This document shows, in pieces, positions 1-64,000 of a stretch of 64,000 nucleotides of DNA. Position 1 is the stretch's first letter. Every line of letters starts with the position of its first letter. A model generated the notes under the pieces. The model searched no databases and was not told where the DNA came from. It saw nothing but the letters and a program-made list of their open reading frames with translations. Made by a program: the position numbers and the translations under genes. This DNA is from Gammaproteobacteria bacterium. Its GTDB lineage: Bacteria > Pseudomonadota > Gammaproteobacteria > Pseudomonadales > Pseudohongiellaceae. The DNA lies in contig PCCP01000046.1 in the NCBI GenBank assembly GCA_002731775.1, positions 5,247 to 69,246 on the forward strand, read 5' to 3'.

Positions 1-1833
1 GGCACTCACCGGAGAACTGCCCAGAAACCATTCACCGTCTATGTCGAAGTAAGCGACAGGGTTCATGTCCAGGATACTGAAATCATCATTGCCGACCCGA
101 TTTCCATCGGGACAGGAATAGGCGAGCCGACTGCCATCAGGTGAGATGCTGAAATCGGTGCAACCACTGCCGACTTGCTGGTCCGTGTTCTCTATAAATG
201 TCAGCGCGTTGACTGCTGGATCGAAGTCGAAAGTCGCCAGATTCGAAGCCGTAGCCAGAAATACGCGATCTTGTACGCTGTCGTATTCAACTCTGACAGG
301 TTCTTCCAATGGCAAACTGTCAATGAGGAAATTCGCATTGCCATCCATTAATCCTAACCACAATCCTGAATCAGCGAATGGGAATGGATTATCCAAATCG
401 GCCCGGATGTTATCGAACATGAGGGCGAACACATTACCATCCTCACCTAGTGTCAGGTCCCTTAGTGCCCAGGTATAGGTACGAGATCCATCGAGGGGAT
501 TGCTAAAAGTCTGGGTTACTGGATGCCAGCTGATAACCCCGGTATTGAGATCGAGGCGATAAAGACGTTCAGATTCTGGATGCACTGTCATATAGACAAT
601 GCCATTTGCATCGTCCAGGGTAAATTGATCGGGCACGGTATTGAAGCTATAGGTTGCTCCGGTTTCGCCGCTGAGAATATTCCGCTCTACCACCCGATTA
701 CGAATCGCATCACCGATTAATACCCATCCATGACACAGCGATACAAAATCCTGAGATGGCTCTACAATGAGGCCTCCATCCAGCTCCGAGATCGCCAAAG
801 GCGGTCCGGCCTGTACAGCCCCCAGAGACAGGGTTTCAAATAGCGAGGGATTGGAACCCTCCACAAGTTCGAGTCGGATTGCTATCTGCTCGCCCTTATA
901 ATTAACACTGGGAATATCCAAAATGCCGGAGTTGACGGCGTAGGTGGATACACCTGCACCTGCACCAATCGTATCGGGAGGCGCGAACGCGTTGCAGTCG
1001 AACAATTCGATGCCGGTGCGTGCAGGCACAATTGATCCGGTATCTGTAACTACAGCATTCGTCAATTCAAATATCAGCTGATTTGGATCAACCAGACGCA
1101 GCTGCGCAGTGCCAGAGCCTAAATCTGCAGCCTCAATGTTTGGCACTTCAAGTGTGTACCCATCGAAGTTCACCGTGTCGTTCGCGACCTCAGGTGACGC
1201 CCCGGAGGTATAGTTGAGGGAAATATTTTGGAAAAACTTAACCCCAGTCCAGGCTGGAAATAAACCTTCTTCGATCGCAGCTGGTACCGTGGTGCTGCTA
1301 ATTCTAAATCCTACAAACCGACTGCTGGACAAGGTTGAATTGACGGCGGCGGTGACGTCGATATCGAGTTGAGATAAGCCGGCCGCATCGACTTCGACTA
1401 TGGGTAAAACAAAGCCGATGGAATAATCGGTGTTTTCAACAACGCCGTTGTCGCTATAGAAAAATATTTCCAGCTCGGCGGCGCCGTTTTGAGGATATAC
1501 CACCTCTATCGGCAGACTTAATGTGGCGCTGGAAACCGAAGTGACCGCAGCGAAATCAAATACCACCGCTGTTGCATCGATAAACAGGGCACCGGTTACA
1601 GCCCAGCCTCCCGAGCTTACATAGCTGGCATTTGTCGCCGCTCCCGCTTCTGGCGGCTCGCCTTCCCCAGATTCCACCACGGGAGGATTTAGCTCGACCA
1701 GCACAGCAGTATCCACCAGCACAGCCAACTCAGCATGGGCAACACCGAGGCTTAAAAACCCAGCGAGGCCGATCACTTTAAGAGGTTTTTTACAAACTCG
1801 GTTGATTGGCATGAATACCCGCTCTTTAGTCAT
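1..1833 (-). CDS. Secreted protein of unknown function, C-terminus beyond window edge
   Basis: An uninterrupted minus-strand frame of 611 codons runs from an ATG at 1833 to the first base of the window, so the C-terminus is missing. A second in-frame ATG at 1812 gives a cleaner signal peptide (MPINRVCKKPLKVIGLAGFL, ending ...GVAHA before ELAVLVD), so the true start may be 1812. The protein is therefore probably exported. The visible part is acidic, rich in Ala, Val, Ser and Thr, and looks like all-beta domains. From about residue 380 on there are phrases such as RLYRLDLNTGVISW and FSISPDGSRLAYSC, which resemble beta-propeller (YncE/SMP-30-like) repeats. I recognise no named family and no catalytic motif. 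It lies downstream of, and in the same direction as, the Nudix-thiE gene, but a 281-bp gap makes co-transcription uncertain. Confidence 0.75.
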   Translation of the reverse strand, partial: MTKERVFMPINRVCKKPLKVIGLAGFLSLGVAHAELAVLVDTAVLVELNPPVVESGEGEPPEAGAATNASYVSSGGWAVTGALFIDATAVVFDFAAVTSVSSATLSLPIEVVYPQNGAAELEIFFYSDNGVVENTDYSIGFVLPIVEVDAAGLSQLDIDVTAAVNSTLSSSRFVGFRISSTTVPAAIEEGLFPAWTGVKFFQNISLNYTSGASPEVANDTVNFDGYTLEVPNIEAADLGSGTAQLRLVDPNQLIFELTNAVVTDTGSIVPARTGIELFDCNAFAPPDTIGAGAGVSTYAVNSGILDIPSVNYKGEQIAIRLELVEGSNPSLFETLSLGAVQAGPPLAISELDGGLIVEPSQDFVSLCHGWVLIGDAIRNRVVERNILSGETGATYSFNTVPDQFTLDDANGIVYMTVHPESERLYRLDLNTGVISWHPVTQTFSNPLDGSRTYTWALRDLTLGEDGNVFALMFDNIRADLDNPFPFADSGLWLGLMDGNANFLIDSLPLEEPVRVEYDSVQDRVFLATASNLATFDFDPAVNALTFIENTDQQVGSGCTDFSISPDGSRLAYSCPDGNRVGNDDFSILDMNPVAYFDIDGEWFLGSSPVSA

Positions 1834-2114
1834 GGTTTCTCGGAGCTTCAGATGCTATTAAAACCCATATTTTCAACTAGTTAGCATATATTTCAGCGAA
1901 CTGCATCACAGAAAAGACCCGCCACCGAAATGACTTATCCACAACGCTGTATCCGCTTGTGGAAGGAATACTTTATCACAAGTAGTGCGGAATAAATCCA
2001 ATCTTTAGTTGGTTAAGTTTATTTATATCAGCAAGTTGGGGGAAATGTTTGATTTTTAGCCTGGAAATACATAGTGCTGTCCGCGACTCGAGGCCTTCTC
2101 GCTTGTCCCTGGAC
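1834..2114. other. Intergenic region with a perfect DnaA box
   Basis: This 281-bp gap lies between the Nudix-thiE stop and the start of the partial secreted-protein gene. I see no credible gene in it. It holds a perfect DnaA-box consensus TTATCCACA at 1935-1943 and, a few bases on, TTGTGG, so that CCACAA and TTGTGG form a 6-bp inverted repeat with a 12-base spacer. A further TTATCACA lies at 1973-1980. No T-run follows the inverted repeat, so it is not an intrinsic terminator. Confidence 0.4.
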
Positions 2115-3056
2115 CTACAAAAATGTTCTGATGCCGGTGATGCCATGACCACCATAAAACCTGGCTTTATCCCTGTCTGAGCGCTGTATTCCCCCCAGCG
2201 CGTATACCGGCAGGCTGACTTTGTCCGCCAGGGCCTGAAATTCGTCCCAGCCCAGTTGCTCGCTCTCGGCGTACTTTTCAGTGCGGCAAATCGGCGACAG
2301 TGACACAAAATCTGTTCCCAATGCCTCTGCCTTACGTAACTCCTCGAGGTTGTGGCAGGATGCACTGAACAGAGCATCCTCCACAATTGGTCGCTGCGTC
2401 AACTGCTGCAGGCAACTGGCGCTGGCATGAAAACCCGCCGCTGAACAGCCGTCGAGTAAAGCCGGGGCCTGATTCAATATCAAGTCTACTCCGGTGCCTT
2501 CGCAAGCATCCCTGGCACGCCGAAACCAGTCCAGATACTCCGCGCTATCCAATTGGGTTTGCCGAATCTGAATCAACTTCAAACCGCGTCCGATTAGCAG
2601 CTGCAATAAACTTTGCAGATGATCGAAGCTGCTTACATCGGGGGTGATGGCGATCTCATGGGGCAGTGACAGGCACTTGATAATTGGCCCATTGGCAACG
2701 GGAAAATCCCGCTGCAGCAATGTCGGAATAGATCGCCATTCTACCGCCTGCCCTTCGAGACCTGTCGGCACGCCAATGAACTCTGAGATGGTCCAGACAT
2801 CCAGCAGCACGGATTTATCGCTGTAGTGATAAAGAATTTTCTTCAACGGAGAACAGTGCAGAGGCGAGACTCCAAGCTCTTCTTCGAATTCTCGCTTGAG
2901 TGCGCGCTGTACGTCTTCGCCCCATTCCACCTTGCCCCCAGGGAATTCCCACAGTCCACCCTGATGGCTGTTCGGGTGACGCCGGGAGATTAACACCTCG
3001 CCCACTGCGTTATACAGGACACCGACGGCAACATGGATGGGGGAGGAAGTAGTCAA
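2115..3056 (-). CDS. Nudix hydrolase fused to a ThiE/TenI-like domain
   Basis: The N-terminal 130 residues are a MutT-type Nudix domain with a full Nudix box (GGKVEWGEDVQRALKREFEE followed by ELGV, about residues 40-63). This domain is expected to hydrolyse oxidised or non-canonical nucleoside triphosphates. The C-terminal half, from about residue 135, is a TIM-barrel resembling thiamine-phosphate synthase (ITPD, LIQIRQTQL, LGTDFVSLSPICRTEKY, YALGGI). This two-domain architecture is known in gammaproteobacteria next to argJ/secA. The barrel's catalytic competence is doubtful and it may be a regulatory or degenerate domain. The start is a TTG, because no in-frame ATG exists before the Nudix sheet. 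argJ ends 6 bases upstream, so the two genes are probably co-transcribed. Confidence 0.88.
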   Translation of the reverse strand: MTTSSPIHVAVGVLYNAVGEVLISRRHPNSHQGGLWEFPGGKVEWGEDVQRALKREFEEELGVSPLHCSPLKKILYHYSDKSVLLDVWTISEFIGVPTGLEGQAVEWRSIPTLLQRDFPVANGPIIKCLSLPHEIAITPDVSSFDHLQSLLQLLIGRGLKLIQIRQTQLDSAEYLDWFRRARDACEGTGVDLILNQAPALLDGCSAAGFHASASCLQQLTQRPIVEDALFSASCHNLEELRKAEALGTDFVSLSPICRTEKYAESEQLGWDEFQALADKVSLPVYALGGIQRSDRDKARFYGGHGITGIRTFL

Positions 3057-3062
3057 ACGATC

Positions 3063-4265
3063 TCAAGTTCGATATTCGGCATTAATTTTGACATAGTCGT
3101 GGGAGAGATCGGAAGTCCATACCATCTCGCTACAACGCCCGCGGGCAAGCTTGATGTCGATTGTAATTTCCTGTTTATCCATCTCGATCTGGGCCTTTTC
3201 CTCGGCATAATTCGGATCCAGCTCACCGTTGCTAATCAGGGCGAGATCCCCAAGCGTAATAGCGATGGCATCCAGGGATAAATCTTTCAGCCCCGACCTG
3301 CCGACGGCGGCGAGAATCCGGCCCCAGTTTGGATCGGATGCAAAGAAGGCGGTTTTCACCAGCGGCGACTCTGCCACCGTATAGGCTACCTGCAGGCATT
3401 CTTCCGTAGATGCGCCCTGCCTGACGTTGATGGTGATGAACTTCGTCGCCCCTTCGGCATCTCGAATCAAGCCTGTTGCCAATTCCTGGAAGATCTGTCC
3501 CAGCGCCCGGTCAAATTTCTCATTCACGGATTTATTGCCAGCATCGATTTGCATCTGGCTGTGACCGGTTGCCGCCAACATACAACTGTCGTTGGTGGAG
3601 GTATCACCATCAACCGTTATCCGATTGAAGGAGTGAGAAACCGCCTGTGCCAGTTTCTGCTCGAGCAGTTGTTGATGGATCTGTGCATCCGTGAAAACAA
3701 AAGCCAGCATGGTGGCCATGTCGGGCTTAATCATACCGGATCCCTTTGCCATGCCGGTGATTGTCACTGACTTGCCGTCGAGCTCGAGTCGAGTCGAGGC
3801 TAGCTTTGGCCGTGTGTCGGTGGTCAAAATTCCTGTCGCCGCTTGCAGCCAGTTGCTGGCAGAGAGTTTATCGATTGCCTCGGGCAGGCCGAATACTATT
3901 TTGTCCACCGGTAGCGGTTCACCGATGACACCGGTTGAAAAAGGTAGCACCGAGCAGGCTTGCACTTCGGTAAGTTCCGCTAGCGCCTGGCAACATCGGA
4001 AGGCATCGTCACGCCCAGCTGCGCCTGTTCCCGCATTGGCATTACCGGTGTTAATCAGAAAATAGCGGCTAGTCGCAGTTTGCAAATGTTGCTTTGCCAG
4101 TAATACCGGCGCCGCACAGAATGCGTTTTGGGTATACACACCGGCAACCGCAGCACCGCGTGCAATTTCAATCAGGACCAGGTCGAGACGGTCCGCGTAG
4201 CGGATATTGCTCGCGATCGCCGCCAATCGTATGCCGGTTACTTCATAAAATTTGCGTGCGTTCAT
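3063..4265 (-). CDS. argJ: Bifunctional ornithine acetyltransferase / N-acetylglutamate synthase
   Basis: ArgJ transfers the acetyl group from N-acetylornithine to glutamate in the cyclic arginine pathway. Many members also use acetyl-CoA. The 400-residue length is normal. The autocleavage motif is visible as KGSGMIKPDMATMLAF, where the Thr of MATML becomes the N-terminal nucleophile of the beta chain. The oxyanion region (NTGNANAGTG) and the C-terminal LAAVGRSGL segment are also present. The gene sits between secA and the Nudix-thiE fusion, the same order as in Pseudomonas. It starts at an ATG 15 bases after the secA stop. Confidence 0.96.
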   Translation of the reverse strand: MNARKFYEVTGIRLAAIASNIRYADRLDLVLIEIARGAAVAGVYTQNAFCAAPVLLAKQHLQTATSRYFLINTGNANAGTGAAGRDDAFRCCQALAELTEVQACSVLPFSTGVIGEPLPVDKIVFGLPEAIDKLSASNWLQAATGILTTDTRPKLASTRLELDGKSVTITGMAKGSGMIKPDMATMLAFVFTDAQIHQQLLEQKLAQAVSHSFNRITVDGDTSTNDSCMLAATGHSQMQIDAGNKSVNEKFDRALGQIFQELATGLIRDAEGATKFITINVRQGASTEECLQVAYTVAESPLVKTAFFASDPNWGRILAAVGRSGLKDLSLDAIAITLGDLALISNGELDPNYAEEKAQIEMDKQEITIDIKLARGRCSEMVWTSDLSHDYVKINAEYRT

Positions 4266-4280
4266 ATCCTGACCAATCGG

Positions 4281-7037
4281 TTATAGGCGACCGTGGCAGG
4301 CCTTGTACTTCTTGCCGGAACCACAGGGACAAGGTTCATTTCTACCTACCTTTGGCGCTTCCCGTCGCAACGGCTGCGGTCGCTGTGCGGCCTCGGCTGC
4401 CGGCGGAGATTCGGCAGACCCAGCCTTGGCAAGTGCAGAGACTGCCTGGTGTTGGTAGCTGACTCTTTCCTTGACCCTTTCCTGTTCGCGCTGGCGCTCG
4501 ATTGCATCGGCTTCATCATCCTGACGAATTTTGACATGACTCAATACTTTGGTGACTTCATGTTGCAGATTTATCATCAGTTCCTGAAACAGGGCAAATG
4601 CTTCGCGCTTGTATTCTTGCCGTGGATTCTTACCGCCATAACTGCGCAGGAATATACCCTGTCGAAGATGATCCATGGTGCCAAGATGGTCTTTCCATAA
4701 ACCATCCAGTATCTGTAGCGTAATCTGCTTCTCGAACAGGCGCATCTTGTCACCTACGATGGTGCATTTCTCTTCATATTCCCGGGCCAGCACTTCGGCA
4801 ATTTTTGTCTTTAACTGATCTTCATAGAGCTGATCATCTTCATCCAGCCAGGATTGCAGCGCCTGTTTACTCCCAAAATCAGATTCAATGGCCCGCTCTA
4901 ATCCCTCGACATCCCATTGTTCAGGAACACTCTGGGGTGGCATATAGCCATCTACCAATTTATCAACGACTTCTTCTCGCATATCGCTCAACAATTCAGA
5001 TACATCATCACTGGCCAACAATTCGTTACGCTGGCGATAAATTATCGTCCGTTGATCGTTCGCCACATTGTCATATTCGAGCAATTGTTTACGAATATCA
5101 AAGTTACGTCCTTCTACCTTGCGCTGGGCTTTTTCGATGGAACGGGTAACCATACCGTGTTCAATCGCTTCACCCCGCTCCATTCCCAGGCGGCGCATGA
5201 AATTCTTCACACCGTCGGTGGCGAATATTCGTAGCAAGTTATCTTCCATAGACAAATAAAATCTTGAATAACCCGGGTCGCCCTGACGTCCGGAACGCCC
5301 GCGTAGCTGGTTGTCGATACGCCGCGATTCATGGCGTTCCGTACCGATTATGTGCAGGCCACCCGCGGCTATCACTTGGTCATGCCGCTGCTGCCAGGCG
5401 GCCTTTATTTTTTGCACTTCGCTCTCGCTTGGAGCCTGGAGTTCGGCGATTTCAGCTTCCCATTTGCCGCCAAGCACGATATCTGTACCACGACCAGCCA
5501 TGTTCGTAGCGATCGTCACTACACCGGGCCGACCGGCCTCGGCAATTATCTGCGCTTCCCTTTCATGAAATTTCGCATTCAATACTTCATGCTTGATTTT
5601 TTTCTTGGTCAGAAATTCCGACAGTATTTCCGAAGTGTCAATCGAAGCGGTGCCGACCAGAATGGGGGCGCCTTTGGCACTGAGCTCGGTAATGTCTTTC
5701 ACTATGGCTTCAAATTTTTCTTCCATAGTCAGATAAATCAGATCGTTGGCATCATCCCTTATCATTGGCATATTGGTTGGGATAACAACAACATTGAGTC
5801 CGTAAATTTCGCTGAATTCATAGGCTTCTGTATCGGCGGTACCGGTCATCCCGGACAAGGTATTGTAGAGCCGAAAATAATTCTGGAATGTGGTTGAAGC
5901 CAGGGTCTGGCTTTCGCTTTGAATCTCCAGCCTTTCTTTCGCTTCGAGCGCCTGATGCAAGCCTTCCGAGAGTCGTCGGCCCTCCATGGTTCGACCCGTA
6001 TGTTCATCGATTAACACGATGTGTTTATTTTGTACAATATATTCAACGTCTCTGTGAAAGAGGTAATGGGCCTTTAAAGCCACGTGTACATGATGCAGCA
6101 GCGACAAATTTGTCGCCAAATACAGGGATTCCCCCTCCATTAATAATTTCTTTTGAAACAACAAGTCTTCAACATACTCATGACCTGCTTCCGTCAATTC
6201 TACCTGGCGGCTTTTCTCATCGACGATGAAATGACCCGATTCTTCCAGCACAAAATCTTTGTCCATCATCTCCATCTTGGTCTTTTCTTGTTTGGCACCC
6301 TTCTCCAGGCGCGGAATCAAATTGTCGACCGCAAGGTAAAGTTTGGAGCTATCTTCGGCGGCACCAGAAATGATCAGGGGCGTCCTTGCCTCATCTATCA
6401 GAATCGAATCCACTTCATCGACGATGGCAAAATTCAGCTCACCCTGCATTTTGTCTTCCAGTCGAAATGCCATATTGTCACGCAGGTAATCGAATCCAAA
6501 TTCATTGTTGGTACCGTAGGTAATCGAACACTGATAAGCCACCTTCTTCTCATCGGGACTTTGCCCGGACTTGATAATGCCAACGCTTAAACCAAGAAAT
6601 TCGTATATAGGGCGCATCCAGTTTGCATCTCGGTGAGCAAGATAATCATTCACCGTGACAATATGCACACCTCTCCCGGTAAGGCCGTTCAGGTACGCCG
6701 GCAAAGTTGCCATCAGTGTCTTGCCTTCACCCGTTCTCATTTCAGAAATACTGCCTTCGTGCAGCACAATGCCGCCTATCATCTGCACATCGAAAGGACG
6801 CAGCTGTATGCTCCGTTGGCTTGCCTCTCGCACCACGGCGAAGGCTTCGGGCAATATGGCATCGAGGGATTCTCCCGACTCATATCGTTGCCTGAATTCA
6901 TTAGCTTTGTGTTTGAGTTCATCATCAGACAGAGACGCGATTGGCTCTTCGAATTTATTAATGATCGCGACCGTACGTTCGAGTTTCTTCAGCTTTCTGG
7001 AGTTGCTGCTACCAAATATTTTGCTAAGTATATTCAT
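4281..7037 (-). CDS. secA: Preprotein translocase ATPase SecA
   Basis: SecA is the cytoplasmic motor that pushes unfolded preproteins through SecYEG. I place the start at the ATG at 7037 ([12 protein letters not shown]...), because it matches the conserved N-terminus; an upstream in-frame start would add 15 unrelated residues. The product is 918 residues. Walker A is RTGEGKTL (101-108), the DEAD-type motif is [11 protein letters not shown], and a late helicase motif reads [20 protein letters not shown] with one preceding G. The C-terminus carries the zinc and SecB-binding motif, with [13 protein letters not shown] near the end, preceded by an Ala/Pro-rich linker. It lies downstream of the M23 peptidase gene and upstream of argJ. 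No secM-like leader gene was found. Confidence 0.97.
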
Positions 7038-7143
7038 GATGTTTATCTGGATATTGGATCTGACATGGTTGTTAATTATCACGCATTAATCGATAAATCG
7101 ATAAATGCACGACCTGAGAATTATGAAATTTCTGCAGAGAAAA

Positions 7144-8073
7144 CTATCTGACGGTACGATGAATATAGGCAGATGGATCCACGACCCTGCCATTTTTGTA
7201 GACTTCGAAGTGGACGTGGGGCCCCGTGGTTCTGCCGGTGGAGCCCACCAGGGCAATGTTCTGGCCTTTCTTGACGATATCGCCGACATCTACCAGCAGT
7301 TTTTCGGCATGGGCATAGCGGGTGGTGTATCCATTACCATGATTAACCTCAACCATGAGCCCATAATCAGACCTCGGACCCGACCATGTTACCACGCCGG
7401 CTGCAACCGTATTGATGTCTGAACCGGTACGACCGGTGCTGAAATCCAGTCCGGTATGAAATGTGAGGTGGCCGGTAAAAGGATCGGGGCGTTGACCAAA
7501 TCTGGAAACCAGCCAACTCCGCGCTACTGGCCGTCCGGCTAAAAATACATCGGACCGTATCTTGCGGTCCACCATGAGACTTTCAAGGATCTCCAACTGC
7601 TGCTGGCGATCCTCCAGCTGTCTCTCCAATTGAGCAACCGCGTTGCCGAAATTCGCGGAGTTGTAAGGTACGGACGTCCCGATGCTCGGACCACCGATAG
7701 CGATCGGTTGGCTAAAATCGAATTCACCATTGTCAAAATTAGCTATGGAAGTGATGCGTTCACCCACCGCATCCAGACGCACTAGTCGAGCCTGCAACGT
7801 GGCCAGCCTAAGGGTCAAAGCTTCCAACTGTTGCTTTGACTCCAGTTTAATGCTTTCGAGCTGTTCGGATTGCAATTTGATTTGCCGATCCCAATTTTGA
7901 ACGGCTTCCTCGCTAACAATAGGGGATTCCTGGGAGACGGCGAGCTGGTAGCCAAAATAACCGAGCGCAACTGGTGCGCCCAGAAAACAGAGGGAAAGCA
8001 GGCCTTTCAGCCAACCCTTGAGAACGATGGTTTTAGTGTGACCGTGACGTTGGTCGACCAGAATGACTTTCAT
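7144..8073 (-). CDS. M23-family (LytM) peptidase, membrane-anchored
   Basis: A 309-residue protein with a short cytoplasmic N-terminus, one transmembrane segment (about residues 22-46, LKGLLSLCFLGAPVALGYFG), a coiled-coil stretch (about 60-185) and a C-terminal LytM/M23 domain (about 200-300). The zinc-ligand motifs HTGLDFS (H...D) and HVHFEV (HxH) are both intact, so it could be an active periplasmic peptidoglycan endopeptidase. The layout resembles the LytM proteins found between lpxC and secA in pseudomonads. The substrate bond and any regulatory partner cannot be read from the sequence. Confidence 0.9.
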   Translation of the reverse strand: MKVILVDQRHGHTKTIVLKGWLKGLLSLCFLGAPVALGYFGYQLAVSQESPIVSEEAVQNWDRQIKLQSEQLESIKLESKQQLEALTLRLATLQARLVRLDAVGERITSIANFDNGEFDFSQPIAIGGPSIGTSVPYNSANFGNAVAQLERQLEDRQQQLEILESLMVDRKIRSDVFLAGRPVARSWLVSRFGQRPDPFTGHLTFHTGLDFSTGRTGSDINTVAAGVVTWSGPRSDYGLMVEVNHGNGYTTRYAHAEKLLVDVGDIVKKGQNIALVGSTGRTTGPHVHFEVYKNGRVVDPSAYIHRTVR

Positions 8074-8136
8074 AATTACATGTTGTCTAAGTTAGCCTGT
8101 TACAGCAATTGGGGCTAATGCAGGAACATCAAGGCC

Positions 8137-8170
8137 TAGGGGACCTCTGATTGAGTATTCAATGTCTCTG
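8137..8170. repeat. Degenerate copy of the intergenic repeat between lpxC and the M23 gene
   Basis: On the plus strand, GGACCTCTGATTGAGTATTC followed by AATGTCTCT lies in the lpxC-M23 gap. It resembles the element at 62478-62525 over about 28 bases, in the opposite orientation relative to the window, and shares its first 15 bases with the his-region copies. Confidence 0.4.
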
Positions 8171-8195
8171 CATGACCGTAGGGCCTGCAGAGCAG

Positions 8196-9107
8196 CTAGG
8201 TCGCCAGCACCGGTTGCATGTAGGAAATAGGTACATTGGCTTCGGTATCGAAACTGACAATTTCCCAAGCATCTTCATTAACTTCGAGCATTCTTAATAA
8301 AGCATTATTGAGAGCATGTCCAGATTTATGTCCCTTGAACTCGCCAATCAGACTATTGCCCAGGAGATATAAATCCCCAATAGAATCAAGAATTTTGTGC
8401 TTCACGAATTCATCTTCGTAACGCAAACCATCTTCGTTCAGCACCTTGTAATCACCGACGGCGATGGCGTTATCCATACTTGCGCCGAGCGCCAGGTTGC
8501 GATTTCGGAGTTCTTCAAATTCATGCATAAACCCGAAGGTCCTGGCACGACTTACTTCTTTGACGAAGGAGGTGCTGGAAAAGTCGATAGTTGCGCTGGT
8601 GGTGTGTTTCTTATAAACGGGATGATCATAGAGTAATGTGTAGCTAACCTTGAAGCCGTCGAATGGCTCCAGGCTCACCGACTTGTCCCCCTGTTTGAGT
8701 TGGATGGGGCGTTTAATTCTAATAAATTTTTTCAATTCCGACTGTTCTTCTATGCCCGCAGACTGGATCAAAAACACGAAGGGTCCAGCACTACCGTCCA
8801 TTATGGGGACTTCGGACGCGCTCACATCGACATAAGCATTGTCGATACCCAGTCCAGACATGGCAGACATCAAATGTTCTACCGTAGAAATTCGAACGCC
8901 GTCCTTGACCAGGGTGGTCGACAGGTTGGTCTCTCCAACGTTGGCGGTCCGGGCCTCGATCTGCACCACCGGATCCAGGTCGATGCGGGTGAAAATAATG
9001 CCCGAGTTGACTGGAGCGGGTCGCAGGGTGAGATACACTTTCTCACCGGTGTGCAGGCCAATACCGGTAGCCCGAATGACATTCTTGAGTGTTCTTTGCA
9101 GTAGCAT
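8196..9107 (-). CDS. lpxC: UDP-3-O-acyl-N-acetylglucosamine deacetylase
   Basis: LpxC performs the committed, zinc-dependent deacetylation in lipid A synthesis. The ATG at 9107 ([21 protein letters not shown]) matches the usual LpxC N-terminus and gives 303 residues, the standard length. An in-frame GTG at 9185 would add 26 unrelated residues. Zinc-site motifs are present: STVEHLMSA (His), and the [10 protein letters not shown] and [10 protein letters not shown] stretches. The gene follows ftsZ, as in most gammaproteobacteria. The Arg/Ala-rich C-terminal degradation tail of E. coli LpxC is not obvious; here the protein ends YMQPVLAT. Confidence 0.96.
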
Positions 9108-9506
9108 AGGTTTATGTGGACCTTTTCTTATCCAGCCTGGGTTCCGGCACTGGACGTGGTCGGGACACGAAGCCAGTGTTGACACTGATGTCGATACGAC
9201 ATCTTAGTTCCCAAGAGGGCTACTGAAAATCAAGCTATTTTGACCCGGCACGGAGTCCGGAAACTCGCGATATGCTTGTGCCTTAACCCTCTCAACACAC
9301 CAGCAGACCGGACAATCAGCAATTGCATCCCGACTCGACAACCGTCCCCCGCAGCAAAACTGTCGCATAGTATCAAATATGCGAGCAGAACCCAATCATT
9401 GCGGTGTAGTCGCGAGCTCGAGAATTTTGTGCGGTTGACAGGGTTCCGGTAGTTTTCCCCACTCTCCATTAACCACCGGGTGCCAGTTGCCCCTGCTTAC
9501 AATCCC
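9108..9506 (-). promoter_or_regulatory. ftsZ-lpxC intergenic region with a sigma70-like lpxC promoter
   Basis: About 400 bases separate the ftsZ stop from the chosen lpxC start. A sigma70-like promoter reads toward lpxC: -35 TTGGGT (9390-9395) and -10 TACTAT (9367-9372), with a 17-base spacer. This would give a leader of about 250 bases. Short minus-strand frames exist inside the leader but lack recognisable content, so I do not call genes. No strong intrinsic terminator after ftsZ was identified, so read-through from ftsZ is possible. Confidence 0.4.
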
Positions 9507-10658
9507 TTAATCTGCCTGTCTGCGTAGAAAAGCAGGAATATCCAGGTAATCCATATCGGCCTCGGCACTGATGGCTTGCGCCATCAATGGCGCTTTCTCT
9601 CCCGCCTGTCGTTTCCTCATAATGGCCGGGGTGTCGAGTTGTCGATAATCTGTGGTGCCGTCCAAATTGGTGTTATCCACCACTTTCTTGGGCCTCTCAT
9701 GGGAGCCTGCAAGCCCAGTCGCAACCACGGTTACGCGCATCTCGGCATCCAGAGAAGGATCGATAACAGTACCAACAACAACGGTGGCATCATCAGAGGC
9801 AAATTCTTCGATGGTATCACCTACTTCGGAGAATTCTCCAAGCGATAAGTTTTCACCCGCTGTTATGTTGACAAGTATTCCCCTTGCACCCTGGAGATTT
9901 ACATCTTCCAGCAATGGGCTACGAATCGCTGACTCCGCCGCCTCGCGGGCCCGCTCGTCACCGCTAGCCATGCCGGTGCCCATCATCGCCATGCCCATCT
10001 CCGACATCACCGTTTTAACATCGGCGAAATCAACATTGATCATACCCGGATGCATAATCAAATCGGCTATGCCCTTAACTGCACCTAACAAGACATCATT
10101 TGCAGCCTTGAATGCCTCCAACAGAGATGCATCTTTACCGAGTACATCCAGGAGTTTTTCATTAGGAATTGTAATTAACGAATCAACACTCTCGGACAGG
10201 AGTTGAATGCCCTGTTCGGCGATTGCAGAGCGTTTCTTGCCTTCGAAGGGAAAAGGTTTGGTCACCACCGCAACGGTGAGAATTCCCATCTCCTTCGCGA
10301 CTTCGGCTACAATCGGAGCGGCACCTGTACCGGTGCCGCCACCCATACCGGCAGTTATAAATACCATATCAGCACCGGACAAAATTTCTGCGATTTCATC
10401 ACGGTCCTCAAGCGCAGCTTGCCGACCTATCTCGGGATTGGATCCCGCGCCCAGACCCTTGGTGATATTGCTTCCCATCTGCAATATGGTTTTCGCTTTC
10501 AGATTGCTGAGAGCCTGTGCATCGGTATTGGCGCAAATAAACTCCACGCCTTCTACTTGATTATTGATCATGTGGTGAACGGCATTACCGCCACCGCCGC
10601 CAACACCTATTACTTTTATTACTGCGTTCTTCTGTAAATTTTCGACTAATTCGAACAT
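9507..10658 (-). CDS. ftsZ: Cell division GTPase FtsZ
   Basis: FtsZ is the tubulin-like GTPase that polymerises into the division ring. The product is 383 residues. The glycine-rich GTP-binding region GVGGGGGNAV begins at about residue 18, and the tubulin signature GGGTGTG is at 106-112. The T7-loop region (NVDFADVKTVMSE) supplies the catalytic Asp. The conserved C-terminal peptide DYLDIPAFLRRQAD, the docking site for FtsA and ZipA, closes the protein. It lies 46 bases downstream of ftsA. Confidence 0.98.
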   Translation of the reverse strand: MFELVENLQKNAVIKVIGVGGGGGNAVHHMINNQVEGVEFICANTDAQALSNLKAKTILQMGSNITKGLGAGSNPEIGRQAALEDRDEIAEILSGADMVFITAGMGGGTGTGAAPIVAEVAKEMGILTVAVVTKPFPFEGKKRSAIAEQGIQLLSESVDSLITIPNEKLLDVLGKDASLLEAFKAANDVLLGAVKGIADLIMHPGMINVDFADVKTVMSEMGMAMMGTGMASGDERAREAAESAIRSPLLEDVNLQGARGILVNITAGENLSLGEFSEVGDTIEEFASDDATVVVGTVIDPSLDAEMRVTVVATGLAGSHERPKKVVDNTNLDGTTDYRQLDTPAIMRKRQAGEKAPLMAQAISAEADMDYLDIPAFLRRQAD

Positions 10659-10704
10659 ATAGCCCCCTTCATATTAAATTCTACAAATGAGTTGATTGAT
10701 AAAG

Positions 10705-11943
10705 CTACACAAATTTTTCCTGAAACCAGTTTTTTACCCTGCCCACCATGTGAATTTGCGGTTCTTTCTTCGCTTCGACACCAACTCTCTCCTGATACTG
10801 CTTCAACCCGTATAGCAATAACCCAACACCTGTAGAATAAATTGGGTTCTTAACAATGTCGGCTAATCCATTGACTTTATGAGGAGTTCCAATCCTTACC
10901 GGCGCATGAAAAATCTCTTCCGCCAGTTCGACAACACCCTCCATTTTGCTGGTGCCTCCGGTTAATACCACACCGGCCGCAAGCAGGTTTTCAAACCCAC
11001 TGCGCTGTAATTCGGCCTGTACCAGGGTAAACAGTTCGTCATAACGCGGTTCAACAACTTCGGCCAGTGCCTGCCGTGATAATTCACGAGGTGGCCGGTC
11101 TCCCACACTAGGTACCTTAATAGCTTCGCCTGCACTCGCCAGCTGAGTCAGTGCACAGGCATATTTAATTTTTATCTCTTCGGCATTTTCAGTCGGAGTG
11201 CGCAATGCCATCGCAATATCATTGGTAACCTGATCACCAGCGATTGGGATGACACCCGTATGCCGTATCGCGCCTTCGGTAAAGATCGCTATATCGGTAG
11301 TTCCACCACCGATATCGACAAGACATACGCCCAGCTCTTTTTCATCGTCAGTAAGCACGGAATAGCTTGATGCCAGCTGCTCGAGAATAATTTCGTCAGT
11401 ATCGAGACCGCAGCGTTTAATACATTTCTCGATGTTCTGCACCGCATTTATTGCACAGGTCACAAGGTGTACTTTCGCTTCCAGTCTGACACCGGACATA
11501 CCAAGAGGCTCTTTGACACCTTCCTGGGAGTCGATTATGTATTCCTGGGGCAAGATATGGAGAACTTTCTGATCGGCGGGAATGGCGACTGCCTGGGCCG
11601 CATCTATTACCCGCTCAATGTCTGGCCGCATCACTTCGCCATCACGAATGGCGACGATACCGTGCGAATTCATGCTGCGAATATGGCTGCCCGCAATACC
11701 GGCGAACACGGAATGAATCTGACAGCCAGCCATCAATTCTGCCTCTTCTATAGCCCGCTGAATTGACTCCACCGTGGACTCAATATTCACTACGGTGCCT
11801 TTCTTGAGACCCCGGGAGCGATGACTGCCGATGCCAATAATATCGAGACCACCATCGAGTTTGATATCGCCAACGATAGCAACCACCTTCGAGGTGCCAA
11901 TATCCAAACCGACTATCATATTTCCGCCGACTGCTTCATTCAT
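10705..11943 (-). CDS. ftsA: Cell division protein FtsA
   Basis: FtsA is the actin-like ATPase that ties FtsZ filaments to the inner membrane. Phosphate motifs are visible at the N-terminus (VGLDIGTSKVVAIVG) and in the middle (LVDIGGGTTDIAIF), and the adenosine motif is VLTGGTSKMEG. The C-terminal VKNWFQEKFV is an amphipathic helix typical of the FtsA membrane-targeting sequence. The length of 412 residues is normal. It lies between ftsQ and ftsZ in the canonical order. Confidence 0.97.
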   Translation of the reverse strand: MNEAVGGNMIVGLDIGTSKVVAIVGDIKLDGGLDIIGIGSHRSRGLKKGTVVNIESTVESIQRAIEEAELMAGCQIHSVFAGIAGSHIRSMNSHGIVAIRDGEVMRPDIERVIDAAQAVAIPADQKVLHILPQEYIIDSQEGVKEPLGMSGVRLEAKVHLVTCAINAVQNIEKCIKRCGLDTDEIILEQLASSYSVLTDDEKELGVCLVDIGGGTTDIAIFTEGAIRHTGVIPIAGDQVTNDIAMALRTPTENAEEIKIKYACALTQLASAGEAIKVPSVGDRPPRELSRQALAEVVEPRYDELFTLVQAELQRSGFENLLAAGVVLTGGTSKMEGVVELAEEIFHAPVRIGTPHKVNGLADIVKNPIYSTGVGLLLYGLKQYQERVGVEAKKEPQIHMVGRVKNWFQEKFV

Positions 11944-12007
11944 AGCCTGTAATCTCCAGGCGGCAACGCCTCGTCAATTAGTATGTTGTTTGCCAATCGC
12001 AACAGAT

Positions 12008-12826
12008 TCACCTTATTGCCACCGATGTTAATTCCTTCACTGCACTAGCTATTGCAATGCCGTTGCCATATCTCAAGTCGATCGAACGAAACCGTTCCGT
12101 CTGCAGTACATCCTGGCCGTCATAAAACCTGACAAAGCGCTGCAGTTTCTCGTCTACTTCTCCTCGACCCACACTAACGTGCATATTCTCATTCAGAGTC
12201 AAATTCCAGCTGCCACGAGAGCTAAGAAACAAGCCGTTTAGTCGCAGTCCCGTTGGAAACAAAATCTGGTTCATCAACTGATACTGTTCCATCACCTGGT
12301 ACTGGGAGTCATTCGGCCCCGTGAGCCAAGGCAGTGCGGCATATTGATCGACTCCATGGGGTTCGAAAATCTCTCCATACTGATTTAACAATTGCCTGTC
12401 ACCCCATCTCGCAATCGCGATTTGCTCGGTGATGTTGAGGGCGACACTATCTGGCCAAATACGTTTTACCGAGGCCATGGCGATCCAGGGATGTTGCTCC
12501 AGGGCCTGCTTTACTCCTGCCACATCAAATGTAAAAAAGCCGGTAATAATAAAGGGGGCGAGCAAGGACTTCACTTCCGCCTCGTCAAGCTGTTGCCATT
12601 GATTTTCAATTCGGATTTTTACTACCGGGCGATTAACATAAGAGGTTATGCCCTGGGAATTTTGTTGGAATAGCAGACCCGTACTTAGGAGTAGTACGAA
12701 CCACAGCAGCTGTATCCTTTTTCGGGAATACCTGGGTTTAAGCGGCCGATTACCACCCAGAAACAGGCTGTGGTTTGCATGAACACCACTGCCGGTACTT
12801 TTGAATCTAGCTTTAGCTCTCATCAT
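12008..12826 (-). CDS. ftsQ: Cell division protein FtsQ
   Basis: FtsQ is a bitopic membrane protein that joins FtsL/FtsB and links early and late divisome proteins. After a basic cytoplasmic tail there is one transmembrane segment (IQLLWFVLLLSTGLLF, about residues 38-53). A POTRA domain follows (PVVKIRIENQWQQLDEAEVK through NITEQ), and then the FtsQ beta domain (ARWGDRQLLNQYGEIFEP). The length of 272 residues is normal. Two adjacent ATG codons begin the gene, and either could be used. Confidence 0.95.
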   Translation of the reverse strand: MMRAKARFKSTGSGVHANHSLFLGGNRPLKPRYSRKRIQLLWFVLLLSTGLLFQQNSQGITSYVNRPVVKIRIENQWQQLDEAEVKSLLAPFIITGFFTFDVAGVKQALEQHPWIAMASVKRIWPDSVALNITEQIAIARWGDRQLLNQYGEIFEPHGVDQYAALPWLTGPNDSQYQVMEQYQLMNQILFPTGLRLNGLFLSSRGSWNLTLNENMHVSVGRGEVDEKLQRFVRFYDGQDVLQTERFRSIDLRYGNGIAIASAVKELTSVAIR

Positions 12827-12886
12827 TTCTTTTATTCACTCGTCGTAATGTTGGCACCGCCACCCGTACCCGAGTTATCCTTTGGC

Positions 12887-13858
12887 CTAATTGCGCCCCA
12901 AGCTGCCTGCTTCACTTGGGGTTTTCTTGCTTAGTTCGCATCCCAGAATTTGTAGCAACAACTCATCAAAATCCATTCCAGCGTGGTTCGCCGCCATTGG
13001 CACGAAGCTGTGACTGGTCATGCCCGGCACTGTATTCACTTCCAACAAAAAGAATTTTCCTTGTTTATCCTGCATCACATCAACTCTGGCAAGACCCTCA
13101 CAATCCAAACTCTGGTAGGCCTTGAGTGCCAGTTCATTCAATTCCCGCAACTTGTTCTCAGACAAGTCAGGCGGACAGATAATGTTCGTGCCTTTATCTA
13201 CATACTTGGCATCGAAATCAAAAAACTGTCGCGACGTATGCAGCTGTATCGCAGGCAATAATTGTTCGCCAAGCACCGCGATAGAAAATTCCTTACCTTC
13301 GATATATTGTTCCGCCATTACATCCGGATCGTATTGAGTTGCAATTTCATATTGCTTTTTTAGGGAATCCGCATCACTTACAATTGCAATGCCAAGACTG
13401 GACCCACCGTTTACTGGTTTAACCACCGCCGTACCCAACTGATCGAGTATCGATTGCCAGTCACTGGCGCTGGTCAACTGTAAAAACTCCGCCGTATTCA
13501 AGCCCAGTCTCTGCCAGATCAACTTGCTCTTGATCTTGTCCATGGCCAGGGCCGAGGACAATACATTGCTGCCGCTGTAGGAGAGGTTCATGGTTTCCAG
13601 AAAGCCCTGAATTACGCCATCTTCTCCGCCCTTTCCGTGCAGCATAATAAAAACCAGGTCGGGACCAGTCTCGACCAGCCGAGCCATGATGTTTTCATCA
13701 ACATCGATGACGCTCGAGCTGACACCGAGGCGTTGCAAGCCCTGAAATACCGCGTCACCACTCCACAGGGAAATTTCCCGTTCCGCGGAGTTGCCTCCCT
13801 TCAACACCACTACATGGCCAGAATTAGTGACTATTTCCTCTCTATTTATCGTTCTCAT
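12887..13858 (-). CDS. ddl: D-alanine--D-alanine ligase
   Basis: Ddl joins two D-alanines for the peptidoglycan stem and is an ATP-grasp enzyme. The N-terminal motif is LKGGNSAEREISLWSG. The ATP-grasp segments AVVKPVNGGSSLGIAIV and the C-terminal metal-binding region FLLEVNTVPGMTSHSFVP are intact. I chose the ATG at 13858 (MRTINREE...). A TTG 39 bases upstream is also in frame but has no ribosome binding site. It lies between murC and ftsQ, which argues for the DdlB paralogue. Confidence 0.96.
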   Translation of the reverse strand: MRTINREEIVTNSGHVVVLKGGNSAEREISLWSGDAVFQGLQRLGVSSSVIDVDENIMARLVETGPDLVFIMLHGKGGEDGVIQGFLETMNLSYSGSNVLSSALAMDKIKSKLIWQRLGLNTAEFLQLTSASDWQSILDQLGTAVVKPVNGGSSLGIAIVSDADSLKKQYEIATQYDPDVMAEQYIEGKEFSIAVLGEQLLPAIQLHTSRQFFDFDAKYVDKGTNIICPPDLSENKLRELNELALKAYQSLDCEGLARVDVMQDKQGKFFLLEVNTVPGMTSHSFVPMAANHAGMDFDELLLQILGCELSKKTPSEAGSLGRN

Positions 13859-13917
13859 TTCTCTTTTTCTTGACCAAGTTTGGTAAAATTCTTCCAATTA
13901 AATCAATCAATTACTCG

Positions 13918-15342
13918 TTATCTAAAGCCCTTCTTCGCCAACTCCTTCGCCAACAAGCCAACACTACCCGCTCCCTGGGTCAAAATGATGTCCCCCGGCC
14001 TGATCAAATCAGTCAAAATACCATGTACATCCTCGTCTTTTTGCACATAAACGGGGTCTACTTTGCCCCGCAATCGAATGCTACGACAGAGGCTGCGCGA
14101 GTCCGCTCCGGCTATTTTCTTTTCCCCGGCCCCATATACTTCCAGCAGTAACAACACGTCGGTTTCAGACAGTACATCGACAAAGTCTTCATAAAGATCC
14201 TTGGTTCGACTGTAACGATGCGGCTGATAGATCATCACCAGGCGGTTATCCGGCCAACCATCCCTGAGAGCTTTCAGGGTCGCTGCCACCTCGGTAGGGT
14301 GATGCCCATAATCATCGATCAGCATCACCTTGCCATTTTTTACTTGAAATTCTCCCTGCACATCGAAACGTCTACTGACGCCGGAAAAATTCTTGATGCC
14401 GTTGCGTATGTGCTTGCCGTCAATGCCTTCATCTCTGGCGACAACGATGGCAGCTGTCGCATTCAACGCATTGTGTCGGCCCGGCATATTCAGGGTAATC
14501 TTGAGGGTTTCACCCTCGCCCCCCCATTGCACCTCGAAATTCGTGGTTCCGCAATTCTGCACCAGATTTACAATCCTGAAGTCTGCATCTTTCGAAAATC
14601 CATAGGTAAGCTTCGGTCGGGAGATGGACGGCAGTATTTCCCGCACCGTTGCATCATCGATGCATAAAACTGCAAGGCCGTAGAAGGGAAGGTTGTGCAG
14701 AAAATCGATAAAGTGCTTCTTCAGATTTTCGAAGTTTCCGCCGTAGGTGGCCATATGCTCTTCTTCAATATTCGTAACCACTGCCACCATCGGTTGCAGA
14801 TGCATAAATGAGGCATCGCTCTCGTCCGCTTCTGCCACTAAGTATCGGCTTTCGCCAAGTCGGGCGTTGGTGCCGGCACTATTCAACAAGCCGCCGATCA
14901 CAAAGGTAGGGTCGAAGCCGGCCTCTGCTAATAGAGAAGCCACCAGAGATGTTGTAGTGGTTTTCCCGTGGGTGCCTGCGATCGCGATGGCATGCCGATA
15001 GCGCATTAATTCAGCCAGCATTTCTGCCCGGGAAATCAGGGGAAGCGATCGCTTCTCCGTGGCCTTTATCTCGGGATTACTGAATTTGATTGCGCTGGAA
15101 AAGACGACAACATCTGCTGCTTCTACATTGCCCGCTTCGTGACCAATAAAAATCGTCGCCCCCAAGGCGGCAAGTCTGTCTGTAGCTGAAGATTGCCTGA
15201 TATCCGAACCGGTGATGGTATATCCCTGATTCAATAATACCTCGGCGATGCCGCACATGCCTGCACCCCCAATGCCAATGAAGTGGATGGTGTTGATTCG
15301 CCGCATCTCTGGAATGGCATACATGGTGCCGGCGTTAGACAT
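13918..15342 (-). CDS. murC: UDP-N-acetylmuramate--L-alanine ligase
   Basis: MurC adds L-alanine to UDP-MurNAc, the first stem-peptide step in the cytoplasm. The N-terminal Rossmann motif [17 protein letters not shown] and the ATP P-loop [14 protein letters not shown] are clear, as is the C-terminal [16 protein letters not shown] segment. The length of 474 residues is normal. The start codon overlaps the end of murG by 8 bases, indicating translational coupling. Confidence 0.97.
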
Positions 15343-16459
15343 GATCTGACTCCAGACATACTGTGGCTATGAGTTCGGATGCATCTCGCAACGCGATCGA
15401 GCCTGCTCGCTCAGCCATGGTCCGTAATCGAATGCGATCGTCATCCAGACCCTTCAAGGTTCTCAGTAGCAAATCAATCGTCAGTTCGGCCTGCCGAATC
15501 AACACCGCGGCTCTGTTATCACTCAACCATTCGGCATTCGCCGTCTGCTGATTGTCACTATGGTAGGGATAGGGGATTAGAATGGAGGGCAGCCCCACAG
15601 CCGCAAGTTCGCTCACGGTGCTGGCGCCGGAACGGCTCACGACCAGATCAGCCCATCGATATGCCGCGGCCATATCATCAATAAAGGGCACGAGTCTGTT
15701 GCCATCGCCAAATTCGATGTTCAGGGACTGGTACAGCTTTCTGGTTTCATCAAAGGTTTTGCTACCCGACTGGTGATATATCTCCGGCCGGTTGGCGCCA
15801 CCCCAACGCGACAGCACCTCAGGAATAGCTGCGTTGATAGCCGCCGCTCCCTGACTTCCGCCCAAGACAAGAATCTGCAAGGGTGCATCCGCTAACGATG
15901 CAGAAGAATTTGAGCCCTTTATCCCCTTTGCTATTGCAACAATATCCTCTCGCAGCGGATTGCCGGTATGAATCACTTTTTCGTTTTTCGCAAAAGTATT
16001 GGGAAAGGCCTCGAAAACACGATCGGCGAATTTCGCGAGAATTTTATTGGTCGCACCGGCGACAGCATTTTGTTCATGAATTAACAATCGCCTTCCCATT
16101 AACTTTGCAGCGATGCCACCGGGGCCAGAAACAAAACCTCCCATCCCCAGTACACACAGTGGTTTTACCCGGCTGATAACAACTATGGATTGAACCAATG
16201 CCTGTACCAGCATAAAAGGCGCCATCAGTTTACGAGCAATGCCCTTGCCCCTGAGTCCTTGCACGGAAATGGTATGAATTGCAATATCGGTACCAGCCAA
16301 CAATTCATTTTCCATCCCGTTGTGTGTGCCTAACCACTCCGTACGCACTCCTTTGGCCGCAAGTTTTTGAGCAATCGACAGCGCCGGGAATATATGGCCG
16401 CCGGTACCCGCAGCCATGATGAGGATGCTGGTATTATCCGCAACCGGATTCAGATTCAC
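15335..16459 (-). CDS. murG: Lipid II synthase: UDP-GlcNAc transferase MurG
   Basis: MurG transfers GlcNAc to lipid I at the inner face of the membrane, making lipid II. The motif [13 protein letters not shown] is the GT-B N-terminal glycine-rich loop, and LVLGGSQGA plus the segment beginning [13 protein letters not shown] form the UDP-GlcNAc site. I place the start at a GTG (16459) whose last bases overlap the ftsW stop as GTGA, with GGA upstream. An ATG at 16486 inside ftsW would give nine extra residues with no family match. Confidence 0.95.
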
Positions 16460-17646
16460 GATCCAGCTTCCTTTTCGGAAAAGCATTCCGTCTCATATTG
16501 AATACGCACCAGTAATGCCACCATAAAGCAACTCACAATCAGACTGGCACCGCCATAACTCAAGAAGGGCAGAGTTAACCCCTTGGTTGGTAACAAGCCT
16601 ATATTTACACCGATATTGATCATCGCCTGGCCGGCGAACAGCAAGCCCAAGCCATAGGCAAAGAATGCCGCAAACAATCGATTCTTAAGGTGCGCGGCTT
16701 TGCCAATAGCAAAGGTGTTCGCCACCAACAGACAAAAAAGCAGCACGATGGCAGCTACACCAAACAACCCCAGTTCTTCGCCGATTATGGCGAGTACGAA
16801 GTCATTGTGTGCCTCCGGCAAAAAATAGAGTTTCTGAATGCTGTTACCCAGGCCCACCCCCAACCATTCACCGCGGCCAAAGGCAATTAATGCCTGGGTC
16901 AGTTGATAGCCACCCTCGTTGACATTTTCTGCCGCCCAGGGATTCAGAAAAGAAGAAAGTCGGACGATTACATAGGGCTTCATAATGGCGAGGGAACCGA
17001 CCGCACCGACACAAAGTACCAGCATCAAGAAGAATCGATAAAGTTTGGCGCCGGCGAGAAAAATCATGCAGAATGCGGTCAGCATAAGTATCACCATGAC
17101 CCCGTGATCCGGCTCGAAATGCAGAAGTACCACCGCCGCGAAGATCGCCACCAATGGCTTAAAAAACCCCGACCAATTCTCGCGCACCTCATCCAGATGA
17201 CGTTCAAGAAAAGAAGCGAGGTATATCACGATGAATACCTTGGCGAGCTCGGATGGTTGCAGATTAAAGAAACCCAGATCGATCCATCTAGCACTACCGT
17301 TTACGACCTTGCCAACACCCGGTACGAACACCAGGAGTAGAAGCCCATAGGAAACCATTAGCAAAAACCAGCTATAGCTGCGCCAGGTTTTTACCGGCAC
17401 ATGCAAGGTAATGACTGCTACCAGCAAGCCAATCATCGCGAAGATGGCCTGTCGCTTGAGATGATAGAACGGGTCACCAAACTGACTGCTGGCAATTTCT
17501 ATGGATGCCGACGTCATCATCAATAAACCGCTCAGCAATAGAATTCCGCTAATCAATAGCAAGGAATTCAGGGGCTGTGATGGTGTCAACATCAGCCCTG
17601 GCATTCCCCGCCTTGGGCGCCGGTTTACCGTGGTAGCCATACTCAT
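16456..17646 (-). CDS. ftsW: Lipid II polymerase FtsW (SEDS family)
   Basis: FtsW is the septal SEDS glycosyltransferase that works with FtsI. The 396-residue protein shows about ten hydrophobic segments. Characteristic stretches are GSARWIDLGFFNLQPSELAK, which holds the region of the catalytic Asp, and LPTKGLTLPFLSYGGASL near the C-terminus. The start codon overlaps the murD stop as ATGA. It belongs to the dcw transcription unit, immediately before murG. Confidence 0.97.
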   Translation of the reverse strand: MSMATTVNRRPRRGMPGLMLTPSQPLNSLLLISGILLLSGLLMMTSASIEIASSQFGDPFYHLKRQAIFAMIGLLVAVITLHVPVKTWRSYSWFLLMVSYGLLLLVFVPGVGKVVNGSARWIDLGFFNLQPSELAKVFIVIYLASFLERHLDEVRENWSGFFKPLVAIFAAVVLLHFEPDHGVMVILMLTAFCMIFLAGAKLYRFFLMLVLCVGAVGSLAIMKPYVIVRLSSFLNPWAAENVNEGGYQLTQALIAFGRGEWLGVGLGNSIQKLYFLPEAHNDFVLAIIGEELGLFGVAAIVLLFCLLVANTFAIGKAAHLKNRLFAAFFAYGLGLLFAGQAMINIGVNIGLLPTKGLTLPFLSYGGASLIVSCFMVALLVRIQYETECFSEKEAGS

Positions 17647-19019
17647 TGCAGACCCTCCACGGATTGAATAAATGCCTGACCGCGGTGCTGAAAGTTATCG
17701 AACATATCGAAACTCGCACAGGCAGGTGAGAGCAAGACCGCATCGCCAGGTTCGGCATGGTCCAGCGCAACTGCAACCGCATCTTCCATGTCATTGGCAA
17801 AGTAGGTTCGAACGTCGGCATCAAAATTCGCAGCCATCTCGACCGCGTCCCGACCTATAAGAATCACTTCCTTTCCCCATCGATTAATGACTGGCACCAG
17901 AGGTTTAAAATCAGCACCCTTGCCCACACCCCCTGCAATCAGCACGATGTGTCCGGAGATCCTCTGCCCCAGGCCCTCAACCGCGGCCATGGTCGCACCG
18001 ACATTAGTGCCTTTTGAATCGTTATAAAATTCAATGCCTGAGATATTTCTTACCCACTGACAACGATGGGGCAGCCCGGAAAATTCTGTAATGCCCGCTT
18101 TAATTTGCTTCAGGTCTATGCCCAGTGCCATCGCTATCGCACTCGCCGCGAGCACATTCGAAATATTGTGCTGGCCAAACACTTTCAACTCGTTAACCGA
18201 CAGGATCTTCTCAAACTGGTAAGCCAGGTATTGATCGCCGCCTTCTTGCAACACGCCCAAACCGTCAACACCGGGCTGGCTATACCCGAATTCCCGCACC
18301 GGTACATTCATCCGTCTCAGAGGATAGCTATAGGGGTCGTCACGATTCACTACGACCTGCTTGCAGCCATCAAAGATCCGCTGTTTCGCCGCATGATACT
18401 CAGTTAAATCTTCGTAGCGATCCATATGATCTTCGCTGAGGTTTAACAATACCGCCACTTCTGCGCCCAGATTTTCGGTCGTTTCCAATTGAAAACTCGA
18501 TAATTCCAATACATAAAGATCCCTGCTGTCTTCAGCCAATAAATCCAGCACGGGCTTGAAATTTACCCCATCCAGGTTTCCACCCAGACCGAAGTTCTTT
18601 CCTGCCTTGCATAAAATTTCCGTCAGCATCGCTACCACTGTACTTTTGCCATTCGAACCGGTAACACCCACGATTGGTGCTGTCACAACTTTCGAGAAAA
18701 TATCGATGTCGCCGCTGACTGCAACGCCGGCATTCTGTGCAGCTACGATCTCCGCTGTTTTTAGACTTACCCCCGGGCTAACAAGCAACTCACTGGCATT
18801 CAAAAATGTCTGCAGCGAAAACTCACCCAATTCGCATTCAGTGTCGGGCATTAGCCGCTTCAATTCTTCAAGAGAGGGGGGGGTGAGGCGACTATCGACC
18901 ACCTTGAAGGCGCGCCCCTGGGCAGCAAGATACTTCGCGCAGGACAGACCAGTGCTGCCTAAACCAACAATTACGCTTGCAGATCCTGTCGCTGAGTAAG
19001 CCACCTCTGAGTCCACCAT
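17643..19019 (-). CDS. murD: UDP-N-acetylmuramoyl-L-alanine--D-glutamate ligase
   Basis: MurD adds D-glutamate to UDP-MurNAc-L-Ala. The N-terminal domain starts VIVGLGSTGLSCAKYL. The ATP loop is GVTGSNGKSTVVAML. The central segment LSEDHMDRYEDLTEYHAAKQ and the C-terminal LLSPACASFDMFDNFQHRG are diagnostic of MurD. The length of 458 residues is normal. It lies 21 bases downstream of mraY and overlaps ftsW. Confidence 0.97.
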   Translation of the reverse strand: MVDSEVAYSATGSASVIVGLGSTGLSCAKYLAAQGRAFKVVDSRLTPPSLEELKRLMPDTECELGEFSLQTFLNASELLVSPGVSLKTAEIVAAQNAGVAVSGDIDIFSKVVTAPIVGVTGSNGKSTVVAMLTEILCKAGKNFGLGGNLDGVNFKPVLDLLAEDSRDLYVLELSSFQLETTENLGAEVAVLLNLSEDHMDRYEDLTEYHAAKQRIFDGCKQVVVNRDDPYSYPLRRMNVPVREFGYSQPGVDGLGVLQEGGDQYLAYQFEKILSVNELKVFGQHNISNVLAASAIAMALGIDLKQIKAGITEFSGLPHRCQWVRNISGIEFYNDSKGTNVGATMAAVEGLGQRISGHIVLIAGGVGKGADFKPLVPVINRWGKEVILIGRDAVEMAANFDADVRTYFANDMEDAVAVALDHAEPGDAVLLSPACASFDMFDNFQHRGQAFIQSVEGLQ

Positions 19020-19040
19020 CCGGGTCTGTCCCGTCTGCCA

Positions 19041-20123
19041 TTAACGAAGTTTCAATGTCGCCAGTCCAAATAAAACCAGCATCACCGTAATAATCCAGAA
19101 GCGTACAATTACCCGGGGTTCTGGCCAGCCCTTCAACTCAAAATGGTGGTGCAACGGTGCCATTCTAAAAATTCGCCTGCCGGTTAATTTGAACGAAGCC
19201 ACTTGCAAAATTACTGATGCAGTTTCCATGACGAAGACGCCACCCATGATGAAGAGGACGATTTCGTGGCGTGAGATCACCGCCATCAGGCCCAGAGAAG
19301 CACCAAGAGCCAGGGCACCGACATCACCCATAAATATTTGTGCCGGGTAGGTGTTAAACCAGAGAAAACCAAGACCCGCGCCCATCAGGGCACCGGCAAA
19401 AATCACAATTTCGCCGGATCCGGAGACATTGGGAATATTTAAGTAAGTGGAAAACTCACTGTGTCCAGCAAGATAAGCAATCAGGCCCAGCGCGCCACCC
19501 ACCATAACCGTCGGTAGAATCGCGAGACCGTCCAAGCCATCGGTAAGATTAACGGCGTTGCTAAATCCCACTATCATAAAATAGGTAATTACGATATAAA
19601 GCACGCCAACATCTATGGCTACATCTTTAAAAAATGGAATGATGTACTGAGTTTCGACCGGACTCTGTGCGCTATAGTAGAGAAAAATAGCGGCAGCTAA
19701 TCCAATCAGGGACTGCCAGAAATATTTCCATCTGGCGGATAATCCCACGGTGTTTTGTTCAAACACCTTGCGATAATCGTCCACCCATCCCACCGCCCCG
19801 AATGCCACAGTAACCAACATTACAGTCCAGACATAATGGTTACCCAGGTCTGACCACAACAGGGTACTTATGGCGATGCTGACCAGGATCAGCACACCGC
19901 CCATGGTCGGCGTGCCGGCCTTAGGGAAGTGAGATTCCGGTCCATCATCCCGAACCACCTGGCCTATTTGATGATAATTCAGGCGTCGTATTATCCACGG
20001 TCCGATAAGCAGGGACACAGCCATGGCAGTCAGAATGCTGAAAATACCTCTCACCGTTATGTACTGCAGGACAGCAAAGTTGCTATTTATCTGCATTAAA
20101 TAGTCTGATAACCAAACTAGCAT
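19041..20123 (-). CDS. mraY: Phospho-N-acetylmuramoyl-pentapeptide transferase
   Basis: MraY makes lipid I by moving phospho-MurNAc-pentapeptide onto undecaprenyl phosphate. I place the start at the ATG at 20123 ([13 protein letters not shown]). It overlaps the murF stop as TAATG and gives 360 residues, the standard length. A longer in-frame version would run inside murF. Diagnostic segments are [19 protein letters not shown] (paired Asp), [12 protein letters not shown] and the [14 protein letters not shown] histidine loop. About ten transmembrane segments are visible. Confidence 0.97.
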
Positions 20124-21490
20124 TAGAATTCCTCGCTCGCAGTCAAAACATTTACCACCGCATCCATCCTGGCTCCCCTTGAGCCTTTTACCAGAAATGT
20201 CACCTCCGACGATGCGATGTCTTGACATGCCCTCGTCAACTCACTCATTTCAGAAAAATGCCTGCCACCGGAGCCGAAAGCCTCCACTATAAATCGACTC
20301 TGTCCGCCAACAGCCCACAGTTTGTCTATGCCAGCCTTCGCCGCGTATTCACCAACGGCGCTGTGCGCCGACTCTGATTCCTCTCCCATTTCTTTCATGT
20401 CGCCGGCGATCAAAAACTTGAGGCCAGAACAGGAGCCGAGCACATCGATGGCGGCTCTGAATGAGCTCGGACTGGCGTTGTAGCTGTCATTTATTAAGTA
20501 GCTATTATTCACACCCACCATTGGCTGCATGCGCCCTGGTACCGGTTGTAAAGCCGCGAGCCCCGATTCGACCTGATCGAGACTTGCGCCTGCCTCGATC
20601 GCAGTTGCTGCGGCAGCCACTGAGTTCGCTACGTTGTGCACACCGAGCAATTTAATCGCAGTCCGGCGCTGGCCGATGGGTGTAATTAAATTGAAAGATA
20701 CACTTCCTCTTGCACCCAGGACGATATCACTGCAACTGTAGTCAGCATCTTCGCGCCCCTGATCGGTAGAAAACAAAACTGTGCGCCTGCTTCCCGCCCT
20801 TCGAATCCATTCGTGCACATGGGCATCATCTGCGTTTAGTATTAGTACTCCCTCAATGCCGAGTGCATCGATTATTTCCCCTTTCGCCGAGACTATGCCT
20901 TGGAGGCTGCCAAAGCCCTCAATGTGGGCAGCACTCGCGTTCGTAATCAGGGCTATATCGGGCTGTGCAAGCCCTCCGCTGAAGCTAATCTCGCCCGCAA
21001 TATTTGCTCCCATTTCAATGACAGCGTAGTCATGATTAGATTCCAGATCCAACAGGGTAAGCGGCACGCCAATCGTATTATTCAGATTGGCTTGGGTAAT
21101 AAGCGTCTCTCCTGCCGCACTCAGAATTGACCCCAACATTTCCTTAACCGTGGTTTTTCCCTGGCTTCCGGTAAGGGCGATGACCTTGGCTCGACTTCGC
21201 TTTCGATTAAGCGCCGAAATTTTACCCAGAGCCACGTGGGTATCAACCACCCTCAGGGTCGGGATTGTTGATTCAAACTCTTTACTAACAATAGCCGCGC
21301 AGGCGCCTTTCTCTGCCGCTTCATTAACGAACTCATTGCCATCGAAATTATTACCGGTCAGTGCAAGATAGAGTGACCCCCGGGCAAGCTTTCGAGTGTC
21401 TGTAGACAGGCGTGAAAACTCAAGGTCAGCGCCAATGAGTTCACCGCCAAGTTCTTCAACAAGCAAAGACAAAGTCATTGTTCCAATCAA
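20123..21490 (-). CDS. murF: UDP-MurNAc-tripeptide--D-alanyl-D-alanine ligase
   Basis: MurF adds the D-Ala-D-Ala dipeptide made by Ddl. The Mur ligase ATP loop is [38 protein letters not shown] and [16 protein letters not shown] are MurF signatures. The length of 455 residues is normal. The gene lies between murE (18-base gap) and mraY (1-base overlap). Confidence 0.97.
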
Positions 21491-21508
21491 ATCCTTTCAG
21501 CTTCCCTG

Positions 21509-23041
21509 TTAATTTCTGCTACGTTTTTGCAAGGCCAATCGAACTTGATTGGCATCACTAAAAATCAGCTTATTGCCACCGATATCCTGATAGGTTTCAT
21601 GGCCCTTTCCCGCCACCAGGACGACATCACCGGCTCGCGCATTGCCGATGGCAAATCCAATGGCCTGCGCCCGGTCTCGCAAAACCGTCACCGCCGACTT
21701 ATTATTTATTCCGCTCAGTATGTGTTGGACTATTTCGTCGCCCTTCTCCTGCCTTGGGTTGTCATCTGCAATAATTAATCTATCGGCATATTTTTCGGCG
21801 ATCTCTCCCATCATCGGCCGCTTGCCCTTGTCCCGATTCCCACCACATCCAAAGACGCACCAGATGTTGCCGTCGAAATGATCTCTGAGGCCGCTCAGAG
21901 CACTGCGAAGCCCGTCCGGGGTGTGCGCATAATCGACCACCGCAGTAATCTCTTCACTGTTGCCGACAATTTCCATGCGGCCAGTAACGGGTTTGAGATT
22001 GGAAATTCCCCGACACAACTCATCGATTTTTACTTCCTTCCTGGCGGACAAATAGCTAATAAGTGCTGCGGTTACTGCCAGCAGATTACTAAAATTAAAA
22101 TGGCCTATGAGTTTGCCTTTAACTATCCCATTTCCAATTGGAGTACATAGTCGCGCCTCAAAACCGTGACGATTCAAACTCAATTCCTCCGCATACACCG
22201 TGGCGATCGACTTCTTGATACTGTAGGTGGAGACTTCAACTCCTTTCGCAATACTATTAATAATCGACAGAGCGTAGGGATCATCGAGATTGACGATTGC
22301 ATGCTTCAGCCCCCTCGCGGTAAACAGTTTCTTTTTGTTTTCAGCATAGGCTTCCATACTCCCGTGATAATCGAGATGATCTCGCGTCAGATTCGTAAAT
22401 ATTGCTGTTTCGAATTGAACTTTCTTCACTCGTTTTTGATGCAGACCGACGGATGAAACCTCCATCACTACGGGATCAACTCCGCCGAGTACCATTTCCG
22501 CAAGCGCCACCTGGGTAAACACGGCATCGGGTGTTGTCAGTTGGGTTTCCTTAAGAGAGCCGTAAATGCCATAGCCCAAAGTGCCAATGAGGCCGCATTT
22601 GAAATTCGCCTCGGTCAGAGCCTGGGCGATGAACTGGCTGCAGCTGGTTTTACCATTGGTTCCGGTGATTCCTATCACGGTGAGCTTTTCACTGGGGCAG
22701 GAATAAAACCGTGCGGCGATTTCACTAATTTTCGCCGGCAGGTTATCGATCGCGACAATCGGCACCTTGCGAATTACCTGTACGCCCTGCCAGTTGTCGT
22801 CAGCATCGGCCAATATAGCCGCAACACCTACATCGATGGCTTTATCGATATAGTCCCGAGCATCATGATTACGCCCAAAACAGGCCAGGAACAGGTCGCC
22901 TTTGCGTAGCAACCGGCTATCCAGCTGAACACCGGTGATCATTGTGCTGGCGGCATCGGGGATGGCATCGCTAAACTTGACCAGATCAGTTATGAGGTCG
23001 AGCAGGCTGGCGTGTGGATTCAATTGTTCTGCTGTGTTCAT
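21509..23041 (-). CDS. murE: UDP-MurNAc-L-Ala-D-Glu--meso-diaminopimelate ligase
   Basis: MurE adds the third stem residue. The ATP loop is GITGTNGKTSCSQFI. The acceptor motif DNPR (ADDNPRQEKGD) selects meso-diaminopimelate rather than lysine, so the peptidoglycan is of the Gram-negative DAP type. TTPDAV and VVDYAHTPDGL are further family signatures. The length of 510 residues is slightly above average. The start codon overlaps the ftsI stop as ATGA. Confidence 0.97.
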   Translation of the reverse strand: MNTAEQLNPHASLLDLITDLVKFSDAIPDAASTMITGVQLDSRLLRKGDLFLACFGRNHDARDYIDKAIDVGVAAILADADDNWQGVQVIRKVPIVAIDNLPAKISEIAARFYSCPSEKLTVIGITGTNGKTSCSQFIAQALTEANFKCGLIGTLGYGIYGSLKETQLTTPDAVFTQVALAEMVLGGVDPVVMEVSSVGLHQKRVKKVQFETAIFTNLTRDHLDYHGSMEAYAENKKKLFTARGLKHAIVNLDDPYALSIINSIAKGVEVSTYSIKKSIATVYAEELSLNRHGFEARLCTPIGNGIVKGKLIGHFNFSNLLAVTAALISYLSARKEVKIDELCRGISNLKPVTGRMEIVGNSEEITAVVDYAHTPDGLRSALSGLRDHFDGNIWCVFGCGGNRDKGKRPMMGEIAEKYADRLIIADDNPRQEKGDEIVQHILSGINNKSAVTVLRDRAQAIGFAIGNARAGDVVLVAGKGHETYQDIGGNKLIFSDANQVRLALQKRSRN

Positions 23042-24771
23042 GGCGACAGTGAGCTTAGCTCCCTCGAGGGGTTGGCGGGAATTTTGTCCGGCGAAACATT
23101 TAACAGGCGCATGGCGCCGGCGGCTATTCTTGAAAACACTGGGGCCGCCACTTGACCACCATAATGCTCTTCACCCTTAGGCTCATTGACTACTACTACA
23201 ATGACGAGCCTGGGATCTGAAGCCGGCACCAATCCCACGAATAAAGAGTTATGCAGATTTTCTTCATAGCCGAATTCGCCAACAACATGCGCCGTGCCGG
23301 ATTTTCCAGCCACTGAGTAGAAGGGAATGTTTGCCCCCAGTACTGCACCACCGCGACTCTTGTCCACCACAGTTTCGAGTGCAGCTAACAGCTGTCTGCT
23401 AATCGCGGCGCTCAGCACCTGCTCCCTGGGCAGGGCCGCCACACCATCCGCATCCAACTTTAACAGCGTAACCGGCTTTTTTATGCCACCGTCCGCAATA
23501 ACCGAATACGCCTGGGCGAGCTGCAGTGCCGATGCGGAAAGCCCGTATCCGTAAGACAATGTCGCCGTTCCTATTCGACTCCATCGCCGTGGATTAGGCA
23601 GTACGCCACTGCGTTCTCCAGGAAACCCGGTGCCGGTGACCTGACCAAATCCTACTCTTTCCAACAAATCTCTAATCGGTTCTGCGCCTATCTCCAGGGC
23701 AATTTTGCTGGCACCGATATTGCTGGATTTCGTAATGACTTTTTCAACGCTCAAGGTGCCATAGTTGAAAATATCTCTAATGGTGTTGCCACTGACCATC
23801 ATCCAACCCGGACTGGTCTCAATTACAGTTTCGACACTATAGATGCCGGATTCCAAAGCGGCTGCTATGGTGAAGACCTTGATTGTTGAACCGGGTTCGA
23901 AAACATCGGTGATGGCCCGGTTACGCAGCACACTGAAATCCGTCATATTGACTTTATTGTGCGGGTTATAGGAAGGCTGGTTGGCCATTGCCAGCACTTC
24001 ACCAGTCGCAACATCCAGCACTACCACCGTCGCCGATTTTGCACGCCTGGTGATAAATTCTGCCTTTAACTCTCTATAGGCCAGATTCTGCAGACGAAAA
24101 TCGATACTGAGCTCCAGTCGTTTGCCGGCACGGGCAGTCTGGATAGTATTGAGTTCCTCGATAATGCGGCCACGTCGGTCCTGCATAACCTGGCGTCGCC
24201 CCGGCACTCCGCGAAGCCAATCTTCGAAGGCCAGCTCCAGGCCTTCCTGACCCACATCATCCACATTGCTGAAACCAATCAGGTGAGCTGCCACCTCGCC
24301 CTGGGGGTAGAAGCGCTGGTATTCTTGTTGCACATGGACCCCCTCTATATCCAGGGCGAGAATGCGGTCGGCGTCGGCAGGTGGTAACCGTCTTTTCACA
24401 TAAAGAAATTCCCGGCCCGAATTCTTGGCGATGTTGCGCCCGAGTACTTCCGGGTTCAGCTCCAGCTCCAGCGCGAGTTGACGGATAGCGAAGCCATTAC
24501 CCGCAATTTCACTCGGATCGACCCACAGCGATTTAACCGGTGTACTGACCGCCAGCGGCTCACCGTTTCTATCCGTGATTAGCCCTCTATTGGCCACCAG
24601 CGGCACGGTGCGAATCGTCCTGGCATCTCCTTCCCCCTGCAAAAATTCCCGTTGCAGAATGTGCAACACTCCTACTTTCCAGCCTATGACTGATACACAG
24701 CAGAAGAGGACAAATAGCACGAGATACAATCGCCATATTGGGATGATCAAATTAGTTTGCGGGCTACTCAT
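23038..24771 (-). CDS. ftsI: Septal transpeptidase FtsI (PBP3)
   Basis: FtsI is the class B penicillin-binding protein that cross-links septal peptidoglycan made by FtsW. It has an N-terminal transmembrane anchor (about residues 14-34), a PBP dimerisation domain and a transpeptidase domain. The catalytic motifs are STIK (in EPGSTIKVFT), SSN (in TKSSNIGASK) and KSG (in AGKSGTAHVVG). The length of 577 residues is normal. The start overlaps the end of ftsL by 8 bases. The C-terminus may be trimmed by a tail protease, as in E. coli, but this cannot be seen. Confidence 0.97.
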   Translation of the reverse strand: MSSPQTNLIIPIWRLYLVLFVLFCCVSVIGWKVGVLHILQREFLQGEGDARTIRTVPLVANRGLITDRNGEPLAVSTPVKSLWVDPSEIAGNGFAIRQLALELELNPEVLGRNIAKNSGREFLYVKRRLPPADADRILALDIEGVHVQQEYQRFYPQGEVAAHLIGFSNVDDVGQEGLELAFEDWLRGVPGRRQVMQDRRGRIIEELNTIQTARAGKRLELSIDFRLQNLAYRELKAEFITRRAKSATVVVLDVATGEVLAMANQPSYNPHNKVNMTDFSVLRNRAITDVFEPGSTIKVFTIAAALESGIYSVETVIETSPGWMMVSGNTIRDIFNYGTLSVEKVITKSSNIGASKIALEIGAEPIRDLLERVGFGQVTGTGFPGERSGVLPNPRRWSRIGTATLSYGYGLSASALQLAQAYSVIADGGIKKPVTLLKLDADGVAALPREQVLSAAISRQLLAALETVVDKSRGGAVLGANIPFYSVAGKSGTAHVVGEFGYEENLHNSLFVGLVPASDPRLVIVVVVNEPKGEEHYGGQVAAPVFSRIAAGAMRLLNVSPDKIPANPSRELSSLSP

Positions 24772-25132
24772 GGCTCACCACAACGATGCTGGATGTCTCG
24801 GGCACCTGCATCTGTAATCGATCTACTGCCTTTTGCTCGATCCTTCCTTCGACACTAAATGTACTTTGTTCTATGAGTAGCTGGCCCCACTCAATCTCGA
24901 GTGCATTCGCCTGTTCGCGAAGCTCCTGTAATTCGTTGAAAGAGAAACGATTCTGATGCGTCGTATTCACCACAGATAGACCGGTGACGAGTGCTATTCC
25001 CAGCAATAGGAACAGGCCAGAGGTGGGAGGTCGGTAAATCCCGGCCCATTGCAGAATAGATGGCCGTTGACTCACTACCGGATTTCCAGATCTTTTTCTG
25101 CTGCCAGTACGCATGTGGGAGCCTTTGATCAT
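24764..25132 (-). CDS. ftsL: Cell division protein FtsL
   Basis: FtsL is a small bitopic divisome protein that pairs with FtsB through a periplasmic coiled coil. It shows a basic N-terminus, one transmembrane segment (TSGLFLLLGIALVTGLSVV) and a helical region with heptad spacing (FNELQELREQANALEIEWGQ). I chose the ATG at 25132. The in-frame ATG 18 bases upstream is immediately followed by GGGAGGT, which serves as the Shine-Dalgarno sequence for the downstream start. Identification rests on shape and on its position between rsmH and ftsI. Confidence 0.9.
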   Translation of the reverse strand: MIKGSHMRTGSRKRSGNPVVSQRPSILQWAGIYRPPTSGLFLLLGIALVTGLSVVNTTHQNRFSFNELQELREQANALEIEWGQLLIEQSTFSVEGRIEQKAVDRLQMQVPETSSIVVVSHE

Positions 25133-25180
25133 GTATTCAGTACCTCCCATAAAGCCAAGCCAGATAGCTCATGGAAAAGC

Positions 25181-26116
25181 TCAGGCAATTTTTTCAGCGA
25201 CTCGCATAACGGCGCTTCTTGCCCGCGGATTTCTGTTAATTTCACTTACACTAGCCTTGCTTGCTTTTCCGATCGATCTCAGCCGGGGATTTAACATCTC
25301 CTGCGGCACCGGCAGGTCCCTCGGATAACTATCACCGGTTGTCTGCAAGGCTATAAATTTCTTGACTATTCGGTCTTCCAGCGAATGGAAGCTGATGACC
25401 ACCAGGCGTCCGCCAATCGTCAATAAATCGAGCGCCTGATCCAGCCCTTTTTCCAACTCATCGAATTCGCTGTTGATAAATATACGTATACCCTGAAAAG
25501 CGCGTGTCGCCGGGTGCTTTGATTTTTCCCAGGCTGGGTTTGCCTGCTTGATAATCTCGGCTAACTGACCCGTAGTTGTTATCTCTCGCTCAGCTCTTTC
25601 TAGCACGATTCTTCTGGCCATGCGTCTGGAATGCCGCTCTTCCCCAAACTGATATATCACATCGGCTATAGCTGTCTCAGCCGCTGTATTTATCCATTGC
25701 GCCGCACTGATTCCCTGCCCTGGATCCATGCGCATATCCAGAGGGCCGTCGCGCAGAAAACTGAATCCTCTGCTGCCATCATCCAGTTGCGGTGAGGAAA
25801 CCCCGAGGTCAAACAGGATTCCATCTACGCTACCAAATAGTCCGCGGTTTCTTGTAATTTCGCCAAGCTCACTAAAGGGCTGGTGTATCACTTCTAACCT
25901 GTGGTCTTGCTGGCTCAACTTCAGTGCTGTCACAATCGCGTCCGGATCTCTATCCAGGGCCAATAGTCTGCCTTGGGGCTCCAGGCTTTCGAGTATTAAG
26001 GTGCTATGGCCTCCGCGCCCGAAGGTCGCATCGATAAAGGTTTTTCCTGCTTGAATCCGCAGACCTGCAATTGCCTCTTGCCTCAAAACCGATTCATGCA
26101 ATGATTTCGCTGTCAT
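25181..26116 (-). CDS. rsmH: 16S rRNA m4C1402 methyltransferase RsmH
   Basis: RsmH (MraW) makes N4-methylcytidine at position 1402 in the ribosomal P site. The SAM-binding motif is IDATFGRGGHSTLIL. DGILFDLGVSSPQLDDGSRGF, preceded by V, and ISFHSLEDRIVKKF are diagnostic. The length is about 311 residues. A GTG directly precedes the chosen ATG (26116) and could also be used. The gene sits between mraZ and ftsL in the standard dcw order. Confidence 0.97.
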   Translation of the reverse strand: MTAKSLHESVLRQEAIAGLRIQAGKTFIDATFGRGGHSTLILESLEPQGRLLALDRDPDAIVTALKLSQQDHRLEVIHQPFSELGEITRNRGLFGSVDGILFDLGVSSPQLDDGSRGFSFLRDGPLDMRMDPGQGISAAQWINTAAETAIADVIYQFGEERHSRRMARRIVLERAEREITTTGQLAEIIKQANPAWEKSKHPATRAFQGIRIFINSEFDELEKGLDQALDLLTIGGRLVVISFHSLEDRIVKKFIALQTTGDSYPRDLPVPQEMLNPRLRSIGKASKASVSEINRNPRARSAVMRVAEKIA

Positions 26117-26143
26117 CACTCAACCATCCCTACCGTGCCCCTC

Positions 26144-26599
26144 CTACAAGGACAAGGAGCGTAATTTGTCCGGTAATTCTCCGTCAGTCGTGGACTCCGT
26201 TAACCATTGATCCCGCTGTTGGTTCCATATTTCCTGATTCCAGATCTCAAGCTTTTTACCCTGACCGATCAGGCAAACATGTTTTTCCAGCTGCGCGTAT
26301 TGCCGCAATTCCTGCGGCAGCAAGATTCTGCCGCTGCTATCCAGCTCCAAATCATTGGCATGACCGATCAGCAAGTGTTTGACTCGTTGCGACATCGGAT
26401 CGAAGCTGGAGAGAGACTCTATTTGACGTTCGATCTGCTCCCACTCGGAAACAGGATAGAGCAGCAGGCAGCGATGGTTGGTGTCGATGGTAACCACAAG
26501 ATGTCCAGAGCAATGATGCTGCAATTGCTCACGGTAGCGCGCAGGCATAGCCATGCGGCCTTTCGCATCCAGATTGATGGTATTAATGCCGCGAAACAC
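26144..26599 (-). CDS. mraZ: Transcriptional regulator MraZ
   Basis: MraZ is an AbrB-fold DNA-binding protein that represses the dcw operon, including its own gene. The two half repeats are seen as FRGINTINLDAKGRMAMPARY (first residue omitted) and, later, LELDSSGRILLPQELRQYA. The length of 151 residues is standard. The start is a GTG, with AATAGGT just upstream. As first gene of the cluster it is preceded by its own operator repeats. Confidence 0.96.
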   Translation of the reverse strand: MFRGINTINLDAKGRMAMPARYREQLQHHCSGHLVVTIDTNHRCLLLYPVSEWEQIERQIESLSSFDPMSQRVKHLLIGHANDLELDSSGRILLPQELRQYAQLEKHVCLIGQGKKLEIWNQEIWNQQRDQWLTESTTDGELPDKLRSLSL

Positions 26600-26646
26600 C
26601 TATTGTCCCCATTATTATTGGATATGTATCCTTAGTCGAGGGTGAA

Positions 26647-26666
26647 ACTTCCACCAACTCCCACCA
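26647..26666 (-). promoter_or_regulatory. MraZ operator repeats upstream of mraZ
   Basis: On the coding strand two adjacent 10-base direct repeats, TGGTGGGAGT and TGGTGGAAGT, lie about 50 bases before the mraZ start. In E. coli and other bacteria MraZ binds tandem TGGGN-type repeats with 10-base periodicity in this position. The repeats sit downstream of the predicted promoter, as expected for a roadblock or occlusion repressor. Confidence 0.7.
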
Positions 26667-26702
26667 ATCGACAAAAATATCCACTTTTCGCCACAAAGAA
26701 AC

Positions 26703-26731
26703 ACTATAGGGACAGCAAAGCCCCAGCGCAA
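26703..26731 (-). promoter_or_regulatory. Predicted sigma70 promoter of the dcw cluster
   Basis: Reading toward mraZ, -35 TTGCGC (26726-26731) and -10 TATAGT (26703-26708) are separated by 17 bases, which places the transcription start near 26696. The leader would be about 100 bases and would contain the MraZ repeats. This is the likely main promoter for the dcw cluster. Confidence 0.55.
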
Positions 26732-26934
26732 GCACTATTTAATTGATTTACTTCAAGAAAAGTCGTGAACGTGTTGCTAAAAGTAAGGAACTGGTGTTGA
26801 AATGCACAGTTATTAAACCACAAATCCAGCAATAACAATTTAGTAGCAGCAAACATTAAAGTGCTTTATTAAGAGCACCTAGGATTTCTACGCCTTCGAC
26901 TAGAGAATTGTCTAATCTGATGCACAGAAATAAA
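26732..26934. other. Non-coding A+T-rich stretch between rnpB and the mraZ promoter
   Basis: About 200 bases with no credible reading frame on either strand. The composition is noticeably more A+T-rich than the flanking genes. Apart from the rnpB T-run at one end and the mraZ promoter at the other, I see no recognisable element. Confidence 0.5.
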
Positions 26935-26945
26935 AAAGAGTCAGC
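26930..26945 (-). terminator. rnpB terminator T-run after P1
   Basis: The 3' strand of the P1 helix (GCTGACTC) is followed at once by TTTTTTA. The stable P1 stem plus the T-run would act as the intrinsic terminator of rnpB. Confidence 0.6.
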
Positions 26946-27360
26946 CTGTAAGCCGGGTTCTGTCGAGGACAATTATTCATCTGCAACCTGCGTCACCACA
27001 GGCTTGTAGCGGCCTACCCGAATCCAATGCGAGCAACATTAGAGGATTCCTATTTGGCCTTGCTCCGGGTGGGGTTTACCTTGCCACGAGCTGTTACCAG
27101 TCGCGCGGTGCGCTCTTACCACACCATTTCACCCTTACCCAGCACCATGATTCCTTACCTACGTTGATAAAATCAACATCGATTAAAATCATGGGTGCCG
27201 AGCGGTATATTTTCTGTTGCACTTGCCGTGGGTTCACACCCCCCAGGCGTTACCTGGCACCCTGCTCTGTGGAGCCCGGACTTTCCTCTACCGGATTCCT
27301 CTTATATCGGATATTCGATAATAGAAGAGTGAAAGGTAGCAATTGCCCAGCTGACTCAGC
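26935..27360 (-). ncRNA. rnpB: RNase P RNA (M1 RNA)
   Basis: This is the catalytic RNA of RNase P, which matures tRNA 5' ends. On the minus strand the universally conserved core is clear: AGAGGAAAGTCCGGGCTCCA near 27290-27270, then CAGGGTGCCAGGTAACGCCT, and near the 3' end ACAGAACCCGGCTTACAGGC. The P1 helix is formed by GAGTCAGC (27357-27350) and GCTGACTC (26945-26938). A run of Ts follows immediately (26932-26937). The length of about 425 is longer than the E. coli RNA, which suggests expanded peripheral helices. The exact ends are inferred from P1. This type A RNA lies between rsmI and mraZ, as in Pseudomonas. Confidence 0.95.
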
Positions 27361-27400
27361 CCCAGACTAATTCAGGGACAGCCTGATTACAAGTCACTCC

Positions 27401-28240
27401 CTAGTCTTCAAGGGCTGCGCTGTAGAGTTGGTTTTTCCTGGCACCGGTGTACTCGCTGGCAATGGCAACCGCCCGCTTCATCGAGATATCGCGACGCAGT
27501 GTTTTTACGAGCTCAACAGCTTGTTGAAGCTTGCGCGCCTCCACCTCGAGCTCATCACAAGGAGCAGCAATGATGACGAATTCTCCCTTGCGCTGATTAC
27601 TGTCTTGCTGCAGCCAGGCCAGGCAATCCAAGCTGGTTCCGAGGAAATGGGTTTCAAATTTTTTACTGATCTCCCTGGCGACAAATAGCAATCTATCCAG
27701 CCCGAAAATCTGCTGCATGTCACCGATACTTTCCACTATGCGGTGCGGGGATTCATAAAACACCAGCGATCGAGACTCGGCGGCAAGTGCCTGCAGCCGC
27801 GCCCGCCTGGCCGCAGATTTATTCGGCAAGAATCCCTCAAATATAAATTTGTCCGTAGGCAGTCCGGCAACACTTAAGGCGGCGGTGACGGCACAGGCCC
27901 CCGGAATTGGTATTACCCGCAATCCCAGGGCCCTGGCCTGGCAGACCAACTTGTAACCCGGATCTGAAATCAGTGGCGTGCCGGCATCTGAAATCAAGGC
28001 CACGGACTCTCCCGATTGCAGCGCAGCGATTATTTTGCTACTTACCGCTTTGCCGCTGAATTCATGGTATGACAGCAGCGGCGTAGCAACCCCTATGGAC
28101 TGCATCAATTTCTTACTGTGACGAGTGTCCTCGGCCGCGATCTTGCTAACAAATCCCAAAATTTCGATTGCCCGCCTGGAAATATCGCCGAGGTTACCAA
28201 TTGGTGTTGCCACCACGTATAGTGTGCCTTTATCGGCCAT
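27401..28240 (-). CDS. rsmI: 16S rRNA 2'-O-ribose C1402 methyltransferase RsmI
   Basis: RsmI methylates the 2'-O of C1402, the same nucleotide modified by RsmH. The N-terminus TLYVVATPIGNLGDISRRA is the family signature. AEDTRHSKKLM, SLISDAGTPLISDPG (reading ALISDAGTPLISDPGYKL), IPGACAVTAAL and FYESPHRI are all present. The length of 279 residues is normal. It is transcribed toward rnpB and is divergent from lpoA. Confidence 0.96.
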   Translation of the reverse strand: MADKGTLYVVATPIGNLGDISRRAIEILGFVSKIAAEDTRHSKKLMQSIGVATPLLSYHEFSGKAVSSKIIAALQSGESVALISDAGTPLISDPGYKLVCQARALGLRVIPIPGACAVTAALSVAGLPTDKFIFEGFLPNKSAARRARLQALAAESRSLVFYESPHRIVESIGDMQQIFGLDRLLFVAREISKKFETHFLGTSLDCLAWLQQDSNQRKGEFVIIAAPCDELEVEARKLQQAVELVKTLRRDISMKRAVAIASEYTGARKNQLYSAALED

Positions 28241-28477
28241 ATAGGTTTCTCATTGCTGTTAATTACGCAACCGGATCAGCCGGTGGCTCCGTACTGGTCA
28301 AGAAAATAGCCCCCGCACTCATTAACAGAGTCTGGCACCCGGCTTATTCTGCGAATAAATTGCCGTTCCTCACAATCTGTATTAATCTTTTTAGCGGTGC
28401 GCTGATTTGTCCAGGTCATTCGCCTGGTACAAAGCCCTCAACCACCGACGACTCCACGACAAGGCAACGGAATCATC

Positions 28478-30328
28478 TTGATCACCAGAGAAATTGTTAA
28501 AATTCCACAGCAGCTTGTGCTGATCCTGGTGTTGCTAGCCGGTTTCGGTTGCAGCACCATGGAACAATCTGCAATTGGGCCCAGCGATGGGATTCAGTCT
28601 ACAGCAGAGTCTATTGATGGGCTATTACGCCTGGCACAGGGCCGGTCGGGTATCGAGGCCTCTGCACTATCGATTCAGGCTATGGAGTTAATGCTGGATG
28701 ACGGACAGGCGACCCGGGCTGGACTCATCGCTGCGCAGATACCCAACCCTGGATCCCTGTCTGGGCCGTATCAATTTCGCTATGCCCTAATTCGCGCAGA
28801 AATCGCACTCCATAGCCAGCAGTCGGAAGCAGCCCTGACCTGGCTTACGGGCGATCTGATCGGCAATCTTGAGAATCTGGCCCAGCGTGTGGATGACTAT
28901 TATTTTTTACTAGCAAGCGCATATCGTGCCAATGAAAAAGCTACCGAGGCAATAAATGCCTATCTGCAGATTTCACACGACAGTAATCAAGCCCGTGATA
29001 GTGGGCTTGTTAATACCATCTGGGACAGCTTAATCCACCTCGATGAAGATTCACTTTCCGCGTTTGCAAGTAGTGCAAATAGTTACGAATCCAGAGGTTG
29101 GATCGAGCTGGCCGAAGTAGTTCGATCCAACCAGTCCAGCATTAAACGGCAACTCGATGCGATCAAGCAATGGCAACGAGTGTGGATTCGGCACTCAGCC
29201 TCCACCAGGCTCCCGCAACTACTCGATGATTTGCTACGGGTGTGGGAGGAAAGACCCAGACATATCGCCCTGATACTGCCCCTGCAGGAAATTGCGGGCA
29301 AGGCCATCCAGGAAGGGTTTTTCAGTGCGTACTACCAGGCGCTTGCGATCAGCAGAGAAGTACCACGTATCTCTATTTATGACAGCAGCGACGTCAGAAT
29401 TATTTTCCCAATTTATGATGAAGCCGTTGCCAGTGGCGCAGATTTGATCATCGGCCCTCTCAGCAAGGAACTGGTGAATCAATTACAGCAATTGCCTGAA
29501 TTACCAGTACCTACGCTCGCACTCAACTATGCCGACGACATCCAATTGCGGCAAACTGTGCTGTATCAATTTGGCCTTGCGCCAGAAGACGAAATAGCCC
29601 AGGCCATCAATCTTGCCTGGAATGCCGGTCATAGAAATGCCGCCGTCATCACACCGCAATCGGAAAATTACTTGCGGCTGCAATCTACATTTGCCGAACT
29701 GTGGTCGGCCAGGGGCGGCAATCTGGTATCCCAGGGGACCTTCAGTGGCGACGGGGACTATGTTGATGTCATCAAACGCTTAATGGCGATAGATTCATCC
29801 GAAGCAAGGAGGGACCGATTACTGGATTTATTGCCGAGGAATGCCATGGAATTTACTCCACGACGACGCAGTGATCTGGATTTTATATTCCTGATCGCCA
29901 ACCCGAGACAGGGCCGACAGCTTAAACCAACCCTGGCATTCTATTTTGCGGGAAATATACCAGTCTACTCGCTGCCATCAATCTACGATGGACAGGAAAA
30001 CGAAAGTGAAAACAGAGACCTTGATGGCATCATATTCACCGTGGCGCCATGGGTGCTCGACTCTTCCAACCCGCTAAAATCAGAGATGTCCGCGAGCCTG
30101 CGACAGGCGCAGGGAGCCTTGCAACGATTTCGCGCGATGGGTATCGATTGCTTTCGATTGTATCCTCGCCTGAAACAACTGGCAGAACATCAGATAGATA
30201 GTTTCCAAGGTGCGACTGGGGTCCTCAGATTATCTCCCAATCAACAAATTCATCGCACACTTGACGTCGCCAGATTTGTTAACGGCATAGCGATAGAGAT
30301 CGAGAACCACTCCAATAACAGAAACTAA
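28478..30328 (+). CDS. lpoA: Penicillin-binding protein activator LpoA (LppC family lipoprotein)
   Basis: LpoA-type proteins are outer-membrane lipoproteins that reach through the periplasm to stimulate PBP1A. The N-terminal signal (VLILVLLAGFGC) carries a lipobox-like end with Cys at about residue 25, though the -2 Phe is unusual. An N-terminal TPR-like helical half is followed, from about residue 260, by a periplasmic-binding-protein-like fold (HIALILPLQEIAGKAIQEGF, LIIGPLSKELV, NPRQGRQLKPTLAFYFA). The length of 616 residues fits. The start is a TTG; no usable ATG precedes the signal peptide. Position between rsmI (divergent) and yraN matches the conserved order. Confidence 0.9.
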   Translation: MITREIVKIPQQLVLILVLLAGFGCSTMEQSAIGPSDGIQSTAESIDGLLRLAQGRSGIEASALSIQAMELMLDDGQATRAGLIAAQIPNPGSLSGPYQFRYALIRAEIALHSQQSEAALTWLTGDLIGNLENLAQRVDDYYFLLASAYRANEKATEAINAYLQISHDSNQARDSGLVNTIWDSLIHLDEDSLSAFASSANSYESRGWIELAEVVRSNQSSIKRQLDAIKQWQRVWIRHSASTRLPQLLDDLLRVWEERPRHIALILPLQEIAGKAIQEGFFSAYYQALAISREVPRISIYDSSDVRIIFPIYDEAVASGADLIIGPLSKELVNQLQQLPELPVPTLALNYADDIQLRQTVLYQFGLAPEDEIAQAINLAWNAGHRNAAVITPQSENYLRLQSTFAELWSARGGNLVSQGTFSGDGDYVDVIKRLMAIDSSEARRDRLLDLLPRNAMEFTPRRRSDLDFIFLIANPRQGRQLKPTLAFYFAGNIPVYSLPSIYDGQENESENRDLDGIIFTVAPWVLDSSNPLKSEMSASLRQAQGALQRFRAMGIDCFRLYPRLKQLAEHQIDSFQGATGVLRLSPNQQIHRTLDVARFVNGIAIEIENHSNNRN

Positions 30329-30739
30329 ATGCTGCAGTCGATTCACACCATGGCGAGACGGAGCTCCCTATATAAGAACGCACGGCAGTTTGGCCATGCC
30401 CAGGAATTTCTTGCAGCTGAATATTTACGCGGGTATGGACTAAAACTTATCCAATGCAACTACCAGTGTCGCGTCGGGGAGATCGACCTGATAATGATTG
30501 ATAGCTGCCGAGTACTGGTGTTTGTGGAAGTTCGATTCAGACGATCTGGTCGATTCGGCACTGCCATAGATTCTATTACCCGGGAGAAACAAAGAAAGAT
30601 TCGACGCACCGCCTCCCATTTCTTGATCTCATACCCACAATTTTCAAATCGAATCTGTCGATTTGATGTGATTGGCATCTCCCCCTCACAGCTCAGCGGT
30701 GGATTGCACTATGAGTGGATAAAAAGGGCATTCGAGTGA
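30329..30739 (+). CDS. yraN: YraN family endonuclease-like protein (UPF0102)
   Basis: A 136-residue protein of the UPF0102 family, which has a restriction-endonuclease-like fold. The motif series G..AE.FLAAEYL, GEIDLI and LVFVEVRFR contains the E-D-ExK-like acidic positions; the usual VEVK is here VEVR. Function is not established, though homologues have been linked to DNA repair or uptake. The ATG follows directly on the lpoA stop, so translation is probably coupled. Confidence 0.92.
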   Translation: MLQSIHTMARRSSLYKNARQFGHAQEFLAAEYLRGYGLKLIQCNYQCRVGEIDLIMIDSCRVLVFVEVRFRRSGRFGTAIDSITREKQRKIRRTASHFLISYPQFSNRICRFDVIGISPSQLSGGLHYEWIKRAFE

Positions 30740-30842
30740 AACTTTTTCAATACCCGGGTAGTCTATTTTGTAGGAGTTAGCACCGGCCTCGTCTATCTCA
30801 AATTGAGGGCCGATTGGCCGATATATAGCATGCTTTTATTAA

Positions 30843-32023
<1,181 letters not shown>

Positions 32024-32136
32024 GGTGTTATACAACTGGCTGGGCGGAAGCGCCTGACGAATATTGCACTGAGTTTAGTGGGAACTGCGAACGGTGGCTT
32101 AGTGGCCCCTGCTGACTCAGCAATACTGCTACTTTT

Positions 32137-32565
32137 CTACTTGACCACTCGTAAAGTCGGCTTCTTTTTACCCAATCCTGGCGACTTCACTCCAGCCAAG
32201 GTGTTGCCGTTGCCATCGGGCGTGACTGGGGGCGGGGGTTCGGGAAGAATTCCGTCGGCCTCGAATACCATTCCCTGCCCACTCTCCTTCGCATAGATTC
32301 CCATCACCGCAGCAATTGGAACAAACACACTCTTGGGGATGCCGGCGAAGCGACCGTCGAAGTCTATGGCCTGATCGCGGATGAAAAGATTTTGTACGGC
32401 ATTGGGAGAGATGTTGAGGATGATCTGACCATCTTTGACGTGTTCCTGGGGGACTTCAACACCGGCTACGAAGGCATTGACCTGAATGTAGGGCGTACAA
32501 TCGTTCTCCATAATCCAGTCGTAGAGTGCCCGCACTATATACGGTCGGCTAGAACTCATCGTCAT
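32137..32565 (-). CDS. sspB: ClpXP protease specificity-enhancing factor SspB
   Basis: SspB delivers ssrA-tagged proteins to ClpXP. The N-terminal domain (SSSRPYIVRALYDWIMENDCTP onward, with VKDGQIILNISPNAVQNL and IPKSVFVPIAAVMGIYA) binds tagged substrates. A flexible Pro/Gly-rich linker ends in LRVVK, the ClpX-docking tail. I chose the ATG at 32565 because GGAG lies 8 bases upstream; an upstream GTG is in frame. It is downstream of sspA, the usual pair. Confidence 0.95.
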   Translation of the reverse strand: MTMSSSRPYIVRALYDWIMENDCTPYIQVNAFVAGVEVPQEHVKDGQIILNISPNAVQNLFIRDQAIDFDGRFAGIPKSVFVPIAAVMGIYAKESGQGMVFEADGILPEPPPPVTPDGNGNTLAGVKSPGLGKKKPTLRVVK

Positions 32566-32596
32566 CGCAAACACTCCATCTTGAGCTACTGCTCTT

Positions 32597-33229
32597 CTAA
32601 ACCATCTCCTTTTCCTGTTCAGAAAAGCTCGCCATCACCGAGTCTCTTTCAAACAGTCGATCCCGGTATTCCAACAATGGCTTCGTGGTTTTGTTTTTGG
32701 GCAATTCTATCCCCATAACCGCCAAGCGCCATAGAATTGGTGTGACACAGCAATCAACAATAGTGAATTCGTCACTCATGAAAAAGGGCTTTTCACCAAA
32801 TATGGGTGCTATCGATATCAGGCTATCACGCAATTCATTGCGCATCTTGTCCAACTGCGAAGGAGTTCCGTCGCCAGCCATGATTGGATCAACCAATCTG
32901 CACCAGTCTTTCTTGATTCGATAGATCCAGAGCCGGCTCTGGGCTCTCGCCACCGGATACACTGGAAATAAAGGCGGATGCGGGAATCTCTCATCGAGGT
33001 ATTCCATCATGATGTTGGCTTCATATAAAACCAAATCACGATCGACCAATGTCGGCAGGGTATTATATGGATTCAGACTGGCCAGATCTTCCGGCTTGTC
33101 ATCCGGATCCACATCGATGGTTTCAACTGCTACGCCTTTCTCTGCCAAAACCACGCGCACTCTATGACTATAGTGGCTGGTTCCGTCCGAATAAAATGTC
33201 ATGGAAGATCTTTTAGCGACCACACCCAT
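32597..33229 (-). CDS. sspA: Stringent starvation protein A (GST-fold)
   Basis: SspA is a glutathione-S-transferase-fold protein that binds RNA polymerase and affects stationary-phase transcription. The N-terminal thioredoxin-like part (MTFYSDGTSHYSHRVRVVLA, NPYNTLPTLVDRDLVLYEAN) and the helical C-terminal part fit the family. The ATG at 33229 has a strong AGAGGAA seven bases upstream and gives 210 residues, the usual length. The -SPYS- active-site motif of true GSTs is replaced, as is normal for SspA. Confidence 0.95.
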   Translation of the reverse strand: MGVVAKRSSMTFYSDGTSHYSHRVRVVLAEKGVAVETIDVDPDDKPEDLASLNPYNTLPTLVDRDLVLYEANIMMEYLDERFPHPPLFPVYPVARAQSRLWIYRIKKDWCRLVDPIMAGDGTPSQLDKMRNELRDSLISIAPIFGEKPFFMSDEFTIVDCCVTPILWRLAVMGIELPKNKTTKPLLEYRDRLFERDSVMASFSEQEKEMV

Positions 33230-33293
33230 AGCGATTCCTCTAATTTGAAATGTGAAATTTTTTTTATATAACAGCGACTGATTGACCCAAGCT

Positions 33294-35351
33294 TCAGTGA
33301 TAGTCTTTGGCAAATTCCCGGCCCATCAGGAAGGTGAGAATATACAGAACAGCTAAAAATAACAGCACCCATATACCAATTTCCTGTCGCCTGGCTCTTA
33401 TTGGCTCGCCGATGTAATACAGAAAATTGACAAGCTCGGAGACAGTCCCATCAAACTCAGATTCGCTCATGCTACCCGTGCCCGCCAGGTGGCTTAGCTC
33501 ACACTGGCTGGGATCATCACTACCATGATCATCACAGTTTACGTCACCCTGCAACTCGTGCAACACGTTCGGCATTCCCACGTTGGGAAATAGTTTATTG
33601 TTGGCACCAAACTGGCGTGATCCATCGTTGTAAAATGATTTGAGATAGGTATACAGCCAATTTGGTGAACGGACCCGACCTATCAGGGTCAGGTCTGGTG
33701 GCGCAGCACCAAACCAGTCCAGGGCATCATCCTCTGACAGCGTGTTCTCAATCAGATCGCCGATCAATGCATCACTAAAAACCAGATTGTCCATCACTGA
33801 TTCGTAAGGAATTTCCAGGTCATCGGCGGTACGGGCGTAGCGTGCATATCCGAGTTCATGGCAACTCACACAGTAATTCATGTAAGTCTGGAATCCTCGT
33901 TGCAGCGACCCCTTGTCATCAAAATCGGTCTCTACCTGCTGCAGATGGATATTGTTTGCTGAAGCCTCGGCACTTCCCGACGCCAGCATCAACGGTATTA
34001 CAACCAGTGCGATTATCAACAAGATGCTACCCAGCAGTTGCGGAAAGCTGATCCAGCGACCGCTAGTAATGCGTTCCGGTGGCGTAGCGGTCTGCTCTAT
34101 TCGTGTGTACCACGGCATGGCGATGAAATAGCCAAAATAAATCACCGTCATTATCTGCGCTAGCAGCGTCTTTGCGGGACTCACATCCTGAGTTCCCAGA
34201 ACGCCCAGGATCAGAAAACTGACCACAAACATCATCAGGGCAATGCGGCTATACCAGCCCTTGTAACGCATGGACTTAACCGGACTTCTATCCAGCCATG
34301 GCATCACGAACAGGATAGCGATGGCACCACCCATCACCAACAAGCCCCAGAACTTCGCGTCGATTCCAAACAGCGGTATGGTGACCGCCCTCAACATTGA
34401 ATAAAACGGCGTGAAATACCAACTCGGTGGTACATGCTCGGGCGTCTTCAGTGGATTTGCTTCCTGGAAATTTGCAACTTCGAGGAAATATCCGCCCATC
34501 TCCGGCGCGAAGAATACCACTGCGCAGAATACGAACAGAAACAACACGATACCCGCCAGATCGTGGTACATGGTGTAGTAAGGGTGAAATGGGACACCGT
34601 CCAGGGGAACCCCGTCAGGGCCTTTGTTTTTCTTGATTTCGACTCCGTCAGGATTATTTGAACCGACCTCATGTAGGGCCAACAAGTGCAATATCACCAG
34701 CGCAATCAGGACAATCGGCAGTGCAACCACATGTAAGGCAAAGAACCTGTTGAGCGTAGCACCCGATATCAGATAATCGCCTCGCACCCATATGAGCAAG
34801 TCCTCACCTATTACTGGAATAGCGCCTACCAGGGAGACGATCACATTAGCTCCCCAATAAGACATCTGTCCCCAGGGCAGTACGTATCCCATAAAGCCTT
34901 CCATCATCAAGACGAAATAAATAGCCATGCCAAACACCCAGATCAGTTCTCTGGGCTTCTGGTAAGAGCCATACATCAGGCCACGAAACATATGGATATA
35001 GACGACGAAGAAAAAGGCGGAAGCGCCGGTAGAATGTAGATACCTCAGCATCCATCCATACTCGACGTCACGCATGATATATTCGATCGAAGCAAACGCA
35101 GCCTCTGCGGTGGGGGTATAGTTCATGGTCAGCCAGATACCAGTGAGCAACTGAATTACCAGAACCACCATGGAGAGGACACCGAAGAAATACCAGAAGT
35201 TGAAATTCTTCGGCGCATAATACTCACTCATGTGCTTCTTCCAGGTCACCATGATTGGCAACCTGGCATCGATCCAGTCACGCAAACCGATAAGAGCTGA
35301 CAGGAATCTACCGTGTTCAGCTGGGCCCTTCATATTATCTGATTGGCTCAT
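33294..35351 (-). CDS. Cytochrome b / cytochrome c1 fusion of the bc1 complex
   Basis: A single continuous 685-residue frame carries both membrane subunits of ubiquinol:cytochrome c oxidoreductase. Residues 1-435 are a complete cytochrome b, with eight or more membrane helices, the heme-ligand helices (LHSTGASAFFFVVYIHMFRG, RFFALHVVALPIVLIALVIL) and the Qo-site PPSW motif (EHVPPSWYFTPFY). About residues 432-455 form a hydrophobic segment ending ASGSAEA, which looks like a signal-peptidase site. Cytochrome c1 follows, with heme motif CVSCH at 494-498, the axial Met region FPNVGMPNVLHELQG and a C-terminal anchor helix. In pseudomonads petB and petC are separate genes. A cleaved fusion (fbcH) is known in Bradyrhizobium and relatives. 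The ATG overlaps the petA stop as ATGA. Confidence 0.93.
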   Translation of the reverse strand: MSQSDNMKGPAEHGRFLSALIGLRDWIDARLPIMVTWKKHMSEYYAPKNFNFWYFFGVLSMVVLVIQLLTGIWLTMNYTPTAEAAFASIEYIMRDVEYGWMLRYLHSTGASAFFFVVYIHMFRGLMYGSYQKPRELIWVFGMAIYFVLMMEGFMGYVLPWGQMSYWGANVIVSLVGAIPVIGEDLLIWVRGDYLISGATLNRFFALHVVALPIVLIALVILHLLALHEVGSNNPDGVEIKKNKGPDGVPLDGVPFHPYYTMYHDLAGIVLFLFVFCAVVFFAPEMGGYFLEVANFQEANPLKTPEHVPPSWYFTPFYSMLRAVTIPLFGIDAKFWGLLVMGGAIAILFVMPWLDRSPVKSMRYKGWYSRIALMMFVVSFLILGVLGTQDVSPAKTLLAQIMTVIYFGYFIAMPWYTRIEQTATPPERITSGRWISFPQLLGSILLIIALVVIPLMLASGSAEASANNIHLQQVETDFDDKGSLQRGFQTYMNYCVSCHELGYARYARTADDLEIPYESVMDNLVFSDALIGDLIENTLSEDDALDWFGAAPPDLTLIGRVRSPNWLYTYLKSFYNDGSRQFGANNKLFPNVGMPNVLHELQGDVNCDDHGSDDPSQCELSHLAGTGSMSESEFDGTVSELVNFLYYIGEPIRARRQEIGIWVLLFLAVLYILTFLMGREFAKDYH

Positions 35352-35950
35352 GCTGCAGTCTCCTCATCGATGCCTATGACCAGGACATCGCTGCCCTCAA
35401 ATGCATGCGGAGGTACCTGCATATTTCGGGATGATGGAGAACCGCTATAGACACGACCTGCCAGATCAAACCGCGAACCATGACAGGGACAGAAGAAACC
35501 GCCGCGCCACTGCGAATCGAAGGGCTGTGGGCGTAATTCGATATGGGGGGTAGGCGAACAAAATAAATGGGGACACAGACCGACCAATACCAAGATTTCC
35601 GGGGAACGCGAACGATATTCATTCTGCGCGTACGCGGGTTGCTCAGGTTCCTCTGAATCCGGATCCGCCAATCGATCAGGATCTTCGTTGAGTACGCTGA
35701 GGGTATCAGCATTGCGTCTAACGACGAAGATCGGCTGCCCGCGCCAGGCTGGAATGGGACCCAACATGGCGCCGTCCTCCAGGCGACTTATGTCTATCCT
35801 CACCGGTGCACCTGCCGCTCGTGCCTTGGCAGTGGGATTCCACGAACCGATAAAAGGGACAGCCGCCCCTACTACGCCTGCAGCACCTACAGCAGAAGTC
35901 GAACTCACTAAAAATCGCCTACGGCCAGCATTAATACTGTTGTCAGTCAC
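35348..35950 (-). CDS. petA: Rieske iron-sulfur subunit of the bc1 complex
   Basis: This is the [2Fe-2S] subunit that takes electrons from ubiquinol. The N-terminus has a twin-arginine-like signal anchor (RRRFLVSS at 10-17, followed by a hydrophobic stretch). The cluster ligands are C126-P-H128-L-F-C131 and C154-P-C156-H157-G-S. The first box is usually CTHLGC, and here it reads CPHLFC, but all four ligands and the two disulfide cysteines remain. The start is a GTG with a strong GAGGAG nine bases upstream. It is the first gene of the pet operon. Confidence 0.95.
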   Translation of the reverse strand: MTDNSINAGRRRFLVSSTSAVGAAGVVGAAVPFIGSWNPTAKARAAGAPVRIDISRLEDGAMLGPIPAWRGQPIFVVRRNADTLSVLNEDPDRLADPDSEEPEQPAYAQNEYRSRSPEILVLVGLCPHLFCSPTPHIELRPQPFDSQWRGGFFCPCHGSRFDLAGRVYSGSPSSRNMQVPPHAFEGSDVLVIGIDEETAA

Positions 35951-36070
35951 CGTATATTACTCCTCAAGAACAAGCTAAATTTAATAGAGTACGCCATCAT
36001 TTTAGTGTTGGCAGACTTAGTTACCCTGGATCTGATTGCCTGACTCCTGGCGGGTCAGAAAATTCCGCGA

Positions 36071-36099
36071 ATTCTAGTCAATTTTGCAGTTTTTTTCAA
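36071..36099 (-). promoter_or_regulatory. Predicted sigma70 promoter of the pet operon
   Basis: Reading toward petA, -35 TTGAAA (36094-36099) and -10 TAGAAT (36071-36076) are separated by 17 bases, giving a start near 36064 and a leader of about 115 bases. It lies just past the rpsI terminator, so the pet operon probably has its own transcription start. Confidence 0.55.
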
Positions 36100-36166
36100 G
36101 TGAGCCACACTCGAAAACCATAGCTATCCCATTGATATTTAGAAGAAAATAAATATTTTCGAACAC

Positions 36167-36206
36167 AAAAAAACGCCGATCTCAATGCATGAGCCGACGC
36201 TTTTTT
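36167..36206 (-). terminator. Intrinsic terminator after rpsI
   Basis: Downstream of the rpsI stop, a stem with arms around 36174-36184 and 36190-36200 (GCGTCGG...TCGGCG, with a bulge and G-U pairs) is followed on the minus strand by seven Ts. A T-run also lies on the other side on the plus strand, but no plus-strand gene needs it. Confidence 0.65.
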
Positions 36207-36218
36207 GCTACATCATGA

Positions 36219-36611
36219 TTAGCGCTTGGAATACTGTGGCTTCTTGCGGGCCTTCCGCAAGCCAACCTTTTTTCTTTCGACTTCACGCGCGTCACGGGTG
36301 ACAAAGCCGGCCTTTCTAAGTGCAGGTTTTAACTCCAGGTCATACTGCATCAAGGCCCGGGTAATACCATGACGGATAGCACCGGCCTGACCGAAGCTAC
36401 CACCACCTCGAACTGTCACATTGATGTCGAATTTTCCTACCATTTCAACCAATTCCAGAGGTTGTCGAACGATCATGCGGGCAACCTCCCGACCAAAATA
36501 ACCATCCAGTGGCCGGCGGTTCACCGTAATATTTCCCTTGCCGTTAGTCAGATAGACCCGTGCAGTTGAAGTCTTGCGGCGACCAGTGCCATAGTATTGG
36601 GTTGCAGACAT
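36219..36611 (-). CDS. rpsI: 30S ribosomal protein S9
   Basis: A 130-residue protein with the complete S9 fold. The N-terminal [15 protein letters not shown] and the C-terminal basic tail [14 protein letters not shown], which reaches the P-site tRNA, are both intact. It is co-transcribed with rplM, 15 bases downstream. Confidence 0.98.
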
Positions 36612-36626
36612 TAACTATTCAAACCT

Positions 36627-37055
36627 CTATAAGTGTACTGATTCGGGTTGTTGGGCAGTATGGGGATGTTCTGCACCAGCGTAGACCTTCAGTTTCTTGA
36701 ACATTGCCCGCCCCAGCGAATTCCTGGGAAGCATTCCCTTCACTGCCTGCTTGATAACTCTCTCGGGGGCTTTTTCCAGCAACTTTTCGAAAGAAATTGA
36801 TTTCAGCCCGCCGGGAAAACCGGAGTGGGAGTGATATATTTTATCTTTTGCCTTATTACCGGTGACCCTCACCTTATCCGCATTGATCACCACGACGAAA
36901 TCACCGGTGTCGATGTGAGGGGTATACTCGGGCTTATGTTTACCACGCAAGCGAGTCGCTATTGCCGTGGCCATTCTACCCAGGGTTTGGCCTTCTGCAT
37001 CTACCAGAAGCCATTTCTGATCGATCTCATGAGGTTTCGCACTATATGTTTTCAT
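36627..37055 (-). CDS. rplM: 50S ribosomal protein L13
   Basis: A 142-residue L13 with the standard start ([20 protein letters not shown]) and the signature [20 protein letters not shown]. It is the first gene of the rplM-rpsI operon. No strong Shine-Dalgarno sequence precedes the ATG. In E. coli this operon is autoregulated by L13 on its leader; whether the leader here does the same is not visible by eye. Confidence 0.98.
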
Positions 37056-37285
37056 CGGACATTCAAGGGGCTTTATATTGAGGAGCGCGAATACTACCGG
37101 CTCAGCATCGATTATTCAAGCTAAATCCGGGCTAAAACCCGGTTTTTCCGTAGCCGCAGCGGCCTCCAGTTAGCGGTGCCTGTTGCCGCAATACGCCGCC
37201 TTTCGACGCACAATTTTCGCCAAATTTAATCCCCGACCGGCGCCAGCGGCACGATTGCCAGGACTATGAATTCCTGGCTAATAAA
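37056..37285 (-). promoter_or_regulatory. zapE-rplM intergenic region with two stem-loops
   Basis: Between the zapE stop and the rplM start there are two clear inverted repeats. One is GCCAGGA/TCCTGGC at 37257-37278, seven bases after the zapE stop. The other is CCGGG/CCCGG at 37127-37142, which is followed by five Ts on the plus strand but only ATTTAG on the minus strand. One or both may end zapE transcription weakly. The rplM promoter must also lie here, but I could not identify convincing boxes. Confidence 0.35.
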
Positions 37286-38395
37286 CTAGCCCAGATGTTC
37301 ACTGCCCAGGTAATCGTGGGATTGCATTTCCATCAATCTCGAACGGATTCGCTGAAATGCAAAGACTAGATTGTTTCCCGTATACAGTGCCTGGATAGGT
37401 ACTTCGGCGGCAATGATCAGTTTCACCCGACGGTCATACAGTTCGTCAACCAGGCTGACAAAGCGGCGAGCCTGATCATCCTTATCGGCATCAAATTGCG
37501 GCACATCGGCTAGCAAAACGGCATGATAGAGTTTTGCTATCTCCACGTAATCGAAGGCAGACCTGGGCCCATCGCATAGTTGCGGAAAATCGAACCACAC
37601 CACATCGTCTGCACAGAAACGGGTTTGCAGCTTGCGCCCGAGAATCTCAATCTGTTCCCGCTCGTGAATCTCGGATTTATCCGGTGCCAAAGCATAGAAA
37701 CTCTGCAACAGCAAAGCCTCGGTCTTGTCATTTACCGGACAGTGATAAAGAGTAGCCTGGCGTAAATTTCTCAGGCGATAGTCGGTGCCAGGAAGTAATT
37801 CGATCACACTGGTATGGTCTTTTATTAGCGCTATCGCCGACAGAAACCGTTGCCGTTGCAAGCCGTTTTCATAAAGTCGATCTGGATGGATATTCGAGGT
37901 TGTAACCAGCACAACCTGGCGTTCGAACAGCGCTTCGAACAAGCCCGAGAGAATCATTGCATCGGCTATATCCAGGACCAAGAATTCATCGAAGCAGACC
38001 ACCAGCGCCTCGGCAGCGATCCGATCGGCAAGCAATTCGAGAGGGTTGCTGGCACCCTGATGCCTTACCAGATCCTGATGAACCCGCTGCATAAACCGAT
38101 GGAAATGGGTCCTTAATTTTCTTTCGAAGGGGAGGCAGTCGTAGAATAAATCCATGAGATAGGTCTTTCCTCTGCCAACACCACCCCAGAGATAGATGCC
38201 TGGGGTAGCGACATTAGGACGCTCTTCAGCGCCAAACCATCTCCAAAGCGCAGCACGGAAACCCGGCTTGATCGCTTCTTTAGTGACTAATTCATCAAAC
38301 AAAAGCTGCAAGCAGGAAACCACACGCCGCTGTTCCTCATCTTCTGCAATCAGGCCTTCATCCAGGTCTTTTTGGTAGCGCGACTGTGGGTTCAT
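37286..38395 (-). CDS. zapE: Cell division protein ZapE (AFG1-like ATPase)
   Basis: ZapE is an AFG1-family AAA-like ATPase that associates with the Z ring under low-oxygen or heat stress in E. coli. Walker A is GGVGRGKT (71-78) and Walker B is VVCFDEFLVLD. THFHRFMQRVHQ, TTSNIHPDRLYENGLQRQRF (preceded by V) and FCADDVVWFDFPQLCDGPRS (preceded by R) are family signatures. The length of 369 residues is normal. It is divergent from zapG. Confidence 0.94.
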   Translation of the reverse strand: MNPQSRYQKDLDEGLIAEDEEQRRVVSCLQLLFDELVTKEAIKPGFRAALWRWFGAEERPNVATPGIYLWGGVGRGKTYLMDLFYDCLPFERKLRTHFHRFMQRVHQDLVRHQGASNPLELLADRIAAEALVVCFDEFLVLDIADAMILSGLFEALFERQVVLVTTSNIHPDRLYENGLQRQRFLSAIALIKDHTSVIELLPGTDYRLRNLRQATLYHCPVNDKTEALLLQSFYALAPDKSEIHEREQIEILGRKLQTRFCADDVVWFDFPQLCDGPRSAFDYVEIAKLYHAVLLADVPQFDADKDDQARRFVSLVDELYDRRVKLIIAAEVPIQALYTGNNLVFAFQRIRSRLMEMQSHDYLGSEHLG

Positions 38396-38527
38396 GGCGA
38401 GTGTCTGTTTATTTGGTTCACAAAATGAGCTGAGGCATTCTATGGATGTTTGCCGGTGGAAACCACCGAAACAAAATCAGACAGAGGCAAAACTCAAACT
38501 TAATACAGCGATGGCATCGAATTAATG

Positions 38528-38533
38528 TATAAT
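38528..38533 (+). promoter_or_regulatory. Perfect -10 box upstream of zapG
   Basis: A perfect TATAAT lies about 75 bases before the zapG start on the plus strand. The -35 position 17 bases upstream (ACAGCG) is poor, so activity would depend on other contacts. It is the best promoter candidate in the zapE-zapG divergent gap. Confidence 0.35.
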
Positions 38534-38607
38534 TTGGATTGCTATTGTTGCCAATGAACATCCTCAGTGAGGCTGTTCTGAGGCACTAATGAAGAGGCGA
38601 TGTCTTG

Positions 38608-39075
38608 ATGATTTGGTTAGCAGCAATTGCTGCTCTGGCAGTTGGTATAGTGATCGGCGTGGTATTTGCGAGCCGCCTGAACACCAGTCCGTCGCGCGTG
38701 CATGAACTCGAAAATCAAATCCGCAACCTGAAAGAAAACCATATCGAATACGAGGATAGTGTCAGCGATCATTTCAGTATGACTGCCGAGTTGGTGCAAC
38801 ACATGACTGAGAGTTACAAAGAGGTGTATCAGCACCTGGCCACGGGAGCCCAGGATCTCTGTTCCACTGAGGTTGCCAGCAAACTCCTACCGGCCAGTAC
38901 CGATGCGGTATTTGACAGTAACAGCGCTAACGAAGAGTCTAGCGGTCTGCTGCCCCCCAAGGACTACGCAGCCAAACAAAATCCTGAGCAGAAGGGCGCA
39001 CTGGCAGAAGACTTTGGTCTGGACAAGTCTAAAGCGATCAGTGACGAGGAAAGTCCTGCTCAGCCAAGCAATTAG
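38608..39075 (+). CDS. zapG: ZapG/YhcB family membrane protein (DUF1043)
   Basis: A single N-terminal membrane segment (WLAAIAALAVGIVIGVVFAS) is followed by a coiled coil (RVHELENQIRNLKENHIEYE) and a disordered acidic tail. This is the YhcB/ZapG pattern; E. coli YhcB links division, cell-wall synthesis and shape. The conserved segment HFSMTAELVQHMTESYKEVY, then QHLATGAQDLC, fits DUF1043. The ATG at 38608 is used; a TTG directly before it is also in frame. A Shine-Dalgarno AGAGG lies upstream. Confidence 0.88.
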   Translation: MIWLAAIAALAVGIVIGVVFASRLNTSPSRVHELENQIRNLKENHIEYEDSVSDHFSMTAELVQHMTESYKEVYQHLATGAQDLCSTEVASKLLPASTDAVFDSNSANEESSGLLPPKDYAAKQNPEQKGALAEDFGLDKSKAISDEESPAQPSN

Positions 39076-39153
39076 TCAAAGCTTAGCAGGCCCATAAACC
39101 AAAGCGAGAGCCAGGGCTCACCGCGATGTCTTTGGCGATGATGACGCAATACC

Positions 39154-40062
39154 ATGTCGGAATATAATCTCACCCACCTGAAGCAACTCGAAGCAGAAAG
39201 CATCCACATAATGCGCGAAGTCGTTGCTGAATTTGACAAGCCAGTAATGCTTTACTCCATTGGCAAAGACTCGTCGGTGATGCTGCATCTCGCCTTGAAA
39301 GCTTTCTATCCAGGTAAGCCACCCTTCCCCCTGATGCACGTCGACACGACCTGGAAATTTCGCGAAATGATCGCGTTTCGCGACCAACAGATGGCGAAGC
39401 TGGGACTGGATTTGATCGTCCATATTAATCTCGACGGAGTGAAAGCCGGCATTGGCCCCTTCACCCATGGCAGCGAAAAACACACCGACATAATGAAGAC
39501 CCAGGCCTTGAAACAAGCTCTCAATAAACACGGCTTCGATGCTGCTTTCGGGGGCGCCCGTCGCGACGAAGAGAAGTCACGAGCCAAGGAGCGTATTTTC
39601 TCCTTCCGGGACAAGAACCATGTCTGGGACCCAAAGAATCAGCGGCCCGAGCTGTGGAAACTCTATAACTGCAAGGTCAATAAGGGGGAGAGCATCCGCG
39701 TGTTTCCTCTATCGAACTGGACGGAACTGGATATCTGGCAATATATTTACCTCAATGACATTGATATTGTGCCGCTTTATTACGCTAAACCCCGACCCGT
39801 GCTAAATATCGATGGCATCGACATCCTCGTAGACGACGACCGCATGCCGATTAGGGAAAACCAGGAGATCCAGACGAAGACCGTCCGCTTCCGCACACTA
39901 GGCTGTTATCCCTTGACCGGCGCTGTCGATTCTACGGCAACCACTCTGCCTGAAATTATTCAGGAAATGCTTCTCACCACCTCCTCCGAGAGGCAAGGCC
40001 GACTGATCGATTCCGACCAGGCCGGCTCCATGGAAGAAAAAAAGCGAAAAGGATATTTTTAG
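39154..40062 (+). CDS. cysD: Sulfate adenylyltransferase small subunit
   Basis: CysD is the catalytic subunit that makes adenosine 5'-phosphosulfate from ATP and sulfate, driven by CysN GTP hydrolysis. The PP-loop motif is [13 protein letters not shown]. The segments [36 protein letters not shown] and [14 protein letters not shown] are family signatures. The length of 302 residues is normal. It is followed after 41 bases by cysNC. Confidence 0.97.
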
Positions 40063-40103
40063 TACCCCGTCAGTGTACAACAGGGAAATTAAGAATCGCC
40101 AAT

Positions 40104-42005
40104 ATGTCTCATCAATCCGAATTAATCAGCACCGATATCAATGCCTATCTCGCCCAACATGAGCGCAAGGAATTATTACGCCTGTTAACCTGTGGCAGCG
40201 TCGATGATGGCAAGAGCACGCTGATTGGTCGTCTTCTACACGACTCGAAACTAATCTATGAAGATCAATTGGCGGCCATAGAAGTCGACAGCGTAAAATC
40301 CGGAACCACTGGTGGAAAAATAGACTTGGCACTGCTAGTTGACGGCTTACAGGCGGAACGCGAGCAAGGGATTACGATCGATGTTGCCTATCGTTATTTT
40401 TCAACTGCCCGACGTAAATTCATCATCGCCGATACACCGGGCCATGAACAATACACTCGAAACATGGCGACCGGTGCGTCAACCTGCGATCTGGCTATCA
40501 TTCTCATAGATGCCCGAAATGGCATTCAGACTCAAACACGAAGACACAGCTACATTGCGTCCCTACTAGGCATCAATCACATCATCGTAGCTGTTAACAA
40601 AATGGATTTGATGGCTTACGAGGAGAGTGTCTTTACAGCCATCCAAGCCGAGTACCATGAATTTTCCCAGAAACTGGAATCGGCGGATATTCGCTTCATC
40701 CCCCTGTCCGCCCTCAATGGCGATAACGTAGTCCACGCTAGTGAGAAAATGCCCTGGTACGAGGGCGATGCGCTGATGTCTATTCTAGAGAGCGTGGAAA
40801 TTGCCGAAGACAGAAATTTTTCCGATTTCCGCTTCCCGGTCCAGTACGTAAATCGCCCGAATCTCAATTTCAGGGGGTTCTGTGGCACAGTGGCCTCTGG
40901 CGTGGTGCATAAGGGAGATGAAATTATCGTACTGCCCTCCCAAAAAACCAGCCGCGTCAAATCGATAGTAAACTTCGATGAAGAACTGGAACTCGCCCAT
41001 ATCGAAATGGCGATTACCATAACACTCGAAGACGAAATCGATATAAGCCGCGGCGACATGCTGGCACACCCTGTCAACTTGCCCACGACAAGAGACAATT
41101 TTGAAGCGGACATCGTGTGGATGACTGAAAGCCCCCTGTTGCCAGGAAATCATTACGACTTCAAGCTTGGAACCCGGATACTAAGTGGACAGGTGAGCAC
41201 GATCTGCAATCGGATCGACGTAAATACTCTGGAAGAGAATCCTGCTCCAGAGTTAGGACTTAACGAAATTGGCCTGGTGGAAGTTACTCTCGAACAGAGA
41301 GTCTGCTTCGATGGTTACAAGGACAATCGTACAACCGGCAGCTTTATTGTTATCGACCGCTTGAGCAATGTGACTGTCGGCGCCGGCATGATCCATTGCG
41401 CGCAACAACCGCATTCCGCAACTGCCGCATTCGGTAATACTCATGTTACCAAGGAAGAACGCGCTGCGCGTTATGGACAAAAGCCGGCAACTATCATGTT
41501 CATCGGCGTTTCCGGTTCCGGCAAGTCGACACTGGCCCACGGACTGGAACGAAAGTTATTCGATCGTGGACGTGCCAGCACTGTTCTCGATGGCAAAACC
41601 ATGCGGCTTGGTATCAGCAAAGACCTGCCCCATGATGCCGCCGGTCGAGCCGAGAACTTGAGACGCAGTGCCCACGTAGCACGTTTTATCAACGATTCAG
41701 GTGTCATCTGCTGCGCATCATTTGTAGCACCCAACGAAGACTCGCGGGAACATGCCCGTAGCGTAATCGGCAGGGACAATTGCTATATCATTTATCTGAA
41801 TCCACCAATGGAAGTATGCATCCAACGTGACCCAAGCGGCTTATACGCTGCCGCAGAAGGTTCGGGCTCTGCAGATATCCCCGGCTTATCTTTCCCTTAC
41901 GAATCGCCATCTCTGACTCACCTGGAACTGGATACAGCGGAATTATCCCTGGAAGACTGCCTGGATCGGGTCATTAGATTGATGGAATCAGAAGCAATTA
42001 TATAA
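40104..42005 (+). CDS. cysNC: Bifunctional sulfate adenylyltransferase GTPase / APS kinase
   Basis: This is a fusion of CysN, the GTPase that powers APS synthesis, and CysC, which phosphorylates APS to PAPS. Residues 1-440 carry the GTPase with G1 GSVDDGKST (31-39), G3 [11 protein letters not shown] and G4 NKMD, followed by beta-barrel domains. Residues 455-633 carry APS kinase with P-loop GVSGSGKST (468-476), then [13 protein letters not shown] and [13 protein letters not shown]. The fused form is common in Pseudomonas and many other proteobacteria. APS kinase usually has the motif DGDN(V/I)R; here DGKTMR replaces it, a variant seen in CysNC fusions. It is co-transcribed with cysD. Confidence 0.96.
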
Positions 42006-42036
42006 ACACGCTCTGAATGGTTTGCATCGATTAGAA

Positions 42037-42798
42037 CTAGACCGGATTGTCAATATCGATGAAGACGTGACTGAGAGAATATTTGTCGGCCAAATAATCC
42101 CCCAGCGCCTGCACGCCATACCTTTCCGTCGCATGATGGCCTGCAGAAAAAAAATGCAGCCCCGATTCCCGTGCTATATGCACAGTGGGTTCGGAAACTT
42201 CTCCAGTAACATACGCATTCACACCGGCCTCCACCGCCAACTCGATGTAACTCTGAGCCGCGCCGGTACACCAGGCTACTGTGCTGATTTTTTCACTCGA
42301 TCCGGCGATAGCCAGGGGCGGCCTGTGCAATCGATCGGTCAGTAATTTAACGAAATCCCTAAAGTCCAGGGCCGGCTTGAGACGTCCGATTAAGCCAATC
42401 GGATGATTGTTCTGCCTACCCATCTCACCCTGAATTTCAAAACCCAGCACCTGGGCCAGTTGCACATTGTTTCCCAGTTCGTTATGTGCATCCAGGGGTA
42501 GATGATAAGCAATCAGACTCATCTGATTTTCAAGCAGTTTCTCGATACGTACTTTCTTAAGCCCGGTAATCCTTTGATCCTCTCCGCGCCAGAAATAACC
42601 ATGATGTACCAGCAATAAGTCGGCATTTTCTGCCGCTGCCGCCTCAATCAATTGCCTGCACGCGGTGACGCCACTTACAATTTTCCGCACCACCGGGCGA
42701 CCTTCCAGCTGCAAGCCATTTGGGCAATAATCGTTAAATTGCTCGGGCTTGAGTAATAGCTTGAGTTCAGCCTCAAGCTCTTTAAGGCTCACTGTCAT
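42037..42798 (-). CDS. Nif3-like dinuclear metal center protein
   Basis: A 253-residue member of the Nif3/YbgI (NGG1p-interacting) family. Metal-site motifs are LLVHHGYFWRG (HH), AYHLPLDAHNELGNN (H, D) and, near the C-terminus, FFSAGHHATERYGVQAL (H, E). Homologues have been called GTP cyclohydrolase I type 2, but the physiological role is not settled. It is convergent with cysNC and divergent from the DegS-like protease, the same neighbourhood as in Pseudomonas. Confidence 0.93.
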   Translation of the reverse strand: MTVSLKELEAELKLLLKPEQFNDYCPNGLQLEGRPVVRKIVSGVTACRQLIEAAAAENADLLLVHHGYFWRGEDQRITGLKKVRIEKLLENQMSLIAYHLPLDAHNELGNNVQLAQVLGFEIQGEMGRQNNHPIGLIGRLKPALDFRDFVKLLTDRLHRPPLAIAGSSEKISTVAWCTGAAQSYIELAVEAGVNAYVTGEVSEPTVHIARESGLHFFSAGHHATERYGVQALGDYLADKYSLSHVFIDIDNPV

Positions 42799-42884
42799 TG
42801 GAATCTGCCCTTACAACGCTGTATATTTGATTGACCTTACGCATACTAGCATAGTGCTGCAGCAGAGAAGCCAGGTGCAAAACA

Positions 42885-44018
42885 ATGGACGGTTTCACCA
42901 AGTACCTAAATTTCCTGGGCTGGCCAGCAGTTTCTGGAATACTGGTGGCAATTGTATTTCTGCAATATCAGCAATTGCAGCAGCTCACCGAGCAGGGGAT
43001 AAATGAGCGACTAACGCAGCCCCCTGTTCCCGCGCAACCCTCATTTGCCGACGCCATCAGATTGGCTGCACCCTCGGTAGTCAGCATCAACTCAACCAGC
43101 GTCAATGTAGAATCCATCGAGCGGGAATCCGAAAACCGGCTGATTTTGCTTCTGGGTGAAAAATCGAGCCTCGGCTCCGGTGTCATCGTTGGTGATAGAG
43201 GCTTTATTCTCACCAACTTTCATGTCGTAGACACGATGTTCGCATTGTTCGGTGCTTTTGATACCGAGGTAACCCTGAAAGATGGTCGTAGAATAGCTGC
43301 AACTGTGGTTGCCTGGGATGAGGCCAACGACCTCGCGGTTCTGCATATCAATATGGATGACCTATCCCCTATTAAAGTCGGCAATGAACAGGAGCTCGAA
43401 GTCGGTGACCTGGTGTTCGCGATCGGTTACCCGAGAAACATTGGCCAGTCCGTATCCCAAGGTATCGTGAGTGCACTAAGCAACTACCCCGACGACTCGT
43501 TATCGATTATCCAGACCGATGCCGCAATTAACCCGGGTAATTCTGGTGGCGCGCTTATCAATCGCGATGGTAAATTAATCGGGATCAACTCCTCCATTTT
43601 TTCTGAATCCGGAAATTTCGAAGGTATCGGATTCGCTACGCCGGCCAGCATAGCTCTGAGCTCTATGGCGGCGATGGTCGAGCAGGCCATTGAAGGAAAC
43701 TCCGGCTATCTCGGTGTTATCACTGGCGAGGCATTGAACGCCCAATCCAGTCAACATTTTTTTGGTGTCGATCACATCAGAGGCATGCTGGTGGAGAGCG
43801 TCGATGACGGCGGTGCCGCCAAACGCGCCGGGATCAGACCGGGAGATGTAATCACGCGTGTCGAGGACACGCCGGTTATAGACGGACAAAATATCATGGT
43901 GGAAGTACGCAACAAGAAACCCGGGGATACCATCACGGTTCAGGTCTATCGCAACGGTCAAACCCTCGATTTCTCTACCATCCTTGGGTTCGGTCAGGCA
44001 ATTATAATAGAACCCTAG
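42885..44018 (+). CDS. degS: Periplasmic serine protease of the DegS/AlgW type
   Basis: A membrane-anchored HtrA-family protease. One N-terminal transmembrane segment (about 12-28) is followed by a trypsin-like domain with the triad H113 (TNFHVVD), D149 (NDLAVL) and S220 (NPGNSGGAL). One PDZ domain follows (about 265-365). The single PDZ and the membrane anchor identify the DegS/AlgW subgroup, which senses misfolded outer-membrane proteins and starts cleavage of the RseA/MucA anti-sigma factor. The anti-sigma gene is not in this window. Position next to hisD and nif3 matches algW in Pseudomonas. Confidence 0.93.
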   Translation: MDGFTKYLNFLGWPAVSGILVAIVFLQYQQLQQLTEQGINERLTQPPVPAQPSFADAIRLAAPSVVSINSTSVNVESIERESENRLILLLGEKSSLGSGVIVGDRGFILTNFHVVDTMFALFGAFDTEVTLKDGRRIAATVVAWDEANDLAVLHINMDDLSPIKVGNEQELEVGDLVFAIGYPRNIGQSVSQGIVSALSNYPDDSLSIIQTDAAINPGNSGGALINRDGKLIGINSSIFSESGNFEGIGFATPASIALSSMAAMVEQAIEGNSGYLGVITGEALNAQSSQHFFGVDHIRGMLVESVDDGGAAKRAGIRPGDVITRVEDTPVIDGQNIMVEVRNKKPGDTITVQVYRNGQTLDFSTILGFGQAIIIEP

Positions 44019-44095
44019 TGAGTCCGTGACGACATCACTACACTAATCCCTATTCCTGGCTCGTCACCCGTCGGCCAGTAACGCCGCTACAAGCT

Positions 44096-45430
44096 TCAGT
44101 CCGGCTTAGATTCCTTAATAGAATCCAAGCGATACTCTGCCGACAGGGCATGGGCATGCAAGTGCTCATTGCGTGCCATTTCAGCCGCAGTACCGGCGAG
44201 CTTTGCAGCACCTGCGGCCGAGCAATTAATGATCGAAGTTCTTTTCTGAAAATCATAAACACCCAGCGCCGAGAAAAACCTGGCGGTACCCGATGTGGGC
44301 AAAACATGACTGGGGCCGGCACAGTAGTCCCCCAACGCTTCCGCTGAGTAATTGCCAAGAAAAATAGCTCCTGCATGATCGATCCAGGGCAGCACCTTTT
44401 CGCTGTCCCCTACAGACAATTCAAGGTGCTCCGGTGCAATCAGGTTGCTCACCGTCGCCGCCGTCTCGAGGTCCGTTGCGAGAATGAAAATACCTCGATT
44501 TTGTAAGGACTCACGGATAATAGAGCGTCTTTCCATCTCAGGTAACAGCTTTTCGATACTGGCTAAGACCTGATCCAGAAACTCGGTACTGGTGGCAATC
44601 AAGATGGCCTGGGCTTGTTCATCGTGCTCAGCCTGTGAAAATAGATCCATCGCTACCCAATCCGGGTCGGCGCTACCGTCGCAAATAATCGTGAGCTCGG
44701 AGGGGCCGGCAATCATGTCGATTCCCACTTCGCCAAATACCAGTTTCTTCGCAACTGTCACGTAAATATTGCCTGGGCCGGTAATCTTGTCTACGCGGGG
44801 AATGGACTCGGTGCCGTATGCCAGGGCGGCAATCGCCTGGGCACCGCCTAGGGTAAATAGCCTATCCACGCCGGCCAACGCCGCCGCCGCGAATACTAAA
44901 TCTGCTTCCGTGTCGTATGCAGTCGGAACCGTAACAATAATTTCTTTTACGCCCGCCACCTTTGCCGGTATCGCCAGCATCAGAACCGATGATGGATAAT
45001 TAGCCTTGCCACCGGGTACGTACACGCCCACTCTCTCGAGCGCACTTACTTTTTGTCCATAGATGGAGCCATCGGCTTCTTGGTAACGCCAGGACCCCTG
45101 TTTTTGTCTTTCATGATAACTGCCGATTCTCTGCGCCGCATGCTCAAGCGCCTGACGTTGCGGATCAGACAAATTTTCCAGTGATGCTAGCATCTGTTCC
45201 CGGCTGACAACCAGATCCTGGATTGACGTCGCAGCAAAGTCATCAAATTTGCGGGTGTATTCCAGTACTGCCTGATCGCCCCGGGTACGTACATCCTTAA
45301 GGATAGCCGTGACAATTTTCGTAACATCTTCGGCAATCAGCATTTCCCGCTGCAGTGAGCGCTGCAACTGCTGTGTAAATTCCGAATCAGTGACTGAAAG
45401 TCGGGTAATTGTTAGTGATTGGCTAGTCAT
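44096..45430 (-). CDS. hisD: Histidinol dehydrogenase
   Basis: HisD catalyses the last two oxidations, histidinol to histidine. The zinc-enzyme signature region VDKITGPGNIYVTVAKKLVF with GIDMIAGPSELTII is clear, as are FSQAEHDEQAQAI and the C-terminal GDYCAGPSHVLPTSGTARF. The length of 444 residues is normal. It follows hisG with a 65-base gap containing a repeat element. The gene hisC, which follows hisD in Pseudomonas, is absent here. Confidence 0.97.
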   Translation of the reverse strand: MTSQSLTITRLSVTDSEFTQQLQRSLQREMLIAEDVTKIVTAILKDVRTRGDQAVLEYTRKFDDFAATSIQDLVVSREQMLASLENLSDPQRQALEHAAQRIGSYHERQKQGSWRYQEADGSIYGQKVSALERVGVYVPGGKANYPSSVLMLAIPAKVAGVKEIIVTVPTAYDTEADLVFAAAALAGVDRLFTLGGAQAIAALAYGTESIPRVDKITGPGNIYVTVAKKLVFGEVGIDMIAGPSELTIICDGSADPDWVAMDLFSQAEHDEQAQAILIATSTEFLDQVLASIEKLLPEMERRSIIRESLQNRGIFILATDLETAATVSNLIAPEHLELSVGDSEKVLPWIDHAGAIFLGNYSAEALGDYCAGPSHVLPTSGTARFFSALGVYDFQKRTSIINCSAAGAAKLAGTAAEMARNEHLHAHALSAEYRLDSIKESKPD

Positions 45431-45440
45431 ATTTAGTTAA

Positions 45441-45475
45441 GGAGCCTCTGATTAAAATGCTTCGCGGCGGCGACT
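45441..45475. repeat. Short intergenic repeat, copy between hisG and hisD
   Basis: Two blocks, GGAGCCTCTGATTAA and GCGGCGGCGACT, lie in the hisG-hisD gap. The same two blocks recur in the same order in the murA-hisG gap at 46153-46194, with a different spacer. The 15-base block also appears in degenerate form elsewhere in the window. Confidence 0.6.
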
Positions 45476-45495
45476 GCAGCCGCAGACGGGGCTGA

Positions 45496-46143
45496 TCAGC
45501 GGACCTGGTCCGCTTCCACGGCCATCCGCAACTTGCCCAGAATATCCTGAATGATGTCGTTTTTAATCTTCATCGATGCCTTGTTAACAATAATTCGGGA
45601 ACTAATATTGGCAATCAGTTGCCGCGGCTCGAGTCCATTCGCCGTGAGTGTTTTACCGGTGTCAACAATATCTACGATGCAATCCGCCAGCCCCATTGCG
45701 GGTGCTAGTTCCAACGCGCCGTTGAGCTTAATCAGTTCGATTTGCTGGCCCTGTTCGGCAAAATACTTCTTTGCAATATTGGTAAATTTTGTAGCCACCT
45801 TGAGTCTGCCTGCGGCGGGTAGAGTCCCGATGGGCTCTGCTGTCATTAATCGACAGGCCGCAATTTTCAGATCTAGAGGTTCATAAAATTCTTCACTGCC
45901 GTACTCCAGTAGCAAGTCTTTGCCGACAACTCCGATATCTGCACTGCCGAATTCAACATAAGTAGGTACATCGGAACCGCGGATGACCATCAGGCTTACA
46001 TCTTCAAGGTTGGTTGCAAAAATCAGTTTACGGCTTTTAGAAATGTTTTCGACGGGCGTGATCCCTGCCCGCTCAAATAGTGGCAGTACTTCGTCCAGAA
46101 TTCGCCCCTTGGTTAAGGCAATAAGCAGCTCAGATGATTTCAT
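45496..46143 (-). CDS. hisG: ATP phosphoribosyltransferase, short form
   Basis: HisG catalyses the first and feedback-controlled step of histidine synthesis. The ATG at 46143 ([15 protein letters not shown]) gives 215 residues; a longer in-frame version would overlap murA. This is the short form, lacking the C-terminal regulatory ACT-like domain, which by family knowledge requires a HisZ partner encoded elsewhere. The motifs [29 protein letters not shown] and RDVP-like [11 protein letters not shown] are present. It lies downstream of murA as in Pseudomonas. Confidence 0.95.
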
Positions 46144-46152
46144 GGTTGCGCG

Positions 46153-46193
46153 GGAGCCTCTGATTAATATCTTAAGTAGCTGGCGGCGGCGAC

Positions 46194-46194
<1 letters not shown>
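46153..46194. repeat. Short intergenic repeat, copy between murA and hisG
   Basis: GGAGCCTCTGATTAA and GCGGCGGCGACT are exact matches to the copy at 45441-45475, with a longer spacer (15 bases rather than 8). The repeat fills almost the whole murA-hisG gap, and its last base touches the murA stop codon. Confidence 0.6.
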
Positions 46195-47701
<1,507 letters not shown>

Positions 47702-47715
47702 GTAATAACTCCGAA

Positions 47716-48315
47716 TTACTTCCAATTATCCAGAACCGAGTCAACATCATTGCCATGCTGAGACATCAATGCTGAAAATTGAGTAAAGTACTGACGACCG
47801 AGATTAATACCGGCCAGGCTGATATTCTTCAATTTCCACTCATCGTTTTCATCGAGAAACATCTGGTATTGCAGCGACAGACTGGTGTCGCCTCGCAATT
47901 CCATTCCCACCACGGTATCGGCGCGAGGATCTGCATTCGGGTTGCCCGCTGGCAGGAACATAAGACCTTCACCGTTATAGGAAACCAGTGCGGCACCATA
48001 GAAACGGGTCAATGTGGTTTTGAGAATATCTGCAAATCGCTGGGTTTGTGCAACCGAGGCTGAATCGGCATAACGGGACATAACTACCCGAGCGACCGCA
48101 TTAAAATCAACGAAGGTACTTAACACCTGCTCAATAGCGGAGAAATACTGATCCCGATCACTTAGAAACAAATGCTTCGATTCGGCAACCGACTGCAATA
48201 GTGCCTCGACGCCTATTTCAGCCGTTTCCACGGCGGACAGTGCTTGCCCATGCACCAAGCCTGGCAGGACCAGGGCCACGCCCCAGGCTAGTGCAATTTT
48301 CTTCAATGATTTCAT
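47716..48315 (-). CDS. mlaC: Phospholipid transport periplasmic protein MlaC
   Basis: MlaC is the periplasmic carrier that shuttles phospholipids between the MlaA complex in the outer membrane and MlaFEDB in the inner membrane. A signal peptide (MKSLKKIALAWGVALVLPGL, ending VHG) precedes a typical MlaC/Ttg2D domain (FVDFNAVARVVMSRY, RFADILKTTLTRFYGAAL, EWKLKNISLAGINLGRQYF). In both E. coli and Pseudomonas the gene sits inside mlaFEDCB. Here mlaF, mlaE and mlaD are absent upstream, where divergent yrbG comes next, and mlaB is absent downstream, where ibaG follows directly. Confidence 0.92.
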   Translation of the reverse strand: MKSLKKIALAWGVALVLPGLVHGQALSAVETAEIGVEALLQSVAESKHLFLSDRDQYFSAIEQVLSTFVDFNAVARVVMSRYADSASVAQTQRFADILKTTLTRFYGAALVSYNGEGLMFLPAGNPNADPRADTVVGMELRGDTSLSLQYQMFLDENDEWKLKNISLAGINLGRQYFTQFSALMSQHGNDVDSVLDNWK

Positions 48316-48535
48316 TTGCTTATCTCTCGGTTATGCCTGCAGTGAAGCTTGTCATCAACGGCGGAAAATAAATCATTTCAAACTATGAGGAAGTAGACCT
48401 TTAATGCGGGCTGAACCTTCACAGGGGGCAGCCAGTTTACATCAATTAGGCAGTTCAATAAATTATTACTTGCAAACCACGACAAAGACCCTTCTAATTG
48501 TTCGCTTTCTCGCAAGGTCTAAGATTTCATCGCAT

Positions 48536-49489
48536 ATGCTCCTCGACACGGTCATTATTGTCCTTGGATTTATCGGGTTGATCTGGGGGGCAGACAAGTT
48601 TGTATTCGGGGCATCAGGCTTGGCCCGCAATCTGGGGATCTCCCCCCTGATGATCGGCCTGACAATTGTCGCTTTTGGCACTTCGGCCCCTGAAATTTTC
48701 TCGTCGGCAGTTGCAGCCCTGAGCAATACACCGGAGCTTGCTATTGGCAATGCCCTGGGCTCAAACCTTTTCAACATTGGCGTCGCACTCGCGGTAGCTG
48801 CAATCATCAGTCCACTAAGACCACCCGAGTCTCTCGTCAAAAAAGAAATTCCGGCATTGCTTCTGGTTACAGTTGTTACTGGAGTCCTGCTCCTCGACCT
48901 TTATCTGGGCTATTTCGATGCCCTGGTGCTGATAACAATTACAGCATTTTTTGGTTACAAACTATTTCGAAAAAGGGCAAGAACCGCAACCGTCACGGTA
49001 ATGGAAGAATCCAGTCTAACCACGGTCAAGAGCCTACAAGCCTTCGCCTATCTGATCTTGGGACTGGCCTTGCTGGTCTTAAGTGCCGAAGCACTGGTAG
49101 CAGCCGCCTCATCGATTGCCGAATCCCTCGGCGTATCGACGGCTATTATCGGACTAACAGTGGTTGCCCTGGGTACCAGCTTACCCGAACTGGCTGCCTC
49201 CGTGACCTGTGTCCTTAAAGGTCACCATGATCTCGCCATCGGCAACATTGTTGGATCGAACATTCTAAATTTATTGGTTGTGCTGCCATTCCCCGGCCTT
49301 CTCGCTCCCGGACCCGTGGAGTTCGCATTGGTAGCAAGAGACTATAGCTTCGTCTTGATTCTAACCATACTATTAGCATTCTTTTGCTATCGGGCAATAA
49401 AAAAAGGCAAGATGATAGGGCGCAAATATGGTGCAGTGTTCTTGTTAATTTATTGTGTCTGGTTTACGGTAATGTTCCTGCAAGTGTAA
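48536..49489 (+). CDS. yrbG: Calcium/sodium antiporter YrbG
   Basis: A cation/Ca2+ exchanger of the CaCA superfamily, about 317 residues with ten hydrophobic segments. The two alpha repeats carry the signature acidic motifs FGTSAPEIFSS and LGTSLPELAAS, each followed by an asparagine motif (GNALGSNLFNIG and GNIVGSNILNLL). The ATG at 48536 (MLLDTVIIVLGFIGLIWGAD) begins the first helix; a longer in-frame start adds 44 hydrophilic residues with no family match. It leads the kds-lpt block, as in E. coli. Confidence 0.94.
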   Translation: MLLDTVIIVLGFIGLIWGADKFVFGASGLARNLGISPLMIGLTIVAFGTSAPEIFSSAVAALSNTPELAIGNALGSNLFNIGVALAVAAIISPLRPPESLVKKEIPALLLVTVVTGVLLLDLYLGYFDALVLITITAFFGYKLFRKRARTATVTVMEESSLTTVKSLQAFAYLILGLALLVLSAEALVAAASSIAESLGVSTAIIGLTVVALGTSLPELAASVTCVLKGHHDLAIGNIVGSNILNLLVVLPFPGLLAPGPVEFALVARDYSFVLILTILLAFFCYRAIKKGKMIGRKYGAVFLLIYCVWFTVMFLQV

Positions 49490-49561
49490 TCAGCCATTAG
49501 CAACGACCACTTTTCTACTTTAGGGCTAAATTCTCTTGCGCAGGGGATCCAAACGGAAATC

Positions 49562-50536
49562 ATGACCAGCAACAGCACTCACGCAGCCAGCGCTATCCGA
49601 ACCATCGAAATTGAGAAAAATGCGGTGGCAGAACTACTGCAGCGCATAGATGCGGGTTTCGACGCTGCCTGCGAATTGATTCTTCTCTGCAAGGGCCGTG
49701 TCGTAGTCACCGGCATGGGAAAATCCGGACACATTGGGAAAAAGATTGCGGCGACCCTAGCCAGCACCGGCACACCGGCAATGTACGTGCATCCGGCAGA
49801 GGCAAGTCATGGGGATATCGGCATGATTACCGGGCTCGACGTGGTCCTGGCTATATCGAATTCCGGCGCTACCCGGGAATTAATCACATTACTACCAATA
49901 TTAAAGAGGAAAAACATACCCCTCATCAGCCTTACCGGCGACCCCGATTCCGAACTTGCAACCGTTGCCGATGCAAATCTGGACGCCTCGGTGGCAGAGG
50001 AAGCTTGTCCACTGGGCCTGGCCCCAACATCCAGCACAACGGCGGCACTGGTGTTCGGAGATGCGCTGGCGATGGCTCTACTGGAGGCAAGAGGATTTAC
50101 CCGGGACGATTTTGCTATATCGCACCCAGGCGGCAAACTCGGACGGCGTTTGTTGGTTAGAGTAAAGGATGTCATGCACGCTGGAGTTGGCATCCCCAGC
50201 GTTAGTGTTGGCACTCCTCTGGGCGAGGCTCTGCTGGAAATGAGCTCGAAGGGCTTCGGCCTGACCACCGTGGTTGGCGACAATCAAAAGCTGGTAGGTG
50301 TGTTTACCGACGGCGACCTGCGACGAACCCTGGATTCTGGAAGTAATATTCAAAATACGCTGATCGAAGACGTGATGTCCTCTAGCTACAAATCCATCTC
50401 GTCCGGCGCCCTGGCTGCCGAAGCAGCGAGACTCATGCAAGATTCAAATGTCTATGTACTCATCGTCAAGGACGACTGCGATACGATCACCGGCATCATT
50501 AAAATGCATGACTTGCTTCAGGCGAACGTAGTTTAA
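49562..50536 (+). CDS. kdsD: Arabinose 5-phosphate isomerase KdsD
   Basis: KdsD converts ribulose 5-phosphate to arabinose 5-phosphate, the first step toward Kdo for LPS. An N-terminal SIS domain (VVVTGMGKSGHIGKKIAATL, PAEASHGDIGM, AISNSGATRELI) is followed by two CBS motifs (about 205-324). The length of 324 residues is standard. It is followed eight bases later by kdsC. Confidence 0.96.
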   Translation: MTSNSTHAASAIRTIEIEKNAVAELLQRIDAGFDAACELILLCKGRVVVTGMGKSGHIGKKIAATLASTGTPAMYVHPAEASHGDIGMITGLDVVLAISNSGATRELITLLPILKRKNIPLISLTGDPDSELATVADANLDASVAEEACPLGLAPTSSTTAALVFGDALAMALLEARGFTRDDFAISHPGGKLGRRLLVRVKDVMHAGVGIPSVSVGTPLGEALLEMSSKGFGLTTVVGDNQKLVGVFTDGDLRRTLDSGSNIQNTLIEDVMSSSYKSISSGALAAEAARLMQDSNVYVLIVKDDCDTITGIIKMHDLLQANVV

Positions 50537-50544
50537 GGCATGCT

Positions 50545-51078
50545 ATGAAATTGAACAAAGACCTGGACTCGCTTACTGCTACAGCAAAGCAAATCAGATT
50601 GCTGCTCCTGGACGTAGATGGAGTTCTCACCGACGGTCGATTGTATTTTGCCAACTCCGGCGAAGAAATCAAAGCCTTTCATTCCCTCGATGGCCACGGC
50701 ATCAAAATGCTGATCAGTGTCGGAATCAATGTTGGAATTATTTCCGGGCGCAGCTCTGCTTTACTGGAAAAACGAGCGGGTGATCTGGGCATCGAACTAC
50801 TTTATCAAGGCCGTGAAGACAAATTACAGGCGCTGGAAGAAATCATGGCAGCGACTGAACTCGAAAGCGGTCAGATTTGCTATGTCGGTGATGACCTGCC
50901 TGACTTGCCAGTACTCAAAGCCGTTGGCCTCGGTTTCTCCGTGCCCCAGGGACATCCGGATATTACCGCTGCAGCCGACGCCGTCACCGAAAATGCTGGC
51001 GGTATGGGTGCGGTACGGGAGATCACTGATTTTCTCCTGAAATCACAGAATAAGTACGCATCGTTTCTCTTATCCTGA
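50545..51078 (+). CDS. kdsC: Kdo 8-phosphate phosphatase KdsC
   Basis: KdsC is a HAD-family phosphatase without a cap domain that releases Kdo. The nucleophile motif is LLDVDGVLTDGRLYF (first Asp nucleophile). The segments SLDGHGIKML, GIISGRSSALLEKRAGDLGI and CYVGDDLPDLPVLK are characteristic. The length of 177 residues is normal. It lies between kdsD and lptC. Confidence 0.96.
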   Translation: MKLNKDLDSLTATAKQIRLLLLDVDGVLTDGRLYFANSGEEIKAFHSLDGHGIKMLISVGINVGIISGRSSALLEKRAGDLGIELLYQGREDKLQALEEIMAATELESGQICYVGDDLPDLPVLKAVGLGFSVPQGHPDITAAADAVTENAGGMGAVREITDFLLKSQNKYASFLLS

Positions 51079-51196
51079 TGGCTGCTGCCGCTTTTGATAG
51101 ACAGTTTCCCCGGCTGCCCAGACCGAGGCAAAATAGTAAATTCATGATAAGCTGTTACTGACAGATTATCTGACATACAAAGACCAGACTCAGAAT

Positions 51197-51775
51197 ATGC
51201 AACGCCTCTCCTTGCTTCTTATTCCAGCAGTGATTGCCATTGCCCTGTTCCTCGGCTTCGAGTCCACTAACACCCGGGATGAATCGGATCTCGAGATCAC
51301 GCGCCTGAATTACGACGCCTACTCAGAGGGTATTAATTCGGTACTCTACGATGAATCCGGCAATATCAGTTATACACTGCAGGCAAGCCGCCAGGTTCAC
51401 TTCAGCAATGATGTCACGGAAATTGAATCTCCGTCCATCAGACTGTTTCAGGAAGGAAAGTCCCCCTGGAAACTGATTGCCAATTCCGGCAGAATCTCAG
51501 CCAGTTCGGCCGGTCCAGATGGCGCCAGGCAACTAATTGATTTGATAGGAAATGTTGAAGTTCATAATCTGGATGAATTCGGTAACAGCCTGGTAATTTC
51601 AACAGAATTCCTGAGCATTGACCTCGATTCGAATTCCCTGGAAACTGAAGAAGCCGTAAAAGTGGTAACGGATAACACCGAACAAACGTCTATTGGGATG
51701 TACGCTGATTTGAACCAGAAAACAATCTTGCTCATAAAGGACATACGAGGGAACTATGAGCCTCCACAGCAATAA
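51197..51775 (+). CDS. lptC: LPS export protein LptC
   Basis: LptC is the bitopic inner-membrane part of the LPS bridge. One N-terminal transmembrane helix (LSLLLIPAVIAIALFLGF, about 4-21) precedes a beta-jellyroll periplasmic domain (SYTLQASRQVHFSNDVTEIE, LIDLIGNVEV, LETEEAVKVVTD). The length of 192 residues is normal. Its end overlaps lptA by 20 bases, suggesting coupled translation. Confidence 0.92.
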   Translation: MQRLSLLLIPAVIAIALFLGFESTNTRDESDLEITRLNYDAYSEGINSVLYDESGNISYTLQASRQVHFSNDVTEIESPSIRLFQEGKSPWKLIANSGRISASSAGPDGARQLIDLIGNVEVHNLDEFGNSLVISTEFLSIDLDSNSLETEEAVKVVTDNTEQTSIGMYADLNQKTILLIKDIRGNYEPPQQ

Positions 51776-52265
51776 CACCGGCGCTATTGCCATTTTTAGT
51801 TTATGCGGATTAATTTCGATGTCGGCATTCGCACTGGAGTCAGACAAGGATCAGGATGTTGCATACACTGCCGACGGCGACCTCAAGATGATGACTGAAG
51901 ATAACCGCCGCGTCGTAACTATGAATAATAATGTAAAGGTGACACAAGGCAGCTTGCAGATTACCGGTGATATGGCAATTTTCGAATACGACCTTACTAG
52001 CAAAGCATTATTGAAGGTGATCGTAAACGGCAGTCCTGCCCGCTATCAACAGCAGTTGGATGAGGAAGGTGATCACGTTCAGGGCGACAGTGAAACCATA
52101 CATTACAGTACCAACCTAGAAACTATTATTGAGTTTATCGGTGACGCTAATCTTCGCCAACCCGGAACCACCACGAGTTGTGTAGCGATTAAGTATTTTG
52201 CCGATACCGAACTCTTCGAAACCACGGGTCCATGCAGCGGTATATTAAGTAGTCAGTCTAATTAA
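51756..52265 (+). CDS. lptA: LPS transport periplasmic protein LptA
   Basis: LptA forms the periplasmic beta-jellyroll bridge between LptC and LptD. A signal peptide ([16 protein letters not shown], cut about residue 27) is followed by the OstA-like domain ([43 protein letters not shown]). The length of 169 residues is normal. Two Cys near the C-terminus ([10 protein letters not shown] and TGPCSGIL) are unusual for the family and could pair. The stop overlaps the lptB start as TAATG. Confidence 0.92.
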
Positions 52266-52990
52266 TGGATACTCTGCTCGCATCACACCTCGCTAAAAGC
52301 TTTAAAGACCGTCAAGTGGTCCGCGATATCTCTCTCAGTATCAGGCAGGGTGAGATCGTTGGCTTATTAGGTCCAAATGGCGCCGGCAAGACCACCTGCT
52401 TCTACATGATTGTGGGCCTGATACGGGCAGACGGCGGGGAGGTTCACTGCGGCAAGCAGAATCTGACAAAGATGGCGATACATCAAAGGGCAAATTGCGG
52501 TCTATCCTATTTGCCCCAGGACTCATCTATCTTTCGCACGCTCAGTGTCGAAGACAATATTCTCGCCATATTGGAGACCCGCAGCGACCTCAGTGGGGAA
52601 CAAAGACGGAATAAATTGGAAGCTCTGCTGGCCGAATTCAATATCGCCCACTTACGCAAAAACAAGGGAATGAGCCTCTCGGGAGGAGAGAGGCGCCGCA
52701 CAGAAATCGCACGCACCCTCGCCACAGACCCCAAATTCATTTTACTGGATGAACCATTCGCGGGAGTCGACCCCATCTCCGTTAGTGAAATCAAAAAAAT
52801 CATTCAGCATCTCAAATCGCGGGGCATAGGCATACTTTTGACCGATCACAATGTCAGGGAAACACTTGACATCTGCGAGAAGGCGTACATCGTCAGCGAA
52901 GGTCAGATAATCGCAGAAGGTGATGCCGAGGCTATATTGAATAACGAGAAAGTTCGCGAAGTCTACCTCGGGGATCAATTCCAAATTTAG
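52265..52990 (+). CDS. lptB: LPS export ABC transporter ATPase LptB
   Basis: LptB powers extraction of LPS by LptFG. Walker A is GPNGAGKTT, the ABC signature is [13 protein letters not shown], Walker B is [13 protein letters not shown] and the H-loop is [10 protein letters not shown], all the classic LptB versions. The length of 241 residues is standard. The partners lptF and lptG are not in this window, as is normal. Confidence 0.98.
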
Positions 52991-53196
52991 CCCGAGCGGG
53001 CCCTGATCGGAATTCGTTTTGACACCTTATCTCTTTGATTATAAGCGAATTTTATTCAACTCAATCGGCAATTAAAAGACGCTGCAAACAAGGCACGAAA
53101 CTTGTTATAATTCCTCCTTCACTGACCTGAATCATGTCCATCATTCGTCACTCGAATTGGCCTACTCGGATAGGCTGTTATTAAAGAAGTATTTTA

Positions 53197-54702
53197 ATGA
53201 AACTCTCGCTTCAGCTAAAGCTCGGTCAACAACTGACCATGACTCCACAGCTGCAGCAAGCTATCCGTCTCCTGCAGCTCTCAACACTGGACCTGCATCA
53301 GGAAATCCACCAGGCTCTCGAGTCGAATCCAATGCTGGAATTGATCGAAGGCAGTGACGAGGAGGAAGCAGCCCACAATTCCGACTTTGAAAACAATGGT
53401 GCTGACAAGAATTCTGAATCGACCCCCGCGCAGCTGCAGGAGAATGCTTCAGCAGATAGTGACCCGTCGGACTGGCGGGAGCAAATACCCGATGAATTGG
53501 CGGTAGATAGTAGCTGGGAAGACATCTACCCGACTTCGTATTCGTCTGCCACATCCTTCGATACTGACTCGATGGATTTCGAATCTCACAACACTGTAGT
53601 CGATACCTTGCAGGACCATTTGCTCTGGCAACTCAACCTCACCCCCATGTCGGATTCAGACAGATCTATTGCCCTCGCTCTTATCGATGCCATAGATGTA
53701 AATGGAATGTTAACTGTCGATATTGAATCCATTCACTCTGGCTTCTATCCCGATGCCGAAATTGAACTGGATGAAGTGCTCACGGTATTGCATCGAATTC
53801 AACAGTTCGACCCGGTCGGTGTCGGCTACAGGGACTTGGCAGAATGCCTGCTGATTCAATTAAACCAATTCGAGGAATCTCAAGAGACGACCGCCGTCCG
53901 CAATGCCAGGTTAATCGTAAGCGAGCATATCGCTCTGTTGGGAAATAGAGATTATGCACAATTGATGCGGCGCACCAGGCTTAAGGAAGCGGATCTGCGG
54001 GAAGCGATTAAAATCATCGAAAGCCTCGATCCGCACCCAGGCGCCAATATCTCCCCTCCGGCCACTAGCTACATCGTCCCCGACGTAATCGTCAGCAAAC
54101 AGGCTGACATCGGTAAGTGGAAAATCGAACTAAACTCAGATACAACGCCCAAGATAAGAATAAATGACAGTTACGCCTCGCTGGTAAAACGCGCCGATTC
54201 CAGCGCTGAAAACAATTATTTAAAAGACAACCTCCAGGAAGCCCGTTGGTTTATAAAGAGTTTACAGAGTCGAAACGAAACCTTGATGAAAGTTTCGACG
54301 CGAATTGTGGAACACCAGAGAGGATTTCTGGAATATGGAGAGGAGGCAATGAAGCCTCTGGTGCTGCGCGACATTGCCGAAGCGGTAGGCATGCATGAAT
54401 CGACTATCTCCCGTGTGACTACGCAGAAATATATGCATACGCCGCGTGGAATATTCGAGCTGAAGTACTTCTTCTCCAGCCATGTGTCTACAAAAGGCGG
54501 GGGCGAATGTTCATCCACGGCAATTCGGGCAATTATCAAGAAGTTCATAGCCGCCGAAAATGCGCGAAGACCTCTGAGCGACAGTAAGATAACCAAGTTG
54601 CTCGACGAAAAAGGTATTAATGTAGCCAGGCGCACCATAGCCAAATATCGGGAATCCCTCTCCATACCCCCCTCAAATGAGCGCAAACGCTTGATAGATT
54701 GA
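53197..54702 (+). CDS. rpoN: RNA polymerase sigma-54 factor
   Basis: Sigma-54 directs transcription from -24/-12 promoters with enhancer-binding activators. Region I ([20 protein letters not shown] and onward), an acidic region II, the core-binding domain and the C-terminal RpoN box ([10 protein letters not shown], with Ile where Val is usual) are present. The HTH part is [20 protein letters not shown]. The length of 501 residues is normal. It follows lptB by about 200 bases. Confidence 0.97.
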
Positions 54703-54717
54703 AGGAAGTTTGATCCC

Positions 54718-54780
54718 ATGCCTACAAAATCTGATCACAGCAAGCGGATAACAGCCCGACTGACGGGAGGCTCCGTTTAA
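54718..54780 (+). CDS. 20-codon ORF in the hpf position, possible leader peptide
   Basis: A tiny frame starts at an ATG with AGGAAG upstream and ends in TAA directly abutting the ptsN ATG. It encodes a basic peptide (MPTKSDHSKR...). The usual gene here, hpf (ribosome hibernation factor), is absent, and the peptide shows no resemblance to Hpf. It may be a translational coupling or leader ORF for ptsN, or chance. Confidence 0.3.
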   Translation: MPTKSDHSKRITARLTGGSV

Positions 54781-55230
54781 ATGCAATTGGAACAAATTCT
54801 ATCCCCCGCGAGCTGCCGCTGCGACTTGCCCGGCGCCAACAAGAAGCGCATTTTAAAGACTGCCAGCGAATTAGTAGCTGTAAACTTAGGCGAGCTAGCA
54901 ACGGATAATATATTCGACGCACTGATGGCTAGAGAACAACTGGGAAGCACTGGTCTGGGTAGTGGAATTGCAATTCCACACTGCCGCGTAGCTCAATGCC
55001 AGGATATACTCGGCGCTTTGATCACACTCGAAACCGCCATAGATTTCGATTCTCTGGACGGGAAACCTGTCGACATTTTATTTGTACTTATCGTACCGGA
55101 ATTGCAACATGACGAACACATTAAGACGCTCGCCGGCCTTGCCGAATTATTCAATGATGAAGGCTTTTGCGAAGCATTAAGACATACTCACGACAGTGAA
55201 AAATTATATAAACTAGCCATTAACTACTAA
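54781..55230 (+). CDS. ptsN: Nitrogen PTS EIIA component PtsN
   Basis: PtsN (EIIANtr) is the last phosphocarrier of the regulatory PTSNtr chain, which affects potassium and nitrogen responses. The phosphorylated His is in GIAIPHCRV. The EIIA motif LGSTGLGSGIAIPH and the FVLIVPELQHDEHIKTLAGL segment are clear. The length of 149 residues is normal. A good GGGAGG lies upstream of its ATG, inside the preceding mini-ORF. Its partner NPr is encoded two genes downstream. Confidence 0.96.
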   Translation: MQLEQILSPASCRCDLPGANKKRILKTASELVAVNLGELATDNIFDALMAREQLGSTGLGSGIAIPHCRVAQCQDILGALITLETAIDFDSLDGKPVDILFVLIVPELQHDEHIKTLAGLAELFNDEGFCEALRHTHDSEKLYKLAINY

Positions 55231-55324
55231 ACCATTATCGATAGAGCAGTTGCCCGCTTACACAATCTGTGGATTGAGAAATTTATAGTCCCGGGCGTAC
55301 AATGCGGATTCGAGTAAAAACCAA

Positions 55325-56182
55325 ATGAAGCTCACCATAATTAGTGGCAGATCCGGCTCCGGAAAAAGCACCGTGCTTCATGTCCTTGAAGATCGTGGTT
55401 ATTACTGCATCGATAATTTGCCCGCCAGTTTGCTGTCTTCCCTTGCCAGTAGAATATCCTCCGATGCCACCGGCATACCAAATGTCGCCGTCAGTATTGA
55501 CGCCAGGAATATTTCGGCAGATCTCGATAAGTTTCCTAGTATAATCAATGAGTTAAAGAATAAACCCCTGTCGACAGAAATTGTATTCCTGGATGCAAAT
55601 AGCCAGACTCTGCTGAAACGATTCAGCGAAAGCCGACGCAAACATCCGCTTTCTTCTGAAGCCATAGGTCTGAAAGAAGCCATCGATAAAGAATCTGAAT
55701 TATTGGAAGCAATCTCTATAATGGCGAGTTTGTCTATAGATACCAGTAACATGTCACTACACCAGTTACGCGACACCGTAAAGAATCGCTTATTAGATGA
55801 TCAACAAACTACGCTGGCCTTGCTGTTTCAGTCCTTTGGTTTCAAAAATGGGCTACCTGTCGATGCCGATATTGTCTATGATGTGAGGTGCCTGCCGAAT
55901 CCTTACTGGGACAATTCATTACGCTCTCTCACCGGTCTGGATGACGCAGTCGTTGGCTTTCTTGATTCCCAGGAGGAAGTGCAGGAGATGTGCAGTGACA
56001 TAGAAAACTTCCTGCTGAAATGGATACCGAGCTTCGAGAGTAACAATCGGAGCTATATTACCGTGGCCCTGGGCTGCACCGGAGGGCAACATCGTTCGGT
56101 CTACATGTGTGAAAAACTCGGAGAAATATTCTCCACTCAGGGCAGCAACGTACAGGTGCGACACCGGGAACTCGATCAATAG
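55325..56182 (+). CDS. rapZ: RNase adapter protein RapZ
   Basis: RapZ binds nucleotides and, in E. coli, guides RNase E to the small RNA GlmZ, controlling glucosamine 6-phosphate synthase. Walker A is GRSGSGKST (8-16). The C-terminal domain holds YDVRCLPNPYW, VALGCTGGQHRSVYMCEKL and HREL. The length of 285 residues is normal. The conserved order ptsN-rapZ-ptsO is kept. Confidence 0.96.
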   Translation: MKLTIISGRSGSGKSTVLHVLEDRGYYCIDNLPASLLSSLASRISSDATGIPNVAVSIDARNISADLDKFPSIINELKNKPLSTEIVFLDANSQTLLKRFSESRRKHPLSSEAIGLKEAIDKESELLEAISIMASLSIDTSNMSLHQLRDTVKNRLLDDQQTTLALLFQSFGFKNGLPVDADIVYDVRCLPNPYWDNSLRSLTGLDDAVVGFLDSQEEVQEMCSDIENFLLKWIPSFESNNRSYITVALGCTGGQHRSVYMCEKLGEIFSTQGSNVQVRHRELDQ

Positions 56183-56189
56183 GCTATTC

Positions 56190-56456
56190 ATGCTTACGGC
56201 GACGATAACCATAATTAACAAGGCCGGCTTACATGCCAGAGCCGCGTCCAAACTGGTAGAGCTAAGCTCTTCCTTTGCCAGTGATATACAAGTCGGTCAC
56301 AACAAGATGGTCGATGGCAAGAGTATTCTCTCCCTGATGATGCTAGCGGCGGTAAAAGGCACCGAGCTTAATATTAGCGTCGATGGTGCCGACGAGGAAC
56401 AGGCTCTGAAGTCCATTATCGCATTGGTAGATGATTGCTTCGGCGAATCCGAATAA
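56190..56456 (+). CDS. ptsO: Nitrogen phosphocarrier NPr (HPr family)
   Basis: A small HPr-fold phosphocarrier that passes phosphate from EINtr to PtsN. The active His lies in NKAGLHARAASKL (about residue 15), and the regulatory-type Ser segment is GKSILSLMMLAA. The ATG at 56190, eight bases after the rapZ stop, gives 88 residues, the family size. Longer in-frame versions overlap rapZ. Confidence 0.95.
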   Translation: MLTATITIINKAGLHARAASKLVELSSSFASDIQVGHNKMVDGKSILSLMMLAAVKGTELNISVDGADEEQALKSIIALVDDCFGESE

Positions 56457-56556
56457 TTCCACGCCCCCCGACCTGGCTCACCGTTACCTCGACCTCGGCA
56501 CTGGCCCTGGTCGGACAAAGTTTCTCTTCGCCGTAAAATGACGGTAGAATTGCGCC

Positions 56557-56641
56557 AGCCCAGTAAAATCGGATATCTCAGGAAGTCTGCTAATCCTGTC
56601 AGGATTACATTACTGGGCTAGCTTCAACCGTGTAGGCCTAC
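56557..56641 (+). promoter_or_regulatory. Nested inverted repeats in the mgtE leader
   Basis: Three perfect inverted repeats sit within 110 bases of the mgtE start. An outer pair, AGCCCAGTAA (56557-56566) and TTACTGGGCT (56610-56619), encloses TAATCCTG-T-CAGGATTA (56591-56607). A 10-base palindrome GTAGGCCTAC follows at 56632-56641. There is no T-run after the outer stem, so it is not a simple terminator. It could be a structured RNA leader or a set of protein-binding sites. Confidence 0.45.
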
Positions 56642-56664
56642 CTTTGGTTCAGGAATTCGACAGC

Positions 56665-58026
56665 ATGCCCTATGTTAAGGAAGCCCAACTTCAAATAGAT
56701 CGCGTACTTGAGCTCAATCAAGCGATCGACAGTGGGTCATTGCATCAGGTGCGGCAGATGATCAAGACGCTACCAACTGCCGGCATCGCTCATCTCCTCG
56801 AATCTTCACCTCCGAAAACCAGAACTGTGCTCTGGCAGCTGATAGATAAAGAGGCCAAAGGTGAAGTCATTCAATATCTGAATGAAGACCTACAGGGTGA
56901 ATTTCTTAGCGAACTCAATGCCGAACAGGTAGTGGAACTCACCGAGGGTCTGGAAACCGACGATCTGGCGGATATTCTGCAGCAGCTACCCCAGCAAGTT
57001 GCCACCGAGGTACTGCAAGCGATGGATCAGCAGGATCGTCAACGGGTGGAGTCAATACTGTCCTACGATGAAGACACCGCCGGCGGCCTGATGAATACCG
57101 ACACCATCACGGTGCGACCGCGACATACCGTCGAGTTAGTGCTTCGATACTTGCGGCGCCACGATTCGATTCCGGAGATGACTGATAATATCCACGTGGT
57201 CAATCGAGATGATGAATTTCTGGGAATATTGCCCCTGCGTGAATTACTCGTGTCCGATCCCAATGTTTCCGTACGTAAAGTGATGCGTAGTGATATAGAA
57301 GCGATCCCCGTCGATATGGAAGCCACCCAGGTGGCGCAACTGTTTGAACAACATGACTGGGTATCTGCGCCGGTAGTCGATGCCAATGGAAAACTGCTAG
57401 GCCGTATCACCATCGACGACATCGTGGATGTTATCCGTGACAGCGGGGAACACTCCCTGATGAGTATGGCAGGCCTGGACGAAGAAGATGACACCTTCGC
57501 GCCGGTGGTGAAAACCGCGCGACGCCGGGCACTGTGGTTGGGTGTCAACCTGATGACGGCGATAGTGGCTTCGTTGGTCATTTATATGTTTCAGGATACC
57601 CTCGATCAGGTGGTTTACCTGGCCGTGTTGATGCCTATTGTCGCCAATATGGGCGGGGTTGCCGGCACCCAGACTCTCACGCTGGTGATCAGGAGCCTGG
57701 CACTCGGTCATCTAAGCCCCGCCAATAGTCGCTGGTTGCTCACCAGGGAATTGGGGGTCGCCGTCTTGAATGGCGCGGTGTGGGCTCTGGTAATCTCAGC
57801 CCTCACCTTCGCCTGGTATCGAGATTTGCTACTAAGCTACATTATCGCCGCGGCGATGATGATCAATCTCGTTATCGCCGCGCTGGCCGGTGCTTACTTG
57901 CCACTCTTCCTCAAACGAATGAAAATTGATCCGGCTCTGGCAGGCTCGGTCGCACTCACTACGGTAACCGACTCCGTAGGGTTCTTCGCCTTTCTGGGCC
58001 TGGCACAACTCTTTTACCTGCAATGA
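56665..58026 (+). CDS. mgtE: Magnesium transporter MgtE
   Basis: MgtE is a dimeric Mg2+ channel gated by cytosolic Mg2+. A helical N-domain (about 30-135), two CBS domains (about 140-265; ESILSYDEDTAGGLMNTD, DDEFLGILPLRELL, NGKLLGRITIDDIVDVI) and five membrane helices are present. The pore helix region carries PIVANMGGVAGTQTLTLVIR. An in-frame TTG at 56644 would add seven residues; the ATG at 56665 is preferred, with AGGAA upstream. The stop overlaps darP as ATGA. Confidence 0.95.
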   Translation: MPYVKEAQLQIDRVLELNQAIDSGSLHQVRQMIKTLPTAGIAHLLESSPPKTRTVLWQLIDKEAKGEVIQYLNEDLQGEFLSELNAEQVVELTEGLETDDLADILQQLPQQVATEVLQAMDQQDRQRVESILSYDEDTAGGLMNTDTITVRPRHTVELVLRYLRRHDSIPEMTDNIHVVNRDDEFLGILPLRELLVSDPNVSVRKVMRSDIEAIPVDMEATQVAQLFEQHDWVSAPVVDANGKLLGRITIDDIVDVIRDSGEHSLMSMAGLDEEDDTFAPVVKTARRRALWLGVNLMTAIVASLVIYMFQDTLDQVVYLAVLMPIVANMGGVAGTQTLTLVIRSLALGHLSPANSRWLLTRELGVAVLNGAVWALVISALTFAWYRDLLLSYIIAAAMMINLVIAALAGAYLPLFLKRMKIDPALAGSVALTTVTDSVGFFAFLGLAQLFYLQ

Positions 58027-58529
58027 GTGACGCCATAGAGACAGATCTCGTCAGTAAGACTAAACGCAAGCAGCAAGCGCTGGCATTGCAAAACCTCGGA
58101 GAAGAACTGACTCGCTTCAAGCCGACGCAATTACAGGCACTGCCCCCAAAGCTTGTCACCGCCATTACCGAATTCAATCGTTTGCCTAATAGCCACGGTG
58201 CGCGGAGACGCCAGCTACAGTTCATCGGCAAGCTGATGCGCGAGCTTGACCACGATGAGATTATCCTCGCCATAGCGCGTCTAAAAACGCAAGGTTTAGC
58301 CGACTCACGACAGCAACAGCAGCCGACGCCATCTCAAGGTTCCGAATGGTGCGCGAGGATATTGTCGGGAGAGGACGCTGAAATCAACGCGTTGCTGCAA
58401 GCGCGTCCCGAACTGGAAAGACAACAACTCCGACAACTTCAGCGGGATCACAGGCGCGCCGATGCTCGCAAACGTGCCAGCATTGAAGAAAAACTTGAAG
58501 ACTATTTACGCTCCTTCGCACCACCATAA
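58023..58529 (+). CDS. darP: Ribosome biogenesis factor DarP (YjgA, DUF615)
   Basis: A 168-residue basic helical protein of the DUF615 family, which in E. coli associates with late 50S precursors. The signature segments KTKRKQQALALQNLGEELTR and ARRRQLQFIGKLMRELDHDE are present, along with a C-terminal RQQLRQLQRDHRRADARKRA stretch. It is translationally coupled to mgtE. Confidence 0.93.
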   Translation: MSDAIETDLVSKTKRKQQALALQNLGEELTRFKPTQLQALPPKLVTAITEFNRLPNSHGARRRQLQFIGKLMRELDHDEIILAIARLKTQGLADSRQQQQPTPSQGSEWCARILSGEDAEINALLQARPELERQQLRQLQRDHRRADARKRASIEEKLEDYLRSFAPP

Positions 58530-58727
58530 TCCACGGCAAAGAGATTGGCCGCCTGTGCTTAGGTCGACCTCCGTGGGCCGTCATGGCGCGCCGGTCACGC
58601 CTGGATTCTGCCCTTAGCACCCGCTATACGGTATCTGGATTAAGTGATACCATCTTTTCGCGTCAATTCGACGGAATCAAGCTGCAGCACTGTGGGCTGA
58701 TAAATCAAGAATAAGAAGAGGTACGCA
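58530..58727. promoter_or_regulatory. Gap upstream of the symporter pair with an inverted repeat
   Basis: A 198-base gap between darP and the DUF4212 gene. It contains GGTATC (58630-58635) and GATACC (58646-58651), an inverted repeat with a 10-base spacer that could be a regulator-binding site. I found no convincing terminator after darP. A Shine-Dalgarno AAGAGG lies just before the DUF4212 start. Confidence 0.35.
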
Positions 58728-59021
58728 ATGTCTGATAACAGCGCCCAAAACTACTGGAAAGCCAATATAAAAATTGTACTCTCATTGCTGAGCATCTGGT
58801 TTTTCATCTCCTTTGGTTGCGGAATACTGTTCGTGGATGCTCTCGATAATATTCGATTCGGCGGTTTCAAATTGGGGTTCTGGATTGCCCAACAGGGTTC
58901 AATATTTGTCTTCGTCGGGCTCATATTCGTTTACATTCATCTTATGGACAAACTGGATGACAAGTTCAAACTGGAATCTTCCAATGCCAGCGACACCGAT
59001 ACTGGAGGGGATTCAGAATGA
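58728..59021 (+). CDS. DUF4212 small subunit of a sodium:solute symporter
   Basis: A 97-residue protein with two membrane segments (about 13-35 and 46-70; SIWFFISFGCGILFVDAL, FWIAQQGSIFVFVGLIFVYI), as in DUF4212 proteins. It typically begins with NYWKANI and ends with a charged tail. Members are almost always encoded directly before a sodium:solute symporter of the acetate-like group, as here, where the stop overlaps the next start as ATGA. It is presumably an accessory subunit. Confidence 0.92.
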   Translation: MSDNSAQNYWKANIKIVLSLLSIWFFISFGCGILFVDALDNIRFGGFKLGFWIAQQGSIFVFVGLIFVYIHLMDKLDDKFKLESSNASDTDTGGDSE

Positions 59022-60691
59022 GCGTACAAATTTGGACATATGCGTTTGTCTTCCTTACATTCGGGCTTTATATCGGCATCGCTATCTGGTCTCGAGCCAG
59101 TTCCACCAAAGAATTCTACGTAGCAGGCGGCAATGTGCCGCCGTTGGCTAATGGTATGGCCACAGCTGCGGACTGGATGTCCGCCGCTTCATTCATCTCG
59201 ATGGCTGGCCTTATTGCCTTCCTTGGCCGAGATGGGGCATTTTATCTGATGGGCTGGACCGGAGGCTACGTACTGCTTGCCCTGCTATTGGCACCCTATT
59301 TACGCAAGTTCGGAAAATTCACAGTGCCCGATTTTATCGGTGATCGCTATTACTCCAGGACAGCCAGATTAATTGCGGTTTTTTGCGCCATAGTCATATC
59401 TTTTGTCTACGTCTGCGGGCAGATGCAGGGTGCCGGAATCGTTTTCTCCAGATTTCTCGAAGTAGATATAACGATCGGTGTAATAATCGGCATGGCAATA
59501 GTATTCTTCTACGCCGTGATGGGAGGAATGAAGGGGATCACCTATACTCAGGTCGCTCAATATTGTGTGCTGATCTTTGCCTTCATGGTGCCAGCCATCT
59601 TCATTTCCATCCTGATGACGGGTCAGCTTATCCCGCAAATAGGATTTGGCTCCGAGCTACTCGACGGCAGCGGCTTTTTACTCGACCGGCTCGATGGCCT
59701 CAGCGCGGAGCTTGGCTTCCCCACCTATACCGATGGTCATCGTAGTACCCAGGATGTGTTTTTTATCACCGCGGCTTTGATGTTTGGAACCGCTGGTCTG
59801 CCACATGTAATCATCCGGTTTTTTACCGTGCCCAATGTCAGGGACGCACGCAAATCGGCTGGTTTTGCACTGATTTTCATCGCCATTCTCTACACTACTG
59901 CGCCGGCTGTTTCGGCGTTCGCAAAAACAAATCTGATAAACACCGTTAACAACATCGAATATACCGCCGTCCCCGAGTGGTTCACGAAATGGGAAACCAC
60001 CAATCTCATCGTCTTCGATGACAAGAACAGTGACGGGTTAATCCAATACGTCGGGGACCCGGAAATTAATGAGCTGCAGGTAAACCGCGACATCATGGTG
60101 CTGGCGAACCCCGAGATTGCGGGATTACCCAATTGGGTTGTGGCTCTGGTGGCTGCTGGCGCCCTGGCTGCGGCCCTGTCTACGGCAGCAGGATTGCTGC
60201 TAGTGATATCCACATCGGTAGCCCACGACTTTCTCAAACGTAGCTTCATGCCAGGGATAACGGAGAAACAGGAATTGCGCTATGCCCGAATTTCAATTTT
60301 CCTAGCCGTGTTAGTCGCTGGCTATTTCGGCATTAATCCCCCCGCCTATGTAGCCCAGGTGGTGGCATTTGCCTTTGGTCTGGCGGCGGCGTCCTTCTTC
60401 CCAGCGATCGTAATGGGAATCTTTTACAAGAGGATGAACAGACAGGGTGCGATCGCCGGCATGCTGGCGGGTTTTGGATTCACTGCGATGTATATAATTT
60501 ATTTCCGATTTATCAATCCAGCGGCGGACAATACTGAAAATTGGTGGTTTGGTATTTCTCCGGAAGGAATCGGCACATTGGGGGCCATGGCAAATCTCGC
60601 CGTTGCCTATACTGTGGCAAAATTTACCCCTGCGCCACCGCTGGAAGTACAAAAAATTGTAGAACGGATTAGATTACCAGGCGATATCTAA
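59018..60691 (+). CDS. Sodium:solute symporter, VC_2705/ActP-like subfamily
   Basis: A 557-residue SSS-family transporter with about 13 membrane segments. Family motifs are FYVAGGNVPPLANGMATAAD, WTGGYVLLALLLAPYLRKFG and the Na+-site region GLAAALSTAAGLLL-like ALAAALSTAAGLLLVIS. A soluble insert (about 310-360) contains DDKNSDG (334-340), which resembles a Ca2+-binding loop and is typical of this subfamily. Substrate is probably a small carboxylate such as acetate, but that is inferred from relatives only. It is paired with the DUF4212 subunit. Confidence 0.93.
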   Translation: MSVQIWTYAFVFLTFGLYIGIAIWSRASSTKEFYVAGGNVPPLANGMATAADWMSAASFISMAGLIAFLGRDGAFYLMGWTGGYVLLALLLAPYLRKFGKFTVPDFIGDRYYSRTARLIAVFCAIVISFVYVCGQMQGAGIVFSRFLEVDITIGVIIGMAIVFFYAVMGGMKGITYTQVAQYCVLIFAFMVPAIFISILMTGQLIPQIGFGSELLDGSGFLLDRLDGLSAELGFPTYTDGHRSTQDVFFITAALMFGTAGLPHVIIRFFTVPNVRDARKSAGFALIFIAILYTTAPAVSAFAKTNLINTVNNIEYTAVPEWFTKWETTNLIVFDDKNSDGLIQYVGDPEINELQVNRDIMVLANPEIAGLPNWVVALVAAGALAAALSTAAGLLLVISTSVAHDFLKRSFMPGITEKQELRYARISIFLAVLVAGYFGINPPAYVAQVVAFAFGLAAASFFPAIVMGIFYKRMNRQGAIAGMLAGFGFTAMYIIYFRFINPAADNTENWWFGISPEGIGTLGAMANLAVAYTVAKFTPAPPLEVQKIVERIRLPGDI

Positions 60692-60741
60692 GTACTAAAG
60701 GCAGCTAGTATAAATCCAAGACTGCCGATGTTTCGGTTTTA

Positions 60742-62412
60742 CTAGCTCCTGCGTTTGCCGTGATCGGTCTTCTCCCAGTACTGCTTAACTGTCTGCTTCA
60801 TTTCCCGGTGCATGAATAATATCCCAATCAAGTTGGGAACAGTCATTAACACAATGGTAATCAAGGCGAGATTCCAAATAATAGTCGTGTCCGCCAGGGC
60901 AGCATAGAAAAACCCGAGAACATAGACTATGCGATAGGGAAGTACGGATTTTGGCCCCAGCAAATAGGTCATGGCGCGGTCTCCGTAATAAGACCAGGCA
61001 ATAGCAGTGGAGAAAGCAAACAACATCAAGCCTATTGCGACGATGTATTTTCCATATTCACCGAAAAGCCCCCTGGTGAACGCCATGGTAGTCAGCGGTA
61101 CGGAATGCAGCAATGATTCTCCGTTAACCACCACACTGGTATCTTCCAGTCTGCCATTGGCGACTACTAATGCGCCGGTAATGGGCTCTCCATCTCTCGA
61201 ATAAATTGTATTTTCGGCGAAAGACCTCGAATTGAGAAGAGTGAAATCATTGCCGCTCACGACTTCTCCTGCCACCAGGTTAATCTGCCCGGAAAAACTG
61301 TCTGCATCGGATTCATCACCATTGAGAAAGGCAAATAACTCCCCTACATCTGCAGAATTTGATTCTTCGTAAATGCCAGCAACAAAGGTCATGTCGGCTC
61401 GTTGAAACTCATTCTCGAATTTTTCTATCCATACACCAGATGAAAGAATCACCAGTCCGGTGACGGTGCAGATAACAATGGTGTCGATGAATGGCTCCAG
61501 TATCGACACCATTCCCTCGTCAGCAGCTTCGTCGGTGCGGGCCGCTGCGTGGGCTATGGGGGCAGAGCCCTGGCCGGCTTCATTGGAATACAGGCCGCGA
61601 TTGACCCCTCGGTCGAAGGCATAGGCGAAGGTCGCACCCAGAAATCCCCCCACAGCCGCAGAACCGGTGAATGCGTTGCTGAATATAGAGACCAAGGATG
61701 GAATAATATTGGTGATATTCGGGATGATGACTGCGGCCGCGCCGATTAAATAAATAAGCGCCATACTTGGCACAATCGCGGCTGCAACTTTCGCGATGCG
61801 GGTAATACCACCGATAATTACCAGCGCCAGGCACACCGAGAGCACACTCGCCGTAATCAATGGATCGAGAGCGAATGTACTCTCCAACCCCGCGGCGATG
61901 CTATTTATCTGCGGCAAATTACCAGTACCGAAGGAACTCAACACCGTCGCCATGGCGAAGATAATAGCCAGCCATTTTGCGTTCAATCCCTTCTCCATAT
62001 AATACATAGGCCCGCCGGCTATGGTACCGTCCGGGGTTTCGGTGCGGTATTTATGGGAGAGTGTCACCTCCACAAATTTGCTGGTCATACCGAAAAACGC
62101 CGTCATCCACATCCAAAATAGAGCGGCGGGGCCTCCCAGGTGCAAGGCCAGGGCCACACCTCCGATATTTCCGGTACCAACGGTACCGGACAGCGCCGTG
62201 GCCAAGGCCTGGAAATGGGTGGTGTCTCCCAGCGCACCATCCTTATCAAACTTTCCCGTGGTGACTCGAATTGCATGCTTGAAATATCGAATCTGGGGAA
62301 ATCCGAGGTAGATCGTAAAGAAGATACCGACTGAAAGCAGCAAGGCGGGAAACCAGATTGCACTGCCCAGATAACTGTCCAGGAAAATTAAGAAGTCATT
62401 AACGGCGTCCAA
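60742..62412 (-). CDS. Alanine/glycine:cation symporter (AGCS family) with an inserted domain
   Basis: An AGCS-family sodium-coupled amino acid transporter. Signature stretches are [56 protein letters not shown] (preceded by R) and [20 protein letters not shown]. At 556 residues it is longer than the usual 450-500. The excess is a polar, acidic stretch at about 331-436 with no membrane segment, lying between two predicted helices. The start is a TTG with GGAGAA seven bases upstream. It is convergent with the SSS symporter gene. Confidence 0.93.
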
Positions 62413-62477
62413 TACGATTCTCCATTTGATTTGTGCTATGCGTCTGCAGCCATGCGTGTGAGATTAAGAGAGGAAAC

Positions 62478-62525
62478 CGACCAGGGAGTTTCTGGAGTCT
62501 AGAGATATTGAACACTTAAGCAGAG
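62478..62525. repeat. Degenerate copy of the intergenic repeat after mrp
   Basis: On the minus strand, GAGCCTCTGCTTAAGTGTTC and the following AATATCTCT match, with a few changes, the element after lpxC (GGACCTCTGATTGAGTATTC, then AATGTCTCT, starting near 8139). The 5' part matches the his-operon copies. Confidence 0.4.
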
Positions 62526-62530
62526 GCTCT

Positions 62531-63391
62531 CTAATCATCGCTTATCGTCACGTTTGGCGCCGTAACCTTGGCTTCTTCGACCGCGTTAACGTGCTTCACC
62601 ACCTCGGTTGCCAGGTCCAGGTAGGCTTGCGCCGCTCCATGGCCGGCATCCGATGCTACCACAGGATTACCGCTATCGGTGGTCTCTCTGATCACTATGT
62701 CCAGTGGCAAGCGACCAATAACATCGACGCCGTATTCCCTCGACAGTAACTCACCACCGCCGCTGCCGAAAATAGCTTCCTCATGACCACATGCGCTACA
62801 GATATGCAAGCTCATATTTTCCACAACCCCCAGAATGGGAACACCGACTTTATTGAACATTTCTATTCCCTTGCGGGCATCGAGCAAGGCCACATCCTGT
62901 GGCGTGGTGACGATTACAGCCCCACTGACACTCACCGATTGCGCCAAACTAAGTTGAATGTCTCCAGTGCCCGGTGGCATGTCGATCACCAGGTAATCAA
63001 GCTCAGACCAGGCTGTATCTGCAAGAATCTGGTTAAATGCCGAGATGATCATGGGGGCACGCCAGACCATGGCTGTGGCGGGATCCACCAAAAAACCCAT
63101 GGAATTGCATTCGATGCCATGGGCAATTATTGGCAGCATAAATTTCTGATCCTTGATTTTCGGCCTGGTTCCTGGCGGCACGCCCATCATCAATGGCACG
63201 CTGGGCCCGTAAATATCTGCATCCAGCAACCCAACCCGGTGACCCTGTTTGAGCAGAGCGAGCGCCAGATTGACTGCGGTCGTGGACTTGCCAACCCCGC
63301 CCTTGCCCGACGCCACGCAGATTATTCGTTTAATTTTTTCTAGTTTGTTCAAAATTGTTCCTGAAGAAGTTGAATATTTCCATGCCGCCAC
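62531..63391 (-). CDS. mrp: Iron-sulfur carrier ATPase Mrp/ApbC
   Basis: A P-loop ATPase of the Mrp/NBP35 group that carries Fe-S clusters to target apoproteins. The deviant Walker A is ASGKGGVGKST, followed by LLDADIYGPSVPLMMG and VIDMPPGTGDIQLSL. The C-x-x-C cluster motif is CSAC in LHICSACGHEEAIFG. The N-terminal MIP18-like domain found in E. coli Mrp is absent, so this is the short form. The start is uncertain: GTG at 63391 with AGGAG 11 bases upstream, or TTG at 63352 with AGGA six bases upstream, which would remove 13 residues of no family similarity. Confidence 0.94.
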   Translation of the reverse strand: MAAWKYSTSSGTILNKLEKIKRIICVASGKGGVGKSTTAVNLALALLKQGHRVGLLDADIYGPSVPLMMGVPPGTRPKIKDQKFMLPIIAHGIECNSMGFLVDPATAMVWRAPMIISAFNQILADTAWSELDYLVIDMPPGTGDIQLSLAQSVSVSGAVIVTTPQDVALLDARKGIEMFNKVGVPILGVVENMSLHICSACGHEEAIFGSGGGELLSREYGVDVIGRLPLDIVIRETTDSGNPVVASDAGHGAAQAYLDLATEVVKHVNAVEEAKVTAPNVTISDD

Positions 63392-63563
63392 GAGACAGCG
63401 GCTCCTTGCTGGAGGGGATTATCATTTATCCAATATGAAAAGGAAACAGTGATAACATCATTTGCTTCGGGCCGCTAAAATCGCTCGCTGGCAATGAATT
63501 TGCGTACTGCAACCTGAGCGCCGACATTAACGCTCATCGAACAAAATGAGATACACTTTTAGC

Positions 63564-64000
63564 ATGCGCAAGTACTTAGTTTTTGCTCTTCTAGTCGCGG
63601 GCGGTCTGCAAGCGGCGGAGAAGCTGGAAGGGGCCGATATCAAGTTCGCGCTGTATTCATCTGGATGGGGCGAAAATACTGACGATGGCCTTAGACTGGT
63701 GGTAAATAACCAGACTGGGAAATCGGTGCGACTCAATGCAATCGAATTTCTGAGCAGCTCTGAGGAAATTGAATCGATCCGCATCACCTTCGATCTGAAA
63801 GTCCCGGCATCGGCTTATGCCGAGACTGAAATTGAATATATCGATTTGCTTGGCGACGACGAATGTATCGAGCGTACCATGGCGGAAAACTGGAAGCTCG
63901 TGGAGATCTCCAACTACACCTTGAACCCGTCGGTGCGAAATCTCATTATCGAGGACACCGACTCATTCCGTATCTATCAGTGCGTTAAAACCGTACGCAC
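63564..64000 (+). CDS. Exported protein of unknown function, C-terminus beyond window edge
   Basis: An open frame of 145 complete codons runs from an ATG at 63564 to the window end. The N-terminus MRKYLVFALLVAGGLQAAE is a clear signal peptide with cleavage probably after QAA. The rest looks like a beta-rich domain (LRLVVNNQTGKSVRLNAIEF and SIRITFDLKVPASAYAETEI) with two Cys. An in-frame ATG at 63546 could add six residues. I recognise no family. It is divergent from mrp. Confidence 0.65.
   Translation, partial: MRKYLVFALLVAGGLQAAEKLEGADIKFALYSSGWGENTDDGLRLVVNNQTGKSVRLNAIEFLSSSEEIESIRITFDLKVPASAYAETEIEYIDLLGDDECIERTMAENWKLVEISNYTLNPSVRNLIIEDTDSFRIYQCVKTVR

Follow-up and report, generated by a model that had tools for sequence, protein, structure and literature searches.

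The stretch of DNA analysed here, a window of 64,000 nucleotides from a marine-type gammaproteobacterium of the family Pseudohongiellaceae (contig PCCP01000046.1, positions 5,247 to 69,246, assembly GCA_002731775.1), raises the question of whether cytochrome b and cytochrome c1 are made from a single gene in this lineage, and if so, how the c1 domain would be matured and where the arrangement came from. The b–c1 frame lies on the minus strand and runs for 685 codons, from 35351 down to 33294, without an internal stop; the plus strand at 33294–35351 carries many stops. This confirms the original prediction of an uninterrupted frame leading from a complete cytochrome b into a complete cytochrome c1, and the hydrophobic stretch ending ASGSAEA that had been noticed at the junction is present, its last residue being 463. 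The features of the locus are as follows.

33294..35351, minus strand: petBC, fused cytochrome b–cytochrome c1 gene, 685 amino acids (frame and Pfam)
34062..35288, minus strand: cytochrome b part, approximately residues 22–430 (Pfam; matches the separate cytochrome b chain 8smr_I)
33963..34058, minus strand: internal hydrophobic segment, residues 432–463, proposed internal signal peptide ending GSAEA
33960..33965, minus strand: proposed signal peptidase cut between A463 and S464
33297..33962, minus strand: predicted mature cytochrome c1 part, residues 464–685 (Pfam; matches 8smr_J)
33858..33872, minus strand: haem c motif CVSCH, residues 494–498
33309..33389, minus strand: C-terminal membrane anchor of c1, residues 655–681 (hydropathy)
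35348..35950, minus strand: petA, Rieske iron-sulfur subunit, whose 3' end overlaps the petBC start
32597..33313, minus strand: sspA-like frame directly downstream of petBC (289 bits, below the NCBIfam cut-off of 314), the real start probably lying inside the frame
32137..32574, minus strand: sspB-like gene

The protein contains the Pfam domains Cytochrome_B (residues 42–230), Cytochrom_B_C (297–406) and Cytochrom_C1 (479–608). A CxxCH motif at residues 494–498, the methionine of GMPN at 593 and histidines 106, 120, 207 and 222 are all present and are taken here to be the haem ligands. Rieske protein, cytochrome b and cytochrome c1 are encoded together with the haem motifs in the window, as in a cytochrome bc1 complex (petABC). 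The closest solved chains are those of 8smr, presumably the Pseudomonas aeruginosa bc1 complex, with homologous b (651 bits) and c1 (186 bits). There, however, b and c1 are separate chains, and two genes encode them in the named Pseudomonas loci. Helix 8 of the window protein was missed when hydropathy alone was used, and two AlphaFold models were both poor (mean pLDDT 48.4 and 55.9). The window's genome, approximately 90% complete, gave one c1 match. At residues 309–312, which we assume to be the position of the Qo-site motif, the window has PSWY, otherwise found only in L154 and L198; PVWY occupies this position in 92 of the 99 fused loci and in 118 of the 165 unfused ones, with 31 of 268 loci outside the search pattern.

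Mapping of the fusion among gammaproteobacteria revealed that it is widespread in this order, the wider form that the original prediction had offered as one alternative. Unless stated otherwise, fused and unfused states were assigned from true stop-to-stop frames. An order-wide search gave a match in 366 of 391 genomes. Among the matches listed, at least 96 order genomes had a one-piece match across the junction (E 4.8e-243 or better), a count that covers the short form, as distinct from the long form described below, and of which a minority were read as frames. Three of these matches show a stop, and two of the three (G117 and G121) proved fused when the frames were read. In the loci of 96 genomes from other families of the order, chosen rather than drawn at random, 30 carried the short fusion and 15 the long one, while 51 were unfused (45/96 fused). 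Across the class, a sample of 84 genomes gave a match in 71. Frame reading found no fusion in 37 class genomes outside the order, all of which were unfused. Together with the named Pseudomonas loci these genomes are in keeping with the claim that petB and petC are separate in Pseudomonas and most gammaproteobacteria. Outside the order, the six strong matches whose listed frame reached at least 600 residues each resolved into two genes when read, and in the seeming fusions L032–L036 an in-frame stop separates the two genes; the remaining strong cytochrome b matches in the class sample had shorter frames. A weak match with a 666-residue frame (G494) belongs to another, b6-like protein, with 23% identity over residues 50–227.

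Amongst the 80 named loci listed, 18 were fused and 62 unfused. The fused labels among the matches listed are Halioglobus, Haliea, Halieaceae, Seongchinamella unica, Cellvibrionaceae, Endobugula, Cellvibrionales UBA1963, Porticoccaceae, SAR86 cluster NORP90, Pseudomonadales HM.19 and Gammaproteobacteria bacteria; the unfused, among the same matches, include Pseudomonas, Marinobacter, Halomonas, Marinomonas, Burkholderia and Thiobacillus, and L259, labelled Cellvibrionales (UBA2034), is also unfused. The petBC genes of Halieaceae, Cellvibrionaceae, Porticoccaceae and others share the fusion and its signal-like junction with the window, although their linker is mostly like TMDGGMGFW where the window has TGRWIS, and some carry an extra two-helix stretch of approximately 70–85 residues.

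The unfused relatives within the order suggest how the junction came about. Their cytochrome b mostly ends in PERVTG, PERVTMK or similar, and their c1 begins with an ordinary signal peptide. In fused genes the sequence beyond PERVT enters a hydrophobic segment with a signal-peptidase-like end. In 15 of the 16 unfused genes shown, the b stop and a candidate start codon for c1 share 1 or 4 bases (in L161 and L259 an ATG lying 11 bases downstream looks the likelier c1 start), so that a small indel at this short overlap could fuse the genes, and probably did. Cytochrome b and c1 would then be translated as one precursor, in which the signal peptide of c1, made internal by the fusion, would initiate export of the c1 domain. 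With its eight helices, cytochrome b has its C-terminus in the cytoplasm, and the internal signal would therefore be correctly oriented for c1 export. Signal peptidase I would most likely cut after A463, at the A463–S464 bond, releasing c1 and leaving cytochrome b with a ninth helix, the former signal. The gene thus very probably encodes the b and c1 subunits of an ordinary ubiquinol:cytochrome c reductase (complex III), made as one precursor with an internal c1 signal that is cut after A463.

Three other explanations can be set against this account. The fused frame could be an error of sequencing or assembly, the window having been drawn from an assembly of 126 contigs. Close relatives with two genes were sought as the observation that would betray such an error, and none was found: the window, 29 genomes of the same genus and four of other genera, making up the family sample of 34, are all fused by their true stop-to-stop frames (one of the 29 loci begins inside cytochrome b at a contig edge, with the junction intact). 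Of 37 same-genus genomes, the window's included, 33 had a match, of which 30 gave loci and three were partial near contig edges; four had no match. The closest named locus among the matches listed, L198 from an uncultured gammaproteobacterial MAG, carries the same fusion in a gene whose cytochrome b is 95.8% identical to that of the window. The recurrence of one and the same one-frame junction in independent genomes, in all 34 family members and in L198, together with fusion in 18 of the 80 named loci, makes an error scarcely credible. It is hardly more plausible that this fusion and the alphaproteobacterial ones descend from a common fused ancestor. Fusions of this kind are known, as the original prediction held in naming fbcH of Bradyrhizobium-like alphaproteobacteria: PMC4013037 places them in Bradyrhizobiaceae, some Rhodospirillales and Planctomycetes, and takes this distribution to suggest a fused form older than the separation of the beta and gamma groups; PMC12456017 gives fbcH as a named b/c1 subunit, and PMC6256036 cites the 1989 Bradyrhizobium work. 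No description of a b–c1 fusion in these gammaproteobacteria was recognised in the literature searched, coverage of which was partial. FbcH, here represented by L186, a locus from the same phylum that is presumably Bradyrhizobium-like, is likewise a single gene with b and c1 within one reading frame in the same domain order, and with a signal-like segment between them. Its junction sequence is different, however, and a single clade of all fused cytochrome b was rejected (p-AU 2e-97; 12 fused rows against 20), a test in which one of the 12 fused rows, the alphaproteobacterial-type L186, came from outside the class. L186 falls instead among other cytochrome b proteins from its own group, which were unfused in every locus read, and all 37 class genomes read outside the order are unfused. 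The rejection argues for an origin of the gammaproteobacterial fusion separate from the sampled alphaproteobacterial one, represented by one fused row; descent in common with it was not found, and independent evolution, the other alternative originally offered, held.

Rather less far-fetched, albeit improbable, is that the precursor stays uncut, the internal segment serving as a ninth helix which ties c1 covalently to cytochrome b. The segment is helical in both of the low-confidence AlphaFold models. A candidate cut site occurs in 94 of 94 distinct fused junctions; other helices have such sites too, and the crude cut-site score, which is not specific, placed the best site of the whole protein at the junction in only 61 of 95 fused proteins. 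Against this, P1, six residues after the conserved proline of the segment, is Ala (52) or Ser (7) in all 59 distinct fused junctions counted outside the window's genus type, with Val, Ala, Ile or Ser at P3. This count leaves out 33 rows of the window's genus type (among them five named loci assigned there), L010, which is one more row of the window's genus without the segment proline, and L186. The same position is not small (Tyr, Trp, Trp and Thr) in the four loci counted of the family f14, in which c1 has a signal of its own. Junctions of the window's genus type have a longer segment with AxA-like motifs at its end. The window's own junction has the pattern of a type I signal peptide, a hydrophobic stretch followed by small P1 and P3 residues (GSAEA). 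The median distance from the called cut to CxxCH is essentially that of separate c1 proteins, 31 in 97 fused rows against 30 in 164 unfused rows, and the Bradyrhizobium b/c1 protein is cut. A cleavable internal signal is therefore the most likely reading of segment 432–463.

In f14 the arrangement appears to have been undone. Cytochrome b there has a ninth hydrophobic segment at its end, which matches the linker of fused genes (TMNGGIG, GSLG, PLW); the frame then stops, and c1 follows as a separate gene. (A fifth locus, L177, has an unresolved stretch at the end of cytochrome b and was left out of the P1 count.) A 61-row cytochrome b tree built with the junction excluded places all 35 fused rows in one clade (95/97), which also holds ten unfused and three f14 rows. 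Within it f14 falls in a 13-row group with fused rows (99/97), as it does in a 32-row tree (99/98); a quick bc1 tree has f14 at an unresolved fork, and a SecA tree sets it beside the unfused families f30 and f31 (90), in a group among fused rows (82). The simplest reading of the f14 sequences and the cytochrome b trees, less clear from the bc1 and SecA trees, is that f14 apparently descends from a fused ancestor whose gene was later split, b retaining the old signal as its ninth helix. A nine-row unfused group nested in the fused clade (98/92) could reflect either a further reversal or two separate fusions. A single origin of the fusion was not rejected with the bc1 proteins (p-AU 0.351; 56 fused rows against 53, four long or uncertain rows, L035, L037, L154 and L183, being dropped). 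With SecA as a proxy for the species tree, by contrast, a single fused clade was rejected (p-AU 8.7e-6; 24 fused rows against 35, one genome of 60 being dropped as a fragment); SecA was chosen since RpoB was not found in the window's genome. Since the one marker rejects a single fused clade and the bc1 proteins do not, the conflict fits either reversals or transfer of the operon.

The long form of the fusion differs by approximately 70–85 extra residues with two hydrophobic stretches, a hairpin lying between helix 8 and the linker (17 loci). In profile comparison the hairpin is collinear with helices 7–8 over 52 columns at probability 76.7, and five other segments reached 6.4 or less. Pairwise comparison with helices 7–8 gave weak scores (z 1.4 to 5.0); in five of 17 rows some other segment of that cytochrome b scored higher, and in one it scored equally. 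The hairpin is thus probably a copy of helices 7–8, a reading which the profile comparison favours and to which the pairwise scores add no support. Long and short forms are intermixed, even within one genus, and the starred branches of the tree force at least five hairpin changes, suggesting that the hairpin was gained or lost repeatedly, with repeated loss presumed. As its helices would always come and go as a pair, c1 would stay on the same side of the membrane throughout.

Taken together, the chances are about even that the fusion is of old date and reversible in a large clade of this order, with f14 split and retaining a fossil ninth helix, and with a recurrent hairpin that is always paired. 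The fusion is known in kind, separately evolved and ordinary in mechanism; its evolutionary pattern is modestly interesting. The Bradyrhizobium-like b–c1 fusion has evolved again and is the usual state in several gammaproteobacterial families, apparently reversibly and with a fossil helix left behind. The natural series of unfused, fused, fused with hairpin, and unfused with vestigial helix allows tests of how membrane topology and signal peptides constrain the fusion and splitting of respiratory subunits.

A number of smaller observations emerged from the same searches. One genus of family f26 has two quite different bc1 types (L101 and L103 versus L104), and among the genomes listed those of this genus without a match (11) outnumber those with one (7). 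The locus L261, titled Verrucomicrobiaceae, has a b end and c1 start identical over the printed stretch to those of L170 from this order, and the record is for this reason probably mislabelled or contaminated. Finally, in two unfused class genomes outside the order (L181 and L182) cytochrome b ends with two extra hydrophobic stretches, like the hairpin of the long form.
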